From: Larkinella terrae
GTDB taxonomy: Bacteria; Bacteroidota; Bacteroidia; Cytophagales; Spirosomataceae
Assembly: GCF_009668025.1 (NCBI RefSeq)
Contig: NZ_WJXZ01000001.1
Location: 687,004-751,003, forward strand
Direction of reading: 5' to 3'
Length of the DNA: 64,000 nucleotides
Numbering within the stretch: position 1 is the first letter of the stretch; each line of letters opens with the position of its first letter. Under the pieces are notes generated by a model. The model was not told where the DNA came from and did not search any database. It was given only the letters and a program-made list of their open reading frames with translations. The position numbers and the translations under genes are program-made. Below are positions 1 through 64,000 of this stretch, in pieces.

Positions 1-171
1 GCCCGCGCCGGAAAACCGGGAATAAACCGTTTCCAACCTTCGTATTTTGATCAGGTAGTACAGGAATCGTATCTATCAATTCATGCGCACGGGTTAATCA
101 TTAATAAGCCGCTTTTCAAAGTCATTGACCGATCGTACCCGTTAAAAAATAATTCCGCTGCTGTTTTTTGA
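1..171 (+). CDS. Possible 3' end of an upstream gene (partial)
   Basis: The first reading frame is open from the left edge of the window to a TGA just after position 168, giving about 56 codons. The residues are of ordinary composition (it ends ...LKNNSAAVF) and I recognise no domain in them. It could be the C-terminus of a plus-strand gene that begins outside the window, or a chance open frame. A 16-bp palindrome sits exactly at its end. Low confidence. Confidence 0.3.
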   Translation, partial: ARAGKPGINRFQPSYFDQVVQESYLSIHAHGLIINKPLFKVIDRSYPLKNNSAAVF

Positions 172-184
172 CACATTTGTGTCA
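169..184. promoter_or_regulatory. 16-bp perfect palindrome, operator-like
   Basis: TGACACA-TT-TGTGTCA is a perfect inverted repeat. It lies about 170 bp upstream of the alpha/beta hydrolase gene at 354. A looser GTGT-N7-ACAC arrangement follows at about 212-226. The size and symmetry suit a dimeric repressor or activator site. No T-run follows it, so it is not an obvious terminator. The regulator is unknown and no regulator gene lies beside it in the window. Confidence 0.35.
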
Positions 185-353
185 GGTAAACGTTCGAATT
201 AGCGCCCACCTTTGCCGTGTCAGATTTACACCAGATTCTTATCTGTTCTGACAGAATCCCTAAAAAACTGGCCCCCACAGGAAATTATAATTGCCCTGTC
301 TGAGCCGGGTTTACGATGATTTTAATCCAACAATCAATTAACAATTAAAGAAA

Positions 354-1181
354 ATGAAAACGACCGTTTCGCTGCTGTTATCAACAGCCGTTGCTCTTTC
401 GGCACTTGCCTCATGCGGTAAAAATGATGAAGTTCCTGCCGCCAATCCACAGACCTATGTGCTGGTTCATGGAGCCTGGCAAGCTCCCTATGTGTGGAAT
501 GCCGTCCGTTCCGACCTGATTAAAAAAGGTAACCAGGTCGTTGTAGTCGAGTTGCCCGGTCATGGCACTGAAAAAACTCCACTGCATACGCTTTCGCTGG
601 ATGTCTACCGGGACAAGGTTATTGATGCTATGTCGAATGTGAATGGTAAAGTTATTCTGGTCGGGCATAGCATGGGTGGGATGGTGATCACCAATGTGGC
701 CGAGAAAGTGCCCGCCAAAATCAGCAAGCTGGTTTACATCGGCGCTTTCCTTCCGGCGTCCGGGCAATCGCTCGAAGAGCTATCCCAACTTGACCCAGGT
801 TCTAAATTAGGCCCTTCTCTGGTACTCTCAGCCGATCATTTGTCGCTGGATGTGAAAAAAGAGGATCTGACCAATCTCTTTATAAAAGATGGCACTCAGG
901 CGGATAAAGATCTGGTAGTTAGCAACTACCGTGCTGAACCGTCTATTCCCTTTGGTAATAAGGTGACGCTGACAAAGGAGAATTTCGGTGCCGTAGATAA
1001 GGTATATATCAAGACCCTCCAGGACATCGTGATTTCTCCCGGTTTTCAGGATAGCATGATTGCGAAAGCTGGCATCAAAACAGTGTATACGGTCAACACA
1101 AGTCACTCCCCCTTCCTGGCTCAGCCGCAGGCAGTTTCTGAGCTGTTGCTCAAGATCGGACAAGAACAAACTTTAAAGTAA
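354..1181 (+). CDS. Alpha/beta hydrolase lipoprotein (esterase-like)
   Basis: The 275-residue protein begins with a lipoprotein signal peptide whose lipobox ends LASC (Cys21), so it should be anchored on the periplasmic face of a membrane. After the signal come an oxyanion-loop motif HGAW (39-42) and the nucleophile elbow GHSMGG (104-109, Ser106). A C-terminal His (about 251, in the context TSHSP) can complete the triad. The pattern resembles the small HGAW-type carboxylesterases related to plant salicylate/methyl esterases (general hydrolase 6 group). The substrate cannot be read from sequence. It is followed by a weak hairpin and then by the DJ-1/ABM chimera on the same strand. Confidence 0.85.
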   Translation: MKTTVSLLLSTAVALSALASCGKNDEVPAANPQTYVLVHGAWQAPYVWNAVRSDLIKKGNQVVVVELPGHGTEKTPLHTLSLDVYRDKVIDAMSNVNGKVILVGHSMGGMVITNVAEKVPAKISKLVYIGAFLPASGQSLEELSQLDPGSKLGPSLVLSADHLSLDVKKEDLTNLFIKDGTQADKDLVVSNYRAEPSIPFGNKVTLTKENFGAVDKVYIKTLQDIVISPGFQDSMIAKAGIKTVYTVNTSHSPFLAQPQAVSELLLKIGQEQTLK

Positions 1182-1189
1182 AACCGCAG

Positions 1190-1221
1190 GAACGGCCAAT
1201 CATTGCCTTGGTTGGTCGTTC
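1190..1221 (+). terminator. Hairpin after the alpha/beta hydrolase gene
   Basis: The arms GAACGGCCAATC and GTTGGTCGTTC pair with one G-T wobble around a short loop. The hairpin lies 9 bp past the hydrolase stop and is followed by AT-rich sequence but no clean T-run. It covers the TTG that would extend the next gene, which argues for the downstream ATG at 1247 as that gene's start. Confidence 0.4.
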
Positions 1222-1246
1222 TTACGACTATTTAAAATTTAAAGTC

Positions 1247-2233
1247 ATGGCAACTGAACTATCAGTCCTGTCGGAAAGAATCATGACCGTCTTTACCGCA
1301 TTATTCCTCCTAGGTACAATGAATGTATGGGGAGAACCTGGTCATACAATGAGGAAGAAAATTTGGTTCGTGGCAACCAGCCATGATCAAAAAGGAAATA
1401 CCGGAGAGTCCACCGGGTTTTACCTTTCGGAAGTATCCCACCCCTGGGATGAGTTGGTCAAAGCTGGTTACGAAATTGATTTTGTTAGCCCGAAAGGTGG
1501 CAAAGCACCGATTACCGGTTTTGACCTGAACGATCCTGTCAACAAGAAGTCTGGGGAGGATAAACGCTATCGCTCCAAAACCGATGAGTCGGTGGCGGTT
1601 CTAACCCGGTACGAAGTGAAAAAAGAATACCGGAACCTGTTCCGGAAAGCCATCCGCCGGTATGTCAAGCGGGCCAGGGCCCGGGAAACGAACATCATGG
1701 CCGAGGCATACCGGGAACAGGACCATTCATCTGTGCTATGGGTCGTGGAAAGATGGAGCAGCCAAAGCGATTTTAACCGGATGCGGGCGGGTTCCCGGTA
1801 CAAACTGCTCCAACTCCTGGCCGGAAAAAAACTGAACCAGCCGACCCGGGAAATCGCGATCAAGGACCTGGAACCGGTTTCGAAGAGCGACTGGCGCCGG
1901 GTACCGGAAAAGCAGGATAAGCCCATTACGATCATGTTGTTTGTGGATAGTCAACCCGGTACGGAAGCCAATTTTAAAGCCGTGTACCATACGGCCATGC
2001 CGCAATTCCGGGCAGAACCCGGGGTGATCAATTACCAGCTTTCGCAGGTGGAAGGCGACAACGCCCGGTTTGTCACCTACGAAAAATTCAGAAATGAAGA
2101 AGCCTTTCAGTACCATCTGAATTTTCCACCGATTCAGCCGGTGATCGATTACCTGAACACCAGCATCAAACAGCAACCGTTTCAAACCGGCCTTCACCGG
2201 CTGATCGAATTTGCACCCATGAAACGGAAGTAA
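1247..2233 (+). CDS. Chimeric protein: truncated DJ-1/PfpI half plus two ABM-like domains
   Basis: I take the ATG at 1247 as start; a TTG at 1208 would lengthen the frame but falls inside a hairpin. A hydrophobic leader (MTVFTALFLLGTMNVWG) is followed by the N-terminal half of an Hsp31-like DJ-1/PfpI protein (KIWFVATSHDQKGNTG, then DFVSPKGGKAP and DPVNKK). This half stops before the glycine-rich strand and the nucleophile cysteine. From about nucleotide 1590 the sequence changes to two antibiotic-biosynthesis-monooxygenase-like (ABM) dimeric alpha-beta modules, the second starting near PITIMLFVDSQPG. Without the Cys the DJ-1 part cannot have the family's catalysis. The likeliest origin is a deletion that fused two neighbouring genes. 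Whether the product is functional is unknown. An intact DJ-1 paralogue follows. Confidence 0.75.
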   Translation: MATELSVLSERIMTVFTALFLLGTMNVWGEPGHTMRKKIWFVATSHDQKGNTGESTGFYLSEVSHPWDELVKAGYEIDFVSPKGGKAPITGFDLNDPVNKKSGEDKRYRSKTDESVAVLTRYEVKKEYRNLFRKAIRRYVKRARARETNIMAEAYREQDHSSVLWVVERWSSQSDFNRMRAGSRYKLLQLLAGKKLNQPTREIAIKDLEPVSKSDWRRVPEKQDKPITIMLFVDSQPGTEANFKAVYHTAMPQFRAEPGVINYQLSQVEGDNARFVTYEKFRNEEAFQYHLNFPPIQPVIDYLNTSIKQQPFQTGLHRLIEFAPMKRK

Positions 2234-2288
2234 GAATACCCCTCCCAGTGTGAATTATCAACTTTAAAAACCATCAAAAAACACAACA

Positions 2289-3116
2289 ATGAAAACGATC
2301 CATCAAATCATTCTGGCCAGTGCGGTAAGCCTGCTGACCGTCGTCCCGGCAGCCGCTCAGGTCCGTGTTAAAACGGCCTCCATCAGCGACCATGAGCTTT
2401 CGGTCTTGAACCAGTTGGCTTCCCCTTCGGCGGTGGTCAATATGCCGGTATCGCAGCTCTTGAACGCGCCGGGCAACGAGGCCCTTCGGTCTTTCTTTTT
2501 TACGCCCATCCAGGATTCAACGGTGTTGAAAGGAAAAAAAAATGCCGTGATTGCCGCCGACGGTTTTGAGGAAATTGAACTATTGGGGCCCGTCTGGTAT
2601 TTCAAAAAGCTGGGGGCCACGGTCGAAATTGTGGCACCCAAATACGTCCCGGCACCGGAGCGCTACGGTCTGATGTATCCCGAACAGGCGAAAACCCACA
2701 TCATGGCCATCCAGTATTTGCAGCCGGTAGGCTGGGTGAAATTCGACCGCACCGCCAACCAGGTTAAGGTGAGTGATTACGATGCGGTTTTCATTCCCGG
2801 CGGTGCCTGGAACCCCGATAACCTGCGAAACGACAAAGACGTCATTTCGTTTATCCGGGACTTCAACAAATCCGGGAAATTGATTGCCGCCATTTGCCAC
2901 GCCCCCGTTGTGCTGGCTTCGGCCGACATTCTCAAGGGCAAAAAATTAACCGGCTACTGGAATATCCAGGTGGATCTGAAGAATGCCGGGGGGACGGTGC
3001 TGGAGCAGCCCGTGGTTACCGACGGCAACCTGATTAACAGCCGCCACCCGATCGACGTGGCCGATTTTTCAAGAGCCGTGGAAAGCTGGCTGGTGAAAAG
3101 TAACCTCCGGAATTAA
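2289..3116 (+). CDS. Secreted DJ-1/PfpI family protein
   Basis: The 275 residues start with a clear Sec signal peptide (cleavage after VPAAAQ) and continue into a full DJ-1/PfpI fold. An early acidic site (GFEEIEL) is followed by the GG loop (FIPGGAWNPDNLR) and the nucleophile elbow AAICHAP with Cys203 and the adjacent His. The family includes amidase/peptidase-like, glyoxalase-like and chaperone members, and the sequence alone does not decide among them. The signal peptide suggests a periplasmic role, unlike most cytoplasmic members. It lies 55 bp behind the chimera that carries half of a related domain, so the pair may derive from an old duplication or stress-response cluster. Confidence 0.85.
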   Translation: MKTIHQIILASAVSLLTVVPAAAQVRVKTASISDHELSVLNQLASPSAVVNMPVSQLLNAPGNEALRSFFFTPIQDSTVLKGKKNAVIAADGFEEIELLGPVWYFKKLGATVEIVAPKYVPAPERYGLMYPEQAKTHIMAIQYLQPVGWVKFDRTANQVKVSDYDAVFIPGGAWNPDNLRNDKDVISFIRDFNKSGKLIAAICHAPVVLASADILKGKKLTGYWNIQVDLKNAGGTVLEQPVVTDGNLINSRHPIDVADFSRAVESWLVKSNLRN

Positions 3117-3138
3117 CGCTACAAATTGCCTTCTCCAA

Positions 3139-3162
3139 TTCGGGCACTCATTCGAGTCCGAA
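3139..3162 (+). terminator. Short hairpin after the DJ-1 gene
   Basis: TTCGG and ACTC pair with GAGT and CCGAA around an ATTC loop, with a 2-nt bulge. It lies 22 bp past the DJ-1 stop codon. There is no good T-run, so the terminator role is only inferred. Confidence 0.3.
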
Positions 3163-3258
3163 CATCCGGGAGGAGTTATCACAACTGCGGGCGGGCTTGT
3201 GGCACGGATCTGTTTTTCCGGAAAGAAGAAACAAACTGTTGGGCTAAACCCATGAACG

Positions 3259-3897
3259 ATGAAAGCGCTACTCATTGGAGCAACGGGAGCAACGGGTAAA
3301 GACCTGGTGACAACTCTATTGCAGGATTCATACTATACTGAAATCGTGACGTTTGTACGCCGTCCTACCGGCATCACTCATCCCAACCTATTCGAGGTGG
3401 TCACGGATTTTGACCAGCTGGAAGAAGTGTCGGGTTTCATCAACGGCGATATCTGGTTTTCCTGTCTGGGAACGACACTGAAAACGGCAGGCTCAAAGGA
3501 GAATCAGCGGCATATCGACTATGAAATTCCGGCAAACTTCGCCCGGATCGCCAAAAGAAACGGTGTTTCAAGGGCGGTTTTGCTCTCGGCCTATGGGGCT
3601 TCGGCGACCAGCAATGTGTTCTATTCCAATATCAAGGGCCAGTTGGAAGATACCATTGGCCACCTGGCCTTTGAGCAGTACATCATTTTCAGACCGGGGC
3701 TGTTACTACGGAAGGATTCGGATCGTTTCGGAGAGCGGCTGAGCGCCGGGGTGTTAAATTTTCTGAATGGGTTGAAAGTACTTACGCGGTTTCAGCCCTT
3801 GCCAACCTCAACGCTGGCGGCCAAACTGGCAAAAGCGCCTAAAATTCTCCCCGCCGGAACGCACGTGATTGAATTGGACCAAATCGCCCGGTTTTGA
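3259..3897 (+). CDS. NAD(P)-binding Rossmann protein (atypical SDR, TIP30/YbjT-like)
   Basis: The protein has 212 residues and no signal peptide. The N-terminus carries a nucleotide-binding glycine motif GATGATG (7-13). Downstream, LLSAYGAS and YSNIKGQLE resemble the Tyr-x3-Lys region of atypical short-chain dehydrogenases of the HTATIP2/oxidoreductase type. Members bind NADPH, but many have no proven reaction. The ATG at 3259 is immediately next to the glycine-rich start and is preferred. The gene stands alone, 120 bp upstream of a TPR histidine kinase. Confidence 0.8.
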   Translation: MKALLIGATGATGKDLVTTLLQDSYYTEIVTFVRRPTGITHPNLFEVVTDFDQLEEVSGFINGDIWFSCLGTTLKTAGSKENQRHIDYEIPANFARIAKRNGVSRAVLLSAYGASATSNVFYSNIKGQLEDTIGHLAFEQYIIFRPGLLLRKDSDRFGERLSAGVLNFLNGLKVLTRFQPLPTSTLAAKLAKAPKILPAGTHVIELDQIARF

Positions 3898-4018
3898 AGG
3901 GTTGGATTGGTGAAGCTCTTGCCTTTGACTGGCTGGCTAAAAATCAGGCGTTTAACTGACGGTAAAAAGCCTCTGGGCTTATAGCAAGGTAGTAAGAATT
4001 TGTAATTCCGCTTAGCCC

Positions 4019-6313
4019 ATGAAACGATCGCTCATTTTTCTACTGATTTCGGGACTGTCGCTGGTTCATTACGCCCATGCGCAATCAGGAGTGGAGTTAA
4101 ATCGCTCAAAAGAGATCAATCAGGTAAAGCGCGAACTCCAGATTAGTAAATTCGATACCAACCAGGCCAGGCTGTTGTTGAAGCTGGCGCTGATATACCT
4201 CTACAAACCGGATGAACAGGCGAGTGACCTGGACACGACGCTCAAGCTGATTCGGCAAGTCTACGCCATAAGCCGACACTTACATTACACGAAGGGGTTG
4301 GGTAATGCCTATTTGTTTGGGGCTCAGGCTCACCGGGAGAATGGAAATTCAAAACTGGGCCGAAAATTTGCCCAAATGGCGTTGACCATTTTTACCCGCA
4401 TTTCGGCCGATGCCGAAAAAGCAATGGCTTATTTGGAAGTTTCCAGAAGTTACGGAATTAGTCAGGAAGAATTCCCATTTCGGATTCAGAATCACGAAAA
4501 AGCTCTGCTCCTCTTTCAGAAAACAGGCAACCGGGAACGGGAAGCCGTCACTTTGAAGGAATTAGGTGAGTTCGAAAATTTAAGTGGATTCAGAACAAAG
4601 GCCCTTCTCCATCTGAAGCAGTCTCTGGCAATCTACCAGGTCATTGGTGATGCGCGTGTACAGGAAGTTTACTGCTTACTTGGACAGGTTAGTTCAAAAT
4701 TAGGCGATTTCAGAAGCGGTGTCAACTATGGCCTGTTAGCGCTTAAAACGGCCGAAGCGGTCGAGGATACTACGATGCTTTTATGCACAATCTATAACCA
4801 CCTGGGCATAACGTATCACTTGTCTAAAGATTCAAAAGCGGCCACTAACTGCTTTAAAAGCGCCTTACGAATAGCGCAACAGTACCATGACATTCCGACC
4901 ATCCAACTGCTCACGGGGAACTTGACCTCTACCAGCAGCGATTATGCTCAAAACATACGGTTATTAAAATCATTGGAAAGACATTCTTCTCCACTCGATA
5001 AAGAGTTACAATTTATGATTTATACTCGATTGGTTGGTAACTACAGCAAGCTACGCCAATTTAACTGGGCGCAATTCTATTGTGACCGATTTGAAAAATT
5101 AAGACAGGAGTTAGGTAACCACGATAAATTGGGCTATGTCACCCTATATCTCAATGTTATATTTTTTTACATTGACACGCACCAATACCGGAAAGCTCAC
5201 TCGTTGCTGGATGACCTAATCGAGTCAAGTAAGACTAATCATTATACGTCATTTCATATTGCACTTTACCAAGCTTGGTTTAAGTTAGATTCAGCGCAAC
5301 GGGATTATCCTTCCGCCATTGCCCACTATCAGCGATATAGCTTCCTGAAGGATTCTGTGTTAACCGAGACAAAAAATCAGGATATTGCCAGATTTCAGGT
5401 TGAATTTGAAACCAGCCAAAAAGAACAACAACTGCTGCTAAAGGAAAAAAACATTCAGTTACTTACCAATCGAAACCAGGTACAGCAAGCTACTCTGGAA
5501 CGCAATGCCCTCCAGCGCAACAGCACCATTGGCGGGGCGGTTTTGCTGCTCCTGCTTTTGGGGCTGACCTACAACCGCTACCGGCTGAAACAACGAACCA
5601 ACCGGCAACTGGAAGCCAAACAGTTTCTCATCGACCAGAAAAATCAGGTGCTGCAACAGGTAGTCGAAGAGAAGGAGAACCTGCTGGAAGAGAAAGAGGA
5701 ATTACTCGAAGAGCGGGAATGGATGCTGCGGGAAATTCATCACCGGGTCAAGAACAACTTACAGGTTATTTCCAGTATGCTCCACTCCCAGGTGGAATTT
5801 CTCCACGATCCTGTTGCACTGGCGACCCTGCGCGAGAGCCAGAACCGGGTGCAGGTGATGGCCCTGATTCATCAGAAACTTTACCAGACCGACAACCTGG
5901 CCCAGATTGGCATGCGGGATTACATTCACCAGATTGTCGAGTACCTGATCGAATCCTTCGACCGCCAAAAAACCGTCAGGACCGTCTGTGAAATTGCGGA
6001 CGTAAATTTTGATGTGTCGCTGGCCACACCCCTGGGGTTGATTATCAACGAAGCATTGACCAACTCATTGAAGTACGCCTTTCCTCAAAACCGCCACGGA
6101 ACGGTATGGGTGATCCTGGCCGCTTTGGAGAACCAAACCTACCGGTTGACCCTGCGCGATGACGGGATCGGTCTGCCAGCCGACTTTGATGTGGCTTGTA
6201 GCAACACCCTGGGCCTGACCATGATTCGGGGCTTGAGCCGCCAGATTGAGGCCGACCTGAGCATTAAGCAGCTTGGTGGGGTCGAAGTCAATCTGATCCT
6301 GAAAGAACAGTGA
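4019..6313 (+). CDS. TPR-containing sensor histidine kinase, HisKA_2 type
   Basis: The 764-residue protein has a signal peptide (cleaved after YAHAQ), a long periplasmic helical region with several TPR-like repeats, one transmembrane segment (about 503-521, VLLLLLLGLTYNRY), and a glutamate-rich coiled coil. The kinase module has the HisKA_2 box EIHHRVKNNLQ with phosphoacceptor His at 574/575, followed by an HATPase with NEALTNSLKYAF (N-box) and DDGIGLP (G-box). Kinases of this type usually have a receiver or LytTR partner next door, but none is seen: the next 480 bp hold no convincing gene. It is therefore an orphan kinase here. Its ligand is unknown. Confidence 0.9.
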   Translation: MKRSLIFLLISGLSLVHYAHAQSGVELNRSKEINQVKRELQISKFDTNQARLLLKLALIYLYKPDEQASDLDTTLKLIRQVYAISRHLHYTKGLGNAYLFGAQAHRENGNSKLGRKFAQMALTIFTRISADAEKAMAYLEVSRSYGISQEEFPFRIQNHEKALLLFQKTGNREREAVTLKELGEFENLSGFRTKALLHLKQSLAIYQVIGDARVQEVYCLLGQVSSKLGDFRSGVNYGLLALKTAEAVEDTTMLLCTIYNHLGITYHLSKDSKAATNCFKSALRIAQQYHDIPTIQLLTGNLTSTSSDYAQNIRLLKSLERHSSPLDKELQFMIYTRLVGNYSKLRQFNWAQFYCDRFEKLRQELGNHDKLGYVTLYLNVIFFYIDTHQYRKAHSLLDDLIESSKTNHYTSFHIALYQAWFKLDSAQRDYPSAIAHYQRYSFLKDSVLTETKNQDIARFQVEFETSQKEQQLLLKEKNIQLLTNRNQVQQATLERNALQRNSTIGGAVLLLLLLGLTYNRYRLKQRTNRQLEAKQFLIDQKNQVLQQVVEEKENLLEEKEELLEEREWMLREIHHRVKNNLQVISSMLHSQVEFLHDPVALATLRESQNRVQVMALIHQKLYQTDNLAQIGMRDYIHQIVEYLIESFDRQKTVRTVCEIADVNFDVSLATPLGLIINEALTNSLKYAFPQNRHGTVWVILAALENQTYRLTLRDDGIGLPADFDVACSNTLGLTMIRGLSRQIEADLSIKQLGGVEVNLILKEQ

Positions 6314-6740
6314 ATGGCCCGTACCATGGCTCGACTCCGAATAATTAGGAATTTTGTGATCGTTACCTCCGAACGTATCGGAGACCTGTTCGTGCCCCCT
6401 TTCTTGCCCATCTTTAAAGTCGGCACTAATCAACTGACTATCAAGACATTGAAAGTATTGTATCCATTTTTAGTGTTTATCACCTCAGATGGCATGTGAT
6501 TGGTTACTAGAGTCAACAAACCACCATAGGACATAAAACGACCACCCGTGACAGCCCTTTATTCATGGGCTAGATGATGCTATATTCTCTTGAAGTTCTT
6601 TAAACGACCTGGTTCATGGACCATTCACACGAGTGGACCACCTTATTCAGGAAGCAGTTTAAAACGAAATTCAAAAATTACGTATATACACGACCGTTCT
6701 TCAGGTACGGTCTCTATTGTTCCTTTCAAAAATAAATAAA
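6314..6740. other. Intergenic stretch without a convincing gene
   Basis: About 430 bp separate the orphan kinase from the efflux operon. A 61-codon frame begins directly at the kinase stop, but it matches no family and has no receiver-like motifs. Near the right end, GACCGT and ACGGTC arms (6692-6712) form a small hairpin. I see nothing else that I can name. Confidence 0.5.
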
Positions 6741-6762
6741 CCAGTCTGCTTAAGCAGATTGG
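6741..6762. promoter_or_regulatory. Palindromic operator candidate upstream of the efflux operon
   Basis: A perfect 14-bp palindrome, TCTGCTTAAGCAGA, is extended on both sides by CCA and TGG with one G/T position between, giving a 22-bp dyad. It ends 37 bp before the TolC start. The size suits a TetR- or MarR-like dimer controlling the efflux and oxidase genes. No such regulator gene is found beside it. Confidence 0.45.
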
Positions 6763-6799
6763 TGAAATAGAACTTCTTGTTTTGTAATAACCGGTGAAT

Positions 6800-8179
6800 A
6801 TGTTGATGGCTAAACTATTGGGAAACTTTTGGGCCTATCTGACCTTGACGTGGTTCACGTTCTTTCACGCGGATACCTACGGGCAGTCTTCACTAGACGG
6901 TTATATCCGGGAAGGACTGGCGAACAACCTGGTCATCCGGCAGAAGAACCTCACGTTGCAGCAGGCGCAACAATCATTGCAAATTGCACGCAGCTACTTC
7001 CTTCCCTCGGTGAGTTTGCTGGGCGATTACCTTTCCGCCGAAGGAGGCCGAAACATTGCCATTCCTGTCGGCGACTTGTTAAATCCGGTGTATTCGACAC
7101 TCAATCAGCTCATTGGCAATCCCGCTTTCCCGACGATCGGGAACGTAAAACAGAATTTCCTTCCCAAAAACTTTTATGATGTCCGGCTTAGGACCTCGGT
7201 GCCGCTGATCAATACCGATCTCTATGGAAACCGGGCTATTCAGAGCCAGCAGATCAGGATGAAGCAATACGAACTGGAGGTGTACAAACGCGAGTTGGTG
7301 GCCATGATCAAAACCGCCTATTTCCATTACCTCGCGGCCACACAGGCCGTCAGGATTTACGAAAGCGCCAGGTTGTTGGTCAACAAAAATGTTGAGGTGA
7401 ATGCCTCGCTGCTCAGGAACGGAAAAGGATTGTCGGCCAACTACCTGCGCTCCAAAAGTGAAGCGGAAAAAATTACGGCGGAACTCAATGGTGCCCGCAA
7501 CAAACAGACCAACGCCCGGAAGTACATCAACTTTCTGCTTAATAAGCCGCTGGATACCGAAGTCGACGAAACATTCAGCCAGGGTGAACCCACCTTACTG
7601 GACACGGCTTCGGCCCACACCGGCAACCGGGAAGAGTTGCTTATCATACAGACGGCTAAAGAAATTAACGAATCCCAAATGCGCATGAGCAAACTGGCCC
7701 GCCTGCCCAAAGTGAATGCCTTTCTCGACCTGGGTTCGCAGGCATATGACTGGCGATACAATGAACAGTCGCGCTACTACCTGCTGGGGATTCAGCTTAC
7801 GGTTCCTTTGTTTCAGGGGTTTCGCAACACGATGCAGATCCGGCAAAACGGCCTTGAGCTTGAGAAAACCGGGCTCAACCTGACCTATACCCAAAATCAG
7901 TTGCAGATGGCAGCAGAAGTCGCCGGAAATGAGCTGGTTACCGCGAGCCGGAATTATCTGGCTTCGCGCGGACAGTTGACATCGGCCCAAAGCTATTTCA
8001 CCCTGATCGAAAAAGGGTATCAGCAAGGCGTGAACAGCCTGATCGAATACCTAGACGCGCGTAACCAGCTTACTTCCTCGCAACTCCAGCAATTGATTCG
8101 CTGGTTTGAGATGCGCATGGCGGAGGCCAGGCTTGAACGGGAAACCGCTTCCTACTCATTCGAGAAAGATCTCCCTTAA
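6800..8179 (+). CDS. TolC-family outer membrane efflux protein
   Basis: The product is the outer-membrane channel of a tripartite RND pump. The ATG at 6800 is chosen; a GTG two codons earlier is possible. It has a signal peptide (to about FFHADTYGQS), then the typical duplicated helical pattern of outer-membrane efflux proteins: long amphipathic helices rich in Gln, Ala and Arg (QQAQQSLQIARSYFLPSVSLLG in the first half, LIEYLDARNQLTSSQLQQ near the end). The length, about 460 residues, is normal. It lies 12 bp before the adaptor gene, and the order TolC-MFP-RND is common in Bacteroidota. Confidence 0.9.
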   Translation: MLMAKLLGNFWAYLTLTWFTFFHADTYGQSSLDGYIREGLANNLVIRQKNLTLQQAQQSLQIARSYFLPSVSLLGDYLSAEGGRNIAIPVGDLLNPVYSTLNQLIGNPAFPTIGNVKQNFLPKNFYDVRLRTSVPLINTDLYGNRAIQSQQIRMKQYELEVYKRELVAMIKTAYFHYLAATQAVRIYESARLLVNKNVEVNASLLRNGKGLSANYLRSKSEAEKITAELNGARNKQTNARKYINFLLNKPLDTEVDETFSQGEPTLLDTASAHTGNREELLIIQTAKEINESQMRMSKLARLPKVNAFLDLGSQAYDWRYNEQSRYYLLGIQLTVPLFQGFRNTMQIRQNGLELEKTGLNLTYTQNQLQMAAEVAGNELVTASRNYLASRGQLTSAQSYFTLIEKGYQQGVNSLIEYLDARNQLTSSQLQQLIRWFEMRMAEARLERETASYSFEKDLP

Positions 8180-8191
8180 CGATATAGTACT

Positions 8192-9256
8192 ATGAAAATC
8201 AACCATTTAACTTGCGCCATCCGCACAATGGAATGGACCGCGCTTGCCATCTTGCTACTGTCGTGTGGCCGTAACGAAGAAAAACGCGGTCTCCCGAAAA
8301 CTACCGAACGGGTTCCGGTCAAGGTCATGGCACTTGTGCAAAGTAAGCAAACCCGGATCGTATCCACATCGGGGCAGTTGACCACCGATGACGAAACGAT
8401 CCTGTCCTTCAAAACCGGTGGGGTCGTGAACGCGGTACTCGTAAAAGAAGGCGACCCGATCAGGAAAGGTCAATTGCTGGCCACGCTGAACCTGACCGAG
8501 ATCAATGCCCAGGTGGCGCAGGCCCGCAAGGGGTATGAGAAAGCCCAGCGTGACTTCCAGCGGGTAACGAATCTATACCAGGACAGCGTGGCGACGCTGG
8601 AACAATGGCAAAACGCCGAGACAGGATTTTTTGTGGCCAAAGAACAACTGAATACGGCCAGTTTTAACCGCAGTTTTTCAGAAATTCACGCTTCCGCCAA
8701 CGGATACATTCTCCACAAATTTGTCAACGCGGGTCAGGTGGTGGCAAGCGGGAGCCCGATTCTGCTGACCAATGGTGCAACGCCGGGAAAGTGGCTCTTG
8801 CGAGCCGGTGTCAGCGACCGGCAATGGGCAATGATTGAAGCCCACGATGGAGCTCAGGTTCATATTGATGCCTTTCCGGACCAAACATTCCAGGCCAGGG
8901 TGATCCGTAAATCAAAACGGGCCGACCTGCAAAGCGGAGCCTTTACGGTTGAGTTGGAAGTGAACAGCAAGAAGTTCAACCTGGCGACAGGCATGTTTGC
9001 CGCTGTCGACATTCAATCCGGCGCGTCGGAAAGTACCTGGAGCATTCCGTATGAAGCCGTCCTCGACGGGAATGACAATACCGGTTTTGTCTTCGTCACG
9101 AATGACAACAAAACGGCAATCCGGCAGCCAGTCACTATTGAGTCATTCAATGGCCAGACCATCCGCATCAGCAAAGGGCTGGAGAAGGCACAGTCCCTGA
9201 TTATATCCGGGAGCAGCTATCTCACCGACGGTTCGCGGGTTCAAATTGTAAAGTAA
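8192..9256 (+). CDS. RND efflux periplasmic adaptor (MFP) lipoprotein
   Basis: This 354-residue membrane-fusion protein has a lipobox ending LLLSC (Cys25), so it should be tethered to the inner membrane and bridge pump and channel. The order of domains is typical: beta-barrel and lipoyl half (GGVVNAVLVKEGDPIRKGQLLATLN), a helical hairpin (INAQVAQARKGYEKAQRDFQRV), the second lipoyl half (FSEIHASANGYI), a barrel (GKWLLRAGVSDRQW) and a membrane-proximal domain. An internal Met at codon 13 is an alternative start and would give a shorter leader. It is 6 bp from the RND gene. Confidence 0.92.
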   Translation: MKINHLTCAIRTMEWTALAILLLSCGRNEEKRGLPKTTERVPVKVMALVQSKQTRIVSTSGQLTTDDETILSFKTGGVVNAVLVKEGDPIRKGQLLATLNLTEINAQVAQARKGYEKAQRDFQRVTNLYQDSVATLEQWQNAETGFFVAKEQLNTASFNRSFSEIHASANGYILHKFVNAGQVVASGSPILLTNGATPGKWLLRAGVSDRQWAMIEAHDGAQVHIDAFPDQTFQARVIRKSKRADLQSGAFTVELEVNSKKFNLATGMFAAVDIQSGASESTWSIPYEAVLDGNDNTGFVFVTNDNKTAIRQPVTIESFNGQTIRISKGLEKAQSLIISGSSYLTDGSRVQIVK

Positions 9257-9262
9257 GCAAGC

Positions 9263-12200
9263 ATGAAGATCTCGGAATTCGCCGTCAGGAATTACCAGTT
9301 CACGCTCATCCTGTTTTTGATGACGATTGTGGTCGGGCTAACTACCTTATTCACCATGCCCCGCAACGAAGATCCTGAATTTATAGGCCGTCAATATGCC
9401 GTAGTGGTGGTGTACCCTGGCACCAGCCCGGAAGATATGGAAGAGCTGGTCGTGGACCCCATCGAGGAGAAAGTCAACGAACTCGATGACATCAAACGAA
9501 TCCGTACCACCATTCAGGACGGGCTGGCCGTGGTGCGCGTGCAGTTCAGGCATGAGGTCGACCCGGACGAAAAATACCAGGAGCTGGTTCGGGAAGTGAA
9601 CGGACTCCGGGCCGAGCTACCTGCCGACATTTTCAGTATCGAAACACAAAAATTTCTACCGTCGGACGTGAACATTATTCAGGTGGCGCTCCTCTCGGAA
9701 AATGCATCACGGTCGAGCCTAAAGTTTCACGCCGAAAAATTGAAAGATGAGCTGGAAAAAGTACCGGCCCTCAAGAACGTCGAGATTCAGGGGCTTCCTG
9801 AGCAGATTGTCCGAATCGAATTACGGTTGGAAAAAATCGCCCAGATGCACATTCCCCTCGCTGCCATTGCCGGTAGTATTCAAAGTGAAATGGCCAATAT
9901 TCCGGGGGGAAGTCTGGAGGCCGGTTCGCGCTCGTTTAGTGTAAAAACCAGCGGGAACTACAAATCGCTGGAGGAGATCAACAACACCATCGTTTACTCG
10001 GCCAACGGAAAAGATATTTTGCTGAGTGACGTCGCCAGCGCGTATAGCACCTTCGACGAAGCCCGGCACATCACCCGGTTGAATGGCCACCGGGCTGTCT
10101 TTTTGGTGGCAGCACAGAAAGCCGGGCTGAACATCTCCCGCACGCAAACAATGTATAAACCGGTGCTGGAAAAATTCACCAAGACGCTGCCAGCGAACAT
10201 CAGCCTAGTGCACCATTTCGATCAGGCCGACAATGTGAATGGCCGCATGGCCGGTTTGGGGAAAGACTTCCTGATCGCCATTCTGCTGGTATCGATCACC
10301 CTGCTGCCGCTTGGATTTCGGTCGGCGCTCATCGTGATGATGTCTATTCCCTTATCCCTGGCCATTGGTCTTGTGTTGCTGAATTTATTCGGGATTAGCC
10401 TCAACCAATTAAGTATTGTTGGGTTGGTGGTTGCCCTGGGGCTGCTGGTCGATGACAGCATTGTGGTTATTGAGAACATCGAGCGTTGGATTCGCGACGG
10501 TTATCCGCCCCGTGATGCCGCCCTGAAAGCCACCACCCAGATTGGTCTTGCCGTGGTCGGATGCACCGTTACCCTGATCATCGCGTTTATGCCGTTGGTG
10601 TTTTTGCCGGAAGGGGCGGGCGATTTTATCCGAAGCCTACCGATGGCGGTGATCATGACCGTGCTGGCTTCCATGCTGGTATCGCTCACAATCATCCCGT
10701 TCCTCTCCAGCCGACTATTGAAACATCATGCCCAGGAGGGCGGCAATATTTTTCTGCGCGGATTACAGAAACTCATCCACGGAAGTTACGCGCCGTTGCT
10801 CGACAAGGCCCTGAAACATCCGGTGATCACGCTGGTGGTGGCAGCCTTGCTATTCGGCGGTTCGCTGCGGCTCTTTCCGGTGATCGGTTTCACCTTGTTT
10901 CCAGCATCGGAAAAACCGCAATTCCTGATCAACGTTATCACCCCGCTTCAAACCAACCTGACAAAAACAGATGCGGTGGCGCACGATATTGAAACGATTC
11001 TGGACGACGTGCCGGAAGTGAACTATTACGCCACCAATGTCGGCAAAGGCAATCCCCGGATCTATTACAACGTCATGCAGGGGAGCGAACATACAGATTT
11101 TGCCCAGTTGTTTGTTCAGTTGGATACGCACACGCCACCCGACCGAAAACTGGCGATCATCCACTCGCTCCGTGACCGGTTCGACCACTATCCCGGTGCC
11201 CGGATTGAAGTGAAGAACTTCGAGCAGGGACCACCCGTACTAGCACCCGTGGAGATTCGTCTGTCGGGCGATCATCTGGATACCTTACGGGCCTGGGCAG
11301 GTCGGGTCGAAGCGATGCTGAAGCAGACCGAGGGGATCATGTATGTAGACAATCCCATCAGTAACCTGAAAAGCGATGTACGCGTAGCGATCAACCAGCA
11401 GAAATCCCGCATGTTAGGCATCAATACCGTGGATATCGACCGCACTATCCGGCTTGCCGTGGCCGGTTGGAAAATGGGGAGTTTCCCGGATGCGGAAGGC
11501 GACAAATACGACGTCATCCTGACCACGCCCCGAAACGAACGCGTTACGCTGGCCTCGCTGAGTAACCTGTTTGTCAATAACCGTCAGGGGGCAGCCGTTC
11601 CTCTTGAGCAGATTGCCTCGCTGAAACTGGAGGCTTCACCCCTAAGTATTGACCATTACAACAAAACCAGAACCGTATCGGTATCGGCCTTCGTCCAGAA
11701 AGGGTATCTGAATGACCAGGTGATTCGGGACGTAAAGGGCCAGATGGATCGATTCAACTTGCCATCGGGCTATACCTTTATGATGGGGGGCGAGGTTGAG
11801 GCAAGCAGCGATTCCTTCGGTGGGTTGGGGGTTATCATTACCGTCACGGTGTTCCTCTTTATTGCGGTACTGGTGTTGATGTTCAAGACTTTCAAGAGTA
11901 TGCTGATTGTGTTGAGCGTGATCCCGCTGGGCATTGTTGGGGCGGTGCTGGGTTTGCTGCTCACGGGTAATTCACTGTCATTCGTGGCCATCATCGGTCT
12001 GATCGCCCTGGCCGGTGTTGAGGTAAAAAACTCAATCCTGCTCGTTGACTTCACCAATCAGTTGCGGGAGCAAGGCAAATCGGTCGATGAGGCCATCCGG
12101 GAAGCGGGAGAAATTCGCTTCCTGCCGATCGTGCTGACTTCACTTACGGCCATTGGCGGTTTGTTGCCCATTGCGCTTTCCCCGAATCCGCTGATCGCGC

Positions 12201-12307
12201 CACTCGCTATTGTGCTCATCAGTGGGCTCATTAGCTCAACGCTCTTATCCCGTATTGTGACCCCCGTCGTGTATAAACTGATTCCTCCTAAAGTGGATGT
12301 GCTATGA
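9263..12307 (+). CDS. RND family efflux permease (AcrB-like)
   Basis: The inner-membrane proton-driven pump is 1014 residues long, the usual family size. It has the N-terminal transmembrane helix, two large periplasmic loops and two six-helix blocks. The proton-relay signature is complete: Asp397-Asp398 in GLLVDDSIVVIENIERW and Lys922 in AGVEVKNSILLVDF. Sequence does not distinguish a drug (HAE1) substrate from other hydrophobic compounds; no metal-exporter signature was noticed. Its TGA overlaps the ATG of the next gene (ATGA), which ties the pump translationally to a cbb3-like oxidase. This arrangement is unusual. Confidence 0.93.
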   Translation: MKISEFAVRNYQFTLILFLMTIVVGLTTLFTMPRNEDPEFIGRQYAVVVVYPGTSPEDMEELVVDPIEEKVNELDDIKRIRTTIQDGLAVVRVQFRHEVDPDEKYQELVREVNGLRAELPADIFSIETQKFLPSDVNIIQVALLSENASRSSLKFHAEKLKDELEKVPALKNVEIQGLPEQIVRIELRLEKIAQMHIPLAAIAGSIQSEMANIPGGSLEAGSRSFSVKTSGNYKSLEEINNTIVYSANGKDILLSDVASAYSTFDEARHITRLNGHRAVFLVAAQKAGLNISRTQTMYKPVLEKFTKTLPANISLVHHFDQADNVNGRMAGLGKDFLIAILLVSITLLPLGFRSALIVMMSIPLSLAIGLVLLNLFGISLNQLSIVGLVVALGLLVDDSIVVIENIERWIRDGYPPRDAALKATTQIGLAVVGCTVTLIIAFMPLVFLPEGAGDFIRSLPMAVIMTVLASMLVSLTIIPFLSSRLLKHHAQEGGNIFLRGLQKLIHGSYAPLLDKALKHPVITLVVAALLFGGSLRLFPVIGFTLFPASEKPQFLINVITPLQTNLTKTDAVAHDIETILDDVPEVNYYATNVGKGNPRIYYNVMQGSEHTDFAQLFVQLDTHTPPDRKLAIIHSLRDRFDHYPGARIEVKNFEQGPPVLAPVEIRLSGDHLDTLRAWAGRVEAMLKQTEGIMYVDNPISNLKSDVRVAINQQKSRMLGINTVDIDRTIRLAVAGWKMGSFPDAEGDKYDVILTTPRNERVTLASLSNLFVNNRQGAAVPLEQIASLKLEASPLSIDHYNKTRTVSVSAFVQKGYLNDQVIRDVKGQMDRFNLPSGYTFMMGGEVEASSDSFGGLGVIITVTVFLFIAVLVLMFKTFKSMLIVLSVIPLGIVGAVLGLLLTGNSLSFVAIIGLIALAGVEVKNSILLVDFTNQLREQGKSVDEAIREAGEIRFLPIVLTSLTAIGGLLPIALSPNPLIAPLAIVLISGLISSTLLSRIVTPVVYKLIPPKVDVL

Positions 12308-14415
12308 ATACGAAACGTAAATCCTGCTGTAGCGTCGTACCCCTGTTTCTGCTGGCCAGCCCGGTCGTAGCGGCCGATACTGGAATGGGTCTGGTGATGT
12401 GGTCAATAGTACTGGTGGCTTTTGTGATCGCACTGCTCATTCTCTGGCTGGCTATTCAGACGAAGAATGTTATCCGCAGCTATTTGACCGGCAAAAGCGA
12501 GCCGTCTCAGCCTTACGAAAACTACCTGACGAACTTACAATCCGACGAAATTCAGGTGTTGCTTGACATGCAGCGTAAGTCAGATGCCGTAAAACGACCT
12601 GGCCAGATGGCTGCGGTCTTATTCGCATCCGGTCTGTTGGCTCCTTTTACTGCCCAGGCACAGGCAACCGGCTCACTGCTCAGTCAGGAAGGCATTTTGA
12701 TTACCATTTTCCTGCTTGTGATCCCAATGGTGATCGGAGTTTTTATCCTGGCCGTAAAAATCAAAAGCCGGTTGAACCAGCTAAAAAACCGGCATCAGGC
12801 AGCACAGGCCCGGCAACTGGCGGGTTTTGTGAAGCGGATGCCCTTAGCGGCTTCTATACCGGAACTTCTCACGCGTAAGCAAGCGCTTGACTTCAGGCTG
12901 ACCAACCAGGAATTGGCCGGAAACGAGCCGCCATCGGATGCCAAAGGGCTCATTGGCAACGTTCAGGTTGAGGTGAACCCTCCTTTTGTAGCCCGCAAGA
13001 AAAAGGCGATTCAACGCCCAAAGATCGATCCTGAACTGGCGCGGCTGATCAACTGGTTTATCGGGTGTGCCGGGTTCTGGCTTTTGTTGGGCACAACGGT
13101 CGGCGAATACCTGGGCATCAAGTTTGTAGCCCCGGATGTCGATGGGGTCAGTTGGCTCAGTTTTGGCCGACTACGCCCAGTGCATACCAATTCCGTTTTT
13201 TGGGGCTGGGCATCGCTGGCCATGTTGGGATTAGGGCACTACGTAGTCCCCCGTGTGAGTAATACATCACTGTACAGCATCCGATTAGGCTGGTATTCAC
13301 TCATCCTGATCAACGTGGCCGTCCTAACAGGGACCTTGTTTTTGATGGGCGGAATCAATAACGGGGGTGGGGAATATCGGGAGTACATCTGGCCGGTCAT
13401 GCTGAGCTTTTCCATAGGACTTTTCCTTACGTTGCTCAATTTTTTCCAGACTGTCGGCACCCGAACCACCACCGAGATTTACATTTCCAACTGGTACATC
13501 ATCTCGGCGATTCTGTTTGGGATTACGATTGTCCTGGTTGCTTATCTGCCTTTCTGGCAAAACGGGTTGGGTGAAACCATCATCCAGGGGTATTATATGC
13601 ACCAGGGCGTAGGGATGTGGTTCATGCTTTTTACGTTGGGCATCGTGTACTACTTTTTGCCGCAGCAGCTTAACCGACCGATCTATTCCTACAGTCTGGG
13701 CATCCTGGCGTTCTGGGCGCAAATCCTTTTTTATACGTTGATCGGTACGCATCACTTCGTGTTCAGCGCCATTCCGTGGTGGCTGCAAACGCTGGCCATT
13801 GTCGGCAGTGTGGGCATGGTAATTCCGGTGGTGGCCGGTACAACCAATTTCCTGATGACCTTCCGGGGCAGTTGGCATAAGCTTGCCGATAGCTATACGC
13901 TACCGTTCTTCCTGACGGGTGTCGTCTTTTATTTCACCGGATCACTGCAAGGGACGGCCGAAGCCTTCCGGTTTACCAACCTGGTCTGGCATTTCACTGA
14001 TTTTACGGTCGCCCATTCGCACCTGACCATGTACGGGATTATCTCCTTCCTGCTTTGGGCCTCCATCTACGCCCTGGTGCCGCGCTTGACGGGTCAGGAG
14101 CCTCCTCAGATTACTGTGGGTGTCCATTTCTGGCTGGCCCTGCTCGGTCTGCTGTTTTACACGGTTCCGCTGATGTATGGCAGCACGTTACGAGGCCTGA
14201 TGTGGATGGAGGGAAAGCCATTCATCGAGAGCGTGGTACTAATGGCCCCTTACTGGCTCTGGCGGGCGATCGGCGGCTCGTTGATGTGGCTGTCACACGT
14301 ATTCTTTGCGTATAACCTCTACCGCATGCTACGGATAGATACGACGTTTAGCGTGCGTGATGCCGCTTTCGACCAGTTGAAGGCCGAGTATTCCGATGCT
14401 GAATCAACCAGGTGA
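12304..14415 (+). CDS. ccoN: cbb3-type oxidase subunit I (CcoN-like) with a long N-terminal extension
   Basis: The C-terminal two-thirds (from about residue 247) is a heme-copper oxidase subunit I of the cbb3 type. The ligands are visible: His294 (RPVHTN, low-spin heme), His433 (YMHQGVG) and His483-His484 (GTHHF) for CuB, and His571/His573 (VAHSHLTMYG) for the two hemes. Tyr477 stands six residues before the HH pair, where cbb3 oxidases have the cross-linked Tyr, which favours O2 reduction over NO reduction. The first 240 residues are extra: a signal-like segment and helix (8-52), then a second hydrophobic segment ending AQAQ and another helix (101-152), followed by a charged linker. It overlaps the RND gene by 4 bp. 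Confidence 0.88.
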   Translation: MNTKRKSCCSVVPLFLLASPVVAADTGMGLVMWSIVLVAFVIALLILWLAIQTKNVIRSYLTGKSEPSQPYENYLTNLQSDEIQVLLDMQRKSDAVKRPGQMAAVLFASGLLAPFTAQAQATGSLLSQEGILITIFLLVIPMVIGVFILAVKIKSRLNQLKNRHQAAQARQLAGFVKRMPLAASIPELLTRKQALDFRLTNQELAGNEPPSDAKGLIGNVQVEVNPPFVARKKKAIQRPKIDPELARLINWFIGCAGFWLLLGTTVGEYLGIKFVAPDVDGVSWLSFGRLRPVHTNSVFWGWASLAMLGLGHYVVPRVSNTSLYSIRLGWYSLILINVAVLTGTLFLMGGINNGGGEYREYIWPVMLSFSIGLFLTLLNFFQTVGTRTTTEIYISNWYIISAILFGITIVLVAYLPFWQNGLGETIIQGYYMHQGVGMWFMLFTLGIVYYFLPQQLNRPIYSYSLGILAFWAQILFYTLIGTHHFVFSAIPWWLQTLAIVGSVGMVIPVVAGTTNFLMTFRGSWHKLADSYTLPFFLTGVVFYFTGSLQGTAEAFRFTNLVWHFTDFTVAHSHLTMYGIISFLLWASIYALVPRLTGQEPPQITVGVHFWLALLGLLFYTVPLMYGSTLRGLMWMEGKPFIESVVLMAPYWLWRAIGGSLMWLSHVFFAYNLYRMLRIDTTFSVRDAAFDQLKAEYSDAESTR

Positions 14416-14433
14416 TGTATACCCAGAAAACGT

Positions 14434-15441
14434 ATGTACTTCTTCGATAATCCTACCAAATTATTTGGCATCGCTTTAGGCCTGTTTCTAGTCTTAACGG
14501 CTTTTGTCGCCATTATGCCCGCCATGACGAATCAACGGAACAATGCACCGTTGCCGGGAAGCGTCCAGCTTAGCGAAGAAGCTCAAAAGGGTAAGGCGTT
14601 GTTTATTGCCAATGGCTGCGTAGCCTGCCATACCCAGCAGGTCCGCAATGTAGCGATGGACCAGGTTTGGGGTGAACGACCGGGGTTGCCTGCTGACTAT
14701 GCCCAGATGGAGCGAACGGATTTCTGGCGCAATACCGCCACCCTTATGGGCACCGAACGAACCGGCCCCGATTTGACCTCCGTGGGCACTCGCCAACCCA
14801 GTAAGGAATGGAATCTGGTCCATTTATTCAACCCCAGGATTGTGGTTAAGGAATCGGTTATGCCAGCCTATCGGTGGCTGTTTGACACCAAACCGGAAGC
14901 CGCTGCTGGTGAAACCGTCGTCAGTATACCCGACTCATTCAAGAGGAGTAAAGGCGTGGTCGTAGCTAAGCCGGAAGCGCTGCAACTGGTCGCTTACCTG
15001 CAATCGCTGAAACAGGCAAAGCTGCCCAATCCGTCGGACGTTCCGGCGTTTCTGTACGAAAAACAATCAGCCGCGCAAACGGGCTCGGCTACAGGTCAAA
15101 GTACTTTGCCCAATGGTCAGGCACTATATGCTACTCACTGCCAGGCCTGCCATCAGGAAAATGGAGAGGGGTTAAAAGGAGCATTCCCGCCGTTGAAAGG
15201 CAGCCGGATTGTCCTTGACCCCAATCCAAAAATGATGCTGGCTATCATTCTGAAGGGGTATGACGCCAGGCCGGAATTTGGCGTTATGCCCGCTGTGGGC
15301 ACCAATGCCAATCTGAAACCGGAAGAAATACAGGCAATTATAAATCACGAGCGAACCAGTTGGGGAAACAATACCACCAAAGTGACAGCCGCCGAAGTAA
15401 CCAGACTGATGGAGGCTATCAAGGGAGATTCAACTCAGTAA
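14434..15441 (+). CDS. Diheme cytochrome c, CcoO/CcoP-like fusion
   Basis: The 335-residue protein is the electron-input subunit of the oxidase. An N-terminal transmembrane anchor (LFGIALGLFLVLTAFVAIMP) is followed by a CcoO-like heme domain with C62-x2-C65-H66 (GCVACHTQQVRN) and axial Met143 (VMPAYRW). A second CcoP-like heme domain has C236-x2-C239-H240 (HCQACHQENGEG) and Met285 (FGVMP). Classical cbb3 oxidases use separate CcoO (one heme) and CcoP (two hemes), so this gene condenses the chain to two hemes on one polypeptide. It starts 18 bp after ccoN. An ATG three codons earlier than the hydrophobic start is not available in frame. Confidence 0.88.
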   Translation: MYFFDNPTKLFGIALGLFLVLTAFVAIMPAMTNQRNNAPLPGSVQLSEEAQKGKALFIANGCVACHTQQVRNVAMDQVWGERPGLPADYAQMERTDFWRNTATLMGTERTGPDLTSVGTRQPSKEWNLVHLFNPRIVVKESVMPAYRWLFDTKPEAAAGETVVSIPDSFKRSKGVVVAKPEALQLVAYLQSLKQAKLPNPSDVPAFLYEKQSAAQTGSATGQSTLPNGQALYATHCQACHQENGEGLKGAFPPLKGSRIVLDPNPKMMLAIILKGYDARPEFGVMPAVGTNANLKPEEIQAIINHERTSWGNNTTKVTAAEVTRLMEAIKGDSTQ

Positions 15442-15490
15442 CTTGCTCTGAATCAAGTTCGACTTGTACAGGATAACGAATAGCGAAATC

Positions 15491-15763
15491 ATGAAAAAAT
15501 ACGGTATCCTCCTGATCACACTAATCGTTGCGCTCCCTGGTCTAGCCTGCCCGATTTGTGACGAAAACCAATCCAAGGTGCTTGGTAGAATTACACATGG
15601 CACCGGACCCGAAAGCCAATGGGATTATGTCATCATTGGCGTTATGATGTTGATCGTCCTGCTGACCCTTTTCTTCTCGATAAAATGGCTGCTTTATCCC
15701 GCAGAAAAGGCTGATAATCATATTAAAAGACGCATTCTAACCCTTTCGACCGATGCAGGATAA
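15491..15763 (+). CDS. Small membrane protein of the oxidase cluster
   Basis: About 90 residues from the ATG at 15491; a TTG at 15464 would add nine codons. It has a signal-like N-terminus ending LPGLAC, then a CPICDE motif (CxxC), and one C-terminal transmembrane helix (VIIGVMMLIVLLTLFFSIKWLL). The Cys could be a lipobox or part of a redox or metal site. It lies between the diheme cytochrome and another small protein with which it overlaps by 11 bp, so a role in oxidase assembly or as a small subunit is inferred from context. I recognise no named family. Confidence 0.7.
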   Translation: MKKYGILLITLIVALPGLACPICDENQSKVLGRITHGTGPESQWDYVIIGVMMLIVLLTLFFSIKWLLYPAEKADNHIKRRILTLSTDAG

Positions 15764-16157
15764 GAGCACCGTATACGTCTTCATCGACGACGGCCCTCAG
15801 CCGGTGGCCGTACTAGACACACCAGTGCGCTTCGAGCTGGACACCCGAAAGCTCATCGACGGCAAGCACACCCTGAAGATCATCAGCAAAGACCCATCTG
15901 GCAAGGAAGGCATACGACTGATTCCTTTTGAAGTCCGGAACGGTCCGGCGATTGTGTTAGAAGGTATTGACGAACATGCGGTGGTGGATGGAGTCGTCCC
16001 GCTGATGATTAATGCTTATGGCAAAGGGGACCAACACAAATTTTTGATTACTGGCAGTGAAACACCCCAGAGTATCCCTGCCTGGATTTGGATTCTGCTC
16101 ATCAGTTTTGCCGGATGGGCGATCTTTTACCTGATCCGGTATTTCCAGTTGGCGTAG
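15753..16157 (+). CDS. Ig-like/tail-anchored protein of the oxidase cluster
   Basis: The 134-residue protein has no signal peptide. Its first about 100 residues are beta-rich with an Ig-like look (TPVRFELDTRKLIDGKHTLKI, then VDGVVPLMINAYG). A single C-terminal transmembrane segment (IPAWIWILLISFAGWAIFYLI) makes it a tail-anchored membrane protein. It starts inside the end of the preceding gene, so the two are translationally coupled. Function is unknown; placement suggests an accessory subunit of the cbb3-like oxidase. It is the last gene of the efflux-oxidase run. Confidence 0.65.
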   Translation: MQDKSTVYVFIDDGPQPVAVLDTPVRFELDTRKLIDGKHTLKIISKDPSGKEGIRLIPFEVRNGPAIVLEGIDEHAVVDGVVPLMINAYGKGDQHKFLITGSETPQSIPAWIWILLISFAGWAIFYLIRYFQLA

Positions 16158-16210
16158 CCTCTAATCAATTGGCCTAATTCAATCTAATAACTTAAATCCC
16201 AATTATTGCC

Positions 16211-16460
16211 ATGAAATCCAGTTTTGCCTTTGTAGCTGCTTTTGTGAGTATAGTACTTGCGGATCAACGTACGCACAAAGTTACACGCTGACAGTTGACA
16301 TCAGGCCGTTTAGGGCCATCAATTTTTTTATAGACGAAAACAACAACAGCAAACTGGATAAAAGCATTTCAGGAAGAGACTCAGCAAAACGGCGGAGGTG
16401 AAGGCCTCTGCTGCCAAGAAGTTGTATCTTGATGGCAACAGCCGGGAAATGATCATGCCC
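16211..16460 (+). pseudogene. Frameshifted remnant of a small secreted protein
   Basis: An ATG at 16211 opens a good signal peptide (MKSSFAFVAAFVSIVLA), but that frame ends after 26 codons. Shifting frame near 16262-16270 gives the expected continuation: a cleavage region TYAQSYTLTVDI, then INFFIDENNNSKLDK, which looks like the acidic Asn/Asp loop of small secreted beta-proteins. A further shift near 16380 opens LSKTAEVKASAAKKLYLDGN. At least one and probably two frameshifts have broken the gene. The acidic loop faintly recalls DUF2141 proteins, but the assignment is tentative. Confidence 0.5.
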
Positions 16461-16509
16461 CAGTTAGGTATTCTCAGGTTAATATACATTATAAGGTTGC
16501 GCAGGGAAC

Positions 16510-16554
16510 CCTGTTCATAATTCTGCAACATTCTGTTGCAGAATTATGAACAGG
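16510..16554. terminator. Perfect 21-bp hairpin between convergent genes
   Basis: Two 21-bp arms (CCTGTTCATAATTCTGCAAC plus A, and its exact reverse complement) enclose a 3-nt TTC loop. The hairpin lies between the plus-strand oxidase/pseudogene end and the convergent minus-strand membrane gene ending at 16672, so a bidirectional terminator is the simplest reading. There is no T-run on either side. A perfect 21-bp stem is longer than a usual terminator. Confidence 0.5.
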
Positions 16555-16671
16555 AAACATTAATTATTCTTGAAAAGCAGCCGATATGGAACCCTTTTTC
16601 TTATACACTATTGAAAATTACCTGGGGTGTCATCTTAAGGTTTAATTGGATTAGAGCCTAAAACTGTCTGT

Positions 16672-18627
16672 TTATTTTAGCAAATACGAATGAATTATCA
16701 CTTCAATAGAGGGATCGAAACCCGCTAGCCAACGTGCTTTTTGGTGAATAGTAATGTGTGTCATCCGTTTATTTCTGACATGTTGTGAAGTCAGAAACTC
16801 TTGGGCGTCTGCTAAGTTATCGACTCGGGAATTGACTAAAATCCCTTTCTCCAGTAGCGCAGGTACTGCCCGATAGCTTAATGAGGAATTGTTTTCAGTA
16901 TGAAGTGTCATTAAAAGCTGCGGTGGTTGAAAACATACATTTAAAATGTTACCGAAAAAAGTATACCGAGTCTTTGCAAAAAGAACATGCAATACGGAGT
17001 CCGTGTCTGGCAGTGAAAGCTTCTCACCCAACTGAATCTGAACGGTTGTCTGCCGTATGAGTGCTAACTGTTTCGTTTCCCGATTCTTTTTTAAAAACAA
17101 CTTTTGGGATGTCTGAGCAGCAACATGATACCGTTGCAAAATAGCCAGCATCGTTTGTGTTTCATCGGCCAGCGGGTATTTTCCATCAATCGATTCATAG
17201 TTATAAATAATCCAGTCTGGAGCCGTCTTTGACAGGTATTTTTCCCGGTTTTTACGATCTAAGTATTCATTATAAGCTTGATAGGATCGTAGAGTTGGGC
17301 GAGGATTATATACCAATCCGTTAAAATAAACTTCTGATACATCCGTGGGAATCACATCCGTCGTTTGATTGCCGATTCTTTGCCGGATCGAAAAAGGTAT
17401 GGTTGGTTGCGGATCGGGGTATTTTTCCGAAGCCGCCCTTTTAAAATAATGAGTCACGAATTGTAGCTTCTGGGAGAAGATCGTTGCATAATTTACCGGT
17501 ATATCCCCGAAAATGGGTACGAAAAACAGTTGATAGAAAATACAATTTAAAAGGAGATACATGAAGAATGTTTTTCGAACCCATTCCTCCTGAACACAGA
17601 CCACGATTATCACTATTAGTAGACTGGACTGTTTGATAAAAGCGGTCATATGTCCTTCATCCGCTCTCGTAAAAGCATATTTTAGCACAATGAATGACAA
17701 TATTAGTGTCCAGAAAAGGGCAAATAGCGTATTGAATTGTTCTTTTTTTGGTCTATTTGTCAATGAAACATGTTTAATCAGGTACGATATCGCTGCTATG
17801 AATTGCAAAGAATACAATCCGTATGAAAATGCAGCCAGACGTAACTTGTGCTCAGGAAATATCGCTTGTGATTCATTATAGCCATTGACCACGTAGAAAC
17901 TGGAAACAATATACTCGATCAAATCAGTTTGAAGCAAATATGCTCCTAAAACCAGTAGCAAGCCTAAAAGACCAAAAATTGTCAAAAATTGAATCAGGTT
18001 TATCCTTTTGTTCAGGTAGAGATAGTATAACAATGAAACCATGAAGCCGATGGCAATAAGTCCAAAATTAACCTTCATGAAAAAGTTGATGGCACAAACA
18101 ATTGTCAGACAACAAAGTAGACCAATGTTGGCGGAAGGATGAAAGATTGAGCGGATTCCCCAATAGACGACGATGTAAAACCAGGTAAAGTGAATCCATT
18201 CGCCCCACATGCTGTTGACAATGGCCCAGATCGGAAAATAAGCGCACAAATGCCAAGCTTTGAGGGGATTAGGAAGAAAGCTGTACAAGAGGCAAGCGAC
18301 ATTAAGGGCAAAAAAGGTATCTACCAACAAAAGTTCGATCGGGTGTGTGACGATGACATACCGCTGAAGCCACCGGCCCAAAGGGCCGTAGGTAAAAATG
18401 ATATCCCGCCCCCAGGTGAGTTTTTTCTGGTGGATCAGTTCCAGCGCAATTCGCCATGAGTTATCGATGCCTGCGGTTGGGACATGGGCAAAATCAAGAT
18501 AAGGAAAGGTGAGCAATAAAAGTAGTGCCACGAAGCTATACTTGATGGTCAGGCTCTCAATCTGAGTATTGATGAGTTTGTTAAAGGTGCTCTGGGCGGA
18601 ACGATGGTAGATGGTGGACGATAACAT
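16672..18627 (-). CDS. Large polytopic membrane protein, function unknown
   Basis: The protein has 651 residues. The N-terminal two-thirds holds about ten or more predicted membrane helices with aromatic-rich loops, and the C-terminal about 250 residues are soluble (IPFSIRQRIGNQTTDVIPTDVSEVYFNGLVYNPRPTLRSYQAY). A polytopic half followed by a soluble extracytoplasmic tail recalls GT-C-type glycosyltransferases or polymer-export proteins, but I see no diagnostic motif such as an early acidic pair in the first loop. Base composition is more AT-rich than its neighbours, which may indicate acquisition. It lies upstream of, and in the same direction as, no obvious partner. Confidence 0.75.
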   Translation of the reverse strand: MLSSTIYHRSAQSTFNKLINTQIESLTIKYSFVALLLLLTFPYLDFAHVPTAGIDNSWRIALELIHQKKLTWGRDIIFTYGPLGRWLQRYVIVTHPIELLLVDTFFALNVACLLYSFLPNPLKAWHLCAYFPIWAIVNSMWGEWIHFTWFYIVVYWGIRSIFHPSANIGLLCCLTIVCAINFFMKVNFGLIAIGFMVSLLYYLYLNKRINLIQFLTIFGLLGLLLVLGAYLLQTDLIEYIVSSFYVVNGYNESQAIFPEHKLRLAAFSYGLYSLQFIAAISYLIKHVSLTNRPKKEQFNTLFALFWTLILSFIVLKYAFTRADEGHMTAFIKQSSLLIVIIVVCVQEEWVRKTFFMYLLLNCIFYQLFFVPIFGDIPVNYATIFSQKLQFVTHYFKRAASEKYPDPQPTIPFSIRQRIGNQTTDVIPTDVSEVYFNGLVYNPRPTLRSYQAYNEYLDRKNREKYLSKTAPDWIIYNYESIDGKYPLADETQTMLAILQRYHVAAQTSQKLFLKKNRETKQLALIRQTTVQIQLGEKLSLPDTDSVLHVLFAKTRYTFFGNILNVCFQPPQLLMTLHTENNSSLSYRAVPALLEKGILVNSRVDNLADAQEFLTSQHVRNKRMTHITIHQKARWLAGFDPSIEVIIHSYLLK

Positions 18628-18746
18628 ATTGATTCAATGTCTTTGTTGTGGGATAGACAGCATTCAGAATTGATCTTTTTGCATCACATACAAGGGTGGA
18701 AAGCTTACCTAAAAACAGCCGAATCATTAATGCCGTAATAGAATAA

Positions 18747-20054
18747 TCAGGTGAGTCCTTCTAACCTGTAAACCCGATGCCGGTGTTTGTCTTCGTCCCC
18801 CCTGAACTCCGTCACTGAAATGAAAAGAGCATCGGACTGATTCTGAGATAAGTTTACCAGACGAACTTCATTTTTGGTACCATCAAAATCCAGCACTCGG
18901 GTCCACGTCTTCTCGTTGTCTTTCGTGCACATGATCAGGCTTCTGGCATTTTCTGATAGGCAACTATACGATGCCGCCCAAATCTCCGTTCCGGAAAAAG
19001 ATTGCCGGGTGACCATATTCATAACGGGACTACGGCGGTAGGGATCGGGTATAACCAGCTTTTGAAATTGCTTGGCATCGGCTGTTTTAACGATAAAATT
19101 GGTACCCCCCAAATAGTCGCTACCGAATAACACGCCCCTGTTTGTTTCCGCCATGGACGTATAACCACCTGTCTGATGATGGTATTTTGTCAGTAAACGC
19201 CAATTCGTTTTTTGATCGCTACTTGCTTTGATGTCCGCGAAAGGTGAATTCACCCATAATTGCTTTTTATTATCACCATCGGTTAACAAAACCGCATTTA
19301 ATTGGGCGGAGTACTTCACCAGATGGATGTGTTTATTGACACCCTGCCGAATCAGGAAATCCGAACTTTCCCAGGTAGCTCCGCCATCGGTTGACGAATA
19401 AAGAAAGGCAAGGTTCTGCCAATTACTTCCCTGCCAGATCGAGCCGTATTCGCCAATCATCAGCGATCCGTCCGGCAGTTCGGTCATTCCATTATTGAAT
19501 AAAAAATAACTGATAACGGAAGAAAGCCGTAACACCGGCTTAAAGCTTGCCCCCTGGTCAACGCTTCGGAAAACGACACCACTTGAGCAGACGAATAGTA
19601 CGTTTTGCCGATTGATAAAAAGCGAGGTAACCGGATGCGAAAATTCGTACACGAGGCTTGCCGATTGACTTTGGTCATCGCTGCAATACAACGCATTTCG
19701 ATGCGAATAGCGGCTTCCTAACCATAAACCATCGGTGGTTTGAAGACAAAATTTCCAGTCGATGGCAACTGCCCGGAAACATAAACCGTTTTCCCTTAAA
19801 AATGGGCTGGTGAAGGAATCGGTTTGGTTGTCAGCTTCATTTGTGATGGATAAACAGGCATAGTCAGTAAACTGGAGGTACTGATTACTAGCCTGGTAAA
19901 CATAAAGCCGATGACTGATTTCCCAAAGAATAAAAGAAATCAGTTCCCTTAATTTACCGACCCGGTGAATGTCCAGGAGAAATCGCCAGATGTGCCTGAT
20001 CACATCCGGCTTCGGGGTTCTGAGCAGGGTAAAATACTTCGATGAAACGTCCAT
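18747..20054 (-). CDS. Asp-box (BNR) beta-propeller protein
   Basis: The protein has 435 residues and no signal peptide. Several Asp-box motifs of the S-x-D-x-G-x-T-W type are visible (SSTDGGATW, SVDQGASF, CTKDNEKTW), typical of sialidase-like and photosystem-assembly-like propellers. No arginine triad or other sialidase catalytic set was recognised, so enzymatic activity is not supported. It may be a binding propeller or a glycan-related protein working with the neighbouring membrane gene, which lies 119 bp downstream in the same direction. The start ATG at 20054 is the only good candidate. Confidence 0.7.
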   Translation of the reverse strand: MDVSSKYFTLLRTPKPDVIRHIWRFLLDIHRVGKLRELISFILWEISHRLYVYQASNQYLQFTDYACLSITNEADNQTDSFTSPFLRENGLCFRAVAIDWKFCLQTTDGLWLGSRYSHRNALYCSDDQSQSASLVYEFSHPVTSLFINRQNVLFVCSSGVVFRSVDQGASFKPVLRLSSVISYFLFNNGMTELPDGSLMIGEYGSIWQGSNWQNLAFLYSSTDGGATWESSDFLIRQGVNKHIHLVKYSAQLNAVLLTDGDNKKQLWVNSPFADIKASSDQKTNWRLLTKYHHQTGGYTSMAETNRGVLFGSDYLGGTNFIVKTADAKQFQKLVIPDPYRRSPVMNMVTRQSFSGTEIWAASYSCLSENARSLIMCTKDNEKTWTRVLDFDGTKNEVRLVNLSQNQSDALFISVTEFRGDEDKHRHRVYRLEGLT

Positions 20055-20126
20055 GATCTCGTGTTTTGAGGGGCCAAAATTGCCATTTTAAACACGTTCA
20101 GGCTGTTCGATTCGGGGCAGATATCG

Positions 20127-20878
20127 TCAATTTGGGGGCATTTTACCTGGAAAAGGCAAAAGCAATTTACTTTTCGCGAAGCGGGCTACAAATTCGGTTG
20201 GGGTTTGCTGGTAAATCTACTTAAAACCGTTGTAAAATGAGAGGGCTTGCTGAATCCAGCCAGATCTGCCGTTTCGGCCACATTGTGACCAGCTTGCAAC
20301 AGCTCGGCAGCTTTCCGAATTCGATACCGCCGGATAAAATCGCCGGGTGCCAGTTGGATCATACTCTGAATCTTGCGGTACAGCGTCTTTCGGTCCATCG
20401 CGAGTTGGTCGGCCAGCCAGTATACTCCGATTGAGGAATCATCCAGATGCTGATCCAGCAGCGTATAAATCCGAACCAGGAACGGATCGTTGCTAACCTC
20501 TGGGATGGGCGCCGATACTTCAGCCGTCAACGTACCTTCAACATCGAATAGGCCGGGCAGCAAAAATTGCCACCTATAATAATCACCTAACTTCTGCTGC
20601 CTGGTAATTAAGTTTTGAAGCCGCAAATGCAGTTCAGCCATGTTAAAGAGCTTAGCTAGGTATTCGTCGTCACCGAGCTGGAGCCTTTCGATCCGGCTGG
20701 GCTGAGCAGTCTTAGCTGTCAACATCACGACGGCGATATGAGCGGTGTCTTTGTGGTTTTTGACCAGTCGGCATAATTCAATTCAATCCCATCCAGGCGG
20801 GGCATCATTACATCCGTCAGAACAATATCAGGTATTTCAGCCTGGATTAGTTCCCAGCCTTCCTGGCCGTCGACCTTA
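20127..20878 (-). pseudogene. Broken hybrid two-component regulator (receiver plus AraC remnant)
   Basis: Read on the minus strand from 20878, the frame gives a receiver core (PDIVLTDVMMPRLDGIEL, with the phosphoacceptor Asp) that begins immediately after the stop of the upstream gene. Near 20768 the frame must shift to continue (CRLVKNHKDTAHIAVVMLTAKTA, then LGDDEYLAK), and it then runs into an AraC-type DNA-binding domain. A third frame near 20220 supplies the natural end (YQQTPTEFVARFAKSK) in place of SKPQPNL. So the gene lacks its sensor and kinase part and carries at least two frameshifts. It is the tail of a hybrid sensor of the kind that regulates glycan-utilisation loci. A 180-codon frame at 20186-20728 is intact but is only a fragment. 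Confidence 0.75.
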
Positions 20879-21622
20879 GTCGGTCACTTCAATCTCCATT
20901 TCGTAGATATCTTCGATGTAGTAACTCGATTTAAAAACCGTCGTAACCGACCCGGCAAATTCCTGATTCGAGTACAGAATACGGACGTACAAAGGCTGGT
21001 TGGTGGAAATCTGCCGGGCCGAGACCCGATACTTTCCAATCGGTACGCCCTGGGCCGAATAATAATCGGTGTGGAAGGTGAGGGTTTCACCTTTTGTCCC
21101 GTCAATCAGCGCGATAGGTTCCAATTTGAATTCAATATCACCCGTGTTGAGGCTCGTTCGATTGGTGACCCGTACCGTTCCGCCGTAGAGCCCATCATCG
21201 CCAAAATTGCCGGTTTTATCGCCCCACAGCTTCAGCTGTAAGTTTTTAACGGCTCCTTCATCGGGCGTAAAGGTGCCATCGTCTTCGGTAAACAGCGGCA
21301 GCTTATACACTTTCCCTTCAAAGGTCATTTTAACTGAACCACGCACGTAAAAGGCACCGATGCCGGGTTCATTGGGAAGGCTGATTTTGTAATTCCCGTT
21401 CGCATCCGTCGTACCCACAACGCTTTTATTGTACCAGATTGCACTGTTGGCGTTGATGGTAGCCCCCGCCAGCGGGCGACCCTTCGTATCGACCACGTGG
21501 CCCTTGATAAAGCCAGCCTGGACTTTTCCCGGATTTGGAGCAAGAACGTCCGGATTTTTGGTACAGGCCACCAGATTAAGCAGACCGACCAGCAGCAGAA
21601 AATGCATTTTCGTATTCATCAT
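20876..21622 (-). CDS. Carboxypeptidase-regulatory-like lipoprotein
   Basis: The 248-residue protein has a lipobox ending LVAC (Cys19). The first soluble part (VQAGFIKGHVVDTKGRPLAGATINAN) is a carboxypeptidase D regulatory-like/CNA-B-type beta domain of the kind common in Bacteroidota surface proteins. The C-terminal part is beta-rich and unassigned. The stop codon is directly adjacent to the receiver remnant of the pseudogene downstream, which marks a deletion boundary. It follows the glycosyltransferase gene on the same strand by 46 bp and may be cotranscribed. Confidence 0.75.
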   Translation of the reverse strand: MMNTKMHFLLLVGLLNLVACTKNPDVLAPNPGKVQAGFIKGHVVDTKGRPLAGATINANSAIWYNKSVVGTTDANGNYKISLPNEPGIGAFYVRGSVKMTFEGKVYKLPLFTEDDGTFTPDEGAVKNLQLKLWGDKTGNFGDDGLYGGTVRVTNRTSLNTGDIEFKLEPIALIDGTKGETLTFHTDYYSAQGVPIGKYRVSARQISTNQPLYVRILYSNQEFAGSVTTVFKSSYYIEDIYEMEIEVTD

Positions 21623-21668
21623 GATTTGTTGTTAGAAAAGAAGAAAAAGAAGTGGATCAAAAACCGGC

Positions 21669-23003
21669 TCAGACCCAGGCGATTGGCTGCTTTTCGGCGA
21701 ATGGAATGGACGATTGATCCAGCAGTTCGGCGATGTACTGTTCACACAGCCGGTTGGGGTCATACTGCTTAAACTCCGCGCTGAGTCGCCGAACATTGAT
21801 CCGGTAATACGGGTCGCGAAGGACCTGCTCGACGCTCTTTCTGATTTGAGCGGGGGTAGGCGTCTCGGTTTTCAGGTTAATACCCACTTTGAAATAGCCA
21901 ACACGCGCTGTAATCTCGTTTTTGCCTTCGTGGATGCCTGCAGCCACCAGCGGAAGACCGTGTTGCAGGGCCAGCATCGTTCCGCCAAAACCGCCGTTTG
22001 TCACGTAGACATTCGCGTACGGCATCACCGAGTTAAAGTCGATGAAGTCCTCAATGATCACGTTGGGTTGCGGGTAACGCTGTCGCAATTCTTCGGTCTG
22101 CGAGCCCCCGGTGGTGACAATGATCAGCGTGAGGGGATCCGCTTTGAGCGCTTCCAGAGTGGGAATAATGATCTTTTTCGGATCGCGTTCCACTGTGCCC
22201 TGCGTCACCAGCACGACGCGTTGATACAGCTTAAGTTTGGCCGTATGCCTGAATGGATGGCGAACTTCCTGCTGGTACGGGAGCAGAGGACCCACAAAGC
22301 GAATCGTGGGGCTAAGGTCCGGGCGGCTGTATTCAAAACCGGGGGTACCACTTTGCAGGTATAAATCCGGCTGGCGGGTGAGGGCATCGAAAACAAAATC
22401 GGTGGTTGGGGATAAGCCATGCTCAAGCAACACGTTGTTATAGACGTCGGTACAGGGTTTGAGCAGAAAATTCGTGACCATATAACGTAGAAAATTCTGC
22501 TTCAGTCGTCCCAAAACCGTGTTTGAAGGTTCCATACCCAACCCGGTAGGTGGTAACGCTTTTGAACTTTCACCCAGCGGCCCAATGCCGATCGATACCA
22601 GCGGTACGTTCAGCAGCTTTTGGATAATTGGCCCGCCCGTAAAAGCCGCATCGCAAAGGAGCAGGTCGAACGGAAATTCTTCGTAAATGGCCTTGACGTC
22701 GCTGACGAGTTCGGGAGCCCGTAGAAAAAAGACATTGTTGAGATCGAAGCGCAGGCGCTTGATTGTTCCTTTCATCCGCAGCCGTTGGGGAAACTCGGTG
22801 TCCAGGTTAAGTTGATTGATTTCCCGGGCTTTCCGGAACGGATAGAACGGGATGCCCAGCGTACGGATTTTGCTGGCATAACTGGCGCCAGTGTACCAGC
22901 GGACATCATACCCGAGCTGTTGTAAGTGTTTGGCAAGACCCGTCAGGGGATTCAGGTGGCCGTCCAGGGGCATGGTGGCGATCAGAATTCGATTGCGTTT
23001 CAT
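21669..23003 (-). CDS. GT1-family glycosyltransferase (MGT/UGT-like)
   Basis: This 444-residue GT-B-fold protein begins RILIATMPLDGHLNPLTGLAKHLQQLGY, the acceptor-side start of macrolide/flavonoid-type UDP-sugar transferases. The C-terminal donor site is recognisable: VTQGTVERDPKKIIIPTLEAL, EDFIDFNSVMPYANVYVTNGGFGG, LQHGLPLVAAGIHEGKNE. The family transfers sugars to small lipophilic acceptors; the acceptor is not predictable here. It reads in the same direction as the downstream lipoprotein gene and is divergent from the cupin gene at 23435. Confidence 0.87.
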   Translation of the reverse strand: MKRNRILIATMPLDGHLNPLTGLAKHLQQLGYDVRWYTGASYASKIRTLGIPFYPFRKAREINQLNLDTEFPQRLRMKGTIKRLRFDLNNVFFLRAPELVSDVKAIYEEFPFDLLLCDAAFTGGPIIQKLLNVPLVSIGIGPLGESSKALPPTGLGMEPSNTVLGRLKQNFLRYMVTNFLLKPCTDVYNNVLLEHGLSPTTDFVFDALTRQPDLYLQSGTPGFEYSRPDLSPTIRFVGPLLPYQQEVRHPFRHTAKLKLYQRVVLVTQGTVERDPKKIIIPTLEALKADPLTLIIVTTGGSQTEELRQRYPQPNVIIEDFIDFNSVMPYANVYVTNGGFGGTMLALQHGLPLVAAGIHEGKNEITARVGYFKVGINLKTETPTPAQIRKSVEQVLRDPYYRINVRRLSAEFKQYDPNRLCEQYIAELLDQSSIPFAEKQPIAWV

Positions 23004-23214
23004 TGAATTGTTGTTTTTGTTGTTGATAAATCGTCGTGACGTTTACTCTTCGACAAAATTCTGATCCCCAACCCATTTTTGAAATTCACCCCTGTCTGGA
23101 GCATCGTTCCGGGGTATTGGAGCAGCCTGAGCCTTGCCTGAAGCAGCCATCCGGATTCTCAAGGCATTGCCCCTAGATGACCTTGATTAGCCCGCTGTTA
23201 ATTAGTGAAGTAAT

Positions 23215-23261
23215 TCACCGCCCAATGATCCGCCCACAGCGGATGGATTATTGGGCGGTGA
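23215..23261. repeat. Strong hairpin in a divergent intergenic region
   Basis: Perfect 12-bp arms (TCACCGCCCAAT and ATTGGGCGGTGA) enclose further pairing (GATCCGC with GCGGAT). The structure lies between divergent genes, 212 bp from one start and 174 bp from the other, where no terminator is needed for either, unless a gene has been lost. No T-run follows. The rest of 23004-23434 holds no recognisable gene. Confidence 0.5.
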
Positions 23262-23434
23262 GTTGACCCTCCTGCCTTTCTGGCTGCTTCGGTCATTACA
23301 AGTGCTGCTTCGAACAGCCCCGACCGATGGGCGCGCTTTCCGCTCCTTACTTTTGAATGATCGACAAAGGACAGAAACCGGTATCGGGTCTGCATTTAAG
23401 TAGTTGAATCTCCTCACAACCACAATATCGAACC

Positions 23435-24010
23435 ATGACAAAGCCACCCCGTGCCGGACCGATTGCCCCGCGAACCATTACCAACCCCATCCTGAAAGAG
23501 GCTACCATCTTCCTGGAAATCAGCCGCGAGAGCGGTGGATGCCACACTCTGGTTGACGTTTTACTTTCGCCCGGAGCCGGAAATCCGATGCATTACCACG
23601 ACGATTTCTCGGAAGAGTTTACCTGTCTGGAAGGCGAATTGAGCATTCAGTTCGAAAAGCAGGTGATTCGGTTGCAACCCGGCGAATCGGTCCTGGCCCC
23701 GGCGCAAAGTAAGCATCGCTTTTTTAACCAATCCGGCACATTCTGCCGCTTCCAGTGCCGATTCACACCGGGCTTTCCGGGCTTTGAGCAAGCGTTACAG
23801 ATTTCGTACGGACTAGCCCGGGATGGAAAAACGACTGCGCGAGGGATGCCGAAAAATCCGTACGCAATCGGCTATCTGGTGCTGATCAGCCGGACGTATC
23901 TGACTGGTGGTATCGCGCTGTTTCAACCCCTGCTTACCTGGCTGGGTCGCCGGGCAATCAAGAACGGCGTTGCGGCCGAACTGCAACGACGCTACCTGAC
24001 GGTCTGGTAA
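23435..24010 (+). CDS. Cupin-domain protein
   Basis: The protein has 191 residues. A single conserved beta-barrel cupin contains both family motifs: motif 1 around GNPMHYHDDFSEEFTCLEGEL (metal-binding His, His and Glu) and motif 2 around PGESVLAPAQSKHRFFN. There is no signal peptide, so it is likely cytoplasmic. The C-terminal 60 residues are hydrophobic and may form a short membrane-associated helix (YLVLISRTYLTGGIALFQPLLTWL). The reaction is unknown; small cupins include dioxygenases and isomerases. It lies 50 bp before a lipoprotein gene. Confidence 0.8.
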   Translation: MTKPPRAGPIAPRTITNPILKEATIFLEISRESGGCHTLVDVLLSPGAGNPMHYHDDFSEEFTCLEGELSIQFEKQVIRLQPGESVLAPAQSKHRFFNQSGTFCRFQCRFTPGFPGFEQALQISYGLARDGKTTARGMPKNPYAIGYLVLISRTYLTGGIALFQPLLTWLGRRAIKNGVAAELQRRYLTVW

Positions 24011-24060
24011 TCGACCAGACCCGGAATCCGTATTTCCTGATTATTTTTTAACAACAATTA

Positions 24061-25440
24061 ATGAACCATTCCATCCTCGTTTTACCCATGAAATTCATTT
24101 CGTATGCCATTACCTTTTTGGTTGCCGGTCTGCTGGCCTGCCAGAAACCAACCGATGTCGTCAGCCCGGTTGACGGTACGAATCCGTCAGATACGACGAA
24201 AACCAGGCCAACGGCGCATTCGGGCGTAATTTATGCCCACGGAACACCCGTAGGGCAACTGACCCAGAAATCAATTGGCCCCGAAGGCGGCACGCTGGCT
24301 TCGGCAGATGGCACGCTCACGATGATCGTTCCCGCCGGAGCGGTTGCCCAGGCTACGACTTTCAGCGTGCAGCCGGTGACACCCACCTTACCGGGACTCC
24401 TTGGCGGGCAATCGTTCCGGCTCCTTCCCGAAGGGCAGACGTTCGCCCAGCCGATTAAACTCCAGTACAAATACCAGACGGATAGTCTGGACGGCACATC
24501 GGCCCAGGCCCTGTTTCTGGCTTACCAGGGCAACGATGGCTACTGGAAAGCCCTGCTCAACACGGAACTGGACGAAACCGCACAAACGCTTACTGTCCGT
24601 ACCCGGCATTTCAGCGACTGGGGTGCCTTTGCCGAATACACTCTGGAGGCCACGCCCGATGTTCTGTTTGCGGGTCAGACGGCGGAGCTGACATTGAGTG
24701 GCTATTACTTAGGCGAGGTATCCCCGCTCACACCGGATGAGATTACAGTAGAGCTTGCTCAGCGAAAAACGCTGAGTGATCCGGCCAACATCCGAAACTG
24801 GCGGGTGATTGGGAAAGGGCACGTCGATCCCGGGGCATCCCGTACGACCGCGACCTACACGGCTCCCGCCAATCTTCCCCAGGGCCGGGAACTGGTTTCG
24901 GTGGAGGTGTATAACATCCTGCCGGCCAGCGTGCCGCCCCGGAAAGGCGATACCGGCAAGGTCGTGTTACTGAAAGCCATCTACATTGAAGGCACGTATT
25001 TCCGGCTTACCATCAATGGGCAACCGTACGACTGTACCGGCTATTTGGGCATTCGGGATGTGATGGGTATTTCATTTATGGCCAACCTGGACAGCGGCAA
25101 CCTCCTGAATTTCAGCATCCACAGCTCTTCACTGAAAACCGGGACGTTTCCGTATTCCAAGGGAAAGCCTCAATTGGGTACGTTGGATGGCAAGGCCGAC
25201 GTCTACCTGACAGACGGCGGTATTCCGTTCGAAAGCTTTTACGATACCTGCGAGAGTTCGGGCCTGATCGCTTCGGCAGGAAGCGTTACCATCGGCTCCG
25301 TCGAGGTGGTCAATGGGGTGAGTTACGCGCGGGGTTCGATGACCTGCAAGGCCTACTTCATCACCGGTAATTGCCCGGGTCGGGACGTCCGAACCCGAAC
25401 CATTAGTGCGGAGTTCAGAGTCCTGGTATCGGATATATAA
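24061..25440 (+). CDS. Lipoprotein with a ZU5-like domain
   Basis: The 459-residue protein has a lipobox ending LLAC (Cys27 from the first ATG); an internal ATG at 24088 is an equally good lipoprotein start. Residues about 70-150 form a ZU5-like beta domain (IGPEGGTLASADGTLTMIVPAGAVAQATTFSVQPV), which Bacteroidota surface lipoproteins use as an anchoring or interaction module. The central part has an Ig-like look, and the C-terminal about 150 residues are unassigned and cysteine-containing. A surface-exposed role is inferred from the lipoprotein character. Confidence 0.75.
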   Translation: MNHSILVLPMKFISYAITFLVAGLLACQKPTDVVSPVDGTNPSDTTKTRPTAHSGVIYAHGTPVGQLTQKSIGPEGGTLASADGTLTMIVPAGAVAQATTFSVQPVTPTLPGLLGGQSFRLLPEGQTFAQPIKLQYKYQTDSLDGTSAQALFLAYQGNDGYWKALLNTELDETAQTLTVRTRHFSDWGAFAEYTLEATPDVLFAGQTAELTLSGYYLGEVSPLTPDEITVELAQRKTLSDPANIRNWRVIGKGHVDPGASRTTATYTAPANLPQGRELVSVEVYNILPASVPPRKGDTGKVVLLKAIYIEGTYFRLTINGQPYDCTGYLGIRDVMGISFMANLDSGNLLNFSIHSSSLKTGTFPYSKGKPQLGTLDGKADVYLTDGGIPFESFYDTCESSGLIASAGSVTIGSVEVVNGVSYARGSMTCKAYFITGNCPGRDVRTRTISAEFRVLVSDI

Positions 25441-25534
25441 TAATCCTGATGGGCTGATCGCTTCCGGTGCCAACTCGATTCGTTCAATTCGACCGATCAT
25501 CCGGTATTTTTGACTAGCGCGGCTACTCAATAAA

Positions 25535-26626
25535 GTGTTATCTTCGTCATCCTACATCTTTTTCCTGACCGTGAAACAGTGGGCTAAGTTCGACCGCTTC
25601 GACTTTCTGATTTATCTGATCAATTACCCAGGGCAGATCATTGGCAATTACGTCATTTTCGGGCCCCGGTATTTTCAGGACTTTTCGTTGTTTACGGCCA
25701 CCACCCTCGTTATTAATCTCTGCTGTCTGGTCACGTTCGTTCAGTTGACGCTCTGGATGAAATACATGCGGTTTCGCTTCAGCGCAACCGACCAGTTTGG
25801 GCAGCGCTTGTTATATTCCATGTTGATGTATGTAGCCACCACAATTGTCCTGGTGTTGGCGGTGTGCTGGATCTATGCCCGCATTGGCTATCCCTGCCCG
25901 CCCGAAATCATTCCCTGGCTTTTGCTGATCGGGATAACCTCAAATATCATCTCCGCGGGTTGCCATGAGACGATTTTTACCTACAATCAGTTGCGCCAGA
26001 GCACGCAGCGGGAATACGCCCTGAAACAGTTGCACCTGCAGCAACAGATGGAAGTATTGAAGCAACAGGTTAACCCCCATTTTCTGTTTAACAGCCTCAA
26101 CTCGCTGCTGGCCCTGATCCGGAAAAATCCAGTGCTGGCCGAACGGTTTACGGAAGAACTCAGTTCGGTCTATCGCTACGTCCTACGGGCCAACGGCAGC
26201 GACCGGTCCGCCGGTGCGGGACTTGACCAGAATCTGACCGATCTGACCTCGGAGCTGGAATTTATTCATTCCTATTCCCACCTGCTCCAAACCCGCTACG
26301 GCAATGGCTTCGAGTTAAGCATCCAGGTCGATCAACGGTTCAATCGGTATCAACTCCCGCCATTGACACTGCAGCTGCTGATCGAGAACGCCGTCAAGCA
26401 CAACGTGGTATTAACCAGTAAACCCCTGCGGGTTGAAATCCAGACGGATGAACTGGCGAATTTACACGTTCGTAACAACCTGCAACCGAAAAAACAGGGT
26501 GTCCTCTCCAACGGCATGGGGCTGGCCAACATCATGGCCAAATACGAGATGCTGGGCCAGGCCAAACCGTCGGTGCGGGAAGAGGCCGGGCAGTTTGTCG
26601 TGGCCCTGCCGCTGATACCGGTTTGA
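25535..26626 (+). CDS. LytS-type sensor histidine kinase
   Basis: The 363-residue protein starts at a GTG. The N-terminal part has several membrane helices. The His_kinase module follows a Gln-rich helix and carries the phosphoacceptor motif QVNPHFLFNSLNSL with His182. The HATPase part includes LQLLIENAVKHN (N-box) and NGMGLANIMAKYEML (G-box). It partners the LytTR regulator 160 bp downstream on the same strand. The stimulus is unknown. Confidence 0.88.
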   Translation: MLSSSSYIFFLTVKQWAKFDRFDFLIYLINYPGQIIGNYVIFGPRYFQDFSLFTATTLVINLCCLVTFVQLTLWMKYMRFRFSATDQFGQRLLYSMLMYVATTIVLVLAVCWIYARIGYPCPPEIIPWLLLIGITSNIISAGCHETIFTYNQLRQSTQREYALKQLHLQQQMEVLKQQVNPHFLFNSLNSLLALIRKNPVLAERFTEELSSVYRYVLRANGSDRSAGAGLDQNLTDLTSELEFIHSYSHLLQTRYGNGFELSIQVDQRFNRYQLPPLTLQLLIENAVKHNVVLTSKPLRVEIQTDELANLHVRNNLQPKKQGVLSNGMGLANIMAKYEMLGQAKPSVREEAGQFVVALPLIPV

Positions 26627-26786
26627 TTCCCGTTTGTGACTCGCCACTTTCCGGTTGCTTAATACTAATTTTAGACTGGTTTGAACATCCTAATGGTCAG
26701 TTCAGACCGCATTTTGTTCCTTCACCGGCGCCAATCCGCTTCCTTTACTTTTCAAAATAAACGAGCCAGCTTTACCCTACGATCCC

Positions 26787-27563
26787 ATGAATGTAGTATT
26801 AATTGAAGACGAAGAATTGGCGGTTTTTCGGTTAACCGAACTCCTTTCGGAAGTAGCCCCGCAGGTGAAGGTGGTTCAGACAATCCCCAGTGTTGAAGCG
26901 TCGGTGGCCTACCTGAAAACGAATCCCGATCTGGACCTGATCTTTATGGATATCGAACTGGCCGATGGGCAGAGTTTCGAGATCTTTGAGCAAACACCGG
27001 TTACGGCCCCGGTCATTTTCACCACTTCCTACGATGAATACGCCATCAAGGCGTTCAAGGTCAATAGCATCGATTATTTACTGAAACCCATCAAAAAGAA
27101 CGAACTGTCTGCCAGCCTGGAGAAATACGAGCAGCTTCATCTTCGTTCGCAAGCCCAGCCGATTCAGGTAGTAGCCATTGATGCGCTGGTGGAACAATTG
27201 CGGCAGCAGACCCGAACGGCCGAATACCGGCGTCGCTTTCTGGTCCGGCACCTCTCGCAATGGATACCCATTGAGGTTAGTGAGATTGCCTATTTTCAAT
27301 ACGAAGAGCGGGTTACCCTGTTGCGCACCCTGACAGGTCAGAAATTTTCCTTGGACTATAAGCTCGACGAGTTGGAAGGCATGCTCGATCCGGCGCTGTT
27401 TTTTCGGGCCAATCGGCAGTTTATCATTAGCGTCCATTCCGTTCAGCAAATCCATGCTTATTTCCATCACAAGCTCAAGCTGGCGTTGAAACCCGCTCCT
27501 GCCGACGAGGTAATCGTAAGCCGGGAACGGGCCACGGATTTTCGAATCTGGATGGGAAAATAA
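26787..27563 (+). CDS. LytTR-type response regulator
   Basis: The 258-residue protein has an N-terminal receiver with VLIEDEELAVFRL, phosphoacceptor Asp55 (LIFMDIEL) and the Lys of DYLLKPI. The C-terminal LytTR DNA-binding domain starts around RRRFLVRHLSQWIPIEVSEIAYF and contains the typical FFRANRQFIISVHSVQQIHAYF. It should bind a direct-repeat site near its target promoters once phosphorylated by the upstream LytS kinase. No target site was identified. Confidence 0.92.
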   Translation: MNVVLIEDEELAVFRLTELLSEVAPQVKVVQTIPSVEASVAYLKTNPDLDLIFMDIELADGQSFEIFEQTPVTAPVIFTTSYDEYAIKAFKVNSIDYLLKPIKKNELSASLEKYEQLHLRSQAQPIQVVAIDALVEQLRQQTRTAEYRRRFLVRHLSQWIPIEVSEIAYFQYEERVTLLRTLTGQKFSLDYKLDELEGMLDPALFFRANRQFIISVHSVQQIHAYFHHKLKLALKPAPADEVIVSRERATDFRIWMGK

Positions 27564-27697
27564 CGCATTTCGTGCCTTGTTTCTTCGATCCAATTTTGTG
27601 CTGCTTTGCGCACGGAACTGGCCACTTTAGACAGTCGAAACCTTGCCAGCCGCCGATTAGCCCCCAGTTTTGTGCAAAGATAAACGCAAAACTCGCG

Positions 27698-27960
27698 ATG
27701 AATACCGTACGCAGACTTGGCCAATGGACCGGCCTCACCCTATTGACGCTCGCGGTTTTCCTGCTGGCAATCTACTTTTTTGTTTCCCATTCCATCCATC
27801 AGCGAATGGATAAACACTACACTTTTGCAGCGGAGCAACTAACCATTCCCCAGGATCAGGCTACACTGGAACGGGGGAAGCACCTGGCCTTCATCAAGCC
27901 CAGTTTATCCAGACATTACAAACCGGTAAAACGCCGACGGGTCATCAACTCAAGGGGTGT
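27698..27960 (+). pseudogene. Cytochrome c gene with its heme segment deleted
   Basis: The ATG at 27698 opens a membrane-anchored cytochrome start (TLLTLAVFLLAIYFFV, then IPQDQATLERGKHLAFIK) that normally leads to the CxxCH motif. Here the sequence jumps at about 27897-27903. In the other frame it continues with FIQTLQTGKTPTGHQLKG, which looks like the C-terminus of the same cytochrome type. The heme-binding middle is absent and the two ends are joined out of frame. A longer frame upstream of 27698 is noise. Confidence 0.6.
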
Positions 27961-27991
27961 TTCTCACACAGTTTTTGACCAGACATCCTGA

Positions 27992-28299
27992 CCTACCAAA
28001 AGCCCCTTTTTGTGTCGGGAATAATTTGGATCAAAAAGGTATGAATTCATGATCGAGCCTGGTTGTTTACGTCCTTTTCCAATGCATTTTATTCTAACTA
28101 ACCTGTGTGAACTTGTGCACGAATCTTTAAAACAGTAATCTACCTACACGTTTTTACTTCAATATAATGCTGAACAGGCGTTTGTAAACTATCGCACGAA
28201 CTCACCTGCATCAGCGAAAAAGATACATTGATTCGTGAGATGACAATTTGCGACGGTTAGATGATGCTAAGACCAGACATAAAGCAATATTCGGGCGTT
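27992..28299. other. Intergenic stretch between a pseudogene and a kinase gene
   Basis: About 308 bp between the cytochrome remnant and the end of the minus-strand kinase. It is AT-rich, and I see no gene, RNA or convincing terminator in it. Confidence 0.4.
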
Positions 28300-30399
28300 T
28301 TAAAAGGCAAGCGAGAAAGTGAGTCGGAATTCAGTGCCTTGATCGGACTCGGACTGGACATCGATTCGGCAGTCAATAGCCTGGGCCAGATCGCGAATCA
28401 GGTGCAGGCCTAGTCCGGTTTTTCCGTTGATAGCTACGTCGCTCTTGTACAATGCCTGGAGTTGTTTTTTTGACATACCGGGTCCGTTATCCCGAATAAT
28501 TAACTCTATCCGTCCTTCTTCACGCCGGGCCTGCCATTGAATCTTGGCGTCGGGCTTGTTCCGCAACGCCTTAACGGCGTTGCTGGTGAGGTTTTGCATG
28601 ATGGTGCGCAGGTAATCTTCATCGGTAACGACCTTCAGCTCATGGGTCGTCTCAAAGCTGAACTGGACCCCCGTTACGCCTGCAAAGAATCGTTGCAGAT
28701 AATCGAATAGCGTTTCGACGGAAATCACGTTCACCGTTGGCCTGAACTGTTGCATCTGACTTTTGCTCCACAGCAACATCGACTCCATGGTATCGAGTAG
28801 CCCTTCGGCAGCTTCGGTGATTTTTTGTTGATGGCGGGTGGCCTGATCAGGGGTCAGCAGATCGGGATTACTCCGTTGCAAATGCAGAAAGCTAATCAGG
28901 CTCGCAACCGGACTGCGCAGATCGTGGCTCAGGATGGCAAAAAAGCGGGTTTTCACCTGATTAGCCTCATCGAGTTCCTGATTCAATTGCCGTAACATCG
29001 TGTTGGTGCGTTGGCGGGTTCGACTCTGCCAGTAAAGCAGAACCCCAACGATTAGCAATAGGCCCACTCCGCCTAATAACGCCAACTGCTGGCGTCTTTG
29101 TCCGGTAATGGTTAATGTATTAATTTGAAGTTGCTTATCACGCAATTGAATTTCCCGCTTTCCTTCCAGGCCGGCAATCTTGTTTTTAGCCTCCTGCGAA
29201 TACAGCGAATCCTGCACGGTCTGATACGCTCTGAAATTCTCATAAGCGCCTTTGTAATTGCCCGTCAACGCCTGTAGCTCGGCCAGATTCCCCCGGAAAT
29301 GAGCCTGATTACCCACTTCACCTTTGTCCGCGCTGAGTCGGATGGCTTCGGTCAGATAGGTTTCAGCCAAACGTAACCGGGCGGTTCGGTCAGTCGGCCG
29401 AATCGGGCTTTTGTGCAATGTATCAATACGGGCCAAATCGAAATAGACCATACCCAGGTTGGCCTGATTACTGACAGCCTCCAGATGACGTGGATTGATT
29501 TCGTCCCACAACCGTTTGGCTTTCAACGCGTAGTCGATTTTACGGCGGTAATCACCCTGTGTCGCAACGGACAAATTACCGTAGGTTTTTGCCAAGCCGT
29601 CTTTGTTGTCCACCTGCTGATGAATAGCCAGCGCCCGCAGGCTGTATTGCTTTGCCCTGGGCCAATCGCCCATCAAATTATAAAGAGCCGCCATACTGTT
29701 CAGGGCAACGGCCAGTTCGCGCCGGGCGTTGATGTCAGGATTACGCTGCTTTTGCCGAAGCGCCAGCGCCCGTTGCCCAAATTGCAGCCCTTTCGGGACA
29801 TTCTTCTGAATCCGGTAAATCTCTGAAATATTATCCAGGCAAAGGCCAATCAGGTAATTGTCGCCAGTAGTCTCGGCATAGTTCAACCCTTCAAAGTAGT
29901 AACGGGTAGCGGCCGGATAGTTAGAACGAATGTTTTGCTCGGCTACGCCTAAATTATTGGTCGTGCTCGCCAGATTCCAAGTATCGTTCAGACTTTTGTA
30001 GATCGCAATTGCTTTGAGAAAATAATAGCGGCAGGAGTCGTAATTGCCTTTGTCACTGTAAGACCGGCCCACGTAGGAATTGAATACGCCAATGCCCCGT
30101 TTCCAGTTCATACGGGTCGTGTGTTGCAGGCCTAACTGACTGTAATACAGCGCCTGATCGGTATTAGTAAAAAACGACTCATCGGCAATAACCCGGTACA
30201 GGCGTCCTTTCACGGTATCGTTAGCCGCTTTGGGCAGCTCGGCTACCAGCGAGTCGATCAGCGCACGACCTTGCCTTTGGGCCTGCGCCGGTATCGAAAG
30301 CATCAGCAGAAAGAATATAACACGGTTCGCCACGGAATATTTTCTTAGATAGGATTTACAGCCGGTTCCCGGCCGATAACCGCGCGCTGAGAACCGCAA
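28300..30399 (-). CDS. TPR-containing sensor histidine kinase (HisKA type)
   Basis: The product has up to 699 residues. A GTG at 30333 would give a cleaner signal peptide (ANRVIFFLLMLSIPAQAQ) than the ATG at 30399. A periplasmic array of TPR repeats (YSQLGLQHTTRMNW, YFLKAIAIYKSLND, ALALRQKQRN) is followed by one transmembrane segment (LALLGGVGLLLIVGVLLYW). The kinase has His492 in FAILSHDLRSPVASL and an HATPase with NLTSNAVKAL and DNGPGMSK. It sits 51 bp downstream of the LytTR regulator on the same strand and forms a pair with it. Confidence 0.9.
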   Translation of the reverse strand: MRFSARGYRPGTGCKSYLRKYSVANRVIFFLLMLSIPAQAQRQGRALIDSLVAELPKAANDTVKGRLYRVIADESFFTNTDQALYYSQLGLQHTTRMNWKRGIGVFNSYVGRSYSDKGNYDSCRYYFLKAIAIYKSLNDTWNLASTTNNLGVAEQNIRSNYPAATRYYFEGLNYAETTGDNYLIGLCLDNISEIYRIQKNVPKGLQFGQRALALRQKQRNPDINARRELAVALNSMAALYNLMGDWPRAKQYSLRALAIHQQVDNKDGLAKTYGNLSVATQGDYRRKIDYALKAKRLWDEINPRHLEAVSNQANLGMVYFDLARIDTLHKSPIRPTDRTARLRLAETYLTEAIRLSADKGEVGNQAHFRGNLAELQALTGNYKGAYENFRAYQTVQDSLYSQEAKNKIAGLEGKREIQLRDKQLQINTLTITGQRRQQLALLGGVGLLLIVGVLLYWQSRTRQRTNTMLRQLNQELDEANQVKTRFFAILSHDLRSPVASLISFLHLQRSNPDLLTPDQATRHQQKITEAAEGLLDTMESMLLWSKSQMQQFRPTVNVISVETLFDYLQRFFAGVTGVQFSFETTHELKVVTDEDYLRTIMQNLTSNAVKALRNKPDAKIQWQARREEGRIELIIRDNGPGMSKKQLQALYKSDVAINGKTGLGLHLIRDLAQAIDCRIDVQSESDQGTEFRLTFSLAF

Positions 30400-30450
30400 C
30401 GTTTGGATGAACAGGATTGCTTATTCGTTTGGTCGTTCATCTTGCCAATC

Positions 30451-31167
30451 CTATAAACCCTGTCTTAGTACGTCCAGCGACGAACGATAGCTGCGTCCTA
30501 CCGGCAACGTAAATTGATGAGCGCGAACTTGTTGCGCATCAATTTGGTCGATGTAATGTCGCTGAACGGCGTAACTCCGGTGGATCCGTAGAAATGACTG
30601 AAACGGTTGATTTTGTAACAGATTTCCAATAGACGACAGCACGGTGTACTGCTGAGTCGAGGTAACGATTCGGGTATAATCTTTTAACCCCTCCAGATAG
30701 ATAATCTCGTGCAGATTCAGCTTGATCTGCTGATGCCCATCCTTGATAAAAACCGTATCGGCTCCTAAACTTAAGTCGAAGAGTTGCGCTTTCCGAGTTA
30801 GTTCAAAAAACGTCTGGATGCGGGCCATCGTGTGGCTAAACCGTTCAGCCCGGATAGGTTTCACTAGGTAATCGAACGCATCGACCGCAAAACTTTCGGC
30901 GGCAAAATCGGGGTAGGCCGTAATAAACACACAAACCGGAATCTGTCTCAGACGGCCCCGCAACTCCAGCCCACTCAGTCCCGGCATATCCACATCGAGC
31001 AGCAATACGTCGACGGGCCGGTTTTGCAGAAAAGGGAACGCTTCCGTAGCCGATTCGAACACGCCTACTAGGTCGAGCATTGGATACTGACGTGCGTGCG
31101 CCAGGGCCGTCAACCGGTCGATTTCGTTGTCATCGACAATCATACAGGAATACGTAGTGTGAAGCAT
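30451..31167 (-). CDS. LytTR-type response regulator
   Basis: The 238-residue protein has a receiver (CMIVDDNEIDRL, Asp58 in LLLDVDMPGLSG, Lys in FDYLVKPI) and a C-terminal LytTR domain (IKLNLHEIIYLEGLKDYTRIVT, then FLRIHRSYAVQRHYIDQI). It is the partner of the TPR kinase whose gene follows. The stop codon lies 51 bp before that kinase's start, consistent with one transcript. Confidence 0.92.
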   Translation of the reverse strand: MLHTTYSCMIVDDNEIDRLTALAHARQYPMLDLVGVFESATEAFPFLQNRPVDVLLLDVDMPGLSGLELRGRLRQIPVCVFITAYPDFAAESFAVDAFDYLVKPIRAERFSHTMARIQTFFELTRKAQLFDLSLGADTVFIKDGHQQIKLNLHEIIYLEGLKDYTRIVTSTQQYTVLSSIGNLLQNQPFQSFLRIHRSYAVQRHYIDQIDAQQVRAHQFTLPVGRSYRSSLDVLRQGL

Positions 31168-31329
31168 TGGCCGTCAGTTACCCAAATGTATAAGGTTTTG
31201 AATGAACAAATCAACCGTTGGCTCAAACGAAATTGCTGTTGGTCGATTCAAACGGTCGTTTGTCGATGAGCCATTGCAGGAGTAAGCCAACGGAAGCAGT
31301 TTCGCTTCTGTAAACGGCAATTCTACTTT

Positions 31330-32217
31330 ATGAAAAAGCTCCTGTTATTCTTCCTGCTGACCGGTTGCAGCAACCCATCTGCTGATCCACAACCCGATCC
31401 GAACGATGGAACCTCCTCCAATCCATCCACACCGGGTTCCCCGTCAACAGGATCTGCCAATCTGGGTAACGGACAACCGGGCGTCGTCGGCCTGTCGGGT
31501 ATCGACGCGTGGGACAGACTGGCGGCATCAGAAAAACAGCGCATCAAACGCTGGAATACGCTATTTCTGCATCAGTCCGTCGGGCAGGATCTGGAAGAAG
31601 GGGCTAAAGCCAATGGTGTTACGTTCGAGTACTTTGGCGCCAGCGATCTGGTTGATCAAGGAACCGAAGGCAAAGGGCTGCGCGGTGGCATTTTTGTGGA
31701 TGTAGGCAACATTCCGAACGGCAACCCCTACGATAAAATCCGGGTGTTTAAAGAAGCCGCGCTACGTAGTAAAGCCACGCTGAAAATTGCGGTGTTCAAA
31801 TTTGGTTATGCCGATGTGCTGGACAACAACCGCGACCAGGTAAAAACCGCTTACAAAACTTTCGTAGACGAACTGCGCCAGCAAATTCCGGGGCTTCAGT
31901 TCGTCCACATAACGCCCCCGCTTGTGTACTCCACCACCGCCGAAGAAGGCAATGCCGCCAAAGCTAACGTTGGCCAGTGGATGAAAGATACGTTCAAAAG
32001 TACCGACGTCATTTTCGATCTGCAAGCCATCGAAACCAACGACGGAACCTGTCAGCAAGCCAACGTGCCACGGATTTGTCCCGACAACCGCGCCAGCCCC
32101 AGCGACCCCTCTGAGGTGAACGGCGTAGATAGCGATGGGCAGGGACATCTGGGCCAAAAAGCAGGTCAGCGTATCAGTAAGGCCTTGCTACTGAGCATTT
32201 ACAACGCAGGAAGATAG
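31330..32217 (+). CDS. SGNH/GDSL-like lipoprotein, function uncertain
   Basis: The 295-residue protein has a lipobox ending LTGC (Cys13) and a Pro/Asp-rich linker, then an alpha/beta domain with NTLFLHQSVGQDLEEGAKANG, a central FKFGYADV and a LQFVHITPPLVY strand. That order resembles SGNH-hydrolase-like proteins, but the classical GDS motif is not present, so the hydrolase label is tentative. It is first in a plus-strand run of five short genes (spacing 12-53 bp). Confidence 0.6.
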   Translation: MKKLLLFFLLTGCSNPSADPQPDPNDGTSSNPSTPGSPSTGSANLGNGQPGVVGLSGIDAWDRLAASEKQRIKRWNTLFLHQSVGQDLEEGAKANGVTFEYFGASDLVDQGTEGKGLRGGIFVDVGNIPNGNPYDKIRVFKEAALRSKATLKIAVFKFGYADVLDNNRDQVKTAYKTFVDELRQQIPGLQFVHITPPLVYSTTAEEGNAAKANVGQWMKDTFKSTDVIFDLQAIETNDGTCQQANVPRICPDNRASPSDPSEVNGVDSDGQGHLGQKAGQRISKALLLSIYNAGR

Positions 32218-32261
32218 CTCATTGATCATAAGCCAACCGGAGTCAACCCAGTATTTTAGTT

Positions 32262-32876
32262 ATGGAACGTCGTAATTTTCTTTCAATGGCAGCCGTCGCT
32301 GGTCTGTTCGCTGGTATCAATCCAGCGAACCTGATGGCCCACCCGCCAACTGCTGATCCGTTGCAACCGTTTTATCTGCCTCCCTTGGAGCCCTTACAAG
32401 CGGGCCCTGAAGGGCTGAGTATCCGAACCCGGGTGCGGCAAACCCAGACCAGGGGGCAATTCTCGTGCGTTGAGTTTGCCGTAGCGCCCAAAAAAATGGG
32501 ACCGGCTCCGCACCTGCATCAAGCGCTTGACGAGCTGATGTACGTCCTGGAAGGGACTATCAATGTTATGGTGGGCGAGAAGGTGTATGACGTACAGGCG
32601 GGTGGTTGGCACCTACGTCCGCGGGGTATTGTCCATACGTTCTGGAACGTCACCGACAAACCCGCCGTTGGGATCGACTGCTACTTTCAGCAACCCTTTG
32701 AAGACTATCTGGAAGCCTCAATTCACACAATCCCAGAGACAGCCAAAACGCGAGGTTTAGCCATGAATTCTCCGGAAATACAAGCCATGTATCACGACCT
32801 CCGCCAGAAATTCGGCCTGGTCAGTTTTCCAGAAAAGCGGCAATCGCTCATCGCCAAATACGGTCTGAACGCGTAA
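32262..32876 (+). CDS. Cupin-domain protein with an export-like leader (paralogue 1)
   Basis: The protein has 204 residues. It starts MERRNFLSMAAVAGLFAG, a twin-arginine-like leader. The cupin motifs are GPAPHLHQALDELMYVLEGTI (metal ligands His, His, Glu) and GGWHLRPRGIVHTFWN. A paralogue at 38544 shares the start and almost all motif positions. Both lie next to sensor systems and secreted proteins. The reaction is unknown. Confidence 0.78.
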   Translation: MERRNFLSMAAVAGLFAGINPANLMAHPPTADPLQPFYLPPLEPLQAGPEGLSIRTRVRQTQTRGQFSCVEFAVAPKKMGPAPHLHQALDELMYVLEGTINVMVGEKVYDVQAGGWHLRPRGIVHTFWNVTDKPAVGIDCYFQQPFEDYLEASIHTIPETAKTRGLAMNSPEIQAMYHDLRQKFGLVSFPEKRQSLIAKYGLNA

Positions 32877-32902
32877 CGTAGTTAACCTCTTACTCGCTAA
32901 TC

Positions 32903-33430
32903 ATGAAAAAATACCTCGCTTACAGCCTAGTAGCTGTTCTGTTTGGCAATTCGGGAGCGGGTTGCGGCAGCAAAAACGCCGATGAGCCGCAGCCACAGCA
33001 AATTAGTTCACTGGTAGGCAAATGGGAAGCCATTCGTGCGCTTTATCATATCACCAGACAGGACGGCACTACACTGACCACCGGCCCAGAACTGAAGCAA
33101 AACGGCACGGTTATCATCTGGGAATTTTTCAGCGATGGTCGGTTGACAGCAACCGGAGACATTGATGGAAGTACCAAAACCCGTGAAGTACGCTGGTCGC
33201 TGAACGCCAAGCACACCAGTGGGATCGGCATTGAGGAGGGAAAACTGACGATTATCGGCAAAGAAGAAAAGGAGTTTGCCCAACTCCTTGGCCAAGCGGG
33301 CGATCTTACCTATAACATTCAAACCGTAGACGGCATCAACGGCTCCGCTGTGATGTTGCTGGAATTGGATGCCACTAAAGTTGGCCCCTACAAAAAAAAT
33401 ATCCTGACCTACGTTTACCATAAACTGTAA
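32903..33430 (+). CDS. Lipocalin-like lipoprotein (1)
   Basis: The 175-residue lipoprotein has a lipobox ending GAGC (Cys21). The mature part starts SSLVGKWEAIRALY, the G-x-W signature that opens lipocalin-like domains of Bacteroidota, followed by alternating beta strands. The ligand is unknown. It is 26 bp from the cupin and the first of three consecutive genes of this architecture. Confidence 0.65.
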   Translation: MKKYLAYSLVAVLFGNSGAGCGSKNADEPQPQQISSLVGKWEAIRALYHITRQDGTTLTTGPELKQNGTVIIWEFFSDGRLTATGDIDGSTKTREVRWSLNAKHTSGIGIEEGKLTIIGKEEKEFAQLLGQAGDLTYNIQTVDGINGSAVMLLELDATKVGPYKKNILTYVYHKL

Positions 33431-33483
33431 ACCAGTCAGTTGCAAAACCGGGCAAATAACCATTCGGCTTACTACCAACCCAG

Positions 33484-33951
33484 ATGAAACGAATTTTTCT
33501 AGATAGGATTCTGCTTTCTGCTCTTGTTCTGTGCCTATCCACCGGTCCGCTGCTGGCACAGAACGTAGTGGGCACGTGGAAACGTACCGCCATGCTTCTG
33601 ACGGAAGCCAGTGGCAAAACTAAAGACTCGACCCCCGAACTGACCAGGGCGATTCCGTGTACGCCCGACATTACGTATACGTTTCTGGCTGATGGCACGA
33701 TGAAAGTGACCGTACCAGAGAGTTGCGGACGTATGAAACCGGTCGTCGAACGCATGAACGAAGCGGGTCGATGGTCCATAACGGGCAGCAAATTATGGAT
33801 CACCGTGCCCGACAAAAGCCTGCCCGACTCCGGTTACAAACTCAGCGTCAGCGGCAACACAATGACCTGGGATTTCGACTACGCGGCTAATCCGCAAATG
33901 CCGAATCCGACCAAAGCCAAACGATTGGTTATCAAATATGTCCGTCTGTAA
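33484..33951 (+). CDS. Secreted lipocalin-like protein (2)
   Basis: The 155-residue protein has a Sec signal peptide (to about LSTGPLLAQ) and a G-x-W start (VVGTWKRTAMLLTE), with a short beta-barrel-like body (DITYTFLADGTMKVTVPES, RWSITGSKLWI). It is a diverged neighbour of the lipoproteins on both sides. It may be a periplasmic ligand-binding protein. Function unknown. Confidence 0.65.
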   Translation: MKRIFLDRILLSALVLCLSTGPLLAQNVVGTWKRTAMLLTEASGKTKDSTPELTRAIPCTPDITYTFLADGTMKVTVPESCGRMKPVVERMNEAGRWSITGSKLWITVPDKSLPDSGYKLSVSGNTMTWDFDYAANPQMPNPTKAKRLVIKYVRL

Positions 33952-33963
33952 ATTATTTTCGTC

Positions 33964-34665
33964 ATGCGTCATTTCCTGAGTATTCTGCTAGGGTCGATCG
34001 TCGGTTTTTCGTGTTCAACCCAAACACCTGAACCTGCGCCCGTCGATGCCGACCCGATTAGTGATACGTACTGGCATGGCCTGTTTTCGTACAAGGGTGA
34101 AGCTACGCAACGAGTGTTTACGATCCAGTTCAAAAAAAATGGCAGCTTCACCTGGCAGGACATGAACGGCTCGAACTCCGGTACGTGGGATTTCTCCAAA
34201 ACCGATGATAAAGTGACCATTACGTTTCCGGCTCAGAACGCTCAAACCTCCTTCACCTTGCTGGGCAGCGATGAGTTATCAAGCCCCAAAAACCTCAACC
34301 ATCTCCTCTGGAACGTAGCGCAATTACGAAAAATCGAAACAAAGATTCTGCAATTGATCCCGCAAAACCTGCCGAAAACCCAGTGGCTGGGCCAATTGTA
34401 CTCCTACAGTCTGTCTTTTGATGAGGGTGGAGCGGGGAAAGTAAACTGGCGGGGCGGCAGTGCGGCTACGCTGTTCGGAAGTCCGGTGTATACCATAACG
34501 GGGCCGGTTATTACGTCTGAAGAAGTAAGCCTGGGCTTATCGAACCGGGGACGGTTTTTCGGAGTGTTCATCAACGACAAAACGCTGCGTGCCAACTTCT
34601 GGTTTTATCAGGTTGGGCAGGCACCGAATGAAGTTTACAACGCCGACGATTTCATCAAAAAATAA
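33964..34665 (+). CDS. Lipocalin-like lipoprotein (3)
   Basis: The 233-residue protein has a lipobox ending GFSC (Cys17) and a beta-rich body (DTYWHGLFSYKGEATQRVFTIQFKKNGSFTWQDMNG). It starts 12 bp after the previous gene. Its length and pattern resemble the preceding two, but it is longer, with an extra C-terminal strand set. It is the last gene of this plus-strand run. Function unknown. Confidence 0.6.
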   Translation: MRHFLSILLGSIVGFSCSTQTPEPAPVDADPISDTYWHGLFSYKGEATQRVFTIQFKKNGSFTWQDMNGSNSGTWDFSKTDDKVTITFPAQNAQTSFTLLGSDELSSPKNLNHLLWNVAQLRKIETKILQLIPQNLPKTQWLGQLYSYSLSFDEGGAGKVNWRGGSAATLFGSPVYTITGPVITSEEVSLGLSNRGRFFGVFINDKTLRANFWFYQVGQAPNEVYNADDFIKK

Positions 34666-35089
34666 GCTGCACCTCCCGAAAACGTCCCTTACGGGTATTC
34701 GGAAGCCATGCATACCAAGGGTAGTACTACCGTCGATTTTCGATATGATGAGGTTAAACAAAGCTTTTAATTTCAAGGATCGGTATAGCGAACGAGCTTG
34801 GTTAAGCATTGCCCTCCAGCTATCATTCCTTAGTATGTAACCCTATTTATTAATTCTTATAAAACTGGTATGTTTGATTCTACAAAACCAAGAGCTACCG
34901 ATAGCCTTTGTTACAAAAAAACGAGATATTTTAAAGAGTAGCAGGTATCTAATCATAAACCAGGTTGTAGACCTATGGCGGGGTGGCCCGTGCCATGCGA
35001 TACAGACCCCGTTTACTCTTTGAAAGCAAAAAAAACTTCATTCAAATGTAGCCAGTCCACTCACGTCTGACGTACCCAATTACCGCAAA
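34666..35089. other. Intergenic stretch without a gene
   Basis: About 420 bp between convergent genes. I see no gene. The right end passes into the first copy of the fold-back element. Confidence 0.4.
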
Positions 35090-35166
35090 ATCTCCTAAAA
35101 CGCTCCCTATTCTGAGACGAAGGAATGGCGCTATGAATTAGATATAAAAATGGGCGATTAATTAAA
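35090..35166. repeat. Fold-back element, copy 1 (degenerate)
   Basis: The conserved core TGAGACGAAGGAA with a later ATG is present, preceded by AAAACGCTCC and followed by GGGCGATTAATTAAAT. The outer arms pair only partly, so this copy is decayed compared with those at 40711 and 44061. It lies between convergent genes. Confidence 0.55.
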
Positions 35167-35195
35167 TTGGAAAACTAACTAAATGAGGAGCTTCA

Positions 35196-35984
35196 CTATA
35201 CCCACCCAAACCGTTCCAGGAGTCGTTCTTTTTGCTGACGCGATACGGGAATAGTGCTGCCATCGCTCAGCACCAGATAGGTACCTTCCCCTTTGACCAG
35301 TCGTTTGATATGGCCCAGGTTAACGATATACTGCCGGTGAACCCGCAGAAAGTTGCGGCTTTCGAGTAGTTCCTGCACATCGCCCAGGGTTTTGGAAACC
35401 AGGTACTTTTCGCCATTATCCAGTACAAAATGGGTATAGTTGCTGTCCGATTCAGCGTATAGAATCTGGCCCGTATCGACAAACGCCAGGCCATTGGCGT
35501 GCGGAAGGGCGAACTTAGAGGGAGCCGCTGAATTTCCTCCGCCCGTCGTTGGGTAATGCGCTTTCAGCATTTCCAGCTGCTCATTCAGAATATGGGCGGG
35601 AATCGGCCAGACCGACGAACTCCGTTTGACCGCCTGTTCCGCTCGACCAACCGATTTAACCAAATCGATGGTATCGACCGGTTTCAATAAATAATCTAAA
35701 GCCGCAAAGCGAAAAGCCTGCACCGCGTACTGATTGTAAGCCGTTACAAAAATGACCTGAAAGGAAATCTCGCCTAATTGTTCCAGCAGCTGAAAACCAT
35801 TCAGCATCGGCATCTCGATGTCCAGAAACACCAACGCAGGGTGAAGCGAACGCAGCGCCAGGAGTGCTTTGGGGCTTTCGGTAAATTGGCCAACGATCTC
35901 TATTTGTGGACAATGTCGCGATACCTGCATCGCCAGTAACTCCACATTGTCGGGCTCATCGTCGATAATAACGGTCCGTAGCAT
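35196..35984 (-). CDS. LytTR-type response regulator
   Basis: The receiver starts at the ATG at 35984 (MLRTVIIDDEPDNVELL); a start at 36023 would add 13 unconvincing residues. The phosphoacceptor is Asp55 of LVFLDIEMPMLNGF and the conserved Lys is in DYLLKPV. The LytTR domain covers the C-terminal third (FALPHANGLAFVDTGQILYAES, then FLRVHRQYIVNLGHIKRLV). It is the partner of the TPR-LytS kinase encoded 83 bp upstream on the same strand. Confidence 0.92.
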   Translation of the reverse strand: MLRTVIIDDEPDNVELLAMQVSRHCPQIEIVGQFTESPKALLALRSLHPALVFLDIEMPMLNGFQLLEQLGEISFQVIFVTAYNQYAVQAFRFAALDYLLKPVDTIDLVKSVGRAEQAVKRSSSVWPIPAHILNEQLEMLKAHYPTTGGGNSAAPSKFALPHANGLAFVDTGQILYAESDSNYTHFVLDNGEKYLVSKTLGDVQELLESRNFLRVHRQYIVNLGHIKRLVKGEGTYLVLSDGSTIPVSRQQKERLLERFGWV

Positions 35985-36066
35985 AGTGTAAAGGGTGAAT
36001 GAGCGAACTAATAAATGAGCCAAAGAACGCGCTCACTGGAAATACGCTCTTTCGCTTTTTCATGCT

Positions 36067-37881
36067 TTATATTGGAATATCCAGCACGACTTTCGTTCCT
36101 AACGGTTCGCCATCGGTTGCCACCAGGTCAACTACCTGCGCCTGGGTCTGGACGTTATGGAGTTGATTGATCATGCGAATCCGATCAGCGGTCACCTGCA
36201 TCCCAAACGACTTGTGCATTCCAGCCGACTTGCTTTTCAGCGCCCTGGCTCGTTCACGGCCAACGCCGTCATCGGTGATTTCAACGTGTAATAAATGGTC
36301 AGTGGATTGGCACACATTTATCTGCACAAAGCCTCCCTCGGCTTTATGCATCAATCCATGCCAGATTGCATTTTCAACGTAAGGCTGAAGGAGTAAAGGC
36401 GGAATCTGGACATATTGCTGATCAATTTCAGACGCTACCTGGATCATGAATTGAACTTTCTGCTTGAACCGCATGGCTTCCAGCTCGATGTAAAGCTGTA
36501 AGGCTTCCAGCTCATTTTGTAATGGAACACGCTCGGAACGAGAGTTCTCCAGAACCAGACGGATCAGGCGGGCGAATTTGGTCAGGTATTCAGACGCTTT
36601 GTCGGCTTTGTTCTGGAGGGTGTATAACTTAATCGAGTTGAGGCAATTGAATATAAAATGCGGGTTCATCTGGGCCCGTAACGTCATCATTTCGGTATCA
36701 GCCAGTTTCTGCTCGAATTCCGTTTCGAGCTGTCGCAGCCGCTGGGCTTCGAGTTTGCGATTCTGGCGATTGGCCCGGTATAGAAAATAAGCGACCAGGA
36801 TAGCAATCCCTAACAGGCCCACCAGGGCATAAAGTTTGAGTCTGTTTTGGTAGTCGAGTTCAGCCGCTTTAAATCGTCGTTGGGTAGCGGCTTCCCGCTC
36901 CCGATCCTCATAGGCGGCTTTTTCGGCTTGCCTTACTTTTTCCTGGGTTTTCAGGCTGTCTTTCGTCGCGGTGGCCAGTAAGTGGTATTTCAGCGCTTCG
37001 GCGGGATTTGACGCCTGATACAGCTCAAAAAGCAACGTGGCCGTTTGGATGATGTAGATCGTTTCGTTCCGTTCCTGTTGAATGGCCAGCGATTTTTTGG
37101 CGTAATACCGAGCGGAATCCAACTGCTGCCGGTCGCGAAAAATCATTGCCAGCCCTTCATACACCTGCCCATTGGGGTTACCCGTGGCCGACGCAATGGC
37201 TCGGCGGAAATAGCGCATGGCCAAATCCGGTTGCTTCATTTTGTAATAAATTTTCCCAAACTGAACATCATAGAGCTTATTAAGCACGTTGGGAGAGATA
37301 TTGGCCTGCTGGCCTTGTTGGTAGGCTTTTTTTGAATAAAATAAGGCTGAGTCGAGAACATTCCAATTGTAATAAAATTGACCTAATATTCGCGATATGG
37401 GTGTGACGCTTTCGGGTATATGGTCTTTTTCGACCAGTTGTCTAGCCATCGTATAATAGTACTGGGCTTTCTGAAAATCGAATTTATTGTAAGCATACCC
37501 CAAATAGAGGATCGTGGTCAGGAGCGCTTGTGGGTCCTCTAGTTTTTCAGCCAGTTGTTTGGTTTCCATCAGAATCGGGATGGCCTTGTAATAATCCAAT
37601 TCGACCAGCATAAACCCCAGTTTGTTTCCGCACTGAATAGCGCCCCGGTCGAAGTGAATCTGTTTGGCCAGGTTAAATCCCTGTTGCCCATAATCGATGA
37701 CTGCCTTCCGTTGGGGCGATACACCCATCAGTTGCTCATAAATCAGCACACGCAGGGTGTCGCTTTTGGTACGCCCCAATTCGCGCTTGAGGCTGTCATG
37801 TCGTATAACCTTGACATCTGGTTGCGCCAAAAGATGAGTGGGACAGCAAAAGAGAAGAAGGCAGAATAGACCGTTTTTCAT
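36067..37881 (-). CDS. TPR-containing LytS-type sensor kinase
   Basis: The 604-residue protein has a signal peptide (cleaved around LLAQPD), a TPR-rich periplasmic region (YYTMARQLVEKD, YSKKAYQQGQ, YFRRAIASATGN), one membrane helix (LVGLLGIAILVAYFLYRA), and a LytS-type kinase with His408 in QMNPHFIFNCLNSI and HATPase motifs (LLQPYVENAIWHG, DDGVGRER). It combines the TPR sensor layout of the other kinases here with a LytS core. It pairs with the LytTR gene that follows. Confidence 0.9.
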   Translation of the reverse strand: MKNGLFCLLLFCCPTHLLAQPDVKVIRHDSLKRELGRTKSDTLRVLIYEQLMGVSPQRKAVIDYGQQGFNLAKQIHFDRGAIQCGNKLGFMLVELDYYKAIPILMETKQLAEKLEDPQALLTTILYLGYAYNKFDFQKAQYYYTMARQLVEKDHIPESVTPISRILGQFYYNWNVLDSALFYSKKAYQQGQQANISPNVLNKLYDVQFGKIYYKMKQPDLAMRYFRRAIASATGNPNGQVYEGLAMIFRDRQQLDSARYYAKKSLAIQQERNETIYIIQTATLLFELYQASNPAEALKYHLLATATKDSLKTQEKVRQAEKAAYEDREREAATQRRFKAAELDYQNRLKLYALVGLLGIAILVAYFLYRANRQNRKLEAQRLRQLETEFEQKLADTEMMTLRAQMNPHFIFNCLNSIKLYTLQNKADKASEYLTKFARLIRLVLENSRSERVPLQNELEALQLYIELEAMRFKQKVQFMIQVASEIDQQYVQIPPLLLQPYVENAIWHGLMHKAEGGFVQINVCQSTDHLLHVEITDDGVGRERARALKSKSAGMHKSFGMQVTADRIRMINQLHNVQTQAQVVDLVATDGEPLGTKVVLDIPI

Positions 37882-38169
37882 CCGGATTAGCAGTGCATTG
37901 CGTAAACAAGATACTGATAAACAGCTTCATTATTTACCTGATCGCGGACGAATGATCTGCTCTTTCGCGTGAGTGGTCACTTTTTTGAGTAAGCCGATTC
38001 GTGGGTGGTTTACCGGCTTCGTTCAAAAGTTCGGCGACTGACTCGAAATTCTTTACCACTCGTCCGATCCTCGTTGAGGCTTCTAATTTCAGCAGCTACG
38101 TTTGAATCACTAGGCGGCAAACGCCAAGTCTATTTTCAATTCATTTTATAAAAACATCTTCATTGTCTT

Positions 38170-38508
38170 ATGAAAACGCTGGTTTTATCGCTGCTTCTCG
38201 TTGGGTCGGCATTAACGACCCCCCTCGTTCAATCAGACAAAGGCGTGATTAAAACCGTCAGGGGAGCGCAAAAACCGCCCTCCGATGCGGTGGATTTCCA
38301 AATGCGCAAGAGTTACTGGGCCAAAGTTCCTTATGTAACGTGTATGATTTACGGCAATCGGCCCGTCGGCGAATCCGTCCGGAAACTGCTAAATAACCTC
38401 TGGGCTATCTGTAAGCCAACCCCATTCAGGAATCGAGGGGCCAATTGGGCCATATCTATGAAGGAGGAAATGGCCACTGCCAAACTCATTGATAATCAAC
38501 CGCGCTAA
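38170..38508 (+). CDS. Small putative secreted protein, unrecognised
   Basis: The 112 residues begin with a hydrophobic leader (MKTLVLSLLLVGSALTTPLV) without a clear cleavage site. The remainder (YWAKVPYVTCMIYGNRPVGESVRKLL) matches nothing I know. It may be a small secreted protein or the truncated start of a longer gene. It precedes the second cupin paralogue by 36 bp. Confidence 0.45.
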   Translation: MKTLVLSLLLVGSALTTPLVQSDKGVIKTVRGAQKPPSDAVDFQMRKSYWAKVPYVTCMIYGNRPVGESVRKLLNNLWAICKPTPFRNRGANWAISMKEEMATAKLIDNQPR

Positions 38509-38543
38509 TCACAGTATCCATCAAACAAGACCCATTTAATCCA

Positions 38544-39173
38544 ATGGAACGGAGACACTTTTTGACGACCGGCCTGCTGGCCAGCCTGGGGGTACCTTTC
38601 ACTTCGCTTAACCCATCTGTGGAGTTATTCTCATCGAGCGTGGATCGAAGCCCGCTAAAGCCCTTTTATCTGCCTCCCTCGCCGGAACCCTTAAAAATCG
38701 GTCCCTCTGGTGTGGATGGTCGGATCAGAGTTCGCAGCAATCAAACCAACAGGCAATTTTCGTGTGCGGAGAGCGTGATCGGACCCAAAATTATGGGACC
38801 CGCTCCGCATGTTCACAAAGACCTGGATGAGATCATGTATGTCCTGGAAGGAACGGTCAGTATTCTGGTTGGCGATACCGTGTATCAGGTCGAAGCAGGG
38901 GGCTGGCATCTGCGTCCGCACGGTCTTGTTCATACCTTCTGGAACGCAACCGATAAACCCGCCCGCCTGATTGATATGTTTTTTAACCAGGACTTTGAAA
39001 ATTTCCTGGAAGAGCTGCACGAACGGCTGATTCCTGACTTGATAAAGCGGGGCGTTCCGCTCACCTCAAAAGAAGCGACCAGCAAGATGGATGCGCTCAA
39101 TACACGGTACGGGATTACCATGTTTCACGAGCAACGCCAACCGCTAATCGAAAAATACGGCTTGAAAGGCTAA
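38544..39173 (+). CDS. Cupin-domain protein with an export-like leader (paralogue 2)
   Basis: The 209 residues start MERRHFLTTGLLASLG, a leader close to that of the cupin at 32262. Motif 1 is GPAPHVHKDLDEIMYVLEGTV and motif 2 GGWHLRPHGLVHTFWN; the C-terminal region also aligns (RYGITMFHEQRQPLIEKYG against KFGLVSFPEKRQSLIAKYG). The two are paralogues separated by about 6 kb of unrelated genes. Function unknown. Confidence 0.78.
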   Translation: MERRHFLTTGLLASLGVPFTSLNPSVELFSSSVDRSPLKPFYLPPSPEPLKIGPSGVDGRIRVRSNQTNRQFSCAESVIGPKIMGPAPHVHKDLDEIMYVLEGTVSILVGDTVYQVEAGGWHLRPHGLVHTFWNATDKPARLIDMFFNQDFENFLEELHERLIPDLIKRGVPLTSKEATSKMDALNTRYGITMFHEQRQPLIEKYGLKG

Positions 39174-39291
39174 CCCCGTTTTCAAATTCTGCCTGAAGAA
39201 GCCAACATTTCCTGACAGCAGTCACTGCCTAACAGGCATGGCTTGGCAATTCTATATGGCTATCCAACAGAGTACTCCGACCGATTATTCC

Positions 39292-40140
39292 ATGAAAAAA
39301 AGATTCCAAGGCTTGTTGTGGGCAGGCCTGTCGCTGACGATCGTCTGCGGTCCCGTCCGGAGTCAATCGGTGACGGTTGATTCGATCTATTCGTCCATCC
39401 TGAAACGAAAAGTGGCGACGACCATTATTCTGCCACCGAACTATACGGCAACTAAATCGTACCCCGTCTTTTACCTGCTGCACCGGTGGGCGGGCAATCA
39501 CGCTTCGTTTCTAAAAACCAATCTGTTAACGGAATTAAAGGATCGACAACTCCTGGTCGTTACGCCCAGCGCCGATACGAGCTGGTACGTCAATGCTGTC
39601 GGCAACGCCACTAGTCGCTATGAGGATTTTATGGTACAAGAATTATTTCCCTACATTGATAAAAAATACGGGGCTAATCCCACCCGCCAGGCGATTGGCG
39701 GCTATTCGATGGGCGGATACGGTGCGCTTCAACTCGGCCTAAAACACCTGGAACGGTTTCGTTTCATCGGGGATATCAGTGGTCCGATTAATGCGCCCTT
39801 TTACGACGTTCCGCCAACGCCGAGGTCGCCTTTGCCAATTATCATGAATAGTGTCCGGGTCGCCTTTGGGGATCAAAATTCATCGGTAGCTAGGGAATCA
39901 AACGTATTTAATCTACTTCAATCCAATCCAGTTTCGCCCCGGCTTTTTGTTTACATGGCGGTCGGCAAGCAGGATGAGTTTGATTTCATGATTCCCCAAC
40001 ACCAACTATTAATCGAAGCGCTGAAAAAGAAACAGGTCCCGTTTGCCTATCAGGAATATGAAGCCAATCACTTTAGCGGGAAGGTGGTCGACGCGTGCTT
40101 GCCGGATTTGTTAACTCAATTAACCATCAACCTGAAATAA
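39292..40140 (+). CDS. Secreted esterase (alpha/beta hydrolase, esterase D-like)
   Basis: The ATG at 39292 gives a Sec signal peptide (MKKRFQGLLWAGLSLTIV, cleavage near VRSQS); a start at 39238 would add 18 residues before it. The mature protein has the putative-esterase pattern: YPVFYLLHRWAG near the oxyanion site, nucleophile GYSMGGYGAL, and a late His (ANHFSGKV) for the triad. The usual motif at the oxyanion loop is LHG; here it reads LHR. Members hydrolyse feruloyl, acetyl or formylglutathione-type esters. The substrate is unknown. Confidence 0.82.
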   Translation: MKKRFQGLLWAGLSLTIVCGPVRSQSVTVDSIYSSILKRKVATTIILPPNYTATKSYPVFYLLHRWAGNHASFLKTNLLTELKDRQLLVVTPSADTSWYVNAVGNATSRYEDFMVQELFPYIDKKYGANPTRQAIGGYSMGGYGALQLGLKHLERFRFIGDISGPINAPFYDVPPTPRSPLPIIMNSVRVAFGDQNSSVARESNVFNLLQSNPVSPRLFVYMAVGKQDEFDFMIPQHQLLIEALKKKQVPFAYQEYEANHFSGKVVDACLPDLLTQLTINLK

Positions 40141-40270
40141 CCTATCGTCAGGATACCGGCATCTTTCCCCAGAAATCCCGCCTTTCATGGATTATCAACC
40201 AAGCGTTTTGAAAAAGAATAAATTTTGTAATTTATTCGTCCTAAATAACTGATCGCACCCCTGATTTTCC

Positions 40271-40681
40271 ATGGAAAAGTACTTTCTCAATCCGCCTGAG
40301 CTTCCCAATTGGGAGCAATCCTTTTCTCAGATCGTGACGGTGCGGAGCGGCTCCCTTCAAACGATTTACCTCTCCGGGCAAGTCGCGATGGATTCGGATA
40401 ACCACCTTATCGGGGAGGATGATTTGGCCCAACAAGCAACGTATGCCTTTCAGAACCTAGAAAAAGCGCTGGCTTCCGTCGGCGCATCGACTACGGATGT
40501 TATCAAACTTACCATCTATGTAAAGGATTACAAAACAGCGGACGTCCGCCGGATCAGTGAAGCTTTCCGGATTACGTTCCCGCATAAAAACCTACCGGCC
40601 AGCACCTGGCTAGGCGTACAGGCGTTAGCGCTGGAGGGTATTTTAATTGAAATTGATGCGATTGCCGTAATGGAAGTCTAG
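40271..40681 (+). CDS. RidA/YjgF-like protein without the catalytic arginine
   Basis: This 136-residue trimeric-barrel protein resembles RidA: YLSGQVAMDSDNHLIGEDDLAQQATYAFQNLEKALASVGAS, then a C-terminal LIEIDAIAVMEV. At the position of the Arg that RidA enzymes need for imine hydrolysis (VARLP context), this sequence has VQALA. The deaminase activity is therefore doubtful and it more likely belongs to another Rid subfamily. It ends 30 bp before copy 2 of the fold-back element. Confidence 0.8.
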   Translation: MEKYFLNPPELPNWEQSFSQIVTVRSGSLQTIYLSGQVAMDSDNHLIGEDDLAQQATYAFQNLEKALASVGASTTDVIKLTIYVKDYKTADVRRISEAFRITFPHKNLPASTWLGVQALALEGILIEIDAIAVMEV

Positions 40682-40710
40682 TGTTTGCCGATCTATTGGG
40701 CGTAACAACA

Positions 40711-40785
40711 GTCTTATAAAACGCTCCTATTTGAGACGAAGAAACGTTCCTATGTCTGCTTCTTAAATGGGGCGTTTAATAAGAC
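40711..40785. repeat. Fold-back element, copy 2 (75 bp)
   Basis: Arms GTCTTATAAAACGCTCC and GGGGCGTTTAATAAGAC (17 bp each, two imperfect positions) enclose 41 bp with the core TGAGACGAAGAAA and a later ATG. It lies 30 bp after the RidA-like gene. It is the best-paired of the three copies. No transposase is seen in the window. Confidence 0.6.
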
Positions 40786-41074
40786 GTTTTATAAATGTCT
40801 AGACGATTTTAGGTTCTCGCTTACTTAAGCCGATCTGCAGCTAGCCCGCCCATTGTGCAGAGCGCGCGGTTAGCGCAACTTACTGCCCATGTAATTCCCT
40901 TAAACCTTGGGTGAATATTTTATCCTTTAGGCTGTAACCTCTCGTCGAAGTGGGAGTTACCACTCGAAATCTCTGCACCCTTTAGGTCAGTAGCTGACTG
41001 CTGTTCGCTAGCGAGCGTGAGATTTATCGACGTGCAAACTAGTCGCTAATCAGTAACAGCCAGACCAATTACCT
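40786..41074. other. Leader region of the CocE-like gene
   Basis: About 290 bp with several short dyads (for example GCTAGCGAGC near 41010). I see no gene and no recognised riboswitch. Confidence 0.35.
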
Positions 41075-43315
41075 ATGAGTCAATTTTTTGTCAAGCTTCT
41101 TGTGATCAGCCTCCTCTTGGGACCCCATCATTTAATTGCGCAAATGGCGTATAAAGTCCAGGATCACTATACGAAAACCGAAACGTATATTACCATGCGC
41201 GATGGTGTCAAACTGTTTACGGCGATCTATACCCCTAAACTAGCCACAGCGACCCGTCCCTATCCAATCCTGTTGCAACGAACCTGTTATGGCATTGACC
41301 CTTACGGTAAAAATAATTATCCCAACAACTTAGGCCCATCGATGACGATGATGCAGGAGGGCTATATAATGGTTTATCAGGACGTGCGGGGCCGTTACAA
41401 AAGTGAAGGGCAGTTTACCAACATGACACCCGTAACGGTTCACAAAAGTGATACAGACATGGACGAAAGCTCCGATACCTTTGACACCATTGACTGGTTG
41501 GTCAAGCACGTACCGAACAATAATGGCAATGTGGGTCAGTGGGGCATGTCTTACCCGGGGTTTTACGCAGCAGCCGGTCTGCTAAGTAACCATCCCGCCC
41601 TGAAAGCCTCCAGCCCGCAGGCTCCCGTTTCAGACTTCTTTTTTGATGACTTTCACCATAATGGAGCTTTTTTGGAGAGTTATTTTTTATTATTTCCCTG
41701 GTTTGGCGTACCAAAGAAAGACACGACCACCTTTGCCTGGTACGATAGCCCACCGGTTAATACGGCTAAAGTGGTTCGAGATGGCTACCAAATTTACCTG
41801 GATCAAGGCCCGCTGACGTTTGCTGACACCTACTATAAAGAGAACGTCTTTTGGCAGGAAACGGTGAATCATCCCAATTATGACGACTTCTGGCGAAAAA
41901 GAGCTGTACTCCAGCACGTTCAGCCCAATCTAAAAACGGCCGTTATGACCGTTGGGGGCTGGTTTGACGCCGAAGACCTGTCGGGGCCATTGAATCTTTA
42001 TAAGACTATTGAGAAGAGAAGCCCCGGCACCTACAATACGATTGTTATGGGGCCGTTTGGTCACGGTGGATGGGCCTATGAGACCGGCCATACCCTGCAT
42101 AGTAATCTCTATTTCGGCGATAGCCTGGCGAGCTTCTATATGAATGAGATTGAAGCCAAATTCTTTCGTCATTTTTTGAAGGGCGTAGGCAACAACACGG
42201 GCTTACCGGAAGCGTACATGTTTGATACAGGCCTGAAAAAATGGAATCAGTTTGATCAATGGCCTGCTGCTCGTATTCATAAGCAAAAGCTTTACCTAAA
42301 TGCAGCGGGCACATTAGATCAGCAACCCCCTAAAAAGATTGAGTCCGTATCTTACCCCAGCGATCCCATGAAGCCAGTTCCTCACACCGAGGATTTGACA
42401 TCGACGATGAACTTTACGCCTTATAATTACATGAGCGAAGATCAGCGCTTTGCCGGCCGTCGGCCTGACGTACTGGTGTTTCAAACCGGTACGTTGTCAG
42501 AAGATGTGACCCTGGGAGGGGAAATTAAAGCGTATCTGAACGTAGCGAGTACAGGAACCGATGCTGATTTCTTTGTCAAACTGATTGATGTCTATCCCCT
42601 GGACGAACCCAATCATGCCTACATGCCCAATAAAAACGTCACCTTGAGTAATTACTGGCAGATGGTTCGTTCGGAGATGATGCCCGCCCGGTTTCGCAAC
42701 AGCTTTGAAAAGCCTCAGCCACTCCGCGCTGGTCAGAAAACGGCCGTCCATTTTCCGTTGCAGGATGTGCTCCATACCTTTAAAAAAGGGCATCGGATCA
42801 TGATCCAGGTTCAGAGTACGGCCTTCCCCTTATTCGCGCGGAACCCCCAGACATTCGTGCGCAACCCGTATAAAGCCAAGGCCTCCGATTATGCGAAGGC
42901 CACACAAACCGTTTTCAACGACAGTTTTATTGAGGTGGATTTGCTAGCAGGGGCTATTACAGAACATGCCCAGCAATCTGTCTGGAATTTTGAGGACTAC
43001 CGACCCAGCGTGATTGGCATGGCTCCATTCGAAAACGGGGCTCAATCGGTTAGCACCAGCACATCGGTGGTTACGCTTCGCTTTTCCCAAAAGATGGATA
43101 CCCGCTATTATAGTTTTGGCAAAGGCCCTTTGGGCCTAGAAAGCATGGCAAGGGTGAAAAAGTTACTGGGTTTTTCGGAGGATGCAAAATCGTTCTCCTT
43201 TGAACTTGACGTGAAACCGAATCAGCGTTACCAGTTAGTGATCGGTCAAAGTTTCCGCAATGAGAATGGCGATCGACTCAAGCCTTACCTGATTGATTTT
43301 AAGACCAAAGAATAG
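41075..43315 (+). CDS. CocE/NonD-type secreted hydrolase (X-Pro dipeptidyl-peptidase family)
   Basis: The 746-residue protein has a signal peptide (to about HHLIAQ). The N-terminal alpha/beta hydrolase has nucleophile Ser159 in GQWGMSYPGFYAA, followed by a cap and the family's galactose-binding-like jelly-roll (VLVFQTGTLSEDVTLGGEIKAYLNVAS). The C-terminal about 100 residues (APFENGAQSVSTSTSVVTLRFSQKMD) look like an added Big_5/Ig-like module, so the protein is longer than typical CocE proteins (about 600). The family cleaves esters and acyl-prolines; the substrate is unknown. Confidence 0.88.
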   Translation: MSQFFVKLLVISLLLGPHHLIAQMAYKVQDHYTKTETYITMRDGVKLFTAIYTPKLATATRPYPILLQRTCYGIDPYGKNNYPNNLGPSMTMMQEGYIMVYQDVRGRYKSEGQFTNMTPVTVHKSDTDMDESSDTFDTIDWLVKHVPNNNGNVGQWGMSYPGFYAAAGLLSNHPALKASSPQAPVSDFFFDDFHHNGAFLESYFLLFPWFGVPKKDTTTFAWYDSPPVNTAKVVRDGYQIYLDQGPLTFADTYYKENVFWQETVNHPNYDDFWRKRAVLQHVQPNLKTAVMTVGGWFDAEDLSGPLNLYKTIEKRSPGTYNTIVMGPFGHGGWAYETGHTLHSNLYFGDSLASFYMNEIEAKFFRHFLKGVGNNTGLPEAYMFDTGLKKWNQFDQWPAARIHKQKLYLNAAGTLDQQPPKKIESVSYPSDPMKPVPHTEDLTSTMNFTPYNYMSEDQRFAGRRPDVLVFQTGTLSEDVTLGGEIKAYLNVASTGTDADFFVKLIDVYPLDEPNHAYMPNKNVTLSNYWQMVRSEMMPARFRNSFEKPQPLRAGQKTAVHFPLQDVLHTFKKGHRIMIQVQSTAFPLFARNPQTFVRNPYKAKASDYAKATQTVFNDSFIEVDLLAGAITEHAQQSVWNFEDYRPSVIGMAPFENGAQSVSTSTSVVTLRFSQKMDTRYYSFGKGPLGLESMARVKKLLGFSEDAKSFSFELDVKPNQRYQLVIGQSFRNENGDRLKPYLIDFKTKE

Positions 43316-43506
43316 AGGTCATCAGGCAATACAGCCAGTCTGAACAGCCCTGTTGTAATTTATACGTTCCGGGTGGTGTATATTCCTGAAAAGACTTGAA
43401 AACTTTAGGGCGTACCGGCTAGAGAAAAGATAAAATCTCTGTTAAATAGTACATCACAAAACCCTCCTTTTCAGATTTTTGAAATGGATACTCCTACTAA
43501 TTGAAC

Positions 43507-44046
43507 ATGGAACTCAGTACCGAACGGTTGTCAATAGTCGAACTATCATTTCATGACCTGAGCGATATCCATCAGCTCCATTCATTGAAAGAAACCGATG
43601 AATTCAACACACTCGGCATTCCAGATTCCATTCAGGTGACGGAGAGTTTACTAAATGAATGGATCAACCAGCAAAAGGCTAATCCAAGGGTAGCTTACCT
43701 TTTTCGTGTTCAACTCAAAAAAACAAACCAATTTGTTGGCTTGATTGCCTTAACCTTAGGTAAACTCAACTTTAGAATAGCGGAAGTTTGGTACAAAACA
43801 TTGCCCGACTACTGGTGTCAAGGTTACACAACCGAAGCGTTAAAAGAGCTGATTAGGTACGGTTTTTCCAGCTTGGAACTGCATCGAATTGAAGCGGGTT
43901 GTGCGGTCGGAAATAAAGCCTCGATGAAAGTTCTTGAAAAAGTGGGAATGGTAAGAGAAGGCTGTAAACGAAAGATATTGCCAATACGGGGCGAATGGGT
44001 CGACGCCTATTTTTATTCCATCCTTGAAACCGATCAAACGGTATGA
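43507..44046 (+). CDS. GNAT acetyltransferase (RimJ/RimL-like)
   Basis: The product has about 180 residues from the ATG at 43507; a TTG two codons earlier is possible. The RimJ/RimL layout is clear: TERLSIVELSFHDL, YWCQGYTTEALKELIRYGF (acetyl-CoA loop), and LHRIEAGCAVGNKASMKVLEKVGMVREG. The substrate is probably a ribosomal or small-molecule N-terminus or amine, which is not predictable here. It ends 14 bp before copy 3 of the fold-back element. Confidence 0.88.
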   Translation: MELSTERLSIVELSFHDLSDIHQLHSLKETDEFNTLGIPDSIQVTESLLNEWINQQKANPRVAYLFRVQLKKTNQFVGLIALTLGKLNFRIAEVWYKTLPDYWCQGYTTEALKELIRYGFSSLELHRIEAGCAVGNKASMKVLEKVGMVREGCKRKILPIRGEWVDAYFYSILETDQTV

Positions 44047-44060
44047 GGTAAGACTATATT

Positions 44061-44135
44061 GCTTCTTTAAATCCTCCCATGTGAGACGAAGGAATTGTCA
44101 TGTATCGGTTTAATTATTGGGGCGTTTGACGAGGC
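44061..44135. repeat. Fold-back element, copy 3 (75 bp)
   Basis: Arms GCTTCTTTAAATCCTCC and GGGGCGTTTGACGAGGC enclose 41 bp with the core TGAGACGAAGGAA. The total is exactly 75 bp, as in copy 2. The outer arms differ from copy 2 on both sides yet still pair (with G-T pairs and two mismatches). It lies between convergent genes. Confidence 0.6.
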
Positions 44136-44324
44136 AGAAAGGGAGGTGAACCGGCCTAAGGATAAACGGTCCTGTACCGGCGGGACCGGCCGTGGCGGTG
44201 TCAGTTTGACTTGCCCAGCTCTAGAGTAACCATACTGCATGATGACCCATATCTTTAGCAGACAACCGGTGAAATTTTCTTTCCACGCCTTACGTAGTGC
44301 TGCTGCTACGGTAAATTGAAAGCC

Positions 44325-44927
44325 TTATGCAGGGCTACCCTTTAGTACTGAATAACGCAGATGTGTAACGCCAATCCCCGAGATGACGGTTGGGTTGCCA
44401 AGCACATACGGGGTGTTGGCCAGTTGGTCGAAGAGCCGTATACCAGAACCCAGCAGAACGGCAGCTATATCAATCTGTAATTCATCCAGTAAACCCGCGT
44501 TTAAGCATTGCTGAATGGTATCCGCCCCATGAACCCCAACAGCCTTGCCAGCGGCCGCAGCTTTGGCTTGCTTGACGGCCGATGACAGACCATCCGTAAC
44601 AAAGTGTACCGTCGAATTAGGCTTTGGCCAGCCATCAGGAATCGCGTGGGTCAGCACGAAGGCGGGTCCCCAACTATGATTGCCCCCCCATCCGTGAGCC
44701 ACCTCGAAGGTACGTCTACCCGTCAGAACCGCGCCCAGTTCATGAACAAGACTCTGGTAATGTTGAGCGCTGGCAGGAGAAAGATGAAAGGTCATGGAGT
44801 CGGCTCCGCCAGTCTCAATATCTACCTCACCCGAGGAGTACCAATCAAATACTTCAGCTACACCATCTTGGTTGTCAGCCACATAGCCATCCAGCGACAT
44901 GGACATGATTGCAATGAGTTTTGACAT
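44325..44927 (-). CDS. Dihydrofolate-reductase/RibD C-terminal-like protein
   Basis: This 200-residue protein follows the RibD-C fold: MSKLIAIMSMSLDGYVADNQDG, then VLTGRRTFEVAHGWGG, HFVTDGLSSAVKQAKAAAAGKAVGVHG, and IQQCLNAGLLDELQIDIAAVLLGSG. It probably binds NADPH and reduces an unknown substrate. These small stand-alone members are common in Bacteroidota and are not folate enzymes. It is 67 bp downstream of a SnoaL-like gene on the same strand. Confidence 0.88.
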   Translation of the reverse strand: MSKLIAIMSMSLDGYVADNQDGVAEVFDWYSSGEVDIETGGADSMTFHLSPASAQHYQSLVHELGAVLTGRRTFEVAHGWGGNHSWGPAFVLTHAIPDGWPKPNSTVHFVTDGLSSAVKQAKAAAAGKAVGVHGADTIQQCLNAGLLDELQIDIAAVLLGSGIRLFDQLANTPYVLGNPTVISGIGVTHLRYSVLKGSPA

Positions 44928-44994
44928 AGTTTTCGTAAATTAGTTAACCCTTGTACCAGATATGCACCTCATCGGTAGGGCCGTCGGGGCAGGC

Positions 44995-45420
44995 TCAGGG
45001 TTTTAGTTCTGTTTTTGCCTCGCCGGTTTCGATATCGTAGGGGTAAGAAACATGCTGATGTATCATTTGCCACTGCCCATCTATTTTCTGAAAGATCCGG
45101 GTACCCCGCGAATAACTCTCTATTTTTTCCCGGCCCGGCTCCTGAACCTGCATATGATTCAGGCCCCAAGTAAAGGCTAAATCATCACGTATTAGAATCT
45201 GAAGATCAGGAATGTCCCACTGGATCTGGCCAGTCGATACATCAAAACCGCGCTGGCAGACGTCTCGAACAGCATCGATTCCGGTATACTGCAAAGGCGC
45301 ATCGTGTTCATACGAAACGACATTGGGGGCAATATGGGCCATGACCGCATCAATGTCTTTGGCCGCTGTACCCTGGAACCAATCAGCGTAGATCTGACGA
45401 ATTTCTTGTTCTGCATTCAT
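44995..45420 (-). CDS. SnoaL/ketosteroid-isomerase-like protein
   Basis: This 141-residue cone-shaped alpha+beta (NTF2-like) protein starts EIRQIYADWFQGTAAKDIDAVMAHIAPNVVSYEHDAP and ends WQMIHQHVSYPYD. The fold is used by isomerases, cyclases and hydrolases; no catalytic assignment is possible. It is first of a pair with the RibD-like gene. Confidence 0.85.
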   Translation of the reverse strand: MNAEQEIRQIYADWFQGTAAKDIDAVMAHIAPNVVSYEHDAPLQYTGIDAVRDVCQRGFDVSTGQIQWDIPDLQILIRDDLAFTWGLNHMQVQEPGREKIESYSRGTRIFQKIDGQWQMIHQHVSYPYDIETGEAKTELKP

Positions 45421-45775
45421 AGAATTATTGCGTAAACGATATGAATGAAAATTCCCCGTGTAAACAAGTTCTTTAACTAACCGGCTCAGTGTAAATATGT
45501 TTAGTATGCCATTAGGACAAGAAAAGGATCGAAAGTCATGCGCAGTGTACTCGAAACGACCTCACTTATCAATTAAGTGCTTAAAAAGCAGATAGTGACC
45601 ATCGATTTATCTATTATCAATACACCTTCCTTAAAAAATATGAAGTATTAATCATTCTTTATACAGAACTAGCGCTACTATTCGATCTTTTAAACGATGC
45701 TAAAAAGGAGGTGTCTTGTTGAAAAGGTCGGGTAAACCTTGTCTATTCAGGTCTATCAAGCCTCTATCGCACCCG
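45421..45775. other. Intergenic stretch with a possible short remnant
   Basis: About 355 AT-rich bp. A 29-codon frame from 45506 (start MPLGQEKDRKSC) faintly resembles an HxlR-type N-terminus but stops early, so I do not call it a gene. Nothing else was seen. Confidence 0.35.
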
Positions 45776-46546
45776 TTATCTGGAACTATACTGGTTTACT
45801 GCAAAGCGGGAAGCACTATTTTCAAACAAGATGGCAAGGGATTGACCCGACAACTGTGGCTCCAAGTGCTCAGTAGGTCCATACCCAATTGTTTCGGTAG
45901 AATCATTGGTGAGTGCTGAAAAAACGTGATCGCAAAACTCATCCAACTCTACGCCATGCTGTTGGCCTTCTCCCGCCAGATTCGTTAGTACTGCCGGGGG
46001 AATGAGTTCGATCACCCGGCAGGAGGTGTTGGCCAGGGCGTGTCGCAAGGTCATGGTATAACTGTGAAGTGCCGCTTTGCAGGCACTGTAAATCGGGGCA
46101 AACGGTTGGGGAATGTAAGCTCCTCCCGAAGTGACATTGACGATCCGGCTCGGTTGAGCATGTTTCATTAGCAACGGGATGAGTAAATGATTCAGGTGGA
46201 TGGGACCCGACAGTAGAATATCAATTTCTTGCTGTCGCTGCTGCCAGGGAGCCGTATCCTGGGCTAAGGAAACCCGGCGCTGAATCCCTGCATTATTGAT
46301 AATCCAATGCAAGGGACTCATCGTCTGGGCCACATACTGCGCCAGGGCTTCCCGGTCGGCGGGTTGGCCGATATCGCTCACGAAAGTTTTTAAGCCGGGT
46401 AATTCAGCAGCAGCCTTTTTGAGTTTATGCTCATCTCGCCCCGTTACCAACACTTGACTACCCCTTTGGAGAAAGCGAGTGGCTAATCCGTAACCAATTC
46501 CTTCGCTACCGCCCGTAATGAGCACATTGGTGTTTTTCAAATCCAT
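45776..46546 (-). CDS. Short-chain dehydrogenase (DltE-like)
   Basis: The 256-residue Rossmann enzyme has the nucleotide-binding TGGSEGIGYGLA, the catalytic Tyr153-x3-Lys157 (YSACKAAL) and the Ser of NVTSGGAYI. It reads most like DltE-type SDRs. It probably uses NAD(P)H; the substrate is unknown. It lies 72 bp downstream of an AraC-type regulator on the same strand that may control it. Confidence 0.88.
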   Translation of the reverse strand: MDLKNTNVLITGGSEGIGYGLATRFLQRGSQVLVTGRDEHKLKKAAAELPGLKTFVSDIGQPADREALAQYVAQTMSPLHWIINNAGIQRRVSLAQDTAPWQQRQQEIDILLSGPIHLNHLLIPLLMKHAQPSRIVNVTSGGAYIPQPFAPIYSACKAALHSYTMTLRHALANTSCRVIELIPPAVLTNLAGEGQQHGVELDEFCDHVFSALTNDSTETIGYGPTEHLEPQLSGQSLAILFENSASRFAVNQYSSR

Positions 46547-46617
46547 TTTTCATGCTGGTTGAATCTGGCTCAAAAGTACGAGCGGGCTACTGAATAAAAT
46601 GGTCATGATTTAAGGAT

Positions 46618-46983
46618 TTAGGTCCGTTCGCGCTGAAAGGCTTTCGGGGTAGTGCCGCTAATGCGTTTAAACCATTTGGTAAATTGGGAGGGCTCAAAAT
46701 CAAGGATTAAGGCAACCTCCTTCACCTTTCGGTCCGGTTCCAACAGGAGTTGCCTGGCCACTTTTACAATTTCCAGCTGGAATACTCCGCAGGCCGATAA
46801 ACCGGTCACTTCCTTAATCGTAGTACTCAAATGGATGGGATGAATACAAAGCTGATCGGCGAAATCCTGGATATCTAACATGGTATCGGTTTTCTCCTTC
46901 ACCAGTTCGGTTAAATGCGTCTGAATCAGTTGAAGGTAGCGTTCGTAGAGTTGAATTGGCTGCTTTTTAGGCGTTGATGGCAT
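46618..46983 (-). CDS. AraC-type transcription regulator
   Basis: The ATG at 46983 (MPSTPKKQPIQLYERYLQLI) is chosen; an upstream ATG at 47070 would add a Cys-rich 29-residue tail that is unlikely. The body is a stand-alone AraC DNA-binding domain of 121 residues: first helix-turn-helix DIQDFADQLCIHPIHLSTTIKEVTG, second VKEVALILDFEPSQFTKWFKRISGTTP. No sensor domain is present. It probably controls the adjacent SDR gene. Confidence 0.82.
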   Translation of the reverse strand: MPSTPKKQPIQLYERYLQLIQTHLTELVKEKTDTMLDIQDFADQLCIHPIHLSTTIKEVTGLSACGVFQLEIVKVARQLLLEPDRKVKEVALILDFEPSQFTKWFKRISGTTPKAFQRERT

Positions 46984-47064
46984 AACGATAGGTTTTGGTA
47001 GAAGACGGGTTTTGAAGGCACATAACACCAATTGGCAGGCATACGGTTTCTCAAAATACCCTCC

Positions 47065-47081
47065 TTTCATGACGCACCAAA
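47065..47081. repeat. 17-bp repeat, copy A
   Basis: TTTCATGACGCACCAAA, found again at 47620 beyond the VOC gene, with further similarity to the left (CTC before a variable base). The two copies flank one gene. Confidence 0.6.
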
Positions 47082-47167
47082 TAGGCCTTCCACAAATCCG
47101 TAAAAACCCAGAACAGTAAGTAAAGTCTACGGGTTACTTTAAAATCTATCATAACCGAACCAAAGAA

Positions 47168-47596
47168 ATGCTTTCCTGTACTCCTTTTCTTCTATTTGAC
47201 GGCAATTGTACCGAGGCAATGACCTTTTATCAGCAATGCCTGGGGGGCGAGTTAACGCTGATAAAACTGGGTGATACACCCATGAAAGAGCAGTTTCCCA
47301 TAGAAAAACATAACCGGATCATCAACGCACACTTGAAAAGCGGGGCGATTGAACTCTCAGCGACCGACTGGATGGCCTCTCCCATCCTGGAGCCCAAACA
47401 GGGCAATACCATTAGCCTTTATCTGGTCGGAGACACCTACCGTGAATTGAAAACGGTTTTTGATAAACTGGCCGAAGGAGCCGATCCGGATAAGCGAACG
47501 TTCCAGGATCTGCATCCGGTACCGTTCGGCAGTTATGGTCAATTTACGGATAAATACGGCGTATCCTGGATATTCAAAGGCGAAAAACCAGAATAG
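47168..47596 (+). CDS. VOC-family protein (PhnB-like glyoxalase fold)
   Basis: The protein has 142 residues. The start FLLFDGNCTEAMTFYQQCLGGEL is the PhnB-type glyoxalase/bleomycin-resistance fold, and the end GSYGQFTDKYGVSWIF is the family's C-terminal strand. The metal ligands and reaction are not predictable. Near-identical 17-bp repeats flank the gene, which may hint at insertion or at shared regulation. Confidence 0.88.
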   Translation: MLSCTPFLLFDGNCTEAMTFYQQCLGGELTLIKLGDTPMKEQFPIEKHNRIINAHLKSGAIELSATDWMASPILEPKQGNTISLYLVGDTYRELKTVFDKLAEGADPDKRTFQDLHPVPFGSYGQFTDKYGVSWIFKGEKPE

Positions 47597-47619
47597 TATA
47601 GATTGTCAGCAAACGCTCT

Positions 47620-47636
47620 TTTCATGACGCACCAAA
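47620..47636. repeat. 17-bp repeat, copy B
   Basis: TTTCATGACGCACCAAA, identical to copy A at 47065. It is preceded by AAACGCTC, the same run found in the left arm of the fold-back elements, so a distant relationship to those is possible but weak. Confidence 0.6.
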
Positions 47637-47733
47637 GACACCCGGTTCACTTTTTCTCTGTCAATGGGGATGCTAAAAACGGCGGTCTTAAATTGTTCCT
47701 AAGCCGGACTACGACACAGTCGTAAATTTATGA

Positions 47734-49008
47734 TTAGGCAGACAGATTCTTTTTTACAATTGCCATGGTTTCACGCTGACGTTGTGTGATGTATTTTCGG
47801 GCCTTCTCAACTTTTGCTTTAGCCGCTTTGGGGTCTTTGGCCATCGCCAGGACCGTCGGAACGATTTTCGCTACGTCGCCGGGCGTGTCCATGTCGAACA
47901 GCCAGTCACCCAGGCCAACATCGCGCCACATGGCACCTTTGCTGGTCTGCTCTTCAAACCGGCAAACGATTGCCGGAACGCCCTGGGCAATGCACATGAT
48001 GGGCGAGTGCATTTCCAGCCCGAACAATCCCGCCGACCGGATATAGGTACTGACGGCTTCATCGGTCAGCCAGTAATGATCACGCCAGACCACGTTCTTT
48101 TTTACGTCCTCCGGTAGCGGATCGTAGAGCATTTCTTTGCCGATACGGACCTGGGTTTCGTTTTCGGGCACCAGCAGCACCTTCAGGGGCGTTTGCCGAA
48201 CCACCTGAATGATGGCTTCCCGGATGGGTGCGTTGTCCTGCTCTTTCATTTTGTCGTTATACGCCCGTTTGGCTTCGTTGGGAGCCTGTTTTTTCTGGGG
48301 CAACTCCCACCAGGGCGAGAACCGGTATTGGGGGATGGCACACAGGAATTTGCCGGTTTCCAGGTTATGTTCCCGCAAAAACGCATCCGCTGCTGCGTCG
48401 TTCCGAACATCGACGGCAAAAGCACCATCGGGGCAAAACTCCATGATGGGGCAGTTTACCCCGTTTTTCTTCGCAAACGCCAGCGAAACCGAGTCGCGGA
48501 AATACGCAAACCGGGCTTTGCTCAACAGGCCGATATCGACCGGATTGAATTTGCTGCGCTCTTCGGGGAAGCCATAAACGCCGGGAAACGTAATGCCGTA
48601 GATGCCGTAAGGTTTACCGGTTTCCTGCACCCAGCGTTCCAGGTCCTTGCGGGCAACCAACTGCGGACCGGAGCCATGGAGCAAAAAACCGCATTCGGTA
48701 AATGCTCGGGCAACCTCGTCGGGCGACTGAATAATGGGCACGTTTGGAAACCGTTTACGCAGCATGGCTTCCACGCCATCGCCCACGTTAACTGGCCAAA
48801 GCCGCACTTCAACGCCGGGCAGGTATTTTTCCAGCAGCGTCAGCACACCGGGGGTATGGCCGATGTCGCCAATATTGGCGGTTTGCCACGAGGATCGAAG
48901 CAGGATCGGTTTGGTAGCCAGATTGCTCGCTTTCAGGCCAGGGATCATCCCCAAAAGGAGACTGGCCAACGGAGGGACCTGCTGCAGAAAAGCGCGTCGG
49001 TTCAGCAT
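47734..49008 (-). CDS. Exported polysaccharide pyruvyl transferase-family protein (1)
   Basis: The 424-residue protein has a twin-arginine-like leader (NRRAFLQQVPPLASLLLG) and so should be extracytoplasmic. The body matches the polysaccharide pyruvyl transferase family: NIGDIGHTPG (45-54), LLHGSGPQL, and the late GLEMHSPIMCIAQGVPAI with His334. Classical members act in the cytoplasm with PEP, which is not expected in the periplasm, so a different reaction on a pyruvylated or other glycan is plausible. It is the last gene of the PUL operon and is closely similar to the next upstream gene. Confidence 0.8.
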   Translation of the reverse strand: MLNRRAFLQQVPPLASLLLGMIPGLKASNLATKPILLRSSWQTANIGDIGHTPGVLTLLEKYLPGVEVRLWPVNVGDGVEAMLRKRFPNVPIIQSPDEVARAFTECGFLLHGSGPQLVARKDLERWVQETGKPYGIYGITFPGVYGFPEERSKFNPVDIGLLSKARFAYFRDSVSLAFAKKNGVNCPIMEFCPDGAFAVDVRNDAAADAFLREHNLETGKFLCAIPQYRFSPWWELPQKKQAPNEAKRAYNDKMKEQDNAPIREAIIQVVRQTPLKVLLVPENETQVRIGKEMLYDPLPEDVKKNVVWRDHYWLTDEAVSTYIRSAGLFGLEMHSPIMCIAQGVPAIVCRFEEQTSKGAMWRDVGLGDWLFDMDTPGDVAKIVPTVLAMAKDPKAAKAKVEKARKYITQRQRETMAIVKKNLSA

Positions 49009-49060
49009 GTTTTAGGAAATCATTATTTGAATAAAAAATGCATTGATTACGGAATTGCGG

Positions 49061-50362
49061 CTACGCCATTACCTGTTTCTTCACATAGCCCATCGTTTCG
49101 CGCTGCCGTTTTTCAACGAACTGACGGGCTTTGGCCGCTTTCGCGCGGGCGGCTTTGGGGTCTTTGGCCATCGCCAGAACCGCTGGCACGTACCGCGCGA
49201 TGTCTTCTTCTTTGTCAAAATCGAACAGCCAGTCGCCCAGACCAATATCTTTCCACATGGCGCCTTTGCTGGTTTGCTCGGCAAACCGGCCAACGATTGC
49301 GGGAATCCCGTTGCCGATGCACATGATCGGCGAATGCATTTCCAGCCCGAACAGACCTGCGGACCGGATATAGGTACTGACGGCTTCGTCGGTTAACCAG
49401 TACCGGTCGCGCCAGACCACTTTCTTCTTTACATCATCTGGTAACGGATCGTACAGTATTTCTTTGCCGAGTTTGACCTGTGTTTCGTCTTCCGGACAGA
49501 TCAAAATTTTGAGGGGCGTTTGCCGGACCACCTGAATAATCGCTTCCCGCAGAGGGGCGTTGTCGTGTTCCCGCATGGCCTGATTCCGGTCGTGCCGGGT
49601 TTGATCGAACGGGGTTTTCTTGCTCGGGATTTCCCAGTAGGGCGTAAAACGGGTCCGCGGGATCACGCACATGAACTTGCCCGCTTCCAGCCCGTGTTCG
49701 TTCAGGAAGGCCGTGGCGACCGAATCGTTCCGCAGGTCGACGGCAAAGGCCCCGTCGGGGCAGAATTCCATCACGGGATTATGAACGCCGTTCTTTTTGG
49801 CGAAATCCAGGGAGATGGAATCCCGAAACAGGGCAAACTTCGCTTTGTTCAGCATCTCGACGGCCTGCGGATTGGGCGTCACCATCGCTTTCGGGTCGGG
49901 GCTGTAGACCCCCGGAAACGTAATGCCGTACACCCCGAACGGTTTTCCGGTTTCTTTATCCCACCGAACCACGCTGCTGGTTGCCACCAGCGAGGGGCCG
50001 GAACCGTGCAGCAGAAACACGCATTCTTTAAACGCCTGCTCGATTTCCTCCGGCGTTCGGATGATCGGTACGTTCGGAAACCGCCGACGCATCAGGGGTT
50101 CTACCCCGTTGTCGAGGCTCGACGGCCACAGCCGCACTTCAACGCCGGGCAGGTATTTTTCCAGCAGCGCCAGAACGCCCGGCGTGTGCCCGATATCGCC
50201 AATGTTGACAGTTTGCCAGGACGAACGGAGAATAATCGATTTTTTGTCGGCCGGACGGTCTGAGGCCGATTGCGCCAGCGCCGGAATAGCGCCAAGAAGC
50301 CCGATCAGTGCGGGCGTTTGTTTGAGAAACTGACGACGGGTTGAGGTACTTAGGCTGTTCAT
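49061..50362 (-). CDS. Exported polysaccharide pyruvyl transferase-family protein (2)
   Basis: The 433-residue protein has a strong twin-arginine-like motif TRRQFLKQ and a leader ending AIPALAQ. The family motifs are the same as in protein 1 (NIGDIGHTPG, LLHGSGPSL, GLEMHSPIMCIGNGIPAI with His343, TSKGAMWKDIGLGDWLFD). The two are clearly tandem duplicates, with long matched blocks (AIIQVVRQTPLK, YWLTDEAVSTYIRSAGLF). It lies 52 bp upstream of protein 1 and 10 bp downstream of protein 3. The reaction is unknown. Confidence 0.8.
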   Translation of the reverse strand: MNSLSTSTRRQFLKQTPALIGLLGAIPALAQSASDRPADKKSIILRSSWQTVNIGDIGHTPGVLALLEKYLPGVEVRLWPSSLDNGVEPLMRRRFPNVPIIRTPEEIEQAFKECVFLLHGSGPSLVATSSVVRWDKETGKPFGVYGITFPGVYSPDPKAMVTPNPQAVEMLNKAKFALFRDSISLDFAKKNGVHNPVMEFCPDGAFAVDLRNDSVATAFLNEHGLEAGKFMCVIPRTRFTPYWEIPSKKTPFDQTRHDRNQAMREHDNAPLREAIIQVVRQTPLKILICPEDETQVKLGKEILYDPLPDDVKKKVVWRDRYWLTDEAVSTYIRSAGLFGLEMHSPIMCIGNGIPAIVGRFAEQTSKGAMWKDIGLGDWLFDFDKEEDIARYVPAVLAMAKDPKAARAKAAKARQFVEKRQRETMGYVKKQVMA

Positions 50363-50372
50363 ATTGACTAAT

Positions 50373-51683
50373 TTACGACGCTAATTTAACGAGTTTACGC
50401 ACGACCTGCATGGACGCTTTTTGCCGCTCAGCGACCACCAGCATGGCTTTTCGGGCTTTTTCTTTCGCCTGTGGATAGTCCTGGTGAATCTGCATCAACG
50501 TCGCGTTCATCGTTTCCGCCGACGTCTTGTTGATATCGAACAGCCAGTCGTTCAGCCCAATGTCGCGGAACATCCAGCCCTTGCGCCCGTGCCAAAGGGC
50601 GCGGGCGTGGATAACCGGGACTCCCAGGGCCAGGGCCATGATGAGTGAGTGGGGTTCCATGCCAACCAGGGTGTGAGCCCGGGCGAAAACCGACATCGCT
50701 TCGTCGGCGCTCCAGAATTGCTCGCGGAAAACGACTTTGGCTTTCACCTCATCGGGGAGGGTGTCGTAGAGCAGCGTACGACCGTATTTGGTTTCTTTAA
50801 GCGATTCGGGAGCAATCAGGACCTTCAGCCCGGTTTTTCGCACCCAATTGGAAATCAGCTGGTTCATCTTGGCCATCCAGTCAAGGTTTTCGGCTTTCTG
50901 CTCCGGGGTTGGCTCGGCGGGGTTTAGCAGGTTCCCTTTACCGGCGCCATCGAGCGGGGGCGTGTTGGTTCGAATGACGACCGTTAGAAATTTGCCCGCT
51001 TCCAGCCCGTTCTGCTTCAGATAAGCCACCCCTTTTTCTTCATCGCGCACGTCGATGCCAAAGCAGCCGTCCGGCCCGAATTCGAGCACCGCAGGTTTGA
51101 ACTTGTTTTCGTTCAGGTACTTGAGCGATTCTTTGTCGCGGGTGTAGATAAAGGCGGCCTGGTTCAGCACATCGCGGTAGATCAGGTCGGCGGGTGACGC
51201 AAATTTGTCAAACGACTGCCCATACAGCCCGAACGGAATGTTTCGCTCGCGGCAGTAGAGCATCGGGGCCAGATGCGACATCGTATTGCCCCATTCGAAA
51301 TTGAACAGACCGTAATTCATCGACATACCCGAATTGTGGATATACAGACTGGCTTCATTGAAGGCTCTGGTGACCGGGCTATCGGGCTTGTCTGGCTCAA
51401 ACCCACCGGAAATCAGCCGAACTTTCGGGAAATTCTTAGCGACCAGTGCTTCGGTTACGGGGCGGGGAGCCGCGTGCCACAACAGAATCTGGGCTTCGGG
51501 CACATACCGTTCCAGCAACCGCAGCGTGCCCGGTGTGTGTCCAATGTCGCCAATGTTCTTGTCATTCCACGACGACTTGAGCAGGATGATCGGTTTTGCA
51601 TCCGGACGTGATCGACGGAGGGGAAGCGCGGTGGCGGCCATCGACAGGCCGGATAGTTTAATAAAATGTCGGCGTGAGGTCAT
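50373..51683 (-). CDS. Exported polysaccharide pyruvyl transferase-family protein (3)
   Basis: The 436-residue protein starts MTSRRHFIKLSGLSMAATALP, a twin-arginine leader. It is the most diverged of the three: NIGDIGHTPG is retained, the late His is in GMEPHSLIMALALGVPVIHAR (His345), and the region after it carries extra His/Arg (ALWHGRKGW). It is 6 bp downstream of the PL8 lyase, so it is almost certainly cotranscribed. Divergence from proteins 1 and 2 suggests a different substrate position or step. Confidence 0.8.
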   Translation of the reverse strand: MTSRRHFIKLSGLSMAATALPLRRSRPDAKPIILLKSSWNDKNIGDIGHTPGTLRLLERYVPEAQILLWHAAPRPVTEALVAKNFPKVRLISGGFEPDKPDSPVTRAFNEASLYIHNSGMSMNYGLFNFEWGNTMSHLAPMLYCRERNIPFGLYGQSFDKFASPADLIYRDVLNQAAFIYTRDKESLKYLNENKFKPAVLEFGPDGCFGIDVRDEEKGVAYLKQNGLEAGKFLTVVIRTNTPPLDGAGKGNLLNPAEPTPEQKAENLDWMAKMNQLISNWVRKTGLKVLIAPESLKETKYGRTLLYDTLPDEVKAKVVFREQFWSADEAMSVFARAHTLVGMEPHSLIMALALGVPVIHARALWHGRKGWMFRDIGLNDWLFDINKTSAETMNATLMQIHQDYPQAKEKARKAMLVVAERQKASMQVVRKLVKLAS

Positions 51684-51689
51684 ACAGCA

Positions 51690-53936
51690 TCAGGCTTTAG
51701 GAAAGTTTTGAACCAGTGACCGGCCCGCTTCTGCCCCCTCCGGAAAGGTGAAGGTCGTCACGATGGGCTGTGCGGAAGCAACTGTATCCTGCACCCGGAC
51801 CAGCACCTTCCCGGCCCGGTGCGTCGGGTTTCCGACGGCGAGGGTCCAGCGCCCGTTGGCGGTTCGTCGCCATTGGACGATACAGGGTTGATCGACTTCC
51901 AGTTTGCGCTGGTCCGGCAACACCAGCGCACCGGGTTTCCAGAAGATTCCCTGCACAAGGTCCGGGGTAGCAATGGCCTGTAAGGTGGGCGTATTGGAAA
52001 CGATGGTCGGCGATTTGGTTTTGCTGAAAGCAGCAATGTCGGAAGGTGCCAAACCGGGTGCCACCACGTAGCTGTACTTGAAACCTTCTTTTGCGGCATT
52101 TTCGTGTTCGATCCAGAGACTAAACACCTCCCCCTCAACAGCCGCGGGCGGATGGGCGGGGTCCTCCCGGGCATCCCGGTGCGGAGCCGTATTGAGCGTT
52201 TTCCACGGAGCCGATTTGCGTTCGGTGCGGATGCGCAGGTTCGACGGCTGCGGAAACAGGTACGTTACCCCGTCGTGGTGAACCCAGCCCGCCGTTTTGT
52301 GTGTATGGGTTTCGTCGGCGGCTAAGGCAGCGGTGTTCATGCTCGTCGTGACGGGGCCTTTCGCCCAGCACTGGTTCACACTCGTTACCACGGGTAAGGT
52401 GGAATCGTAGGATTTGATGGCGGCCCCCAGGCACACAACTACCTCATCCAGGAAAAACCAGGCCTTCAGCGCGTGCAATCCTCCCCGATGCACCTCCATA
52501 GCGGCTGCGCCTGACGTTCCATCCGAAACGCCACCCGCCCAATCGCTGCCGCCGTACGAACCGATGCCCCAGCTATGCAGCGGCAACGGGACGGCCGGAT
52601 TATAGACACAACTCACCCCCGGAATCCGGCGCCAGTCCCAGAGCGGGAAAATATCCCGGTATTCCTCTCCGGTCTGCATCAGACACATCGCCCCATCGCC
52701 CAGGTGATAGCCCAATTCGTTCTGTTTCCCGCCCGACTCGTGGCTATACACCCGGCGCGACGACATTCGGGCCGAAGCATGAAAACCGGGTCGGTTGTGC
52801 GCCATGTAGTCCGACATCCAGAATAACCGGTTGCCAGCGGGAGCGGTTTTGGCTTCAGTCTCACCCCGTAGTCGTCGGGCAAACGCCTGGAGTTCAGCCT
52901 GGCGCTTGCCGCCGAAGGGGATGAGGTGGTCGCAGGCAGCTTTGGCCCCGAAACCGGAATCATGATCGGGGCCGTGCTTCAACGGCCAGGCCACCATCCG
53001 CCCCACGGTGGTAAAATCAAGCGAACGGCCCCGCGTCAGGGGCTGCAGCCCGTCAAGGACGTAGCGGGTTAGTGTTTCCAGTTTGTCGGGCGCAAAGGCG
53101 AAAGCGGTTTTATGCAAGGCGAGCGCTAACGCCGTTGCGTCGCGGGCAAATCCAAGGCCGTAGAGTCCCCCGGAATAAAACTGGGGACCGTGCTGGTGGA
53201 AACTGAAATCAACCTGAATGCTTTCGGACCGACCCGGCCCAATTTCCTGCTCTGCCTGTTTGGTGTAGCGGGCGACGTAAGCCGGATCATTCGCTAAACA
53301 ACCGGCCATCACCTGAATGGTGGCTTCATGCATCAGGTTTTCGCCGGTCGCCGGAGAGCCGGAATAGTCCAGTACTCCATCGGGACGCACGCAGGTTTTA
53401 AGGATGGTTACAACCTCCGCTTTTTCAGAAGCGGACAGTTCGTTCCCCATTATCAGGGCGGCCTGTCCCAGCGCTAAAGGCGATCCAATCTGATAAAACC
53501 AGCCCGCCGAGGGGGGATGGGGCTTGCCCAGCCATACGCCCAGTGACCGGTGCAGGGCGTCGGCCAATTGGGTGCGTTGCGAGCCGGTGGCCGCGTAAAA
53601 GGCTCCGGCCAGTTTTAGGATTCGGGTGCAGTGGCCGTATCGCTTGACCCCTTCGTGTTCGGGTTTGAACTGCGCTTCCAGGTCGGGCCAGTGACCCGTC
53701 GGATCCAGGGTACGGAGCAACTGATCGACACTGATCCAGTTCGCTTCCGGCGCGATGACCAGGGACTGGTCGGCCATTCGTTGCCGGATAAGCGCCAGTT
53801 CGGGAAGGGCATCCGTCGTGCCAATCCATTGGCTCAGGCTGAATGCCGGCCCGGCCAGCCCCAGGCTCCCCACCGCGCCGGTTGTCGATTTAAGAAAGGT
53901 ACGACGGTTGAACAACCGTTTATTTACTTCGTGCAT
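51690..53936 (-). CDS. Polysaccharide lyase family 8 (exported)
   Basis: The 748-residue enzyme has a twin-arginine leader (NRRTFLKSTTGAVGSLG). The N-terminal helical toroid contains the PL8 active-site pattern: Asn200 (GENLMHEATIQV), His249 and a Tyr at 254/259 in FSFHQHGPQFYSGGLYG, and Arg in TRGRSLDFTTVGRM. A beta-sandwich follows (HLGDGAMCLMQTGEEYRDIFPLWDW, then a C-terminal domain). PL8 covers hyaluronate, chondroitin AC and xanthan lyases, which cleave by beta-elimination at uronate sites. The subfamily cannot be fixed here. It lies 48 bp after susD. Confidence 0.9.
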   Translation of the reverse strand: MHEVNKRLFNRRTFLKSTTGAVGSLGLAGPAFSLSQWIGTTDALPELALIRQRMADQSLVIAPEANWISVDQLLRTLDPTGHWPDLEAQFKPEHEGVKRYGHCTRILKLAGAFYAATGSQRTQLADALHRSLGVWLGKPHPPSAGWFYQIGSPLALGQAALIMGNELSASEKAEVVTILKTCVRPDGVLDYSGSPATGENLMHEATIQVMAGCLANDPAYVARYTKQAEQEIGPGRSESIQVDFSFHQHGPQFYSGGLYGLGFARDATALALALHKTAFAFAPDKLETLTRYVLDGLQPLTRGRSLDFTTVGRMVAWPLKHGPDHDSGFGAKAACDHLIPFGGKRQAELQAFARRLRGETEAKTAPAGNRLFWMSDYMAHNRPGFHASARMSSRRVYSHESGGKQNELGYHLGDGAMCLMQTGEEYRDIFPLWDWRRIPGVSCVYNPAVPLPLHSWGIGSYGGSDWAGGVSDGTSGAAAMEVHRGGLHALKAWFFLDEVVVCLGAAIKSYDSTLPVVTSVNQCWAKGPVTTSMNTAALAADETHTHKTAGWVHHDGVTYLFPQPSNLRIRTERKSAPWKTLNTAPHRDAREDPAHPPAAVEGEVFSLWIEHENAAKEGFKYSYVVAPGLAPSDIAAFSKTKSPTIVSNTPTLQAIATPDLVQGIFWKPGALVLPDQRKLEVDQPCIVQWRRTANGRWTLAVGNPTHRAGKVLVRVQDTVASAQPIVTTFTFPEGAEAGRSLVQNFPKA

Positions 53937-53984
53937 GTTTCTGGGTAGTAGAAGCCGTGTTTACGGAAGAAAACATACTGACGA

Positions 53985-55430
53985 TCAATAGCCCGGATTC
54001 TGCACCAGTTTCGGGTTCGCATCCATGTCGGTCTGCGGAATCGGAAGCAGGTTGTGGAAAGGCTGAATGGTGGCGTTTCGGTTAAAGCTGTTTTCCGCTT
54101 TAACGGCTTCCACCAGCCGGTTGGTGCGAACCAGGTCGAACCGTCGGCTATTTTCACACGCCAGTTCCAACCGGCGTTCGAGCCAGACAGCCTCTCTGAA
54201 CTGGGCAGCGGAAAGCCCTTCGAGTGGCATTAATCCGGCCCGGGTCCGCACCCGGTTCAGGGCTGCGTACGCTTCGGGGGTTGGGCCATTATTGGCTTCA
54301 TTCAGGGCTTCGGCCTGCATCAGCAACACGTCGGCAAAGCGGAGGATGGGAATACTGGTCCCTTCCCCGCCGGAGGTTTTGGCGGTTTTATCCCACAATT
54401 TCTGGAACGAAACCGCTTTGGTCGGGTCCGGGTCGGTCACCGAGAGGTTGGTCGTTACGTTATTGTATACGTACGAGGTCAGGACGGTAACGGCTTTCCG
54501 CTTATCCGCTGCGGTGTAGGCATTGAACAGCGACGCACTCACGCGGGCGATCCCCGCTCCGCCACTGGGATAGATCAGCGCCTGCCGAACCCCGAAATTA
54601 CGCCCAATGCCGTGGCCCCGCACATCGGTTATGTATTGCACCTCGAAGATGTTTTCGCGTCCGCCCCGGGCCGACAGCGCAAACGCATCGGCGAAGTTCG
54701 CGTAGAGATCATACACCCCCAGATCAACCACTTCCTTCGCTTTTGCGGCCGCCTGGGCCCAATACGGTGAATTGGGAGTCGTACCTGCTCGGGTCAGATA
54801 TACTTTGGCCAAGATCCCTTTGGCCGCTCCCTGCGTGGCCCGGCCCGTTTCGGCGGCTGAATAGCTCTTGGGCAATACGCTCTCGGCCTCCTTCAGGTCG
54901 GCTTCAATCAGGGCGTAGATATCCGCCACCGGCGATCTGGCTATTTCCAGGCCATCCAGGGAAGCCGTCTCGGCTGTCACTAAAGGAACATCACCGTAAT
55001 ACCGGACCAGGTTGAAGTAGTGGAGGGCCCGCAGGAATTTTGCCTCGGCTACGTACCTTTTCTTGAGCGCTTCGTCCATCGCAATGCCCGGTAACCGATC
55101 GATCACGGTGTTGGACCGGTTGATTCCCCGGTAGGCGGGTACGTAAGCTCCAATCAGCGAATTGGCCGGAGTAAGGTTGTACCGCCAGAGTAGCGGGCGG
55201 TTGGCGTCGCCCGTCAGAAACGGAATGGCATCGTCGGTCGTGGTGATGTCAATGTTGGGGTCGAGGTTCCCAATGGCGTTGTAACAGGCCCCCAGTGCCG
55301 CCCGGGCATCATCTGCATTTTTGTAATAGGTGGCATTGGTGAGGTTGGTCACGGGCGACAGGTCCAGCTGGCTTTCGCAACCGAACGCCAGAAACGCCGG
55401 AATGGTGAGTAAAAGACGAATATTTTTCAT
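53985..55430 (-). CDS. susD: SusD/RagB-type glycan-binding lipoprotein
   Basis: The 481-residue protein has a lipobox ending AFGC (Cys18). The SusD fold is recognisable: TYYKNADDARAALGACYNAIG near the start, ALHYFNLVRYYGDVPLV (TPR-like), and RTRAGLMPLEGLSAAQFREAVWLERRLELACENSRRFDLVRTNRLVEA near the end. It binds oligosaccharides at the cell surface and forms the lid on the SusC transporter. It starts 14 bp after susC ends. The natural ligand is unknown. Confidence 0.95.
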   Translation of the reverse strand: MKNIRLLLTIPAFLAFGCESQLDLSPVTNLTNATYYKNADDARAALGACYNAIGNLDPNIDITTTDDAIPFLTGDANRPLLWRYNLTPANSLIGAYVPAYRGINRSNTVIDRLPGIAMDEALKKRYVAEAKFLRALHYFNLVRYYGDVPLVTAETASLDGLEIARSPVADIYALIEADLKEAESVLPKSYSAAETGRATQGAAKGILAKVYLTRAGTTPNSPYWAQAAAKAKEVVDLGVYDLYANFADAFALSARGGRENIFEVQYITDVRGHGIGRNFGVRQALIYPSGGAGIARVSASLFNAYTAADKRKAVTVLTSYVYNNVTTNLSVTDPDPTKAVSFQKLWDKTAKTSGGEGTSIPILRFADVLLMQAEALNEANNGPTPEAYAALNRVRTRAGLMPLEGLSAAQFREAVWLERRLELACENSRRFDLVRTNRLVEAVKAENSFNRNATIQPFHNLLPIPQTDMDANPKLVQNPGY

Positions 55431-55444
55431 GAACGCAGGTCGGT

Positions 55445-58400
55445 TTAGAGTTTCAGGTTCAGGCCAATTAATAAGGTTTTAGCGGCTGGATACCCGCCAT
55501 AGTCAATCCCCTGGCTGAGCGACGAGCTGCCGTAGCGATTGACTTCCGGGTCGTAGCCTGTATACTTGGTGAACGTCAGGTAATTCTGAGCCGCCACGTA
55601 GACTTTGACCGACGAGAATGCTGCCCGATTAACCCAGCGTGTCGGCAGCGTATACCCCAGCGAAATATTTTTCAGGCGCAGGTAAGAACCGTCTTCCACG
55701 TGCAGGCTTGACAGCAGCCGCGATCCGCCGGCAGCATTGGCGCGAGGAATGGTATTCCCGCCTTTGGTGGGTGTCCAGCGTTCCAGCACCCGCGCCGACT
55801 GGTTGTTCCCGCCCGTCAGGTTAATGAGATCGAATGTCGCATAGTTGATGATTTCGTTGCCACTAGACCCCTGAAAAAAGAGATTCAGGTCAATGCCTTT
55901 GTAGGAAAAGGTATTGTTGAAACCCCCGAAAAAATTGGGATTGGCATTACCGATGATATCCCGGTCCAGGTCGCTGATTGACCCGTCGCCGTTTATATCT
56001 TTATAGCGAAGGTCACCCGGTTTTGCCGTTTTCTGCGCCGAAGCATCTACTTCAGCCTGGGTCTGAAAGATACCGTCCGTCACCAGACCGTAGAAATTGC
56101 CCAATGGGCTGCCTACCCGCAGCAGAATCGGGTTCTGCCCCGTGTTGGAGATGGTCGCGTCGGAGCCGGTTCGAAACTCCTGTCGGCCATCGAGGGTCAG
56201 GATTTTATTCCGGTTGAACGAAATATTGAACTCCGACGTCCAGCGGAAACCGCCCCGGTCCACGTTGATGGTGTTGAGGGACAGTTCGAAGCCCGTGTTG
56301 CGAACGCTACCAATGTTTTTGAGCGTGTTGGCAAAACCGGACGAGGTGGGCACGCTTACACTGAAGAGAAGATCGGAGGTCAGCTTGTTGTAGTAATCCG
56401 CCGATACCTGAAGCCGGTTGTTGAACAGGCCTACATCGAACCCGACATCGAATTGCGCGTTTTTCTCCCAGCGCAGATCGGGGTTGCCGATGCCACCGGT
56501 TGCGGCACCCACCTGCAAGGCTCCCCCGATGACGTAGGGTGCCGACGCAATGTTGGCTAAGTACTGGTAGTTCCCGATTTCCTGATTTCCCGATAAGCCG
56601 TAGCTAACCCGGATTTTAGCATCCGACACGCCCGACAGGTTCTGCATCCACGGCTCGTTGGCCAGTTTCCAGGCAAAAGCTCCCGACGGAAAGAAACCGA
56701 ATTTGTTCGCTGGACCGAAGCGGCTCGACCCGTCACGACGGCCGGTGAGCGTAAACAGAAAGCGGTCTTTGAACGAGTAATTGACGCGGGCCAGGTACGA
56801 AATGAGTCGCCATTGACTGGCCCCCGTGCTCGGAGCCACCAGCGTAGATCCCGATCCTAAGTTATTATACAGGGCGAAATCATTGGCAAAGGTGTTCGCG
56901 TTGGCATCCACCGATTCCGAATTGATTCCCTGAAAAGTGTAACCAACCACGGCGTTGACGGTGTGATCGGTACCCAGTTGTCGGCTAAAGTTGAGGGTAT
57001 TCTCGTTCAGCCAGTTAATGGATTGCGTCGAACTCACCGATCCGCTGCCCCCCAGACTAGCCCCCAGCGTGGCCAGCCTGGTAACGTAAAAATTGTTTTT
57101 TGAGGTCTGTAAATCCGCCCCGAGGCTGGTTCTGAACGTCAGCCCATCCACGATTTTTACATCCAGGTAGGTGTTGGCCAGCAACCGGATCAACGAGGTC
57201 TGGTCGGTAAATTCGTTGACCATGGCAACCGGGTTGTCGGCACCCAGACCGTTGAGTACGCCCACGTTTTTATAGTAGGTACCGTCGGCGTTATAGATGG
57301 GAAAGGTTGGGGAGAAATTGAAAGCAGAAGCGATCACGCCGTCGACGGCCCGGTTGCCGGCCGTCTCCGTTCGCGGGCCATTGCTGACCGTGTAAGCCCC
57401 CTGAATGGTCATCCCTATTTTAACCCGCGACGAGAGTTCGTTGTCGAAGTTGGTGCGCAGGGTGTAGCGCTTGAAACCGGAGCGGGGAATGATCCCATCC
57501 TGATTGAAATAACCGGCCGAAATCGCGTACCGGGCCGTAGCCGACCCACCCGCCACCGAAAGCTGATGGCTTTGGATGGGCGCATTCCGCAGGACGGTGC
57601 GCTGCCAGTCGGTGCCTTCACCCAGGGTGCTGGCCAGCGGCCGGTCGGCGGAACTGCCGTCGAAATACGGTTTGCCGCCGTTGTTGGTCTGGGCTTCGTT
57701 CACCAATTCCGCAAACTGGCGTGCATTGAGCAGTGGAATAAGGTAGCGGGGAGTTTGGTTTCCATAGTAGCCATCGTAACTGACAACCGCCTTGCCGGTC
57801 TTCCCGCGTTTGGTCGTCACGAGGACGACTCCGTTGGAGCCCCGAGAGCCGTAAATGGCCGTCGCCGACGCATCTTTCAGCACTTCGATACTCTCAATAT
57901 CGTCCGTATTGATCGAGTTCAGGTTTCCGGTCGGGAAACCGTCGATCACATACAGGGGGTCGTTGCTGGCGTTAACCGACCCCGAACCCCGGATGCGAAT
58001 GGTGGAACTGCCGCCCGGCCGGGCTGAATTCGTTACTACCTGCACCCCGGCCGCCCGGCCCTGCATCGCCCGGTCGAGGGAAGCAATCGGGGTGGCTTTT
58101 ATGTTGGCTTCACCCACCTTGGCCACCGAACCGGTCAGATCCGATTTTTTGACCGTACCATAGCCCACCACGACGACTTCGTCCAATGATTTTTCATCGG
58201 CTTTCAGTCGAACGGTCAGTGTCGATTGCGAACCGACGGATACTTCCTGTTTTTCGTAGCCCACATAACTGAAAACCAGCACGACAGCTTCGTTGGGAAC
58301 CTGAATCCGAAAGGCTCCGTCTTTGTCCGTCGTGGTTCCACGGGTTGTTCCTTTCTGAATAATGCTGACGCCCGGCAACGACTCGTTCCGGGCGACATCC

Positions 58401-58891
58401 GTCACAGTTCCACTGATGGTCCGATCCTGGATCAATGACGAACCCGTTGGAAATGCCGCCGACGCGAACGATTGCTGCGGTTGCGTCTCTGCATTCGTGG
58501 AGGCTGAGGTGACCGGTTCAGCGGTTTTGGTTTCGCCGGTTGACTTTGTTTCCGGACGTTTCCGATCCCGGCTGTAAATCAGGTACGAATGCGGATTGTT
58601 TTTTTCAACCACCAGGTTGAACGGGGCCAGCAGGGTTTGCAACGTACGCTCCAGGGATCCCGATGCGTTGGTGACCGGCGCCACAAATTTATCTTTCAAT
58701 TCCCGGCGGTTGTAATCAAAGACAACGTGGTGCTGTTTTTCCAGATTTTTCAGGACATCGATTAAAGCCTGCTGATTCTGGCGGTTTGTTTGCTGCGAAC
58801 GGGCCGATGCCAGGGCCACGTCCTGACCGATAGCGGGCAAACCGGAATGCAACAAACCGATGACGGCCCAGATAAGTACTCGTGTTTTCAT
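55445..58891 (-). CDS. susC: SusC/RagA-type TonB-dependent transporter with STN domain
   Basis: I take the ATG at 58891 as start (MKTRVLIWAVIGLLHSGLPAIGQ, a good signal peptide); the longer frame from 58957 would overlap fecR by 44 bp. From that start, an STN domain (about 38-100, ALIDVLKNLEKQHHVVFDYNR) receives signals for the anti-sigma factor. A carboxypeptidase-regulatory-like domain follows (ISGTVTDVARNESLPGVSII), then the plug (VVVVGYGTVKKSDLTGSVA) and the beta-barrel. The STN domain together with adjacent fecR and an ECF sigma gene indicates trans-envelope regulation of this operon. Confidence 0.93.
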   Translation of the reverse strand: MKTRVLIWAVIGLLHSGLPAIGQDVALASARSQQTNRQNQQALIDVLKNLEKQHHVVFDYNRRELKDKFVAPVTNASGSLERTLQTLLAPFNLVVEKNNPHSYLIYSRDRKRPETKSTGETKTAEPVTSASTNAETQPQQSFASAAFPTGSSLIQDRTISGTVTDVARNESLPGVSIIQKGTTRGTTTDKDGAFRIQVPNEAVVLVFSYVGYEKQEVSVGSQSTLTVRLKADEKSLDEVVVVGYGTVKKSDLTGSVAKVGEANIKATPIASLDRAMQGRAAGVQVVTNSARPGGSSTIRIRGSGSVNASNDPLYVIDGFPTGNLNSINTDDIESIEVLKDASATAIYGSRGSNGVVLVTTKRGKTGKAVVSYDGYYGNQTPRYLIPLLNARQFAELVNEAQTNNGGKPYFDGSSADRPLASTLGEGTDWQRTVLRNAPIQSHQLSVAGGSATARYAISAGYFNQDGIIPRSGFKRYTLRTNFDNELSSRVKIGMTIQGAYTVSNGPRTETAGNRAVDGVIASAFNFSPTFPIYNADGTYYKNVGVLNGLGADNPVAMVNEFTDQTSLIRLLANTYLDVKIVDGLTFRTSLGADLQTSKNNFYVTRLATLGASLGGSGSVSSTQSINWLNENTLNFSRQLGTDHTVNAVVGYTFQGINSESVDANANTFANDFALYNNLGSGSTLVAPSTGASQWRLISYLARVNYSFKDRFLFTLTGRRDGSSRFGPANKFGFFPSGAFAWKLANEPWMQNLSGVSDAKIRVSYGLSGNQEIGNYQYLANIASAPYVIGGALQVGAATGGIGNPDLRWEKNAQFDVGFDVGLFNNRLQVSADYYNKLTSDLLFSVSVPTSSGFANTLKNIGSVRNTGFELSLNTINVDRGGFRWTSEFNISFNRNKILTLDGRQEFRTGSDATISNTGQNPILLRVGSPLGNFYGLVTDGIFQTQAEVDASAQKTAKPGDLRYKDINGDGSISDLDRDIIGNANPNFFGGFNNTFSYKGIDLNLFFQGSSGNEIINYATFDLINLTGGNNQSARVLERWTPTKGGNTIPRANAAGGSRLLSSLHVEDGSYLRLKNISLGYTLPTRWVNRAAFSSVKVYVAAQNYLTFTKYTGYDPEVNRYGSSSLSQGIDYGGYPAAKTLLIGLNLKL

Positions 58892-58913
58892 AGGGGTAAA
58901 GGATAGAAACTGA

Positions 58914-59900
58914 CTACTCAATGATGTAATGATCGCCGTCGAAGGTGACGGTGACACCGTAAATTTTTTCGATTTTGCTCAGTACCTGCTTCACATCATT
59001 GGCCGGAATTGAACCGCTGAATAATTCACGGCCAACCGTTGGATTGCGCAACTCCACTTGCAACCCGTGACTGTCCCGGATTTCCTGAAGCACTTCAGAA
59101 ACAGGCTGATCGGTGAAAAGCAGGATGGATGTTTTCCAGGCGAGTTCGCGGGGGAGATTGGCCCGAATGGGCTTTAATTGCCTTGTAGTCTGGGTGTAAC
59201 GAACTTCTTCGCCGGGTTGCAGCGTGTACGTTTTCTGGGCGGGGTCGGTCACTTTAACTTTTCCTTCCTGCAAAACAACCTGCGTCGTACCCCGGCGGTT
59301 TTGTACGTTAAACCGGGTACCTAACACCTCGATAGCTACCTGATCGGGTGTATGAACGACAAACTTCTGGTGATTGCGGGTGTGTTGGACCCCGAAAAAA
59401 GCTTCGCCTTCCAGCCAGACATCCCGTTGGCCGGTTTCGGCCCAATCGGCCGAAAACCGCAGGGATGAATTGCCATTGAGCGTCACCACCGACCCATCGG
59501 GCAATTCCACCGTACGTTGTTCGCCAAAAACCGTCCGGATGGTTTGTGGCCCGGTCAGGTGTTGATAAAACAGCAATCCCGAAACCAGCAGCACAACTGC
59601 GGCAGCCGCCCAGCGTACGACTGGAAGTTGTGACAACCGCCCGGATTTAGATACCAACGGAACGGTCTTTTCAGGTTTATTCGTTGCCTTTTCGTCGAGC
59701 GGTTTTTCGTCGAGTTGCTGCCAGATGCCCGACAACATCGTGTTGCGGAGAGACTGACGTTCTGTCTCGGAAAGCGAGCGCAGGTAGGAATCATCATCGG
59801 CGAAATGTTTCCACCAGCTTTCTAATTGTCGCTTTTCTTCATCGGTTGCCTTGCCGCGTACTAGTTTGCGGATCAGGCTTTGAAGGTATTGCTTGCCCAT
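58914..59900 (-). CDS. FecR-type anti-sigma factor
   Basis: The 328-residue protein has a cytoplasmic N-terminus (about 1-95), one transmembrane helix (AAAAVVLLVSGLLFYQHL), the FecR core (RTVFGEQRTVELPDGSVVTLNGNSSLRFSADW) and a C-terminal DUF4974-type domain (QPVSEVLQEIRDSHGLQVELRN). It holds the partner ECF sigma factor at the membrane until the STN domain of SusC signals. It is divergent from the sigma gene at 60044, with 143 bp between them, and stops 22 bp before susC. Confidence 0.93.
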   Translation of the reverse strand: MGKQYLQSLIRKLVRGKATDEEKRQLESWWKHFADDDSYLRSLSETERQSLRNTMLSGIWQQLDEKPLDEKATNKPEKTVPLVSKSGRLSQLPVVRWAAAAVVLLVSGLLFYQHLTGPQTIRTVFGEQRTVELPDGSVVTLNGNSSLRFSADWAETGQRDVWLEGEAFFGVQHTRNHQKFVVHTPDQVAIEVLGTRFNVQNRRGTTQVVLQEGKVKVTDPAQKTYTLQPGEEVRYTQTTRQLKPIRANLPRELAWKTSILLFTDQPVSEVLQEIRDSHGLQVELRNPTVGRELFSGSIPANDVKQVLSKIEKIYGVTVTFDGDHYIIE

Positions 59901-60043
59901 GAATTCAGTTGGGGATGTGATTGTAAGTAGGACAACTCACCCCAACCCCTAAACCGAATCTTACCTTTTTTAAAGATTTTTTTGAGGGATTCCAATTCCA
60001 AAAAAAAACATCTACCTTCAACTTTCGAACTAAACCGCATGCA

Positions 60044-60631
60044 ATGTCCAGGTGGTCTTTACCCGATAGCGCAACCGAATCGGAATGGCTGCAGGCCCTG
60101 AAAAGGGGTGATCGGAATGCTTTTACCCAACTCTATGATTTCTACTGGCAGCGTCTTTTTACGGTAGCCTACAATTACACCCGATCCCGGGAGACGGCCC
60201 AGGAACTGGTTCAGGAAGTTTTTATGAGTTTATGGGTAAAGCGGGAAGAACTGGTGGTGCGAACCAATCTGGAAAGTTATCTGTATGGCGCCATCCGGTT
60301 CCGGCTGTACGACTTGCTGGATAAACAGAAAAGCGCCAGTCTCTATGCAGATTATGCGGCCTACACCCAGACCGCGGCCGAAGAAACCACCGAACAGCAA
60401 CTGGCCTTCGCCGAAACCACCGCCCTGATTCAGCAACAAATCGATGGGTTTCCGGAAACCACGCGGCAGGTTTTCCTGTTAAGCCGCTTTGAGGGACATT
60501 CCGTTGCCCAGATTGCTGAAAATCTGCATCTATCGCCCAAAGCCATCGAATACCACATTACCAAAGCCCTTCGACTGTTGCGACTGCATTTGACGGACAT
60601 CTGCCTGTTGGTTGCTATATTTGGGTTGTAG
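60044..60631 (+). CDS. ECF RNA polymerase sigma factor (Bacteroidota type)
   Basis: The 195-residue sigma factor has region 2 (AFTQLYDFYWQRLFTVAYNYTRSRETAQELVQEVFMSLWVKRE) and region 4 (LSRFEGHSVAQIAENLHLSPKAIEYHITKALRLL) with the usual spacing. It is the partner of the divergent FecR and should direct transcription of the susCD operon. In most loci of this kind the sigma gene is in the same direction as fecR; the divergent order means that the shared 143-bp region holds both promoters. Confidence 0.94.
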   Translation: MSRWSLPDSATESEWLQALKRGDRNAFTQLYDFYWQRLFTVAYNYTRSRETAQELVQEVFMSLWVKREELVVRTNLESYLYGAIRFRLYDLLDKQKSASLYADYAAYTQTAAEETTEQQLAFAETTALIQQQIDGFPETTRQVFLLSRFEGHSVAQIAENLHLSPKAIEYHITKALRLLRLHLTDICLLVAIFGL

Positions 60632-61128
60632 GTGAATGGGCAGAGCAGTTGAACTTTATTTTAAACCAACCTGTCGCCAGGTGCATTTCCGTCAAAATGA
60701 AGGCAGGTTTGCGTCTATTTGCCCATTTTCTGAACCGAGATTGGTTGGTAGTTTTCGGTGAGAATGAAAAGGCTCAGAAAGCTATACTATTTTAGTCGGA
60801 CAAGACACAGGGTAAATTGCAACGTTGATTTGCAAAACGGTTTGTGTTGAATTGGTAGAAACAAGATTTTGAATACTAAATAGCCACGTTTCCGTCCCCG
60901 GAAAATCCTTCCCTCATCTGACCTATTCGACCAGTAAAGCAAACCCAAGATTAGGTAGTACCGGGTAGATACCTAATTAATTTTACTTATTCCAAAAAGG
61001 CCAATTTATTCCTATTTATTCCCTATTGTTAGTATCTTAGATGCTAATACTTAATGCTATTATTCGTTGCCTGGTATAAAATCCTTCCCTTTACTAGTTA
61101 CCCGAGAATCCGGTCTATTTCGAAACTG
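60632..61128. other. Intergenic stretch before the propeller sensor
   Basis: About 500 bp of AT-rich sequence, with TATTTATTC-like runs near 61005-61030 that could belong to a Bacteroidota promoter. I see no gene or RNA. The start of the sensor is placed at 61129. Confidence 0.4.
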
Positions 61129-64000
61129 ATGCGCCCGTTGACGTCTTTTGAGGGTTCATGGAGAACCCGTTATGAGTTGTTTTATCCGTTTCCTGCCTGT
61201 TATTATCGTGTATTTGGCCTGCTTATTGGCTGGTGGCTCCCGGTGCTGGCAGCCTTGGCGCAGCTCCCTCCCCAGTCTAACAAAAGTTTGACCACCACAA
61301 ATGGGTTGCCTCACAATTCCGTTACGGGCGTAGAACAGGATAAAACTGGTTTTCTCTGGATTTCTACCGCCGACGGACTGGCCCGCTACGACGGCCGAAC
61401 CTTTAAAGTTTTTCGGCACCGCCCCGGCGACAGCACTTCATTAGTCGATAACGAAATTGTTATGTTCGAGAAAACCCGGACGGGCTCCTTTCTAATTACG
61501 GCCTCAAACGGCAGTTTCCAGCTTTTCGACCCACGCACAGAGCGGTTTACCGAAGTGCTGAACGAGAAATCATTAGCCCGGCAGGGAATTCGAATCACCA
61601 AGGGGAAACTGAGTGCAGATGGGCGGTATTTTTGGGGATTAATGCCGGGCCTCCGGCTTATCCGCTTCGATTTACAGCGAAAAACTACTCAATTCGTTGA
61701 TGTGGCCAAACTGACGGGCCTGGCAAACGTCCCTTCCGATTTTATCTTAACCCCTGATGGCTACCTTTATGCGGAATGCGATAGTAGGCTGTTTCAGCTA
61801 AACACAAAAACCGGCGAAAGTCGCCTGATTTGTTACCCCTTCAATAGCCCGCCGGTACACTACTGGCCGATTGATTATCACCAGATCGCGCTGGCACCCC
61901 GGGGAGAAATTGCCGTGTTCGGTTATCAGGTGATTGCGCTCTACAACCCGGCCCTGGGTCGTTTTCGGACCATTCCCATCCCTGACTGGTTCCTACAAAG
62001 AGACACCTGGTATCAATTAAAAACACTGGCCGACAACCGCTTGTACGTTGGCTACGACAATCGGCTCTACCGTCTGGATGCCAACGATCAGCTGGTGCGA
62101 ATTCCCCTGCCGGCCCCGACAAGTCAACAAACCTCCCCCTGGTTGCTCGACCGCTCGGGTGTCCTTTGGGTTGGGGGCCGGTCAACAGGTCTGGCCCGGA
62201 TCGATGTGCGGCCCCAACCATTCGGATTCGCTCCCAGACAGAAGGCATTTGGTAAAGATTTGCTGGAACAGGACCTGGGCGTTTCACTGCCCGGCAATTA
62301 TACGGTCTGGGATATTGACCACTGGCCCCGCTACACATTTGGCCCTAATCGGGCAGGCTATTTGATTGACACACAACATGTCTATGAACACAAACCGGGC
62401 CGAGATACCCTGACCGAACTGAGGGCCCTTCACATGAATGCTGGCGAGCCCTGTTGTAAGCTCTGTCTAAAAGTGAGCCGCCGGGGACAGGTCTGGTTTT
62501 ACAGCAACTCGTGGGGGCTGATTGAAGGTGATCCGAAAAGCGGGACGAAGCAACTGTATCCGAACAGTCGATTGCCGCTTATCTCCTCCACTCCGGGCCA
62601 TGATGCAGCTGATATTCAACCGATTGGCCATTCCATCTGGGTGGGGTCGCAGTACGGTTTTGGACTTTTTCGTTACGATATCACCCGGAAACGCTTTGAT
62701 AAGCCCCTTCTCAATAATCCAAAATCAACGAATTCGCTGCCCATCAACGCCATTAACTGCCTGAGTGCGGACCCGACCGATAGCACCGTGTTATGGATTG
62801 GAACGCCCGGCGGAGGGTTATGTCGCTTAAATACCCGTACGATGGTATTTCGGAGAATGGGCGAACCGGAAGGTTTTCCCAATGGTACCATTTTAAGCAT
62901 CGAAACCGACGGTCAGGGAATGATCTGGTGTTCCACCAATCGGGGACTCGTACGAGTGAATCCTAAAACATTGACCTGGCGGCACTTTACTGTCGATGAC
63001 GGACTACACGAAGATTCATTTCTGCAAACCTCGTCGGCCCGTCTTCCCGACGGTCGCTTGGTATTTGGCACGCCAAAGGGCCGGATTATTTTCGATCCGC
63101 TGGCAGTTCGTGACCAGATCTACCAACCGCCCATTGTTTTATCGTCCTTACTCATCAACAATAAGGTCGTCGACTCAAACTCTCCCGAAGGCCGGAATAC
63201 CTTGCCCACGCCCATCAACTCGCTTTCGGAACTGATCCTGGACCATACCCAGAACTTTCTAACCATTGGTTTTGCCGGGCTGCATTACGGGAAAGCCGAA
63301 CGATTAAACTACCGCTACCGGCTTTCGGGCGTTGATGATGGCTGGGTAACGGTTGGTACCCAGAACACGGCTAATTATACCCAGCTCTCGCCGGGCCGCT
63401 ATGTGTTCAATGTTAACAGCACCACCCCCGATGGCCAGTGGAGTCGTCAGATTAAGCAGCTGATGATCGTCATCAAACCGCCTTTTTGGGCAACATGGTG
63501 GGCTTACGCAATTTATGTACTGGTTTTCGGAAGCCTGGTCTTCGGCTTTATTCGATTCCGGCTCCGGCAAGCCCGTCAGCAGCAGGAAATAACGCTCAAA
63601 CGCCGGGAATCCGAGCAGCTTCGGGCCGTTGATGAGGTCAAAACCCGTTTTTTCTCCAATATCACCCACGAGTTCCGCACGCCACTGACCCTGATTCTTT
63701 CGCCCACGGAAAAGCTGCTGAAAACCGCCCATCAGGATAACTCGACCCGCCAGTCGCTGACTTTGATTCATCAGAATGCCCGGCAACTGCTCCGGCTGAT
63801 CAACCAACTCCTTGATCTCTCGAAACTGGAAGGAAGCAGCATGAGCATTGCACTCGTCCGTGGAAATCCGGTGGTGCTGATTGAGCATCTCGTCGATACC
63901 TTTCTGCCGATGGCAGCTAGTCGGGGAACCGTTCTTCGTTTGGAGACCAATGGGTTAACGGACCGATTCAGTGAAAAACCGGGCTTGTTCGACGCTAACA
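61129..64000 (+). CDS. Propeller-type sensor histidine kinase, cut by window end
   Basis: The frame from the ATG at 61129 gives a long leader and a probable signal peptide ending LAALAQ, then runs open to the window end (957 codons). The periplasmic part has beta-propeller repeats (LTTTNGLPHNSVTGVEQDKTGFLWISTADGLARYDG, then many WVGSQYG-type units). A Y_Y_Y domain follows (LNYRYRLSGVDDGWVTVG), then a membrane helix (WATWWAYAIYVLVFGSLVFGFI) and HisKA (FFSNITHEFRTPLTLI). The missing part probably holds HATPase, receiver and AraC domains, as in hybrid two-component regulators of glycan use. It may sense the product of the adjacent PUL. Confidence 0.9.
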   Translation, partial: MRPLTSFEGSWRTRYELFYPFPACYYRVFGLLIGWWLPVLAALAQLPPQSNKSLTTTNGLPHNSVTGVEQDKTGFLWISTADGLARYDGRTFKVFRHRPGDSTSLVDNEIVMFEKTRTGSFLITASNGSFQLFDPRTERFTEVLNEKSLARQGIRITKGKLSADGRYFWGLMPGLRLIRFDLQRKTTQFVDVAKLTGLANVPSDFILTPDGYLYAECDSRLFQLNTKTGESRLICYPFNSPPVHYWPIDYHQIALAPRGEIAVFGYQVIALYNPALGRFRTIPIPDWFLQRDTWYQLKTLADNRLYVGYDNRLYRLDANDQLVRIPLPAPTSQQTSPWLLDRSGVLWVGGRSTGLARIDVRPQPFGFAPRQKAFGKDLLEQDLGVSLPGNYTVWDIDHWPRYTFGPNRAGYLIDTQHVYEHKPGRDTLTELRALHMNAGEPCCKLCLKVSRRGQVWFYSNSWGLIEGDPKSGTKQLYPNSRLPLISSTPGHDAADIQPIGHSIWVGSQYGFGLFRYDITRKRFDKPLLNNPKSTNSLPINAINCLSADPTDSTVLWIGTPGGGLCRLNTRTMVFRRMGEPEGFPNGTILSIETDGQGMIWCSTNRGLVRVNPKTLTWRHFTVDDGLHEDSFLQTSSARLPDGRLVFGTPKGRIIFDPLAVRDQIYQPPIVLSSLLINNKVVDSNSPEGRNTLPTPINSLSELILDHTQNFLTIGFAGLHYGKAERLNYRYRLSGVDDGWVTVGTQNTANYTQLSPGRYVFNVNSTTPDGQWSRQIKQLMIVIKPPFWATWWAYAIYVLVFGSLVFGFIRFRLRQARQQQEITLKRRESEQLRAVDEVKTRFFSNITHEFRTPLTLILSPTEKLLKTAHQDNSTRQSLTLIHQNARQLLRLINQLLDLSKLEGSSMSIALVRGNPVVLIEHLVDTFLPMAASRGTVLRLETNGLTDRFSEKPGLFDAN

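Follow-up and report, generated by a model that had tools for sequence, protein, structure and literature searches.

Gene cluster and PL8 lyase in Larkinella terrae

In the analyzed stretch of 64,000 nucleotides from Larkinella terrae (the window), a divergent gene for a FecI-type ECF sigma factor (60044..60631, + strand; TIGR02985, 136.7 bits) is next to a series of genes on the − strand. These encode a FecR-type anti-sigma factor (58914..59900; PF04773, 70.7 bits), a SusC/RagA TonB-dependent transporter (55445..58957; TIGR04056, 971 bits), a SusD-like outer-membrane protein (53985..55430; PF07980, 131 bits), a PL8 polysaccharide lyase of 748 amino acid residues (51690..53936) and three PF04230-family proteins, A (50373..51683; 436 residues), B2 (49061..50362; 433 residues) and B1 (47734..49008; 424 residues). 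The intergenic gaps are 48 bp between SusD and PL8, 6 bp between PL8 and A, 10 bp between A and B2 and 52 bp between B2 and B1. By profile matches, the cluster possesses a SusC/SusD pair, sigma/anti-sigma regulators and glycan enzymes, which define a SusCD-type PUL. An earlier note on this DNA described the PL8 gene and the three pyruvyl-transferase-family genes as consecutive behind susCD, 6–52 bp apart and all with twin-arginine-type leaders; the coordinates agree exactly and the motif is found in all four proteins.

All three PL8 domains (N, super-sandwich and C) were matched with Pfam, and the catalytic Asn/His/Tyr, the three sites designated in a xanthan lyase in the available part of PMC10992191, are kept. 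The nearest solved relative of the lyase is chondroitinase AC (1hm2/1cb8; E about 1e-75), while its match to the xanthan lyases reaches only about 1e-28. Equivalents of N175, H225, Y234, R288 and E371 of chondroitinase AC are also kept. In the alignment, however, R292 is replaced by Trp and N374 by Gly, and both residues contact the substrate in a docked model, according to the sections available of PMC8733870. Thus, the substrate of this PL8 likely differs from that of chondroitinase AC. With the window counted, PL8 genes turned up in 3 of 85 loci read, and in one more (L165) among six further loci. Given this rarity and the closer similarity to chondroitinase AC, the link to xanthan and pyruvylated mannose that the earlier note had drawn through PL8 is weak, and the ideas of xanthan as the shared substrate and of a system built around PL8 were dropped.

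Tat-type leaders and family placement of the PF04230 proteins

The leaders of the four cluster proteins contain the motifs RRHF, RRQF, RRAF and RRTF, with a hydrophobic stretch behind each; the leader core of B1 (MLNRRAFLQQ..., 48967..49008, − strand) was recognized by its RR motif and hydrophobicity. Tat profile models matched A (Pfam) as well as B2 and PL8 (NCBIfam), with every score under the cut-off of the model, and B1 had no match to the Tat models of Pfam or NCBIfam. An RRx[FVLIMW] motif occurred within the first 60 residues of 130 of the 138 full-length members of the PF04230 branch; six of 144 PF04230 ORFs were omitted from this count as shorter than 400 residues, five of them fragments and the sixth (L058, 398 residues) almost whole. 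At the same loci, the motif was found in 1/68 SusC, 4/71 SusD, 3/57 FecR and 9/55 FecI proteins and in 52 of 556 other ORFs of at least 200 residues. Given these low rates among the neighbors, the motif in the PF04230 branch is not due to chance. No similar leader motif was found in 28 other Bacteroidota PF04230 ORFs. The two leader arginines are conserved in 144 and 139 of 146 branch members, respectively, which makes it unlikely that these are cytoplasmic proteins with mis-called starts. The L. terrae genome also encodes TatC. The leader motifs suggest, in line with the export proposed in the earlier note, that A, B1 and B2 are exported and located in the periplasm.

The PF04230 scores of A, B1 and B2 are 79.4, 32.5 and 27.8 bits, respectively (Pfam cut-off, 25.3); B2 scored 24.2 bits in a six-frame search of the genome, which revealed no further PF04230 gene at an E value of 0.001. 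Described in the earlier note as three tandem copies, the genes are indeed adjacent, but the copies are unequal: A, in a separate clade, shares 40 and 38% identity with the others, whereas B1 (clade B) and B2 are 68% identical. Judged from the sequences, the three genes arose by an old split between A and B/C and a later duplication of B, in a tree whose only five control PF04230 proteins are on very long branches. The dN/dS values were 0.05–0.09 in the branch and 0.05–0.07 for B1.

The models of A and B2 (pLDDT 82.1 and 83.7, respectively) both match GT-B folds. Among the matches listed, the best solved ones are nucleotide-sugar enzymes, UDP-GlcNAc 2-epimerases among them, which counts against reading these proteins as pyruvate-ketal hydrolases. 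Pvg1p is absent from the best 50 VIA-align matches listed for the two models, which proves nothing. By sequence, no credible solved homolog was found for A alone or for the branch profile.

The former PEP site and distribution of the branch

Residues were mapped via 5ax7 (R337, H339, R217, N103 and D106) and a profile alignment (98.6%, E 1e-15); 5ax7 was reached only by the profile of the control proteins, and profile A4 took in 12 controls. The roles of the PEP-site and sugar-side residues are those given for CsaB and Pvg1p in the portions available of PMC10435577 and PMC4872226; in the former, R306 of CsaB is docked to PEP and not mutated. The equivalent of this arginine (R337 of Pvg1p) is E343 in A, and it is Glu in 146 of 146 full-length branch members. 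In 26 other Bacteroidota PF04230 proteins used as controls, this position was Arg in 19, Ser in 5, Thr in 1, Gly in 1 and Glu in none, so the Arg is not universal and the position tolerates change. Two very long frames (L125 and L144) were omitted from these control counts, and one control (L146) falls short of the PF04230 cut-off and might not belong to the family.

R182 (R217 of Pvg1p, R148 of CsaB) and H345 (H339 of Pvg1p, H308 of CsaB) are conserved in all 146 branch members. Compared with the PEP site of a functional ketal-pyruvyltransferase, one Arg and the His are present and the second Arg is not. The earlier note had proposed a reaction without PEP, and the sequences favor that reading: with Glu for the second PEP arginine throughout the 146 members, the pocket differs from the normal one at one docked Arg. 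Moreover, His49 is present in 146 of 146 branch members versus 0 of 26 controls, and Glu293 in 146 versus 1 of 26. The sugar-side N43 and D46 are retained in the branch; just 15 of the 26 controls have the Asp, so this position also tolerates change. K368 aligned with Lys in 4 of the 26 controls, with 15 gaps, and its equivalence to K328 of CsaB is uncertain. E343, H49, E293, R182 and H345 are predicted to line one pocket. Those that are retained would be compatible with carboxylate ligands of any kind, a point against reading the ligand as a pyruvate ketal in particular.

The leader-bearing branch is represented in 81 of 222 genomes from the host's family and is patchy beyond it (G442 and G444, with fragments only, were omitted from the counts). 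The loci read were at most about 21 kb long and some stop at contig ends, where absences are lower bounds; a gene run was defined by the same strand and gaps of at most 250 bp. SusC and SusD were in one run with the PF04230 gene in 57 of 85 loci, and the PF04230 gene came immediately after SusD in 42. In 29, the run stops after a PF04230 block that follows SusD, as the next gene is opposite or more than 100 bp off. The companion enzymes differ between loci and none points to pyruvate, which also counts against a ketal substrate. At some loci they include an Alginate_lyase domain (252.7 bits) or, in Spirosomaceae, a heparinase-like protein (19.5 bits, under the cut-off of 24), and in five loci the run contains a weakly matched GH88-like gene (19.2 bits; cut-off, 26.6). 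The L. terrae genome has two GH88 matches above the cut-off, both elsewhere than the PF04230 cluster. Outside Bacteroidota, one relative was found, from Nonomuraea in a plasmid collection. It is leaderless and possesses the same conserved residues, and this single locus also contains a LacI-type regulator, ABC-transporter genes, a solute-binding protein and a heparinase-type protein (73.2 bits, over the cut-off).

Possible functions and comparison with known systems

Gene order, leader motifs, conserved residues and distribution were observed directly, whereas hydrolysis and a ketal substrate are what we infer for A, B1 and B2. We tentatively propose that they are Tat-exported, PEP-independent catabolic GT-B enzymes whose most likely reaction is the hydrolysis of pyruvate ketals on glycans. 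Within the polysaccharide pyruvyltransferase superfamily, they would form a branch of their own that departed from PEP-dependent synthesis and may act in the periplasm on glycans imported via the adjoining SusCD under FecI/FecR control. In their predicted pocket, N43/D46 and R182/H345 are retained and the second PEP arginine is swapped for the invariant E343. Sugars would lose a pyruvate ketal, or a similar group bearing a carboxylate, by hydrolysis, the opposite of what the family usually does. In the Larkinella cluster, PL8 may open a uronate-containing chain, and the A and B/C paralogs may target different positions or sugars. That these are exported depyruvylases, in which charge reversal of the PEP pocket turned a pyruvyltransferase fold into a ketal hydrolase, and that at least one actinomycete has a cytoplasmic version, is a more doubtful proposition, although the removal of pyruvate ketals is, from the sequences, the leading candidate reaction.

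It is possible, if doubtful, that the exported GT-B enzymes instead cleave or rearrange a non-ketal glycan bond in a glycosidase-, lyase- or epimerase-like manner, as the main enzymes of small PULs. The 29 loci whose run stops after the PF04230 block would be odd for a mere remover of decorations, and UDP-GlcNAc 2-epimerases are among the high-scoring fold matches; however, UDP-sugars should, to our knowledge, be absent outside the cytoplasm, and the retained sugar-side Asp and carboxylate-type Arg/His suit a carboxylated sugar. Hydration or hydrolysis of the unsaturated uronate left by lyases is unlikely. By analogy, the C4=C5 enol ether next to its carboxylate might resemble PEP as a 2-alkoxyacrylate-type group, so that a PEP pocket minus its second arginine, with R182/H345 retained, could be reused, and some loci have lyase-type companions (PL8, Alginate_lyase and the heparinase-like proteins of Spirosomaceae, under the cut-off, and Nonomuraea, over it). 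Many loci, however, have no lyase in the run, and the GH88-like genes, weakly matched in five runs and present elsewhere in the L. terrae genome, also argue against it.

Position directly after SusD in 42 loci would fit non-catalytic periplasmic glycan-binding proteins held in the usual slot, an improbable role given the acidic, basic and His residues invariant in 146 of 146 members, although conservation could also reflect a binding site, and given that the locus of the leaderless Nonomuraea relative already has a solute-binding protein. Least probable are true pyruvyltransferases that modify surface glycans with PEP delivered to the periplasm, much as Pvg1p receives imported PEP in the Golgi of yeast (PMC4872226, in the part available). 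PF04230 membership and the 7 of 26 other PF04230 proteins that likewise lack the Arg at position 343 are consistent with such a role, but Glu replaces the PEP arginine in all 146 members and the operon settings are those of uptake.

Pyruvate ketals are a common decoration on glycans. If pyruvate-ketal hydrolysis is true, A, B1 and B2 would represent a dedicated enzyme for stripping pyruvate from glycans. Whatever the reaction, PULs whose only run enzyme is PF04230 cannot currently be interpreted, and labeling such genes automatically as "pyruvyl transferase" probably misleads. This conserved branch of a pyruvate-attaching family has export leaders, is found in glycan-uptake operons and has one donor-pocket residue reversed. 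Most of our literature searches found nothing linking pyruvyltransferase-family proteins with PULs. The available portions of PMC10881899 and PMC12827396, on xanthan breakdown, and of PMC6801904, a review of pyruvylation, name no enzyme removing pyruvate ketals. A β-galactosidase also degrades a pyruvylated glycan, but frees pyruvylated galactose as a unit (PMC6090015, in the part available).

The PL8 of the cluster differs from chondroitinase AC in its Tat-type leader and in the Trp and Gly at Arg292 and Asn374, and it shares its PL family with the xanthan lyases (E about 1e-28), which act on pyruvylated mannose. UDP-GlcNAc 2-epimerases are cytoplasmic nucleotide-sugar enzymes, and their identities with A and B2 are about 7–15% among the matches listed. 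CsaB of Paenibacillus alvei and Pvg1p of fission yeast share the superfamily profile, the NxGD motif, the RD-motif Arg and the RxH-motif His with A and B, and the GT-B fold would be common to Pvg1p, by its paper, and the predicted models of A and B2. Different from CsaB and Pvg1p, however, A, B1 and B2 possess a Tat-type leader, Glu in place of the RxH arginine and invariant H49 and E293, and their branch is found in a SusCD or ABC-import setting, whereas CsaB and Pvg1p belong to polymer synthesis.

Gene cluster and PL8 lyase of Larkinella terrae

The gene positions proposed in the earlier note were confirmed. The minus strand of the window carries, in this order and with short gaps, FecR, SusC, SusD, PL8, A, B2 and B1, and an ECF sigma factor gene is divergent and adjoins FecR. 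The products of the last three genes matched PF04230, the polysaccharide pyruvyltransferase family, with 79.4 (A), 27.8 (B2) and 32.5 bits (B1) (Pfam; cut-off 25.3), and three PL8 domains were matched in the lyase. The window is closely related to Larkinella rosea, whose homolog of protein A was 97% identical. A genome search (E 0.001) found A, B1 and B2 as the sole PF04230 genes of the genome, which has one TatC. Separately, a search with the profile of the branch to which A, B1 and B2 belong found a C-terminal piece of 72 residues from this family at G000:C22:390601-390819 (L171), with a short repetitive ORF within about 1 kb; the fragment is probably a decayed copy. Two ORFs downstream of B1 (45776-47070), one SDR-like and the other short and, by eye, similar to an AraC-type DNA-binding domain, showed no tie to the cluster.

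The lyase retains the catalytic Asn, His and Tyr as well as the equivalents of chondroitinase AC Arg288 and Glu371, and may therefore be active. Its equivalents of chondroitinase AC Arg292 and Asn374 are Trp and Gly, respectively. The relevant part of PMC8733870 describes both residues as touching chondroitin in a docked model and proposes that Arg292 also helps catalysis, which renders the activity of the window lyase uncertain. Judged from its residues, chondroitin is an unlikely substrate. The link to xanthan that had been drawn through PL8 lyases is weak, as the window PL8 bears no special likeness to xanthan lyases.

Predicted export leaders, distribution and genomic setting

As had been noticed earlier, PL8, A, B2 and B1 all begin with a twin arginine, followed two residues on by Phe, and a hydrophobic stretch. 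Tat models matched A, B2 and PL8 under the cut-off and did not match B1. Thus, conservation rather than any single sequence is decisive. RRx[FVLIMW] was found within the first 60 residues of 130 of 138 full-length family members, compared with 1/68 SusC, 4/71 SusD, 3/57 FecR, 9/55 FecI and 52/556 other neighboring ORFs. Moreover, none of 28 other Bacteroidota PF04230 ORFs had RRx[FIVL] within the first 45 residues. Export of the family members is a well supported prediction.

Within the same family, 81 of 222 genomes had relatives of protein A, in a few cases fragments alone, compared with 2 of 395 genomes drawn from the class, including the genome of the window. An 18-member profile matched 31 of 390 genomes of the order, including six from beyond the family, and 2 of 395 genomes of the phylum, again including that of the window. 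The 85 loci read (the window, L005-L009 and L043-L121) encode the 138 full-length proteins, which were assigned by BLAST score to A (22), B (64) and C/other (52). In a tree of 146 members (the 138 and eight further) and five other Bacteroidota PF04230 proteins as controls, the members grouped together (support 98) and A formed a clade (99), although the rooting is unsure given the long branches of the controls and the Nonomuraea protein described below. B or C genes were also present in 22 of the 25 loci that contain an A gene, the exceptions being L043 (with a partial B), L054 and L061 (at a contig end); B and C were also found without A. The dN/dS values of A, B1 and B2 against L005 and L006 were 0.05-0.09 (dS against L006 >1), which indicates purifying selection. 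Seemingly broken or partial A or B genes were seen in L060 (10425-11775), L061 (5097-6198) and L043 (8222-9136).

SusC and SusD share a gene run with the PF04230 genes in 57 of 85 loci and are absent from the run in 28. The first PF04230 gene immediately follows SusD in 42 loci, in 29 of which the run then ends. PL8 was present in only three of the 85 loci and, among six more loci from the order, in one (L165). The companions vary, each type occurring in a few loci only. Those over the cut-off included FAD oxidoreductases and alginate-lyase, GH28, GH10, GH38 C-terminal and acetylesterase domains; beta-helix proteins and, under the cut-off, heparinase-like and GH88-like proteins were also found. 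What recurs most constantly is the uptake system with the PF04230 proteins, not the lyase. A FAD oxidoreductase of ~1054 residues with a twin-arginine start travels with the PF04230 genes in L043, L069, L072 and L116, together with a partner of ~360 residues that had no Pfam match in the one member scanned. In L045, L049, L051, L052 and L105, the PF04230 genes are followed by a gene for a weakly GH88-like protein. An FMN-oxidoreductase-family gene and an SDR lie close by, and three of the five loci also encode a membrane protein that by eye is like gluconate-type transporters; the five loci perhaps represent a uronate or keto-acid route.

A relative in Nonomuraea gerenzanensis (L172, 11980-13269; without annotation in the record used) was 33.5% identical over 81% of the query and had the same conserved residues as other members. 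It is apparently leaderless, beginning at the conserved domain with a start that we picked inside a longer open frame. It adjoins a divergent LacI-type regulator gene and is followed by an ABC permease, a solute-binding protein and a 1136-residue heparinase II/III-type protein. The same protein type is thus found in two situations, with an export leader beside SusCD and as an apparently intracellular form adjacent to an ABC importer, which speaks for a PEP-independent catabolic reaction, albeit from a single locus.

Residues of the putative donor and sugar pocket

The passages concerned of PMC10435577 and PMC4872226 place PEP, by docking and mutants, at R217, R337, H339 (K361) of fission yeast Pvg1p and at R148, R306, H308 and K328 of Paenibacillus alvei CsaB, where R306 was placed by docking and has no mutant in these passages; the sugar is placed at Pvg1p D106. 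In the alignment with the Pvg1p structure 5ax7 (numbered as chain number plus 53), N103 and D106 lie in NxGD, R217 in an RD motif and R337/H339 in RLH. Alignment of the branch profile with that of 12 controls gave 98.6% and E 1e-15. By both alignments, the equivalents in protein A are N43, D46, R182, E343 and H345.

N43, D46, H49, S118, R182, D205, E293, E343, H345 and K368 were invariant in all 146 members, and H116 was kept in 139. Among 26 controls, position 343 was R in 19, S in five, T in one and G in one. His at 49 was found in none of them, and His at 116 and Glu at 293 in one each, whereas R at 182 (25/26) and H at 345 (26/26) were shared. Against a tidy story, just 15 controls had Asp at 46; K368 was poorly aligned in the controls (15 gaps). 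H49, R182, E293, E343, H345 and the other residues, compared here by alignment, may meet in one cleft.

Proposed reaction and known pyruvyltransferases

In the members, the site is preserved on its sugar side and in part on its carboxylate side, a donor arginine is replaced by an acid, and an export leader is present. This combination suits the cleavage of a carboxylate-bearing acetal better than its formation, and pyruvate-ketal hydrolysis is the simplest form of such a reaction. That these are exported, PEP-independent, catabolic enzymes, as the earlier note had suggested in part, is in our view likely. Depyruvylation as their reaction is a more tentative assignment, leading but less likely than not, and a different glycan cleavage or action on unsaturated uronates is to be considered above all other alternatives.

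Literature searches found no paper tying these PF04230-branch proteins to PULs or export. A 2019 review divides pyruvyltransferases into three non-overlapping sequence groups and cautions against predicting function from sequence; the parts consulted mention no exported or degradative branch (PMC6801904). For these reasons, the proteins constitute a new branch within a known superfamily, possibly with a reaction that is also new.
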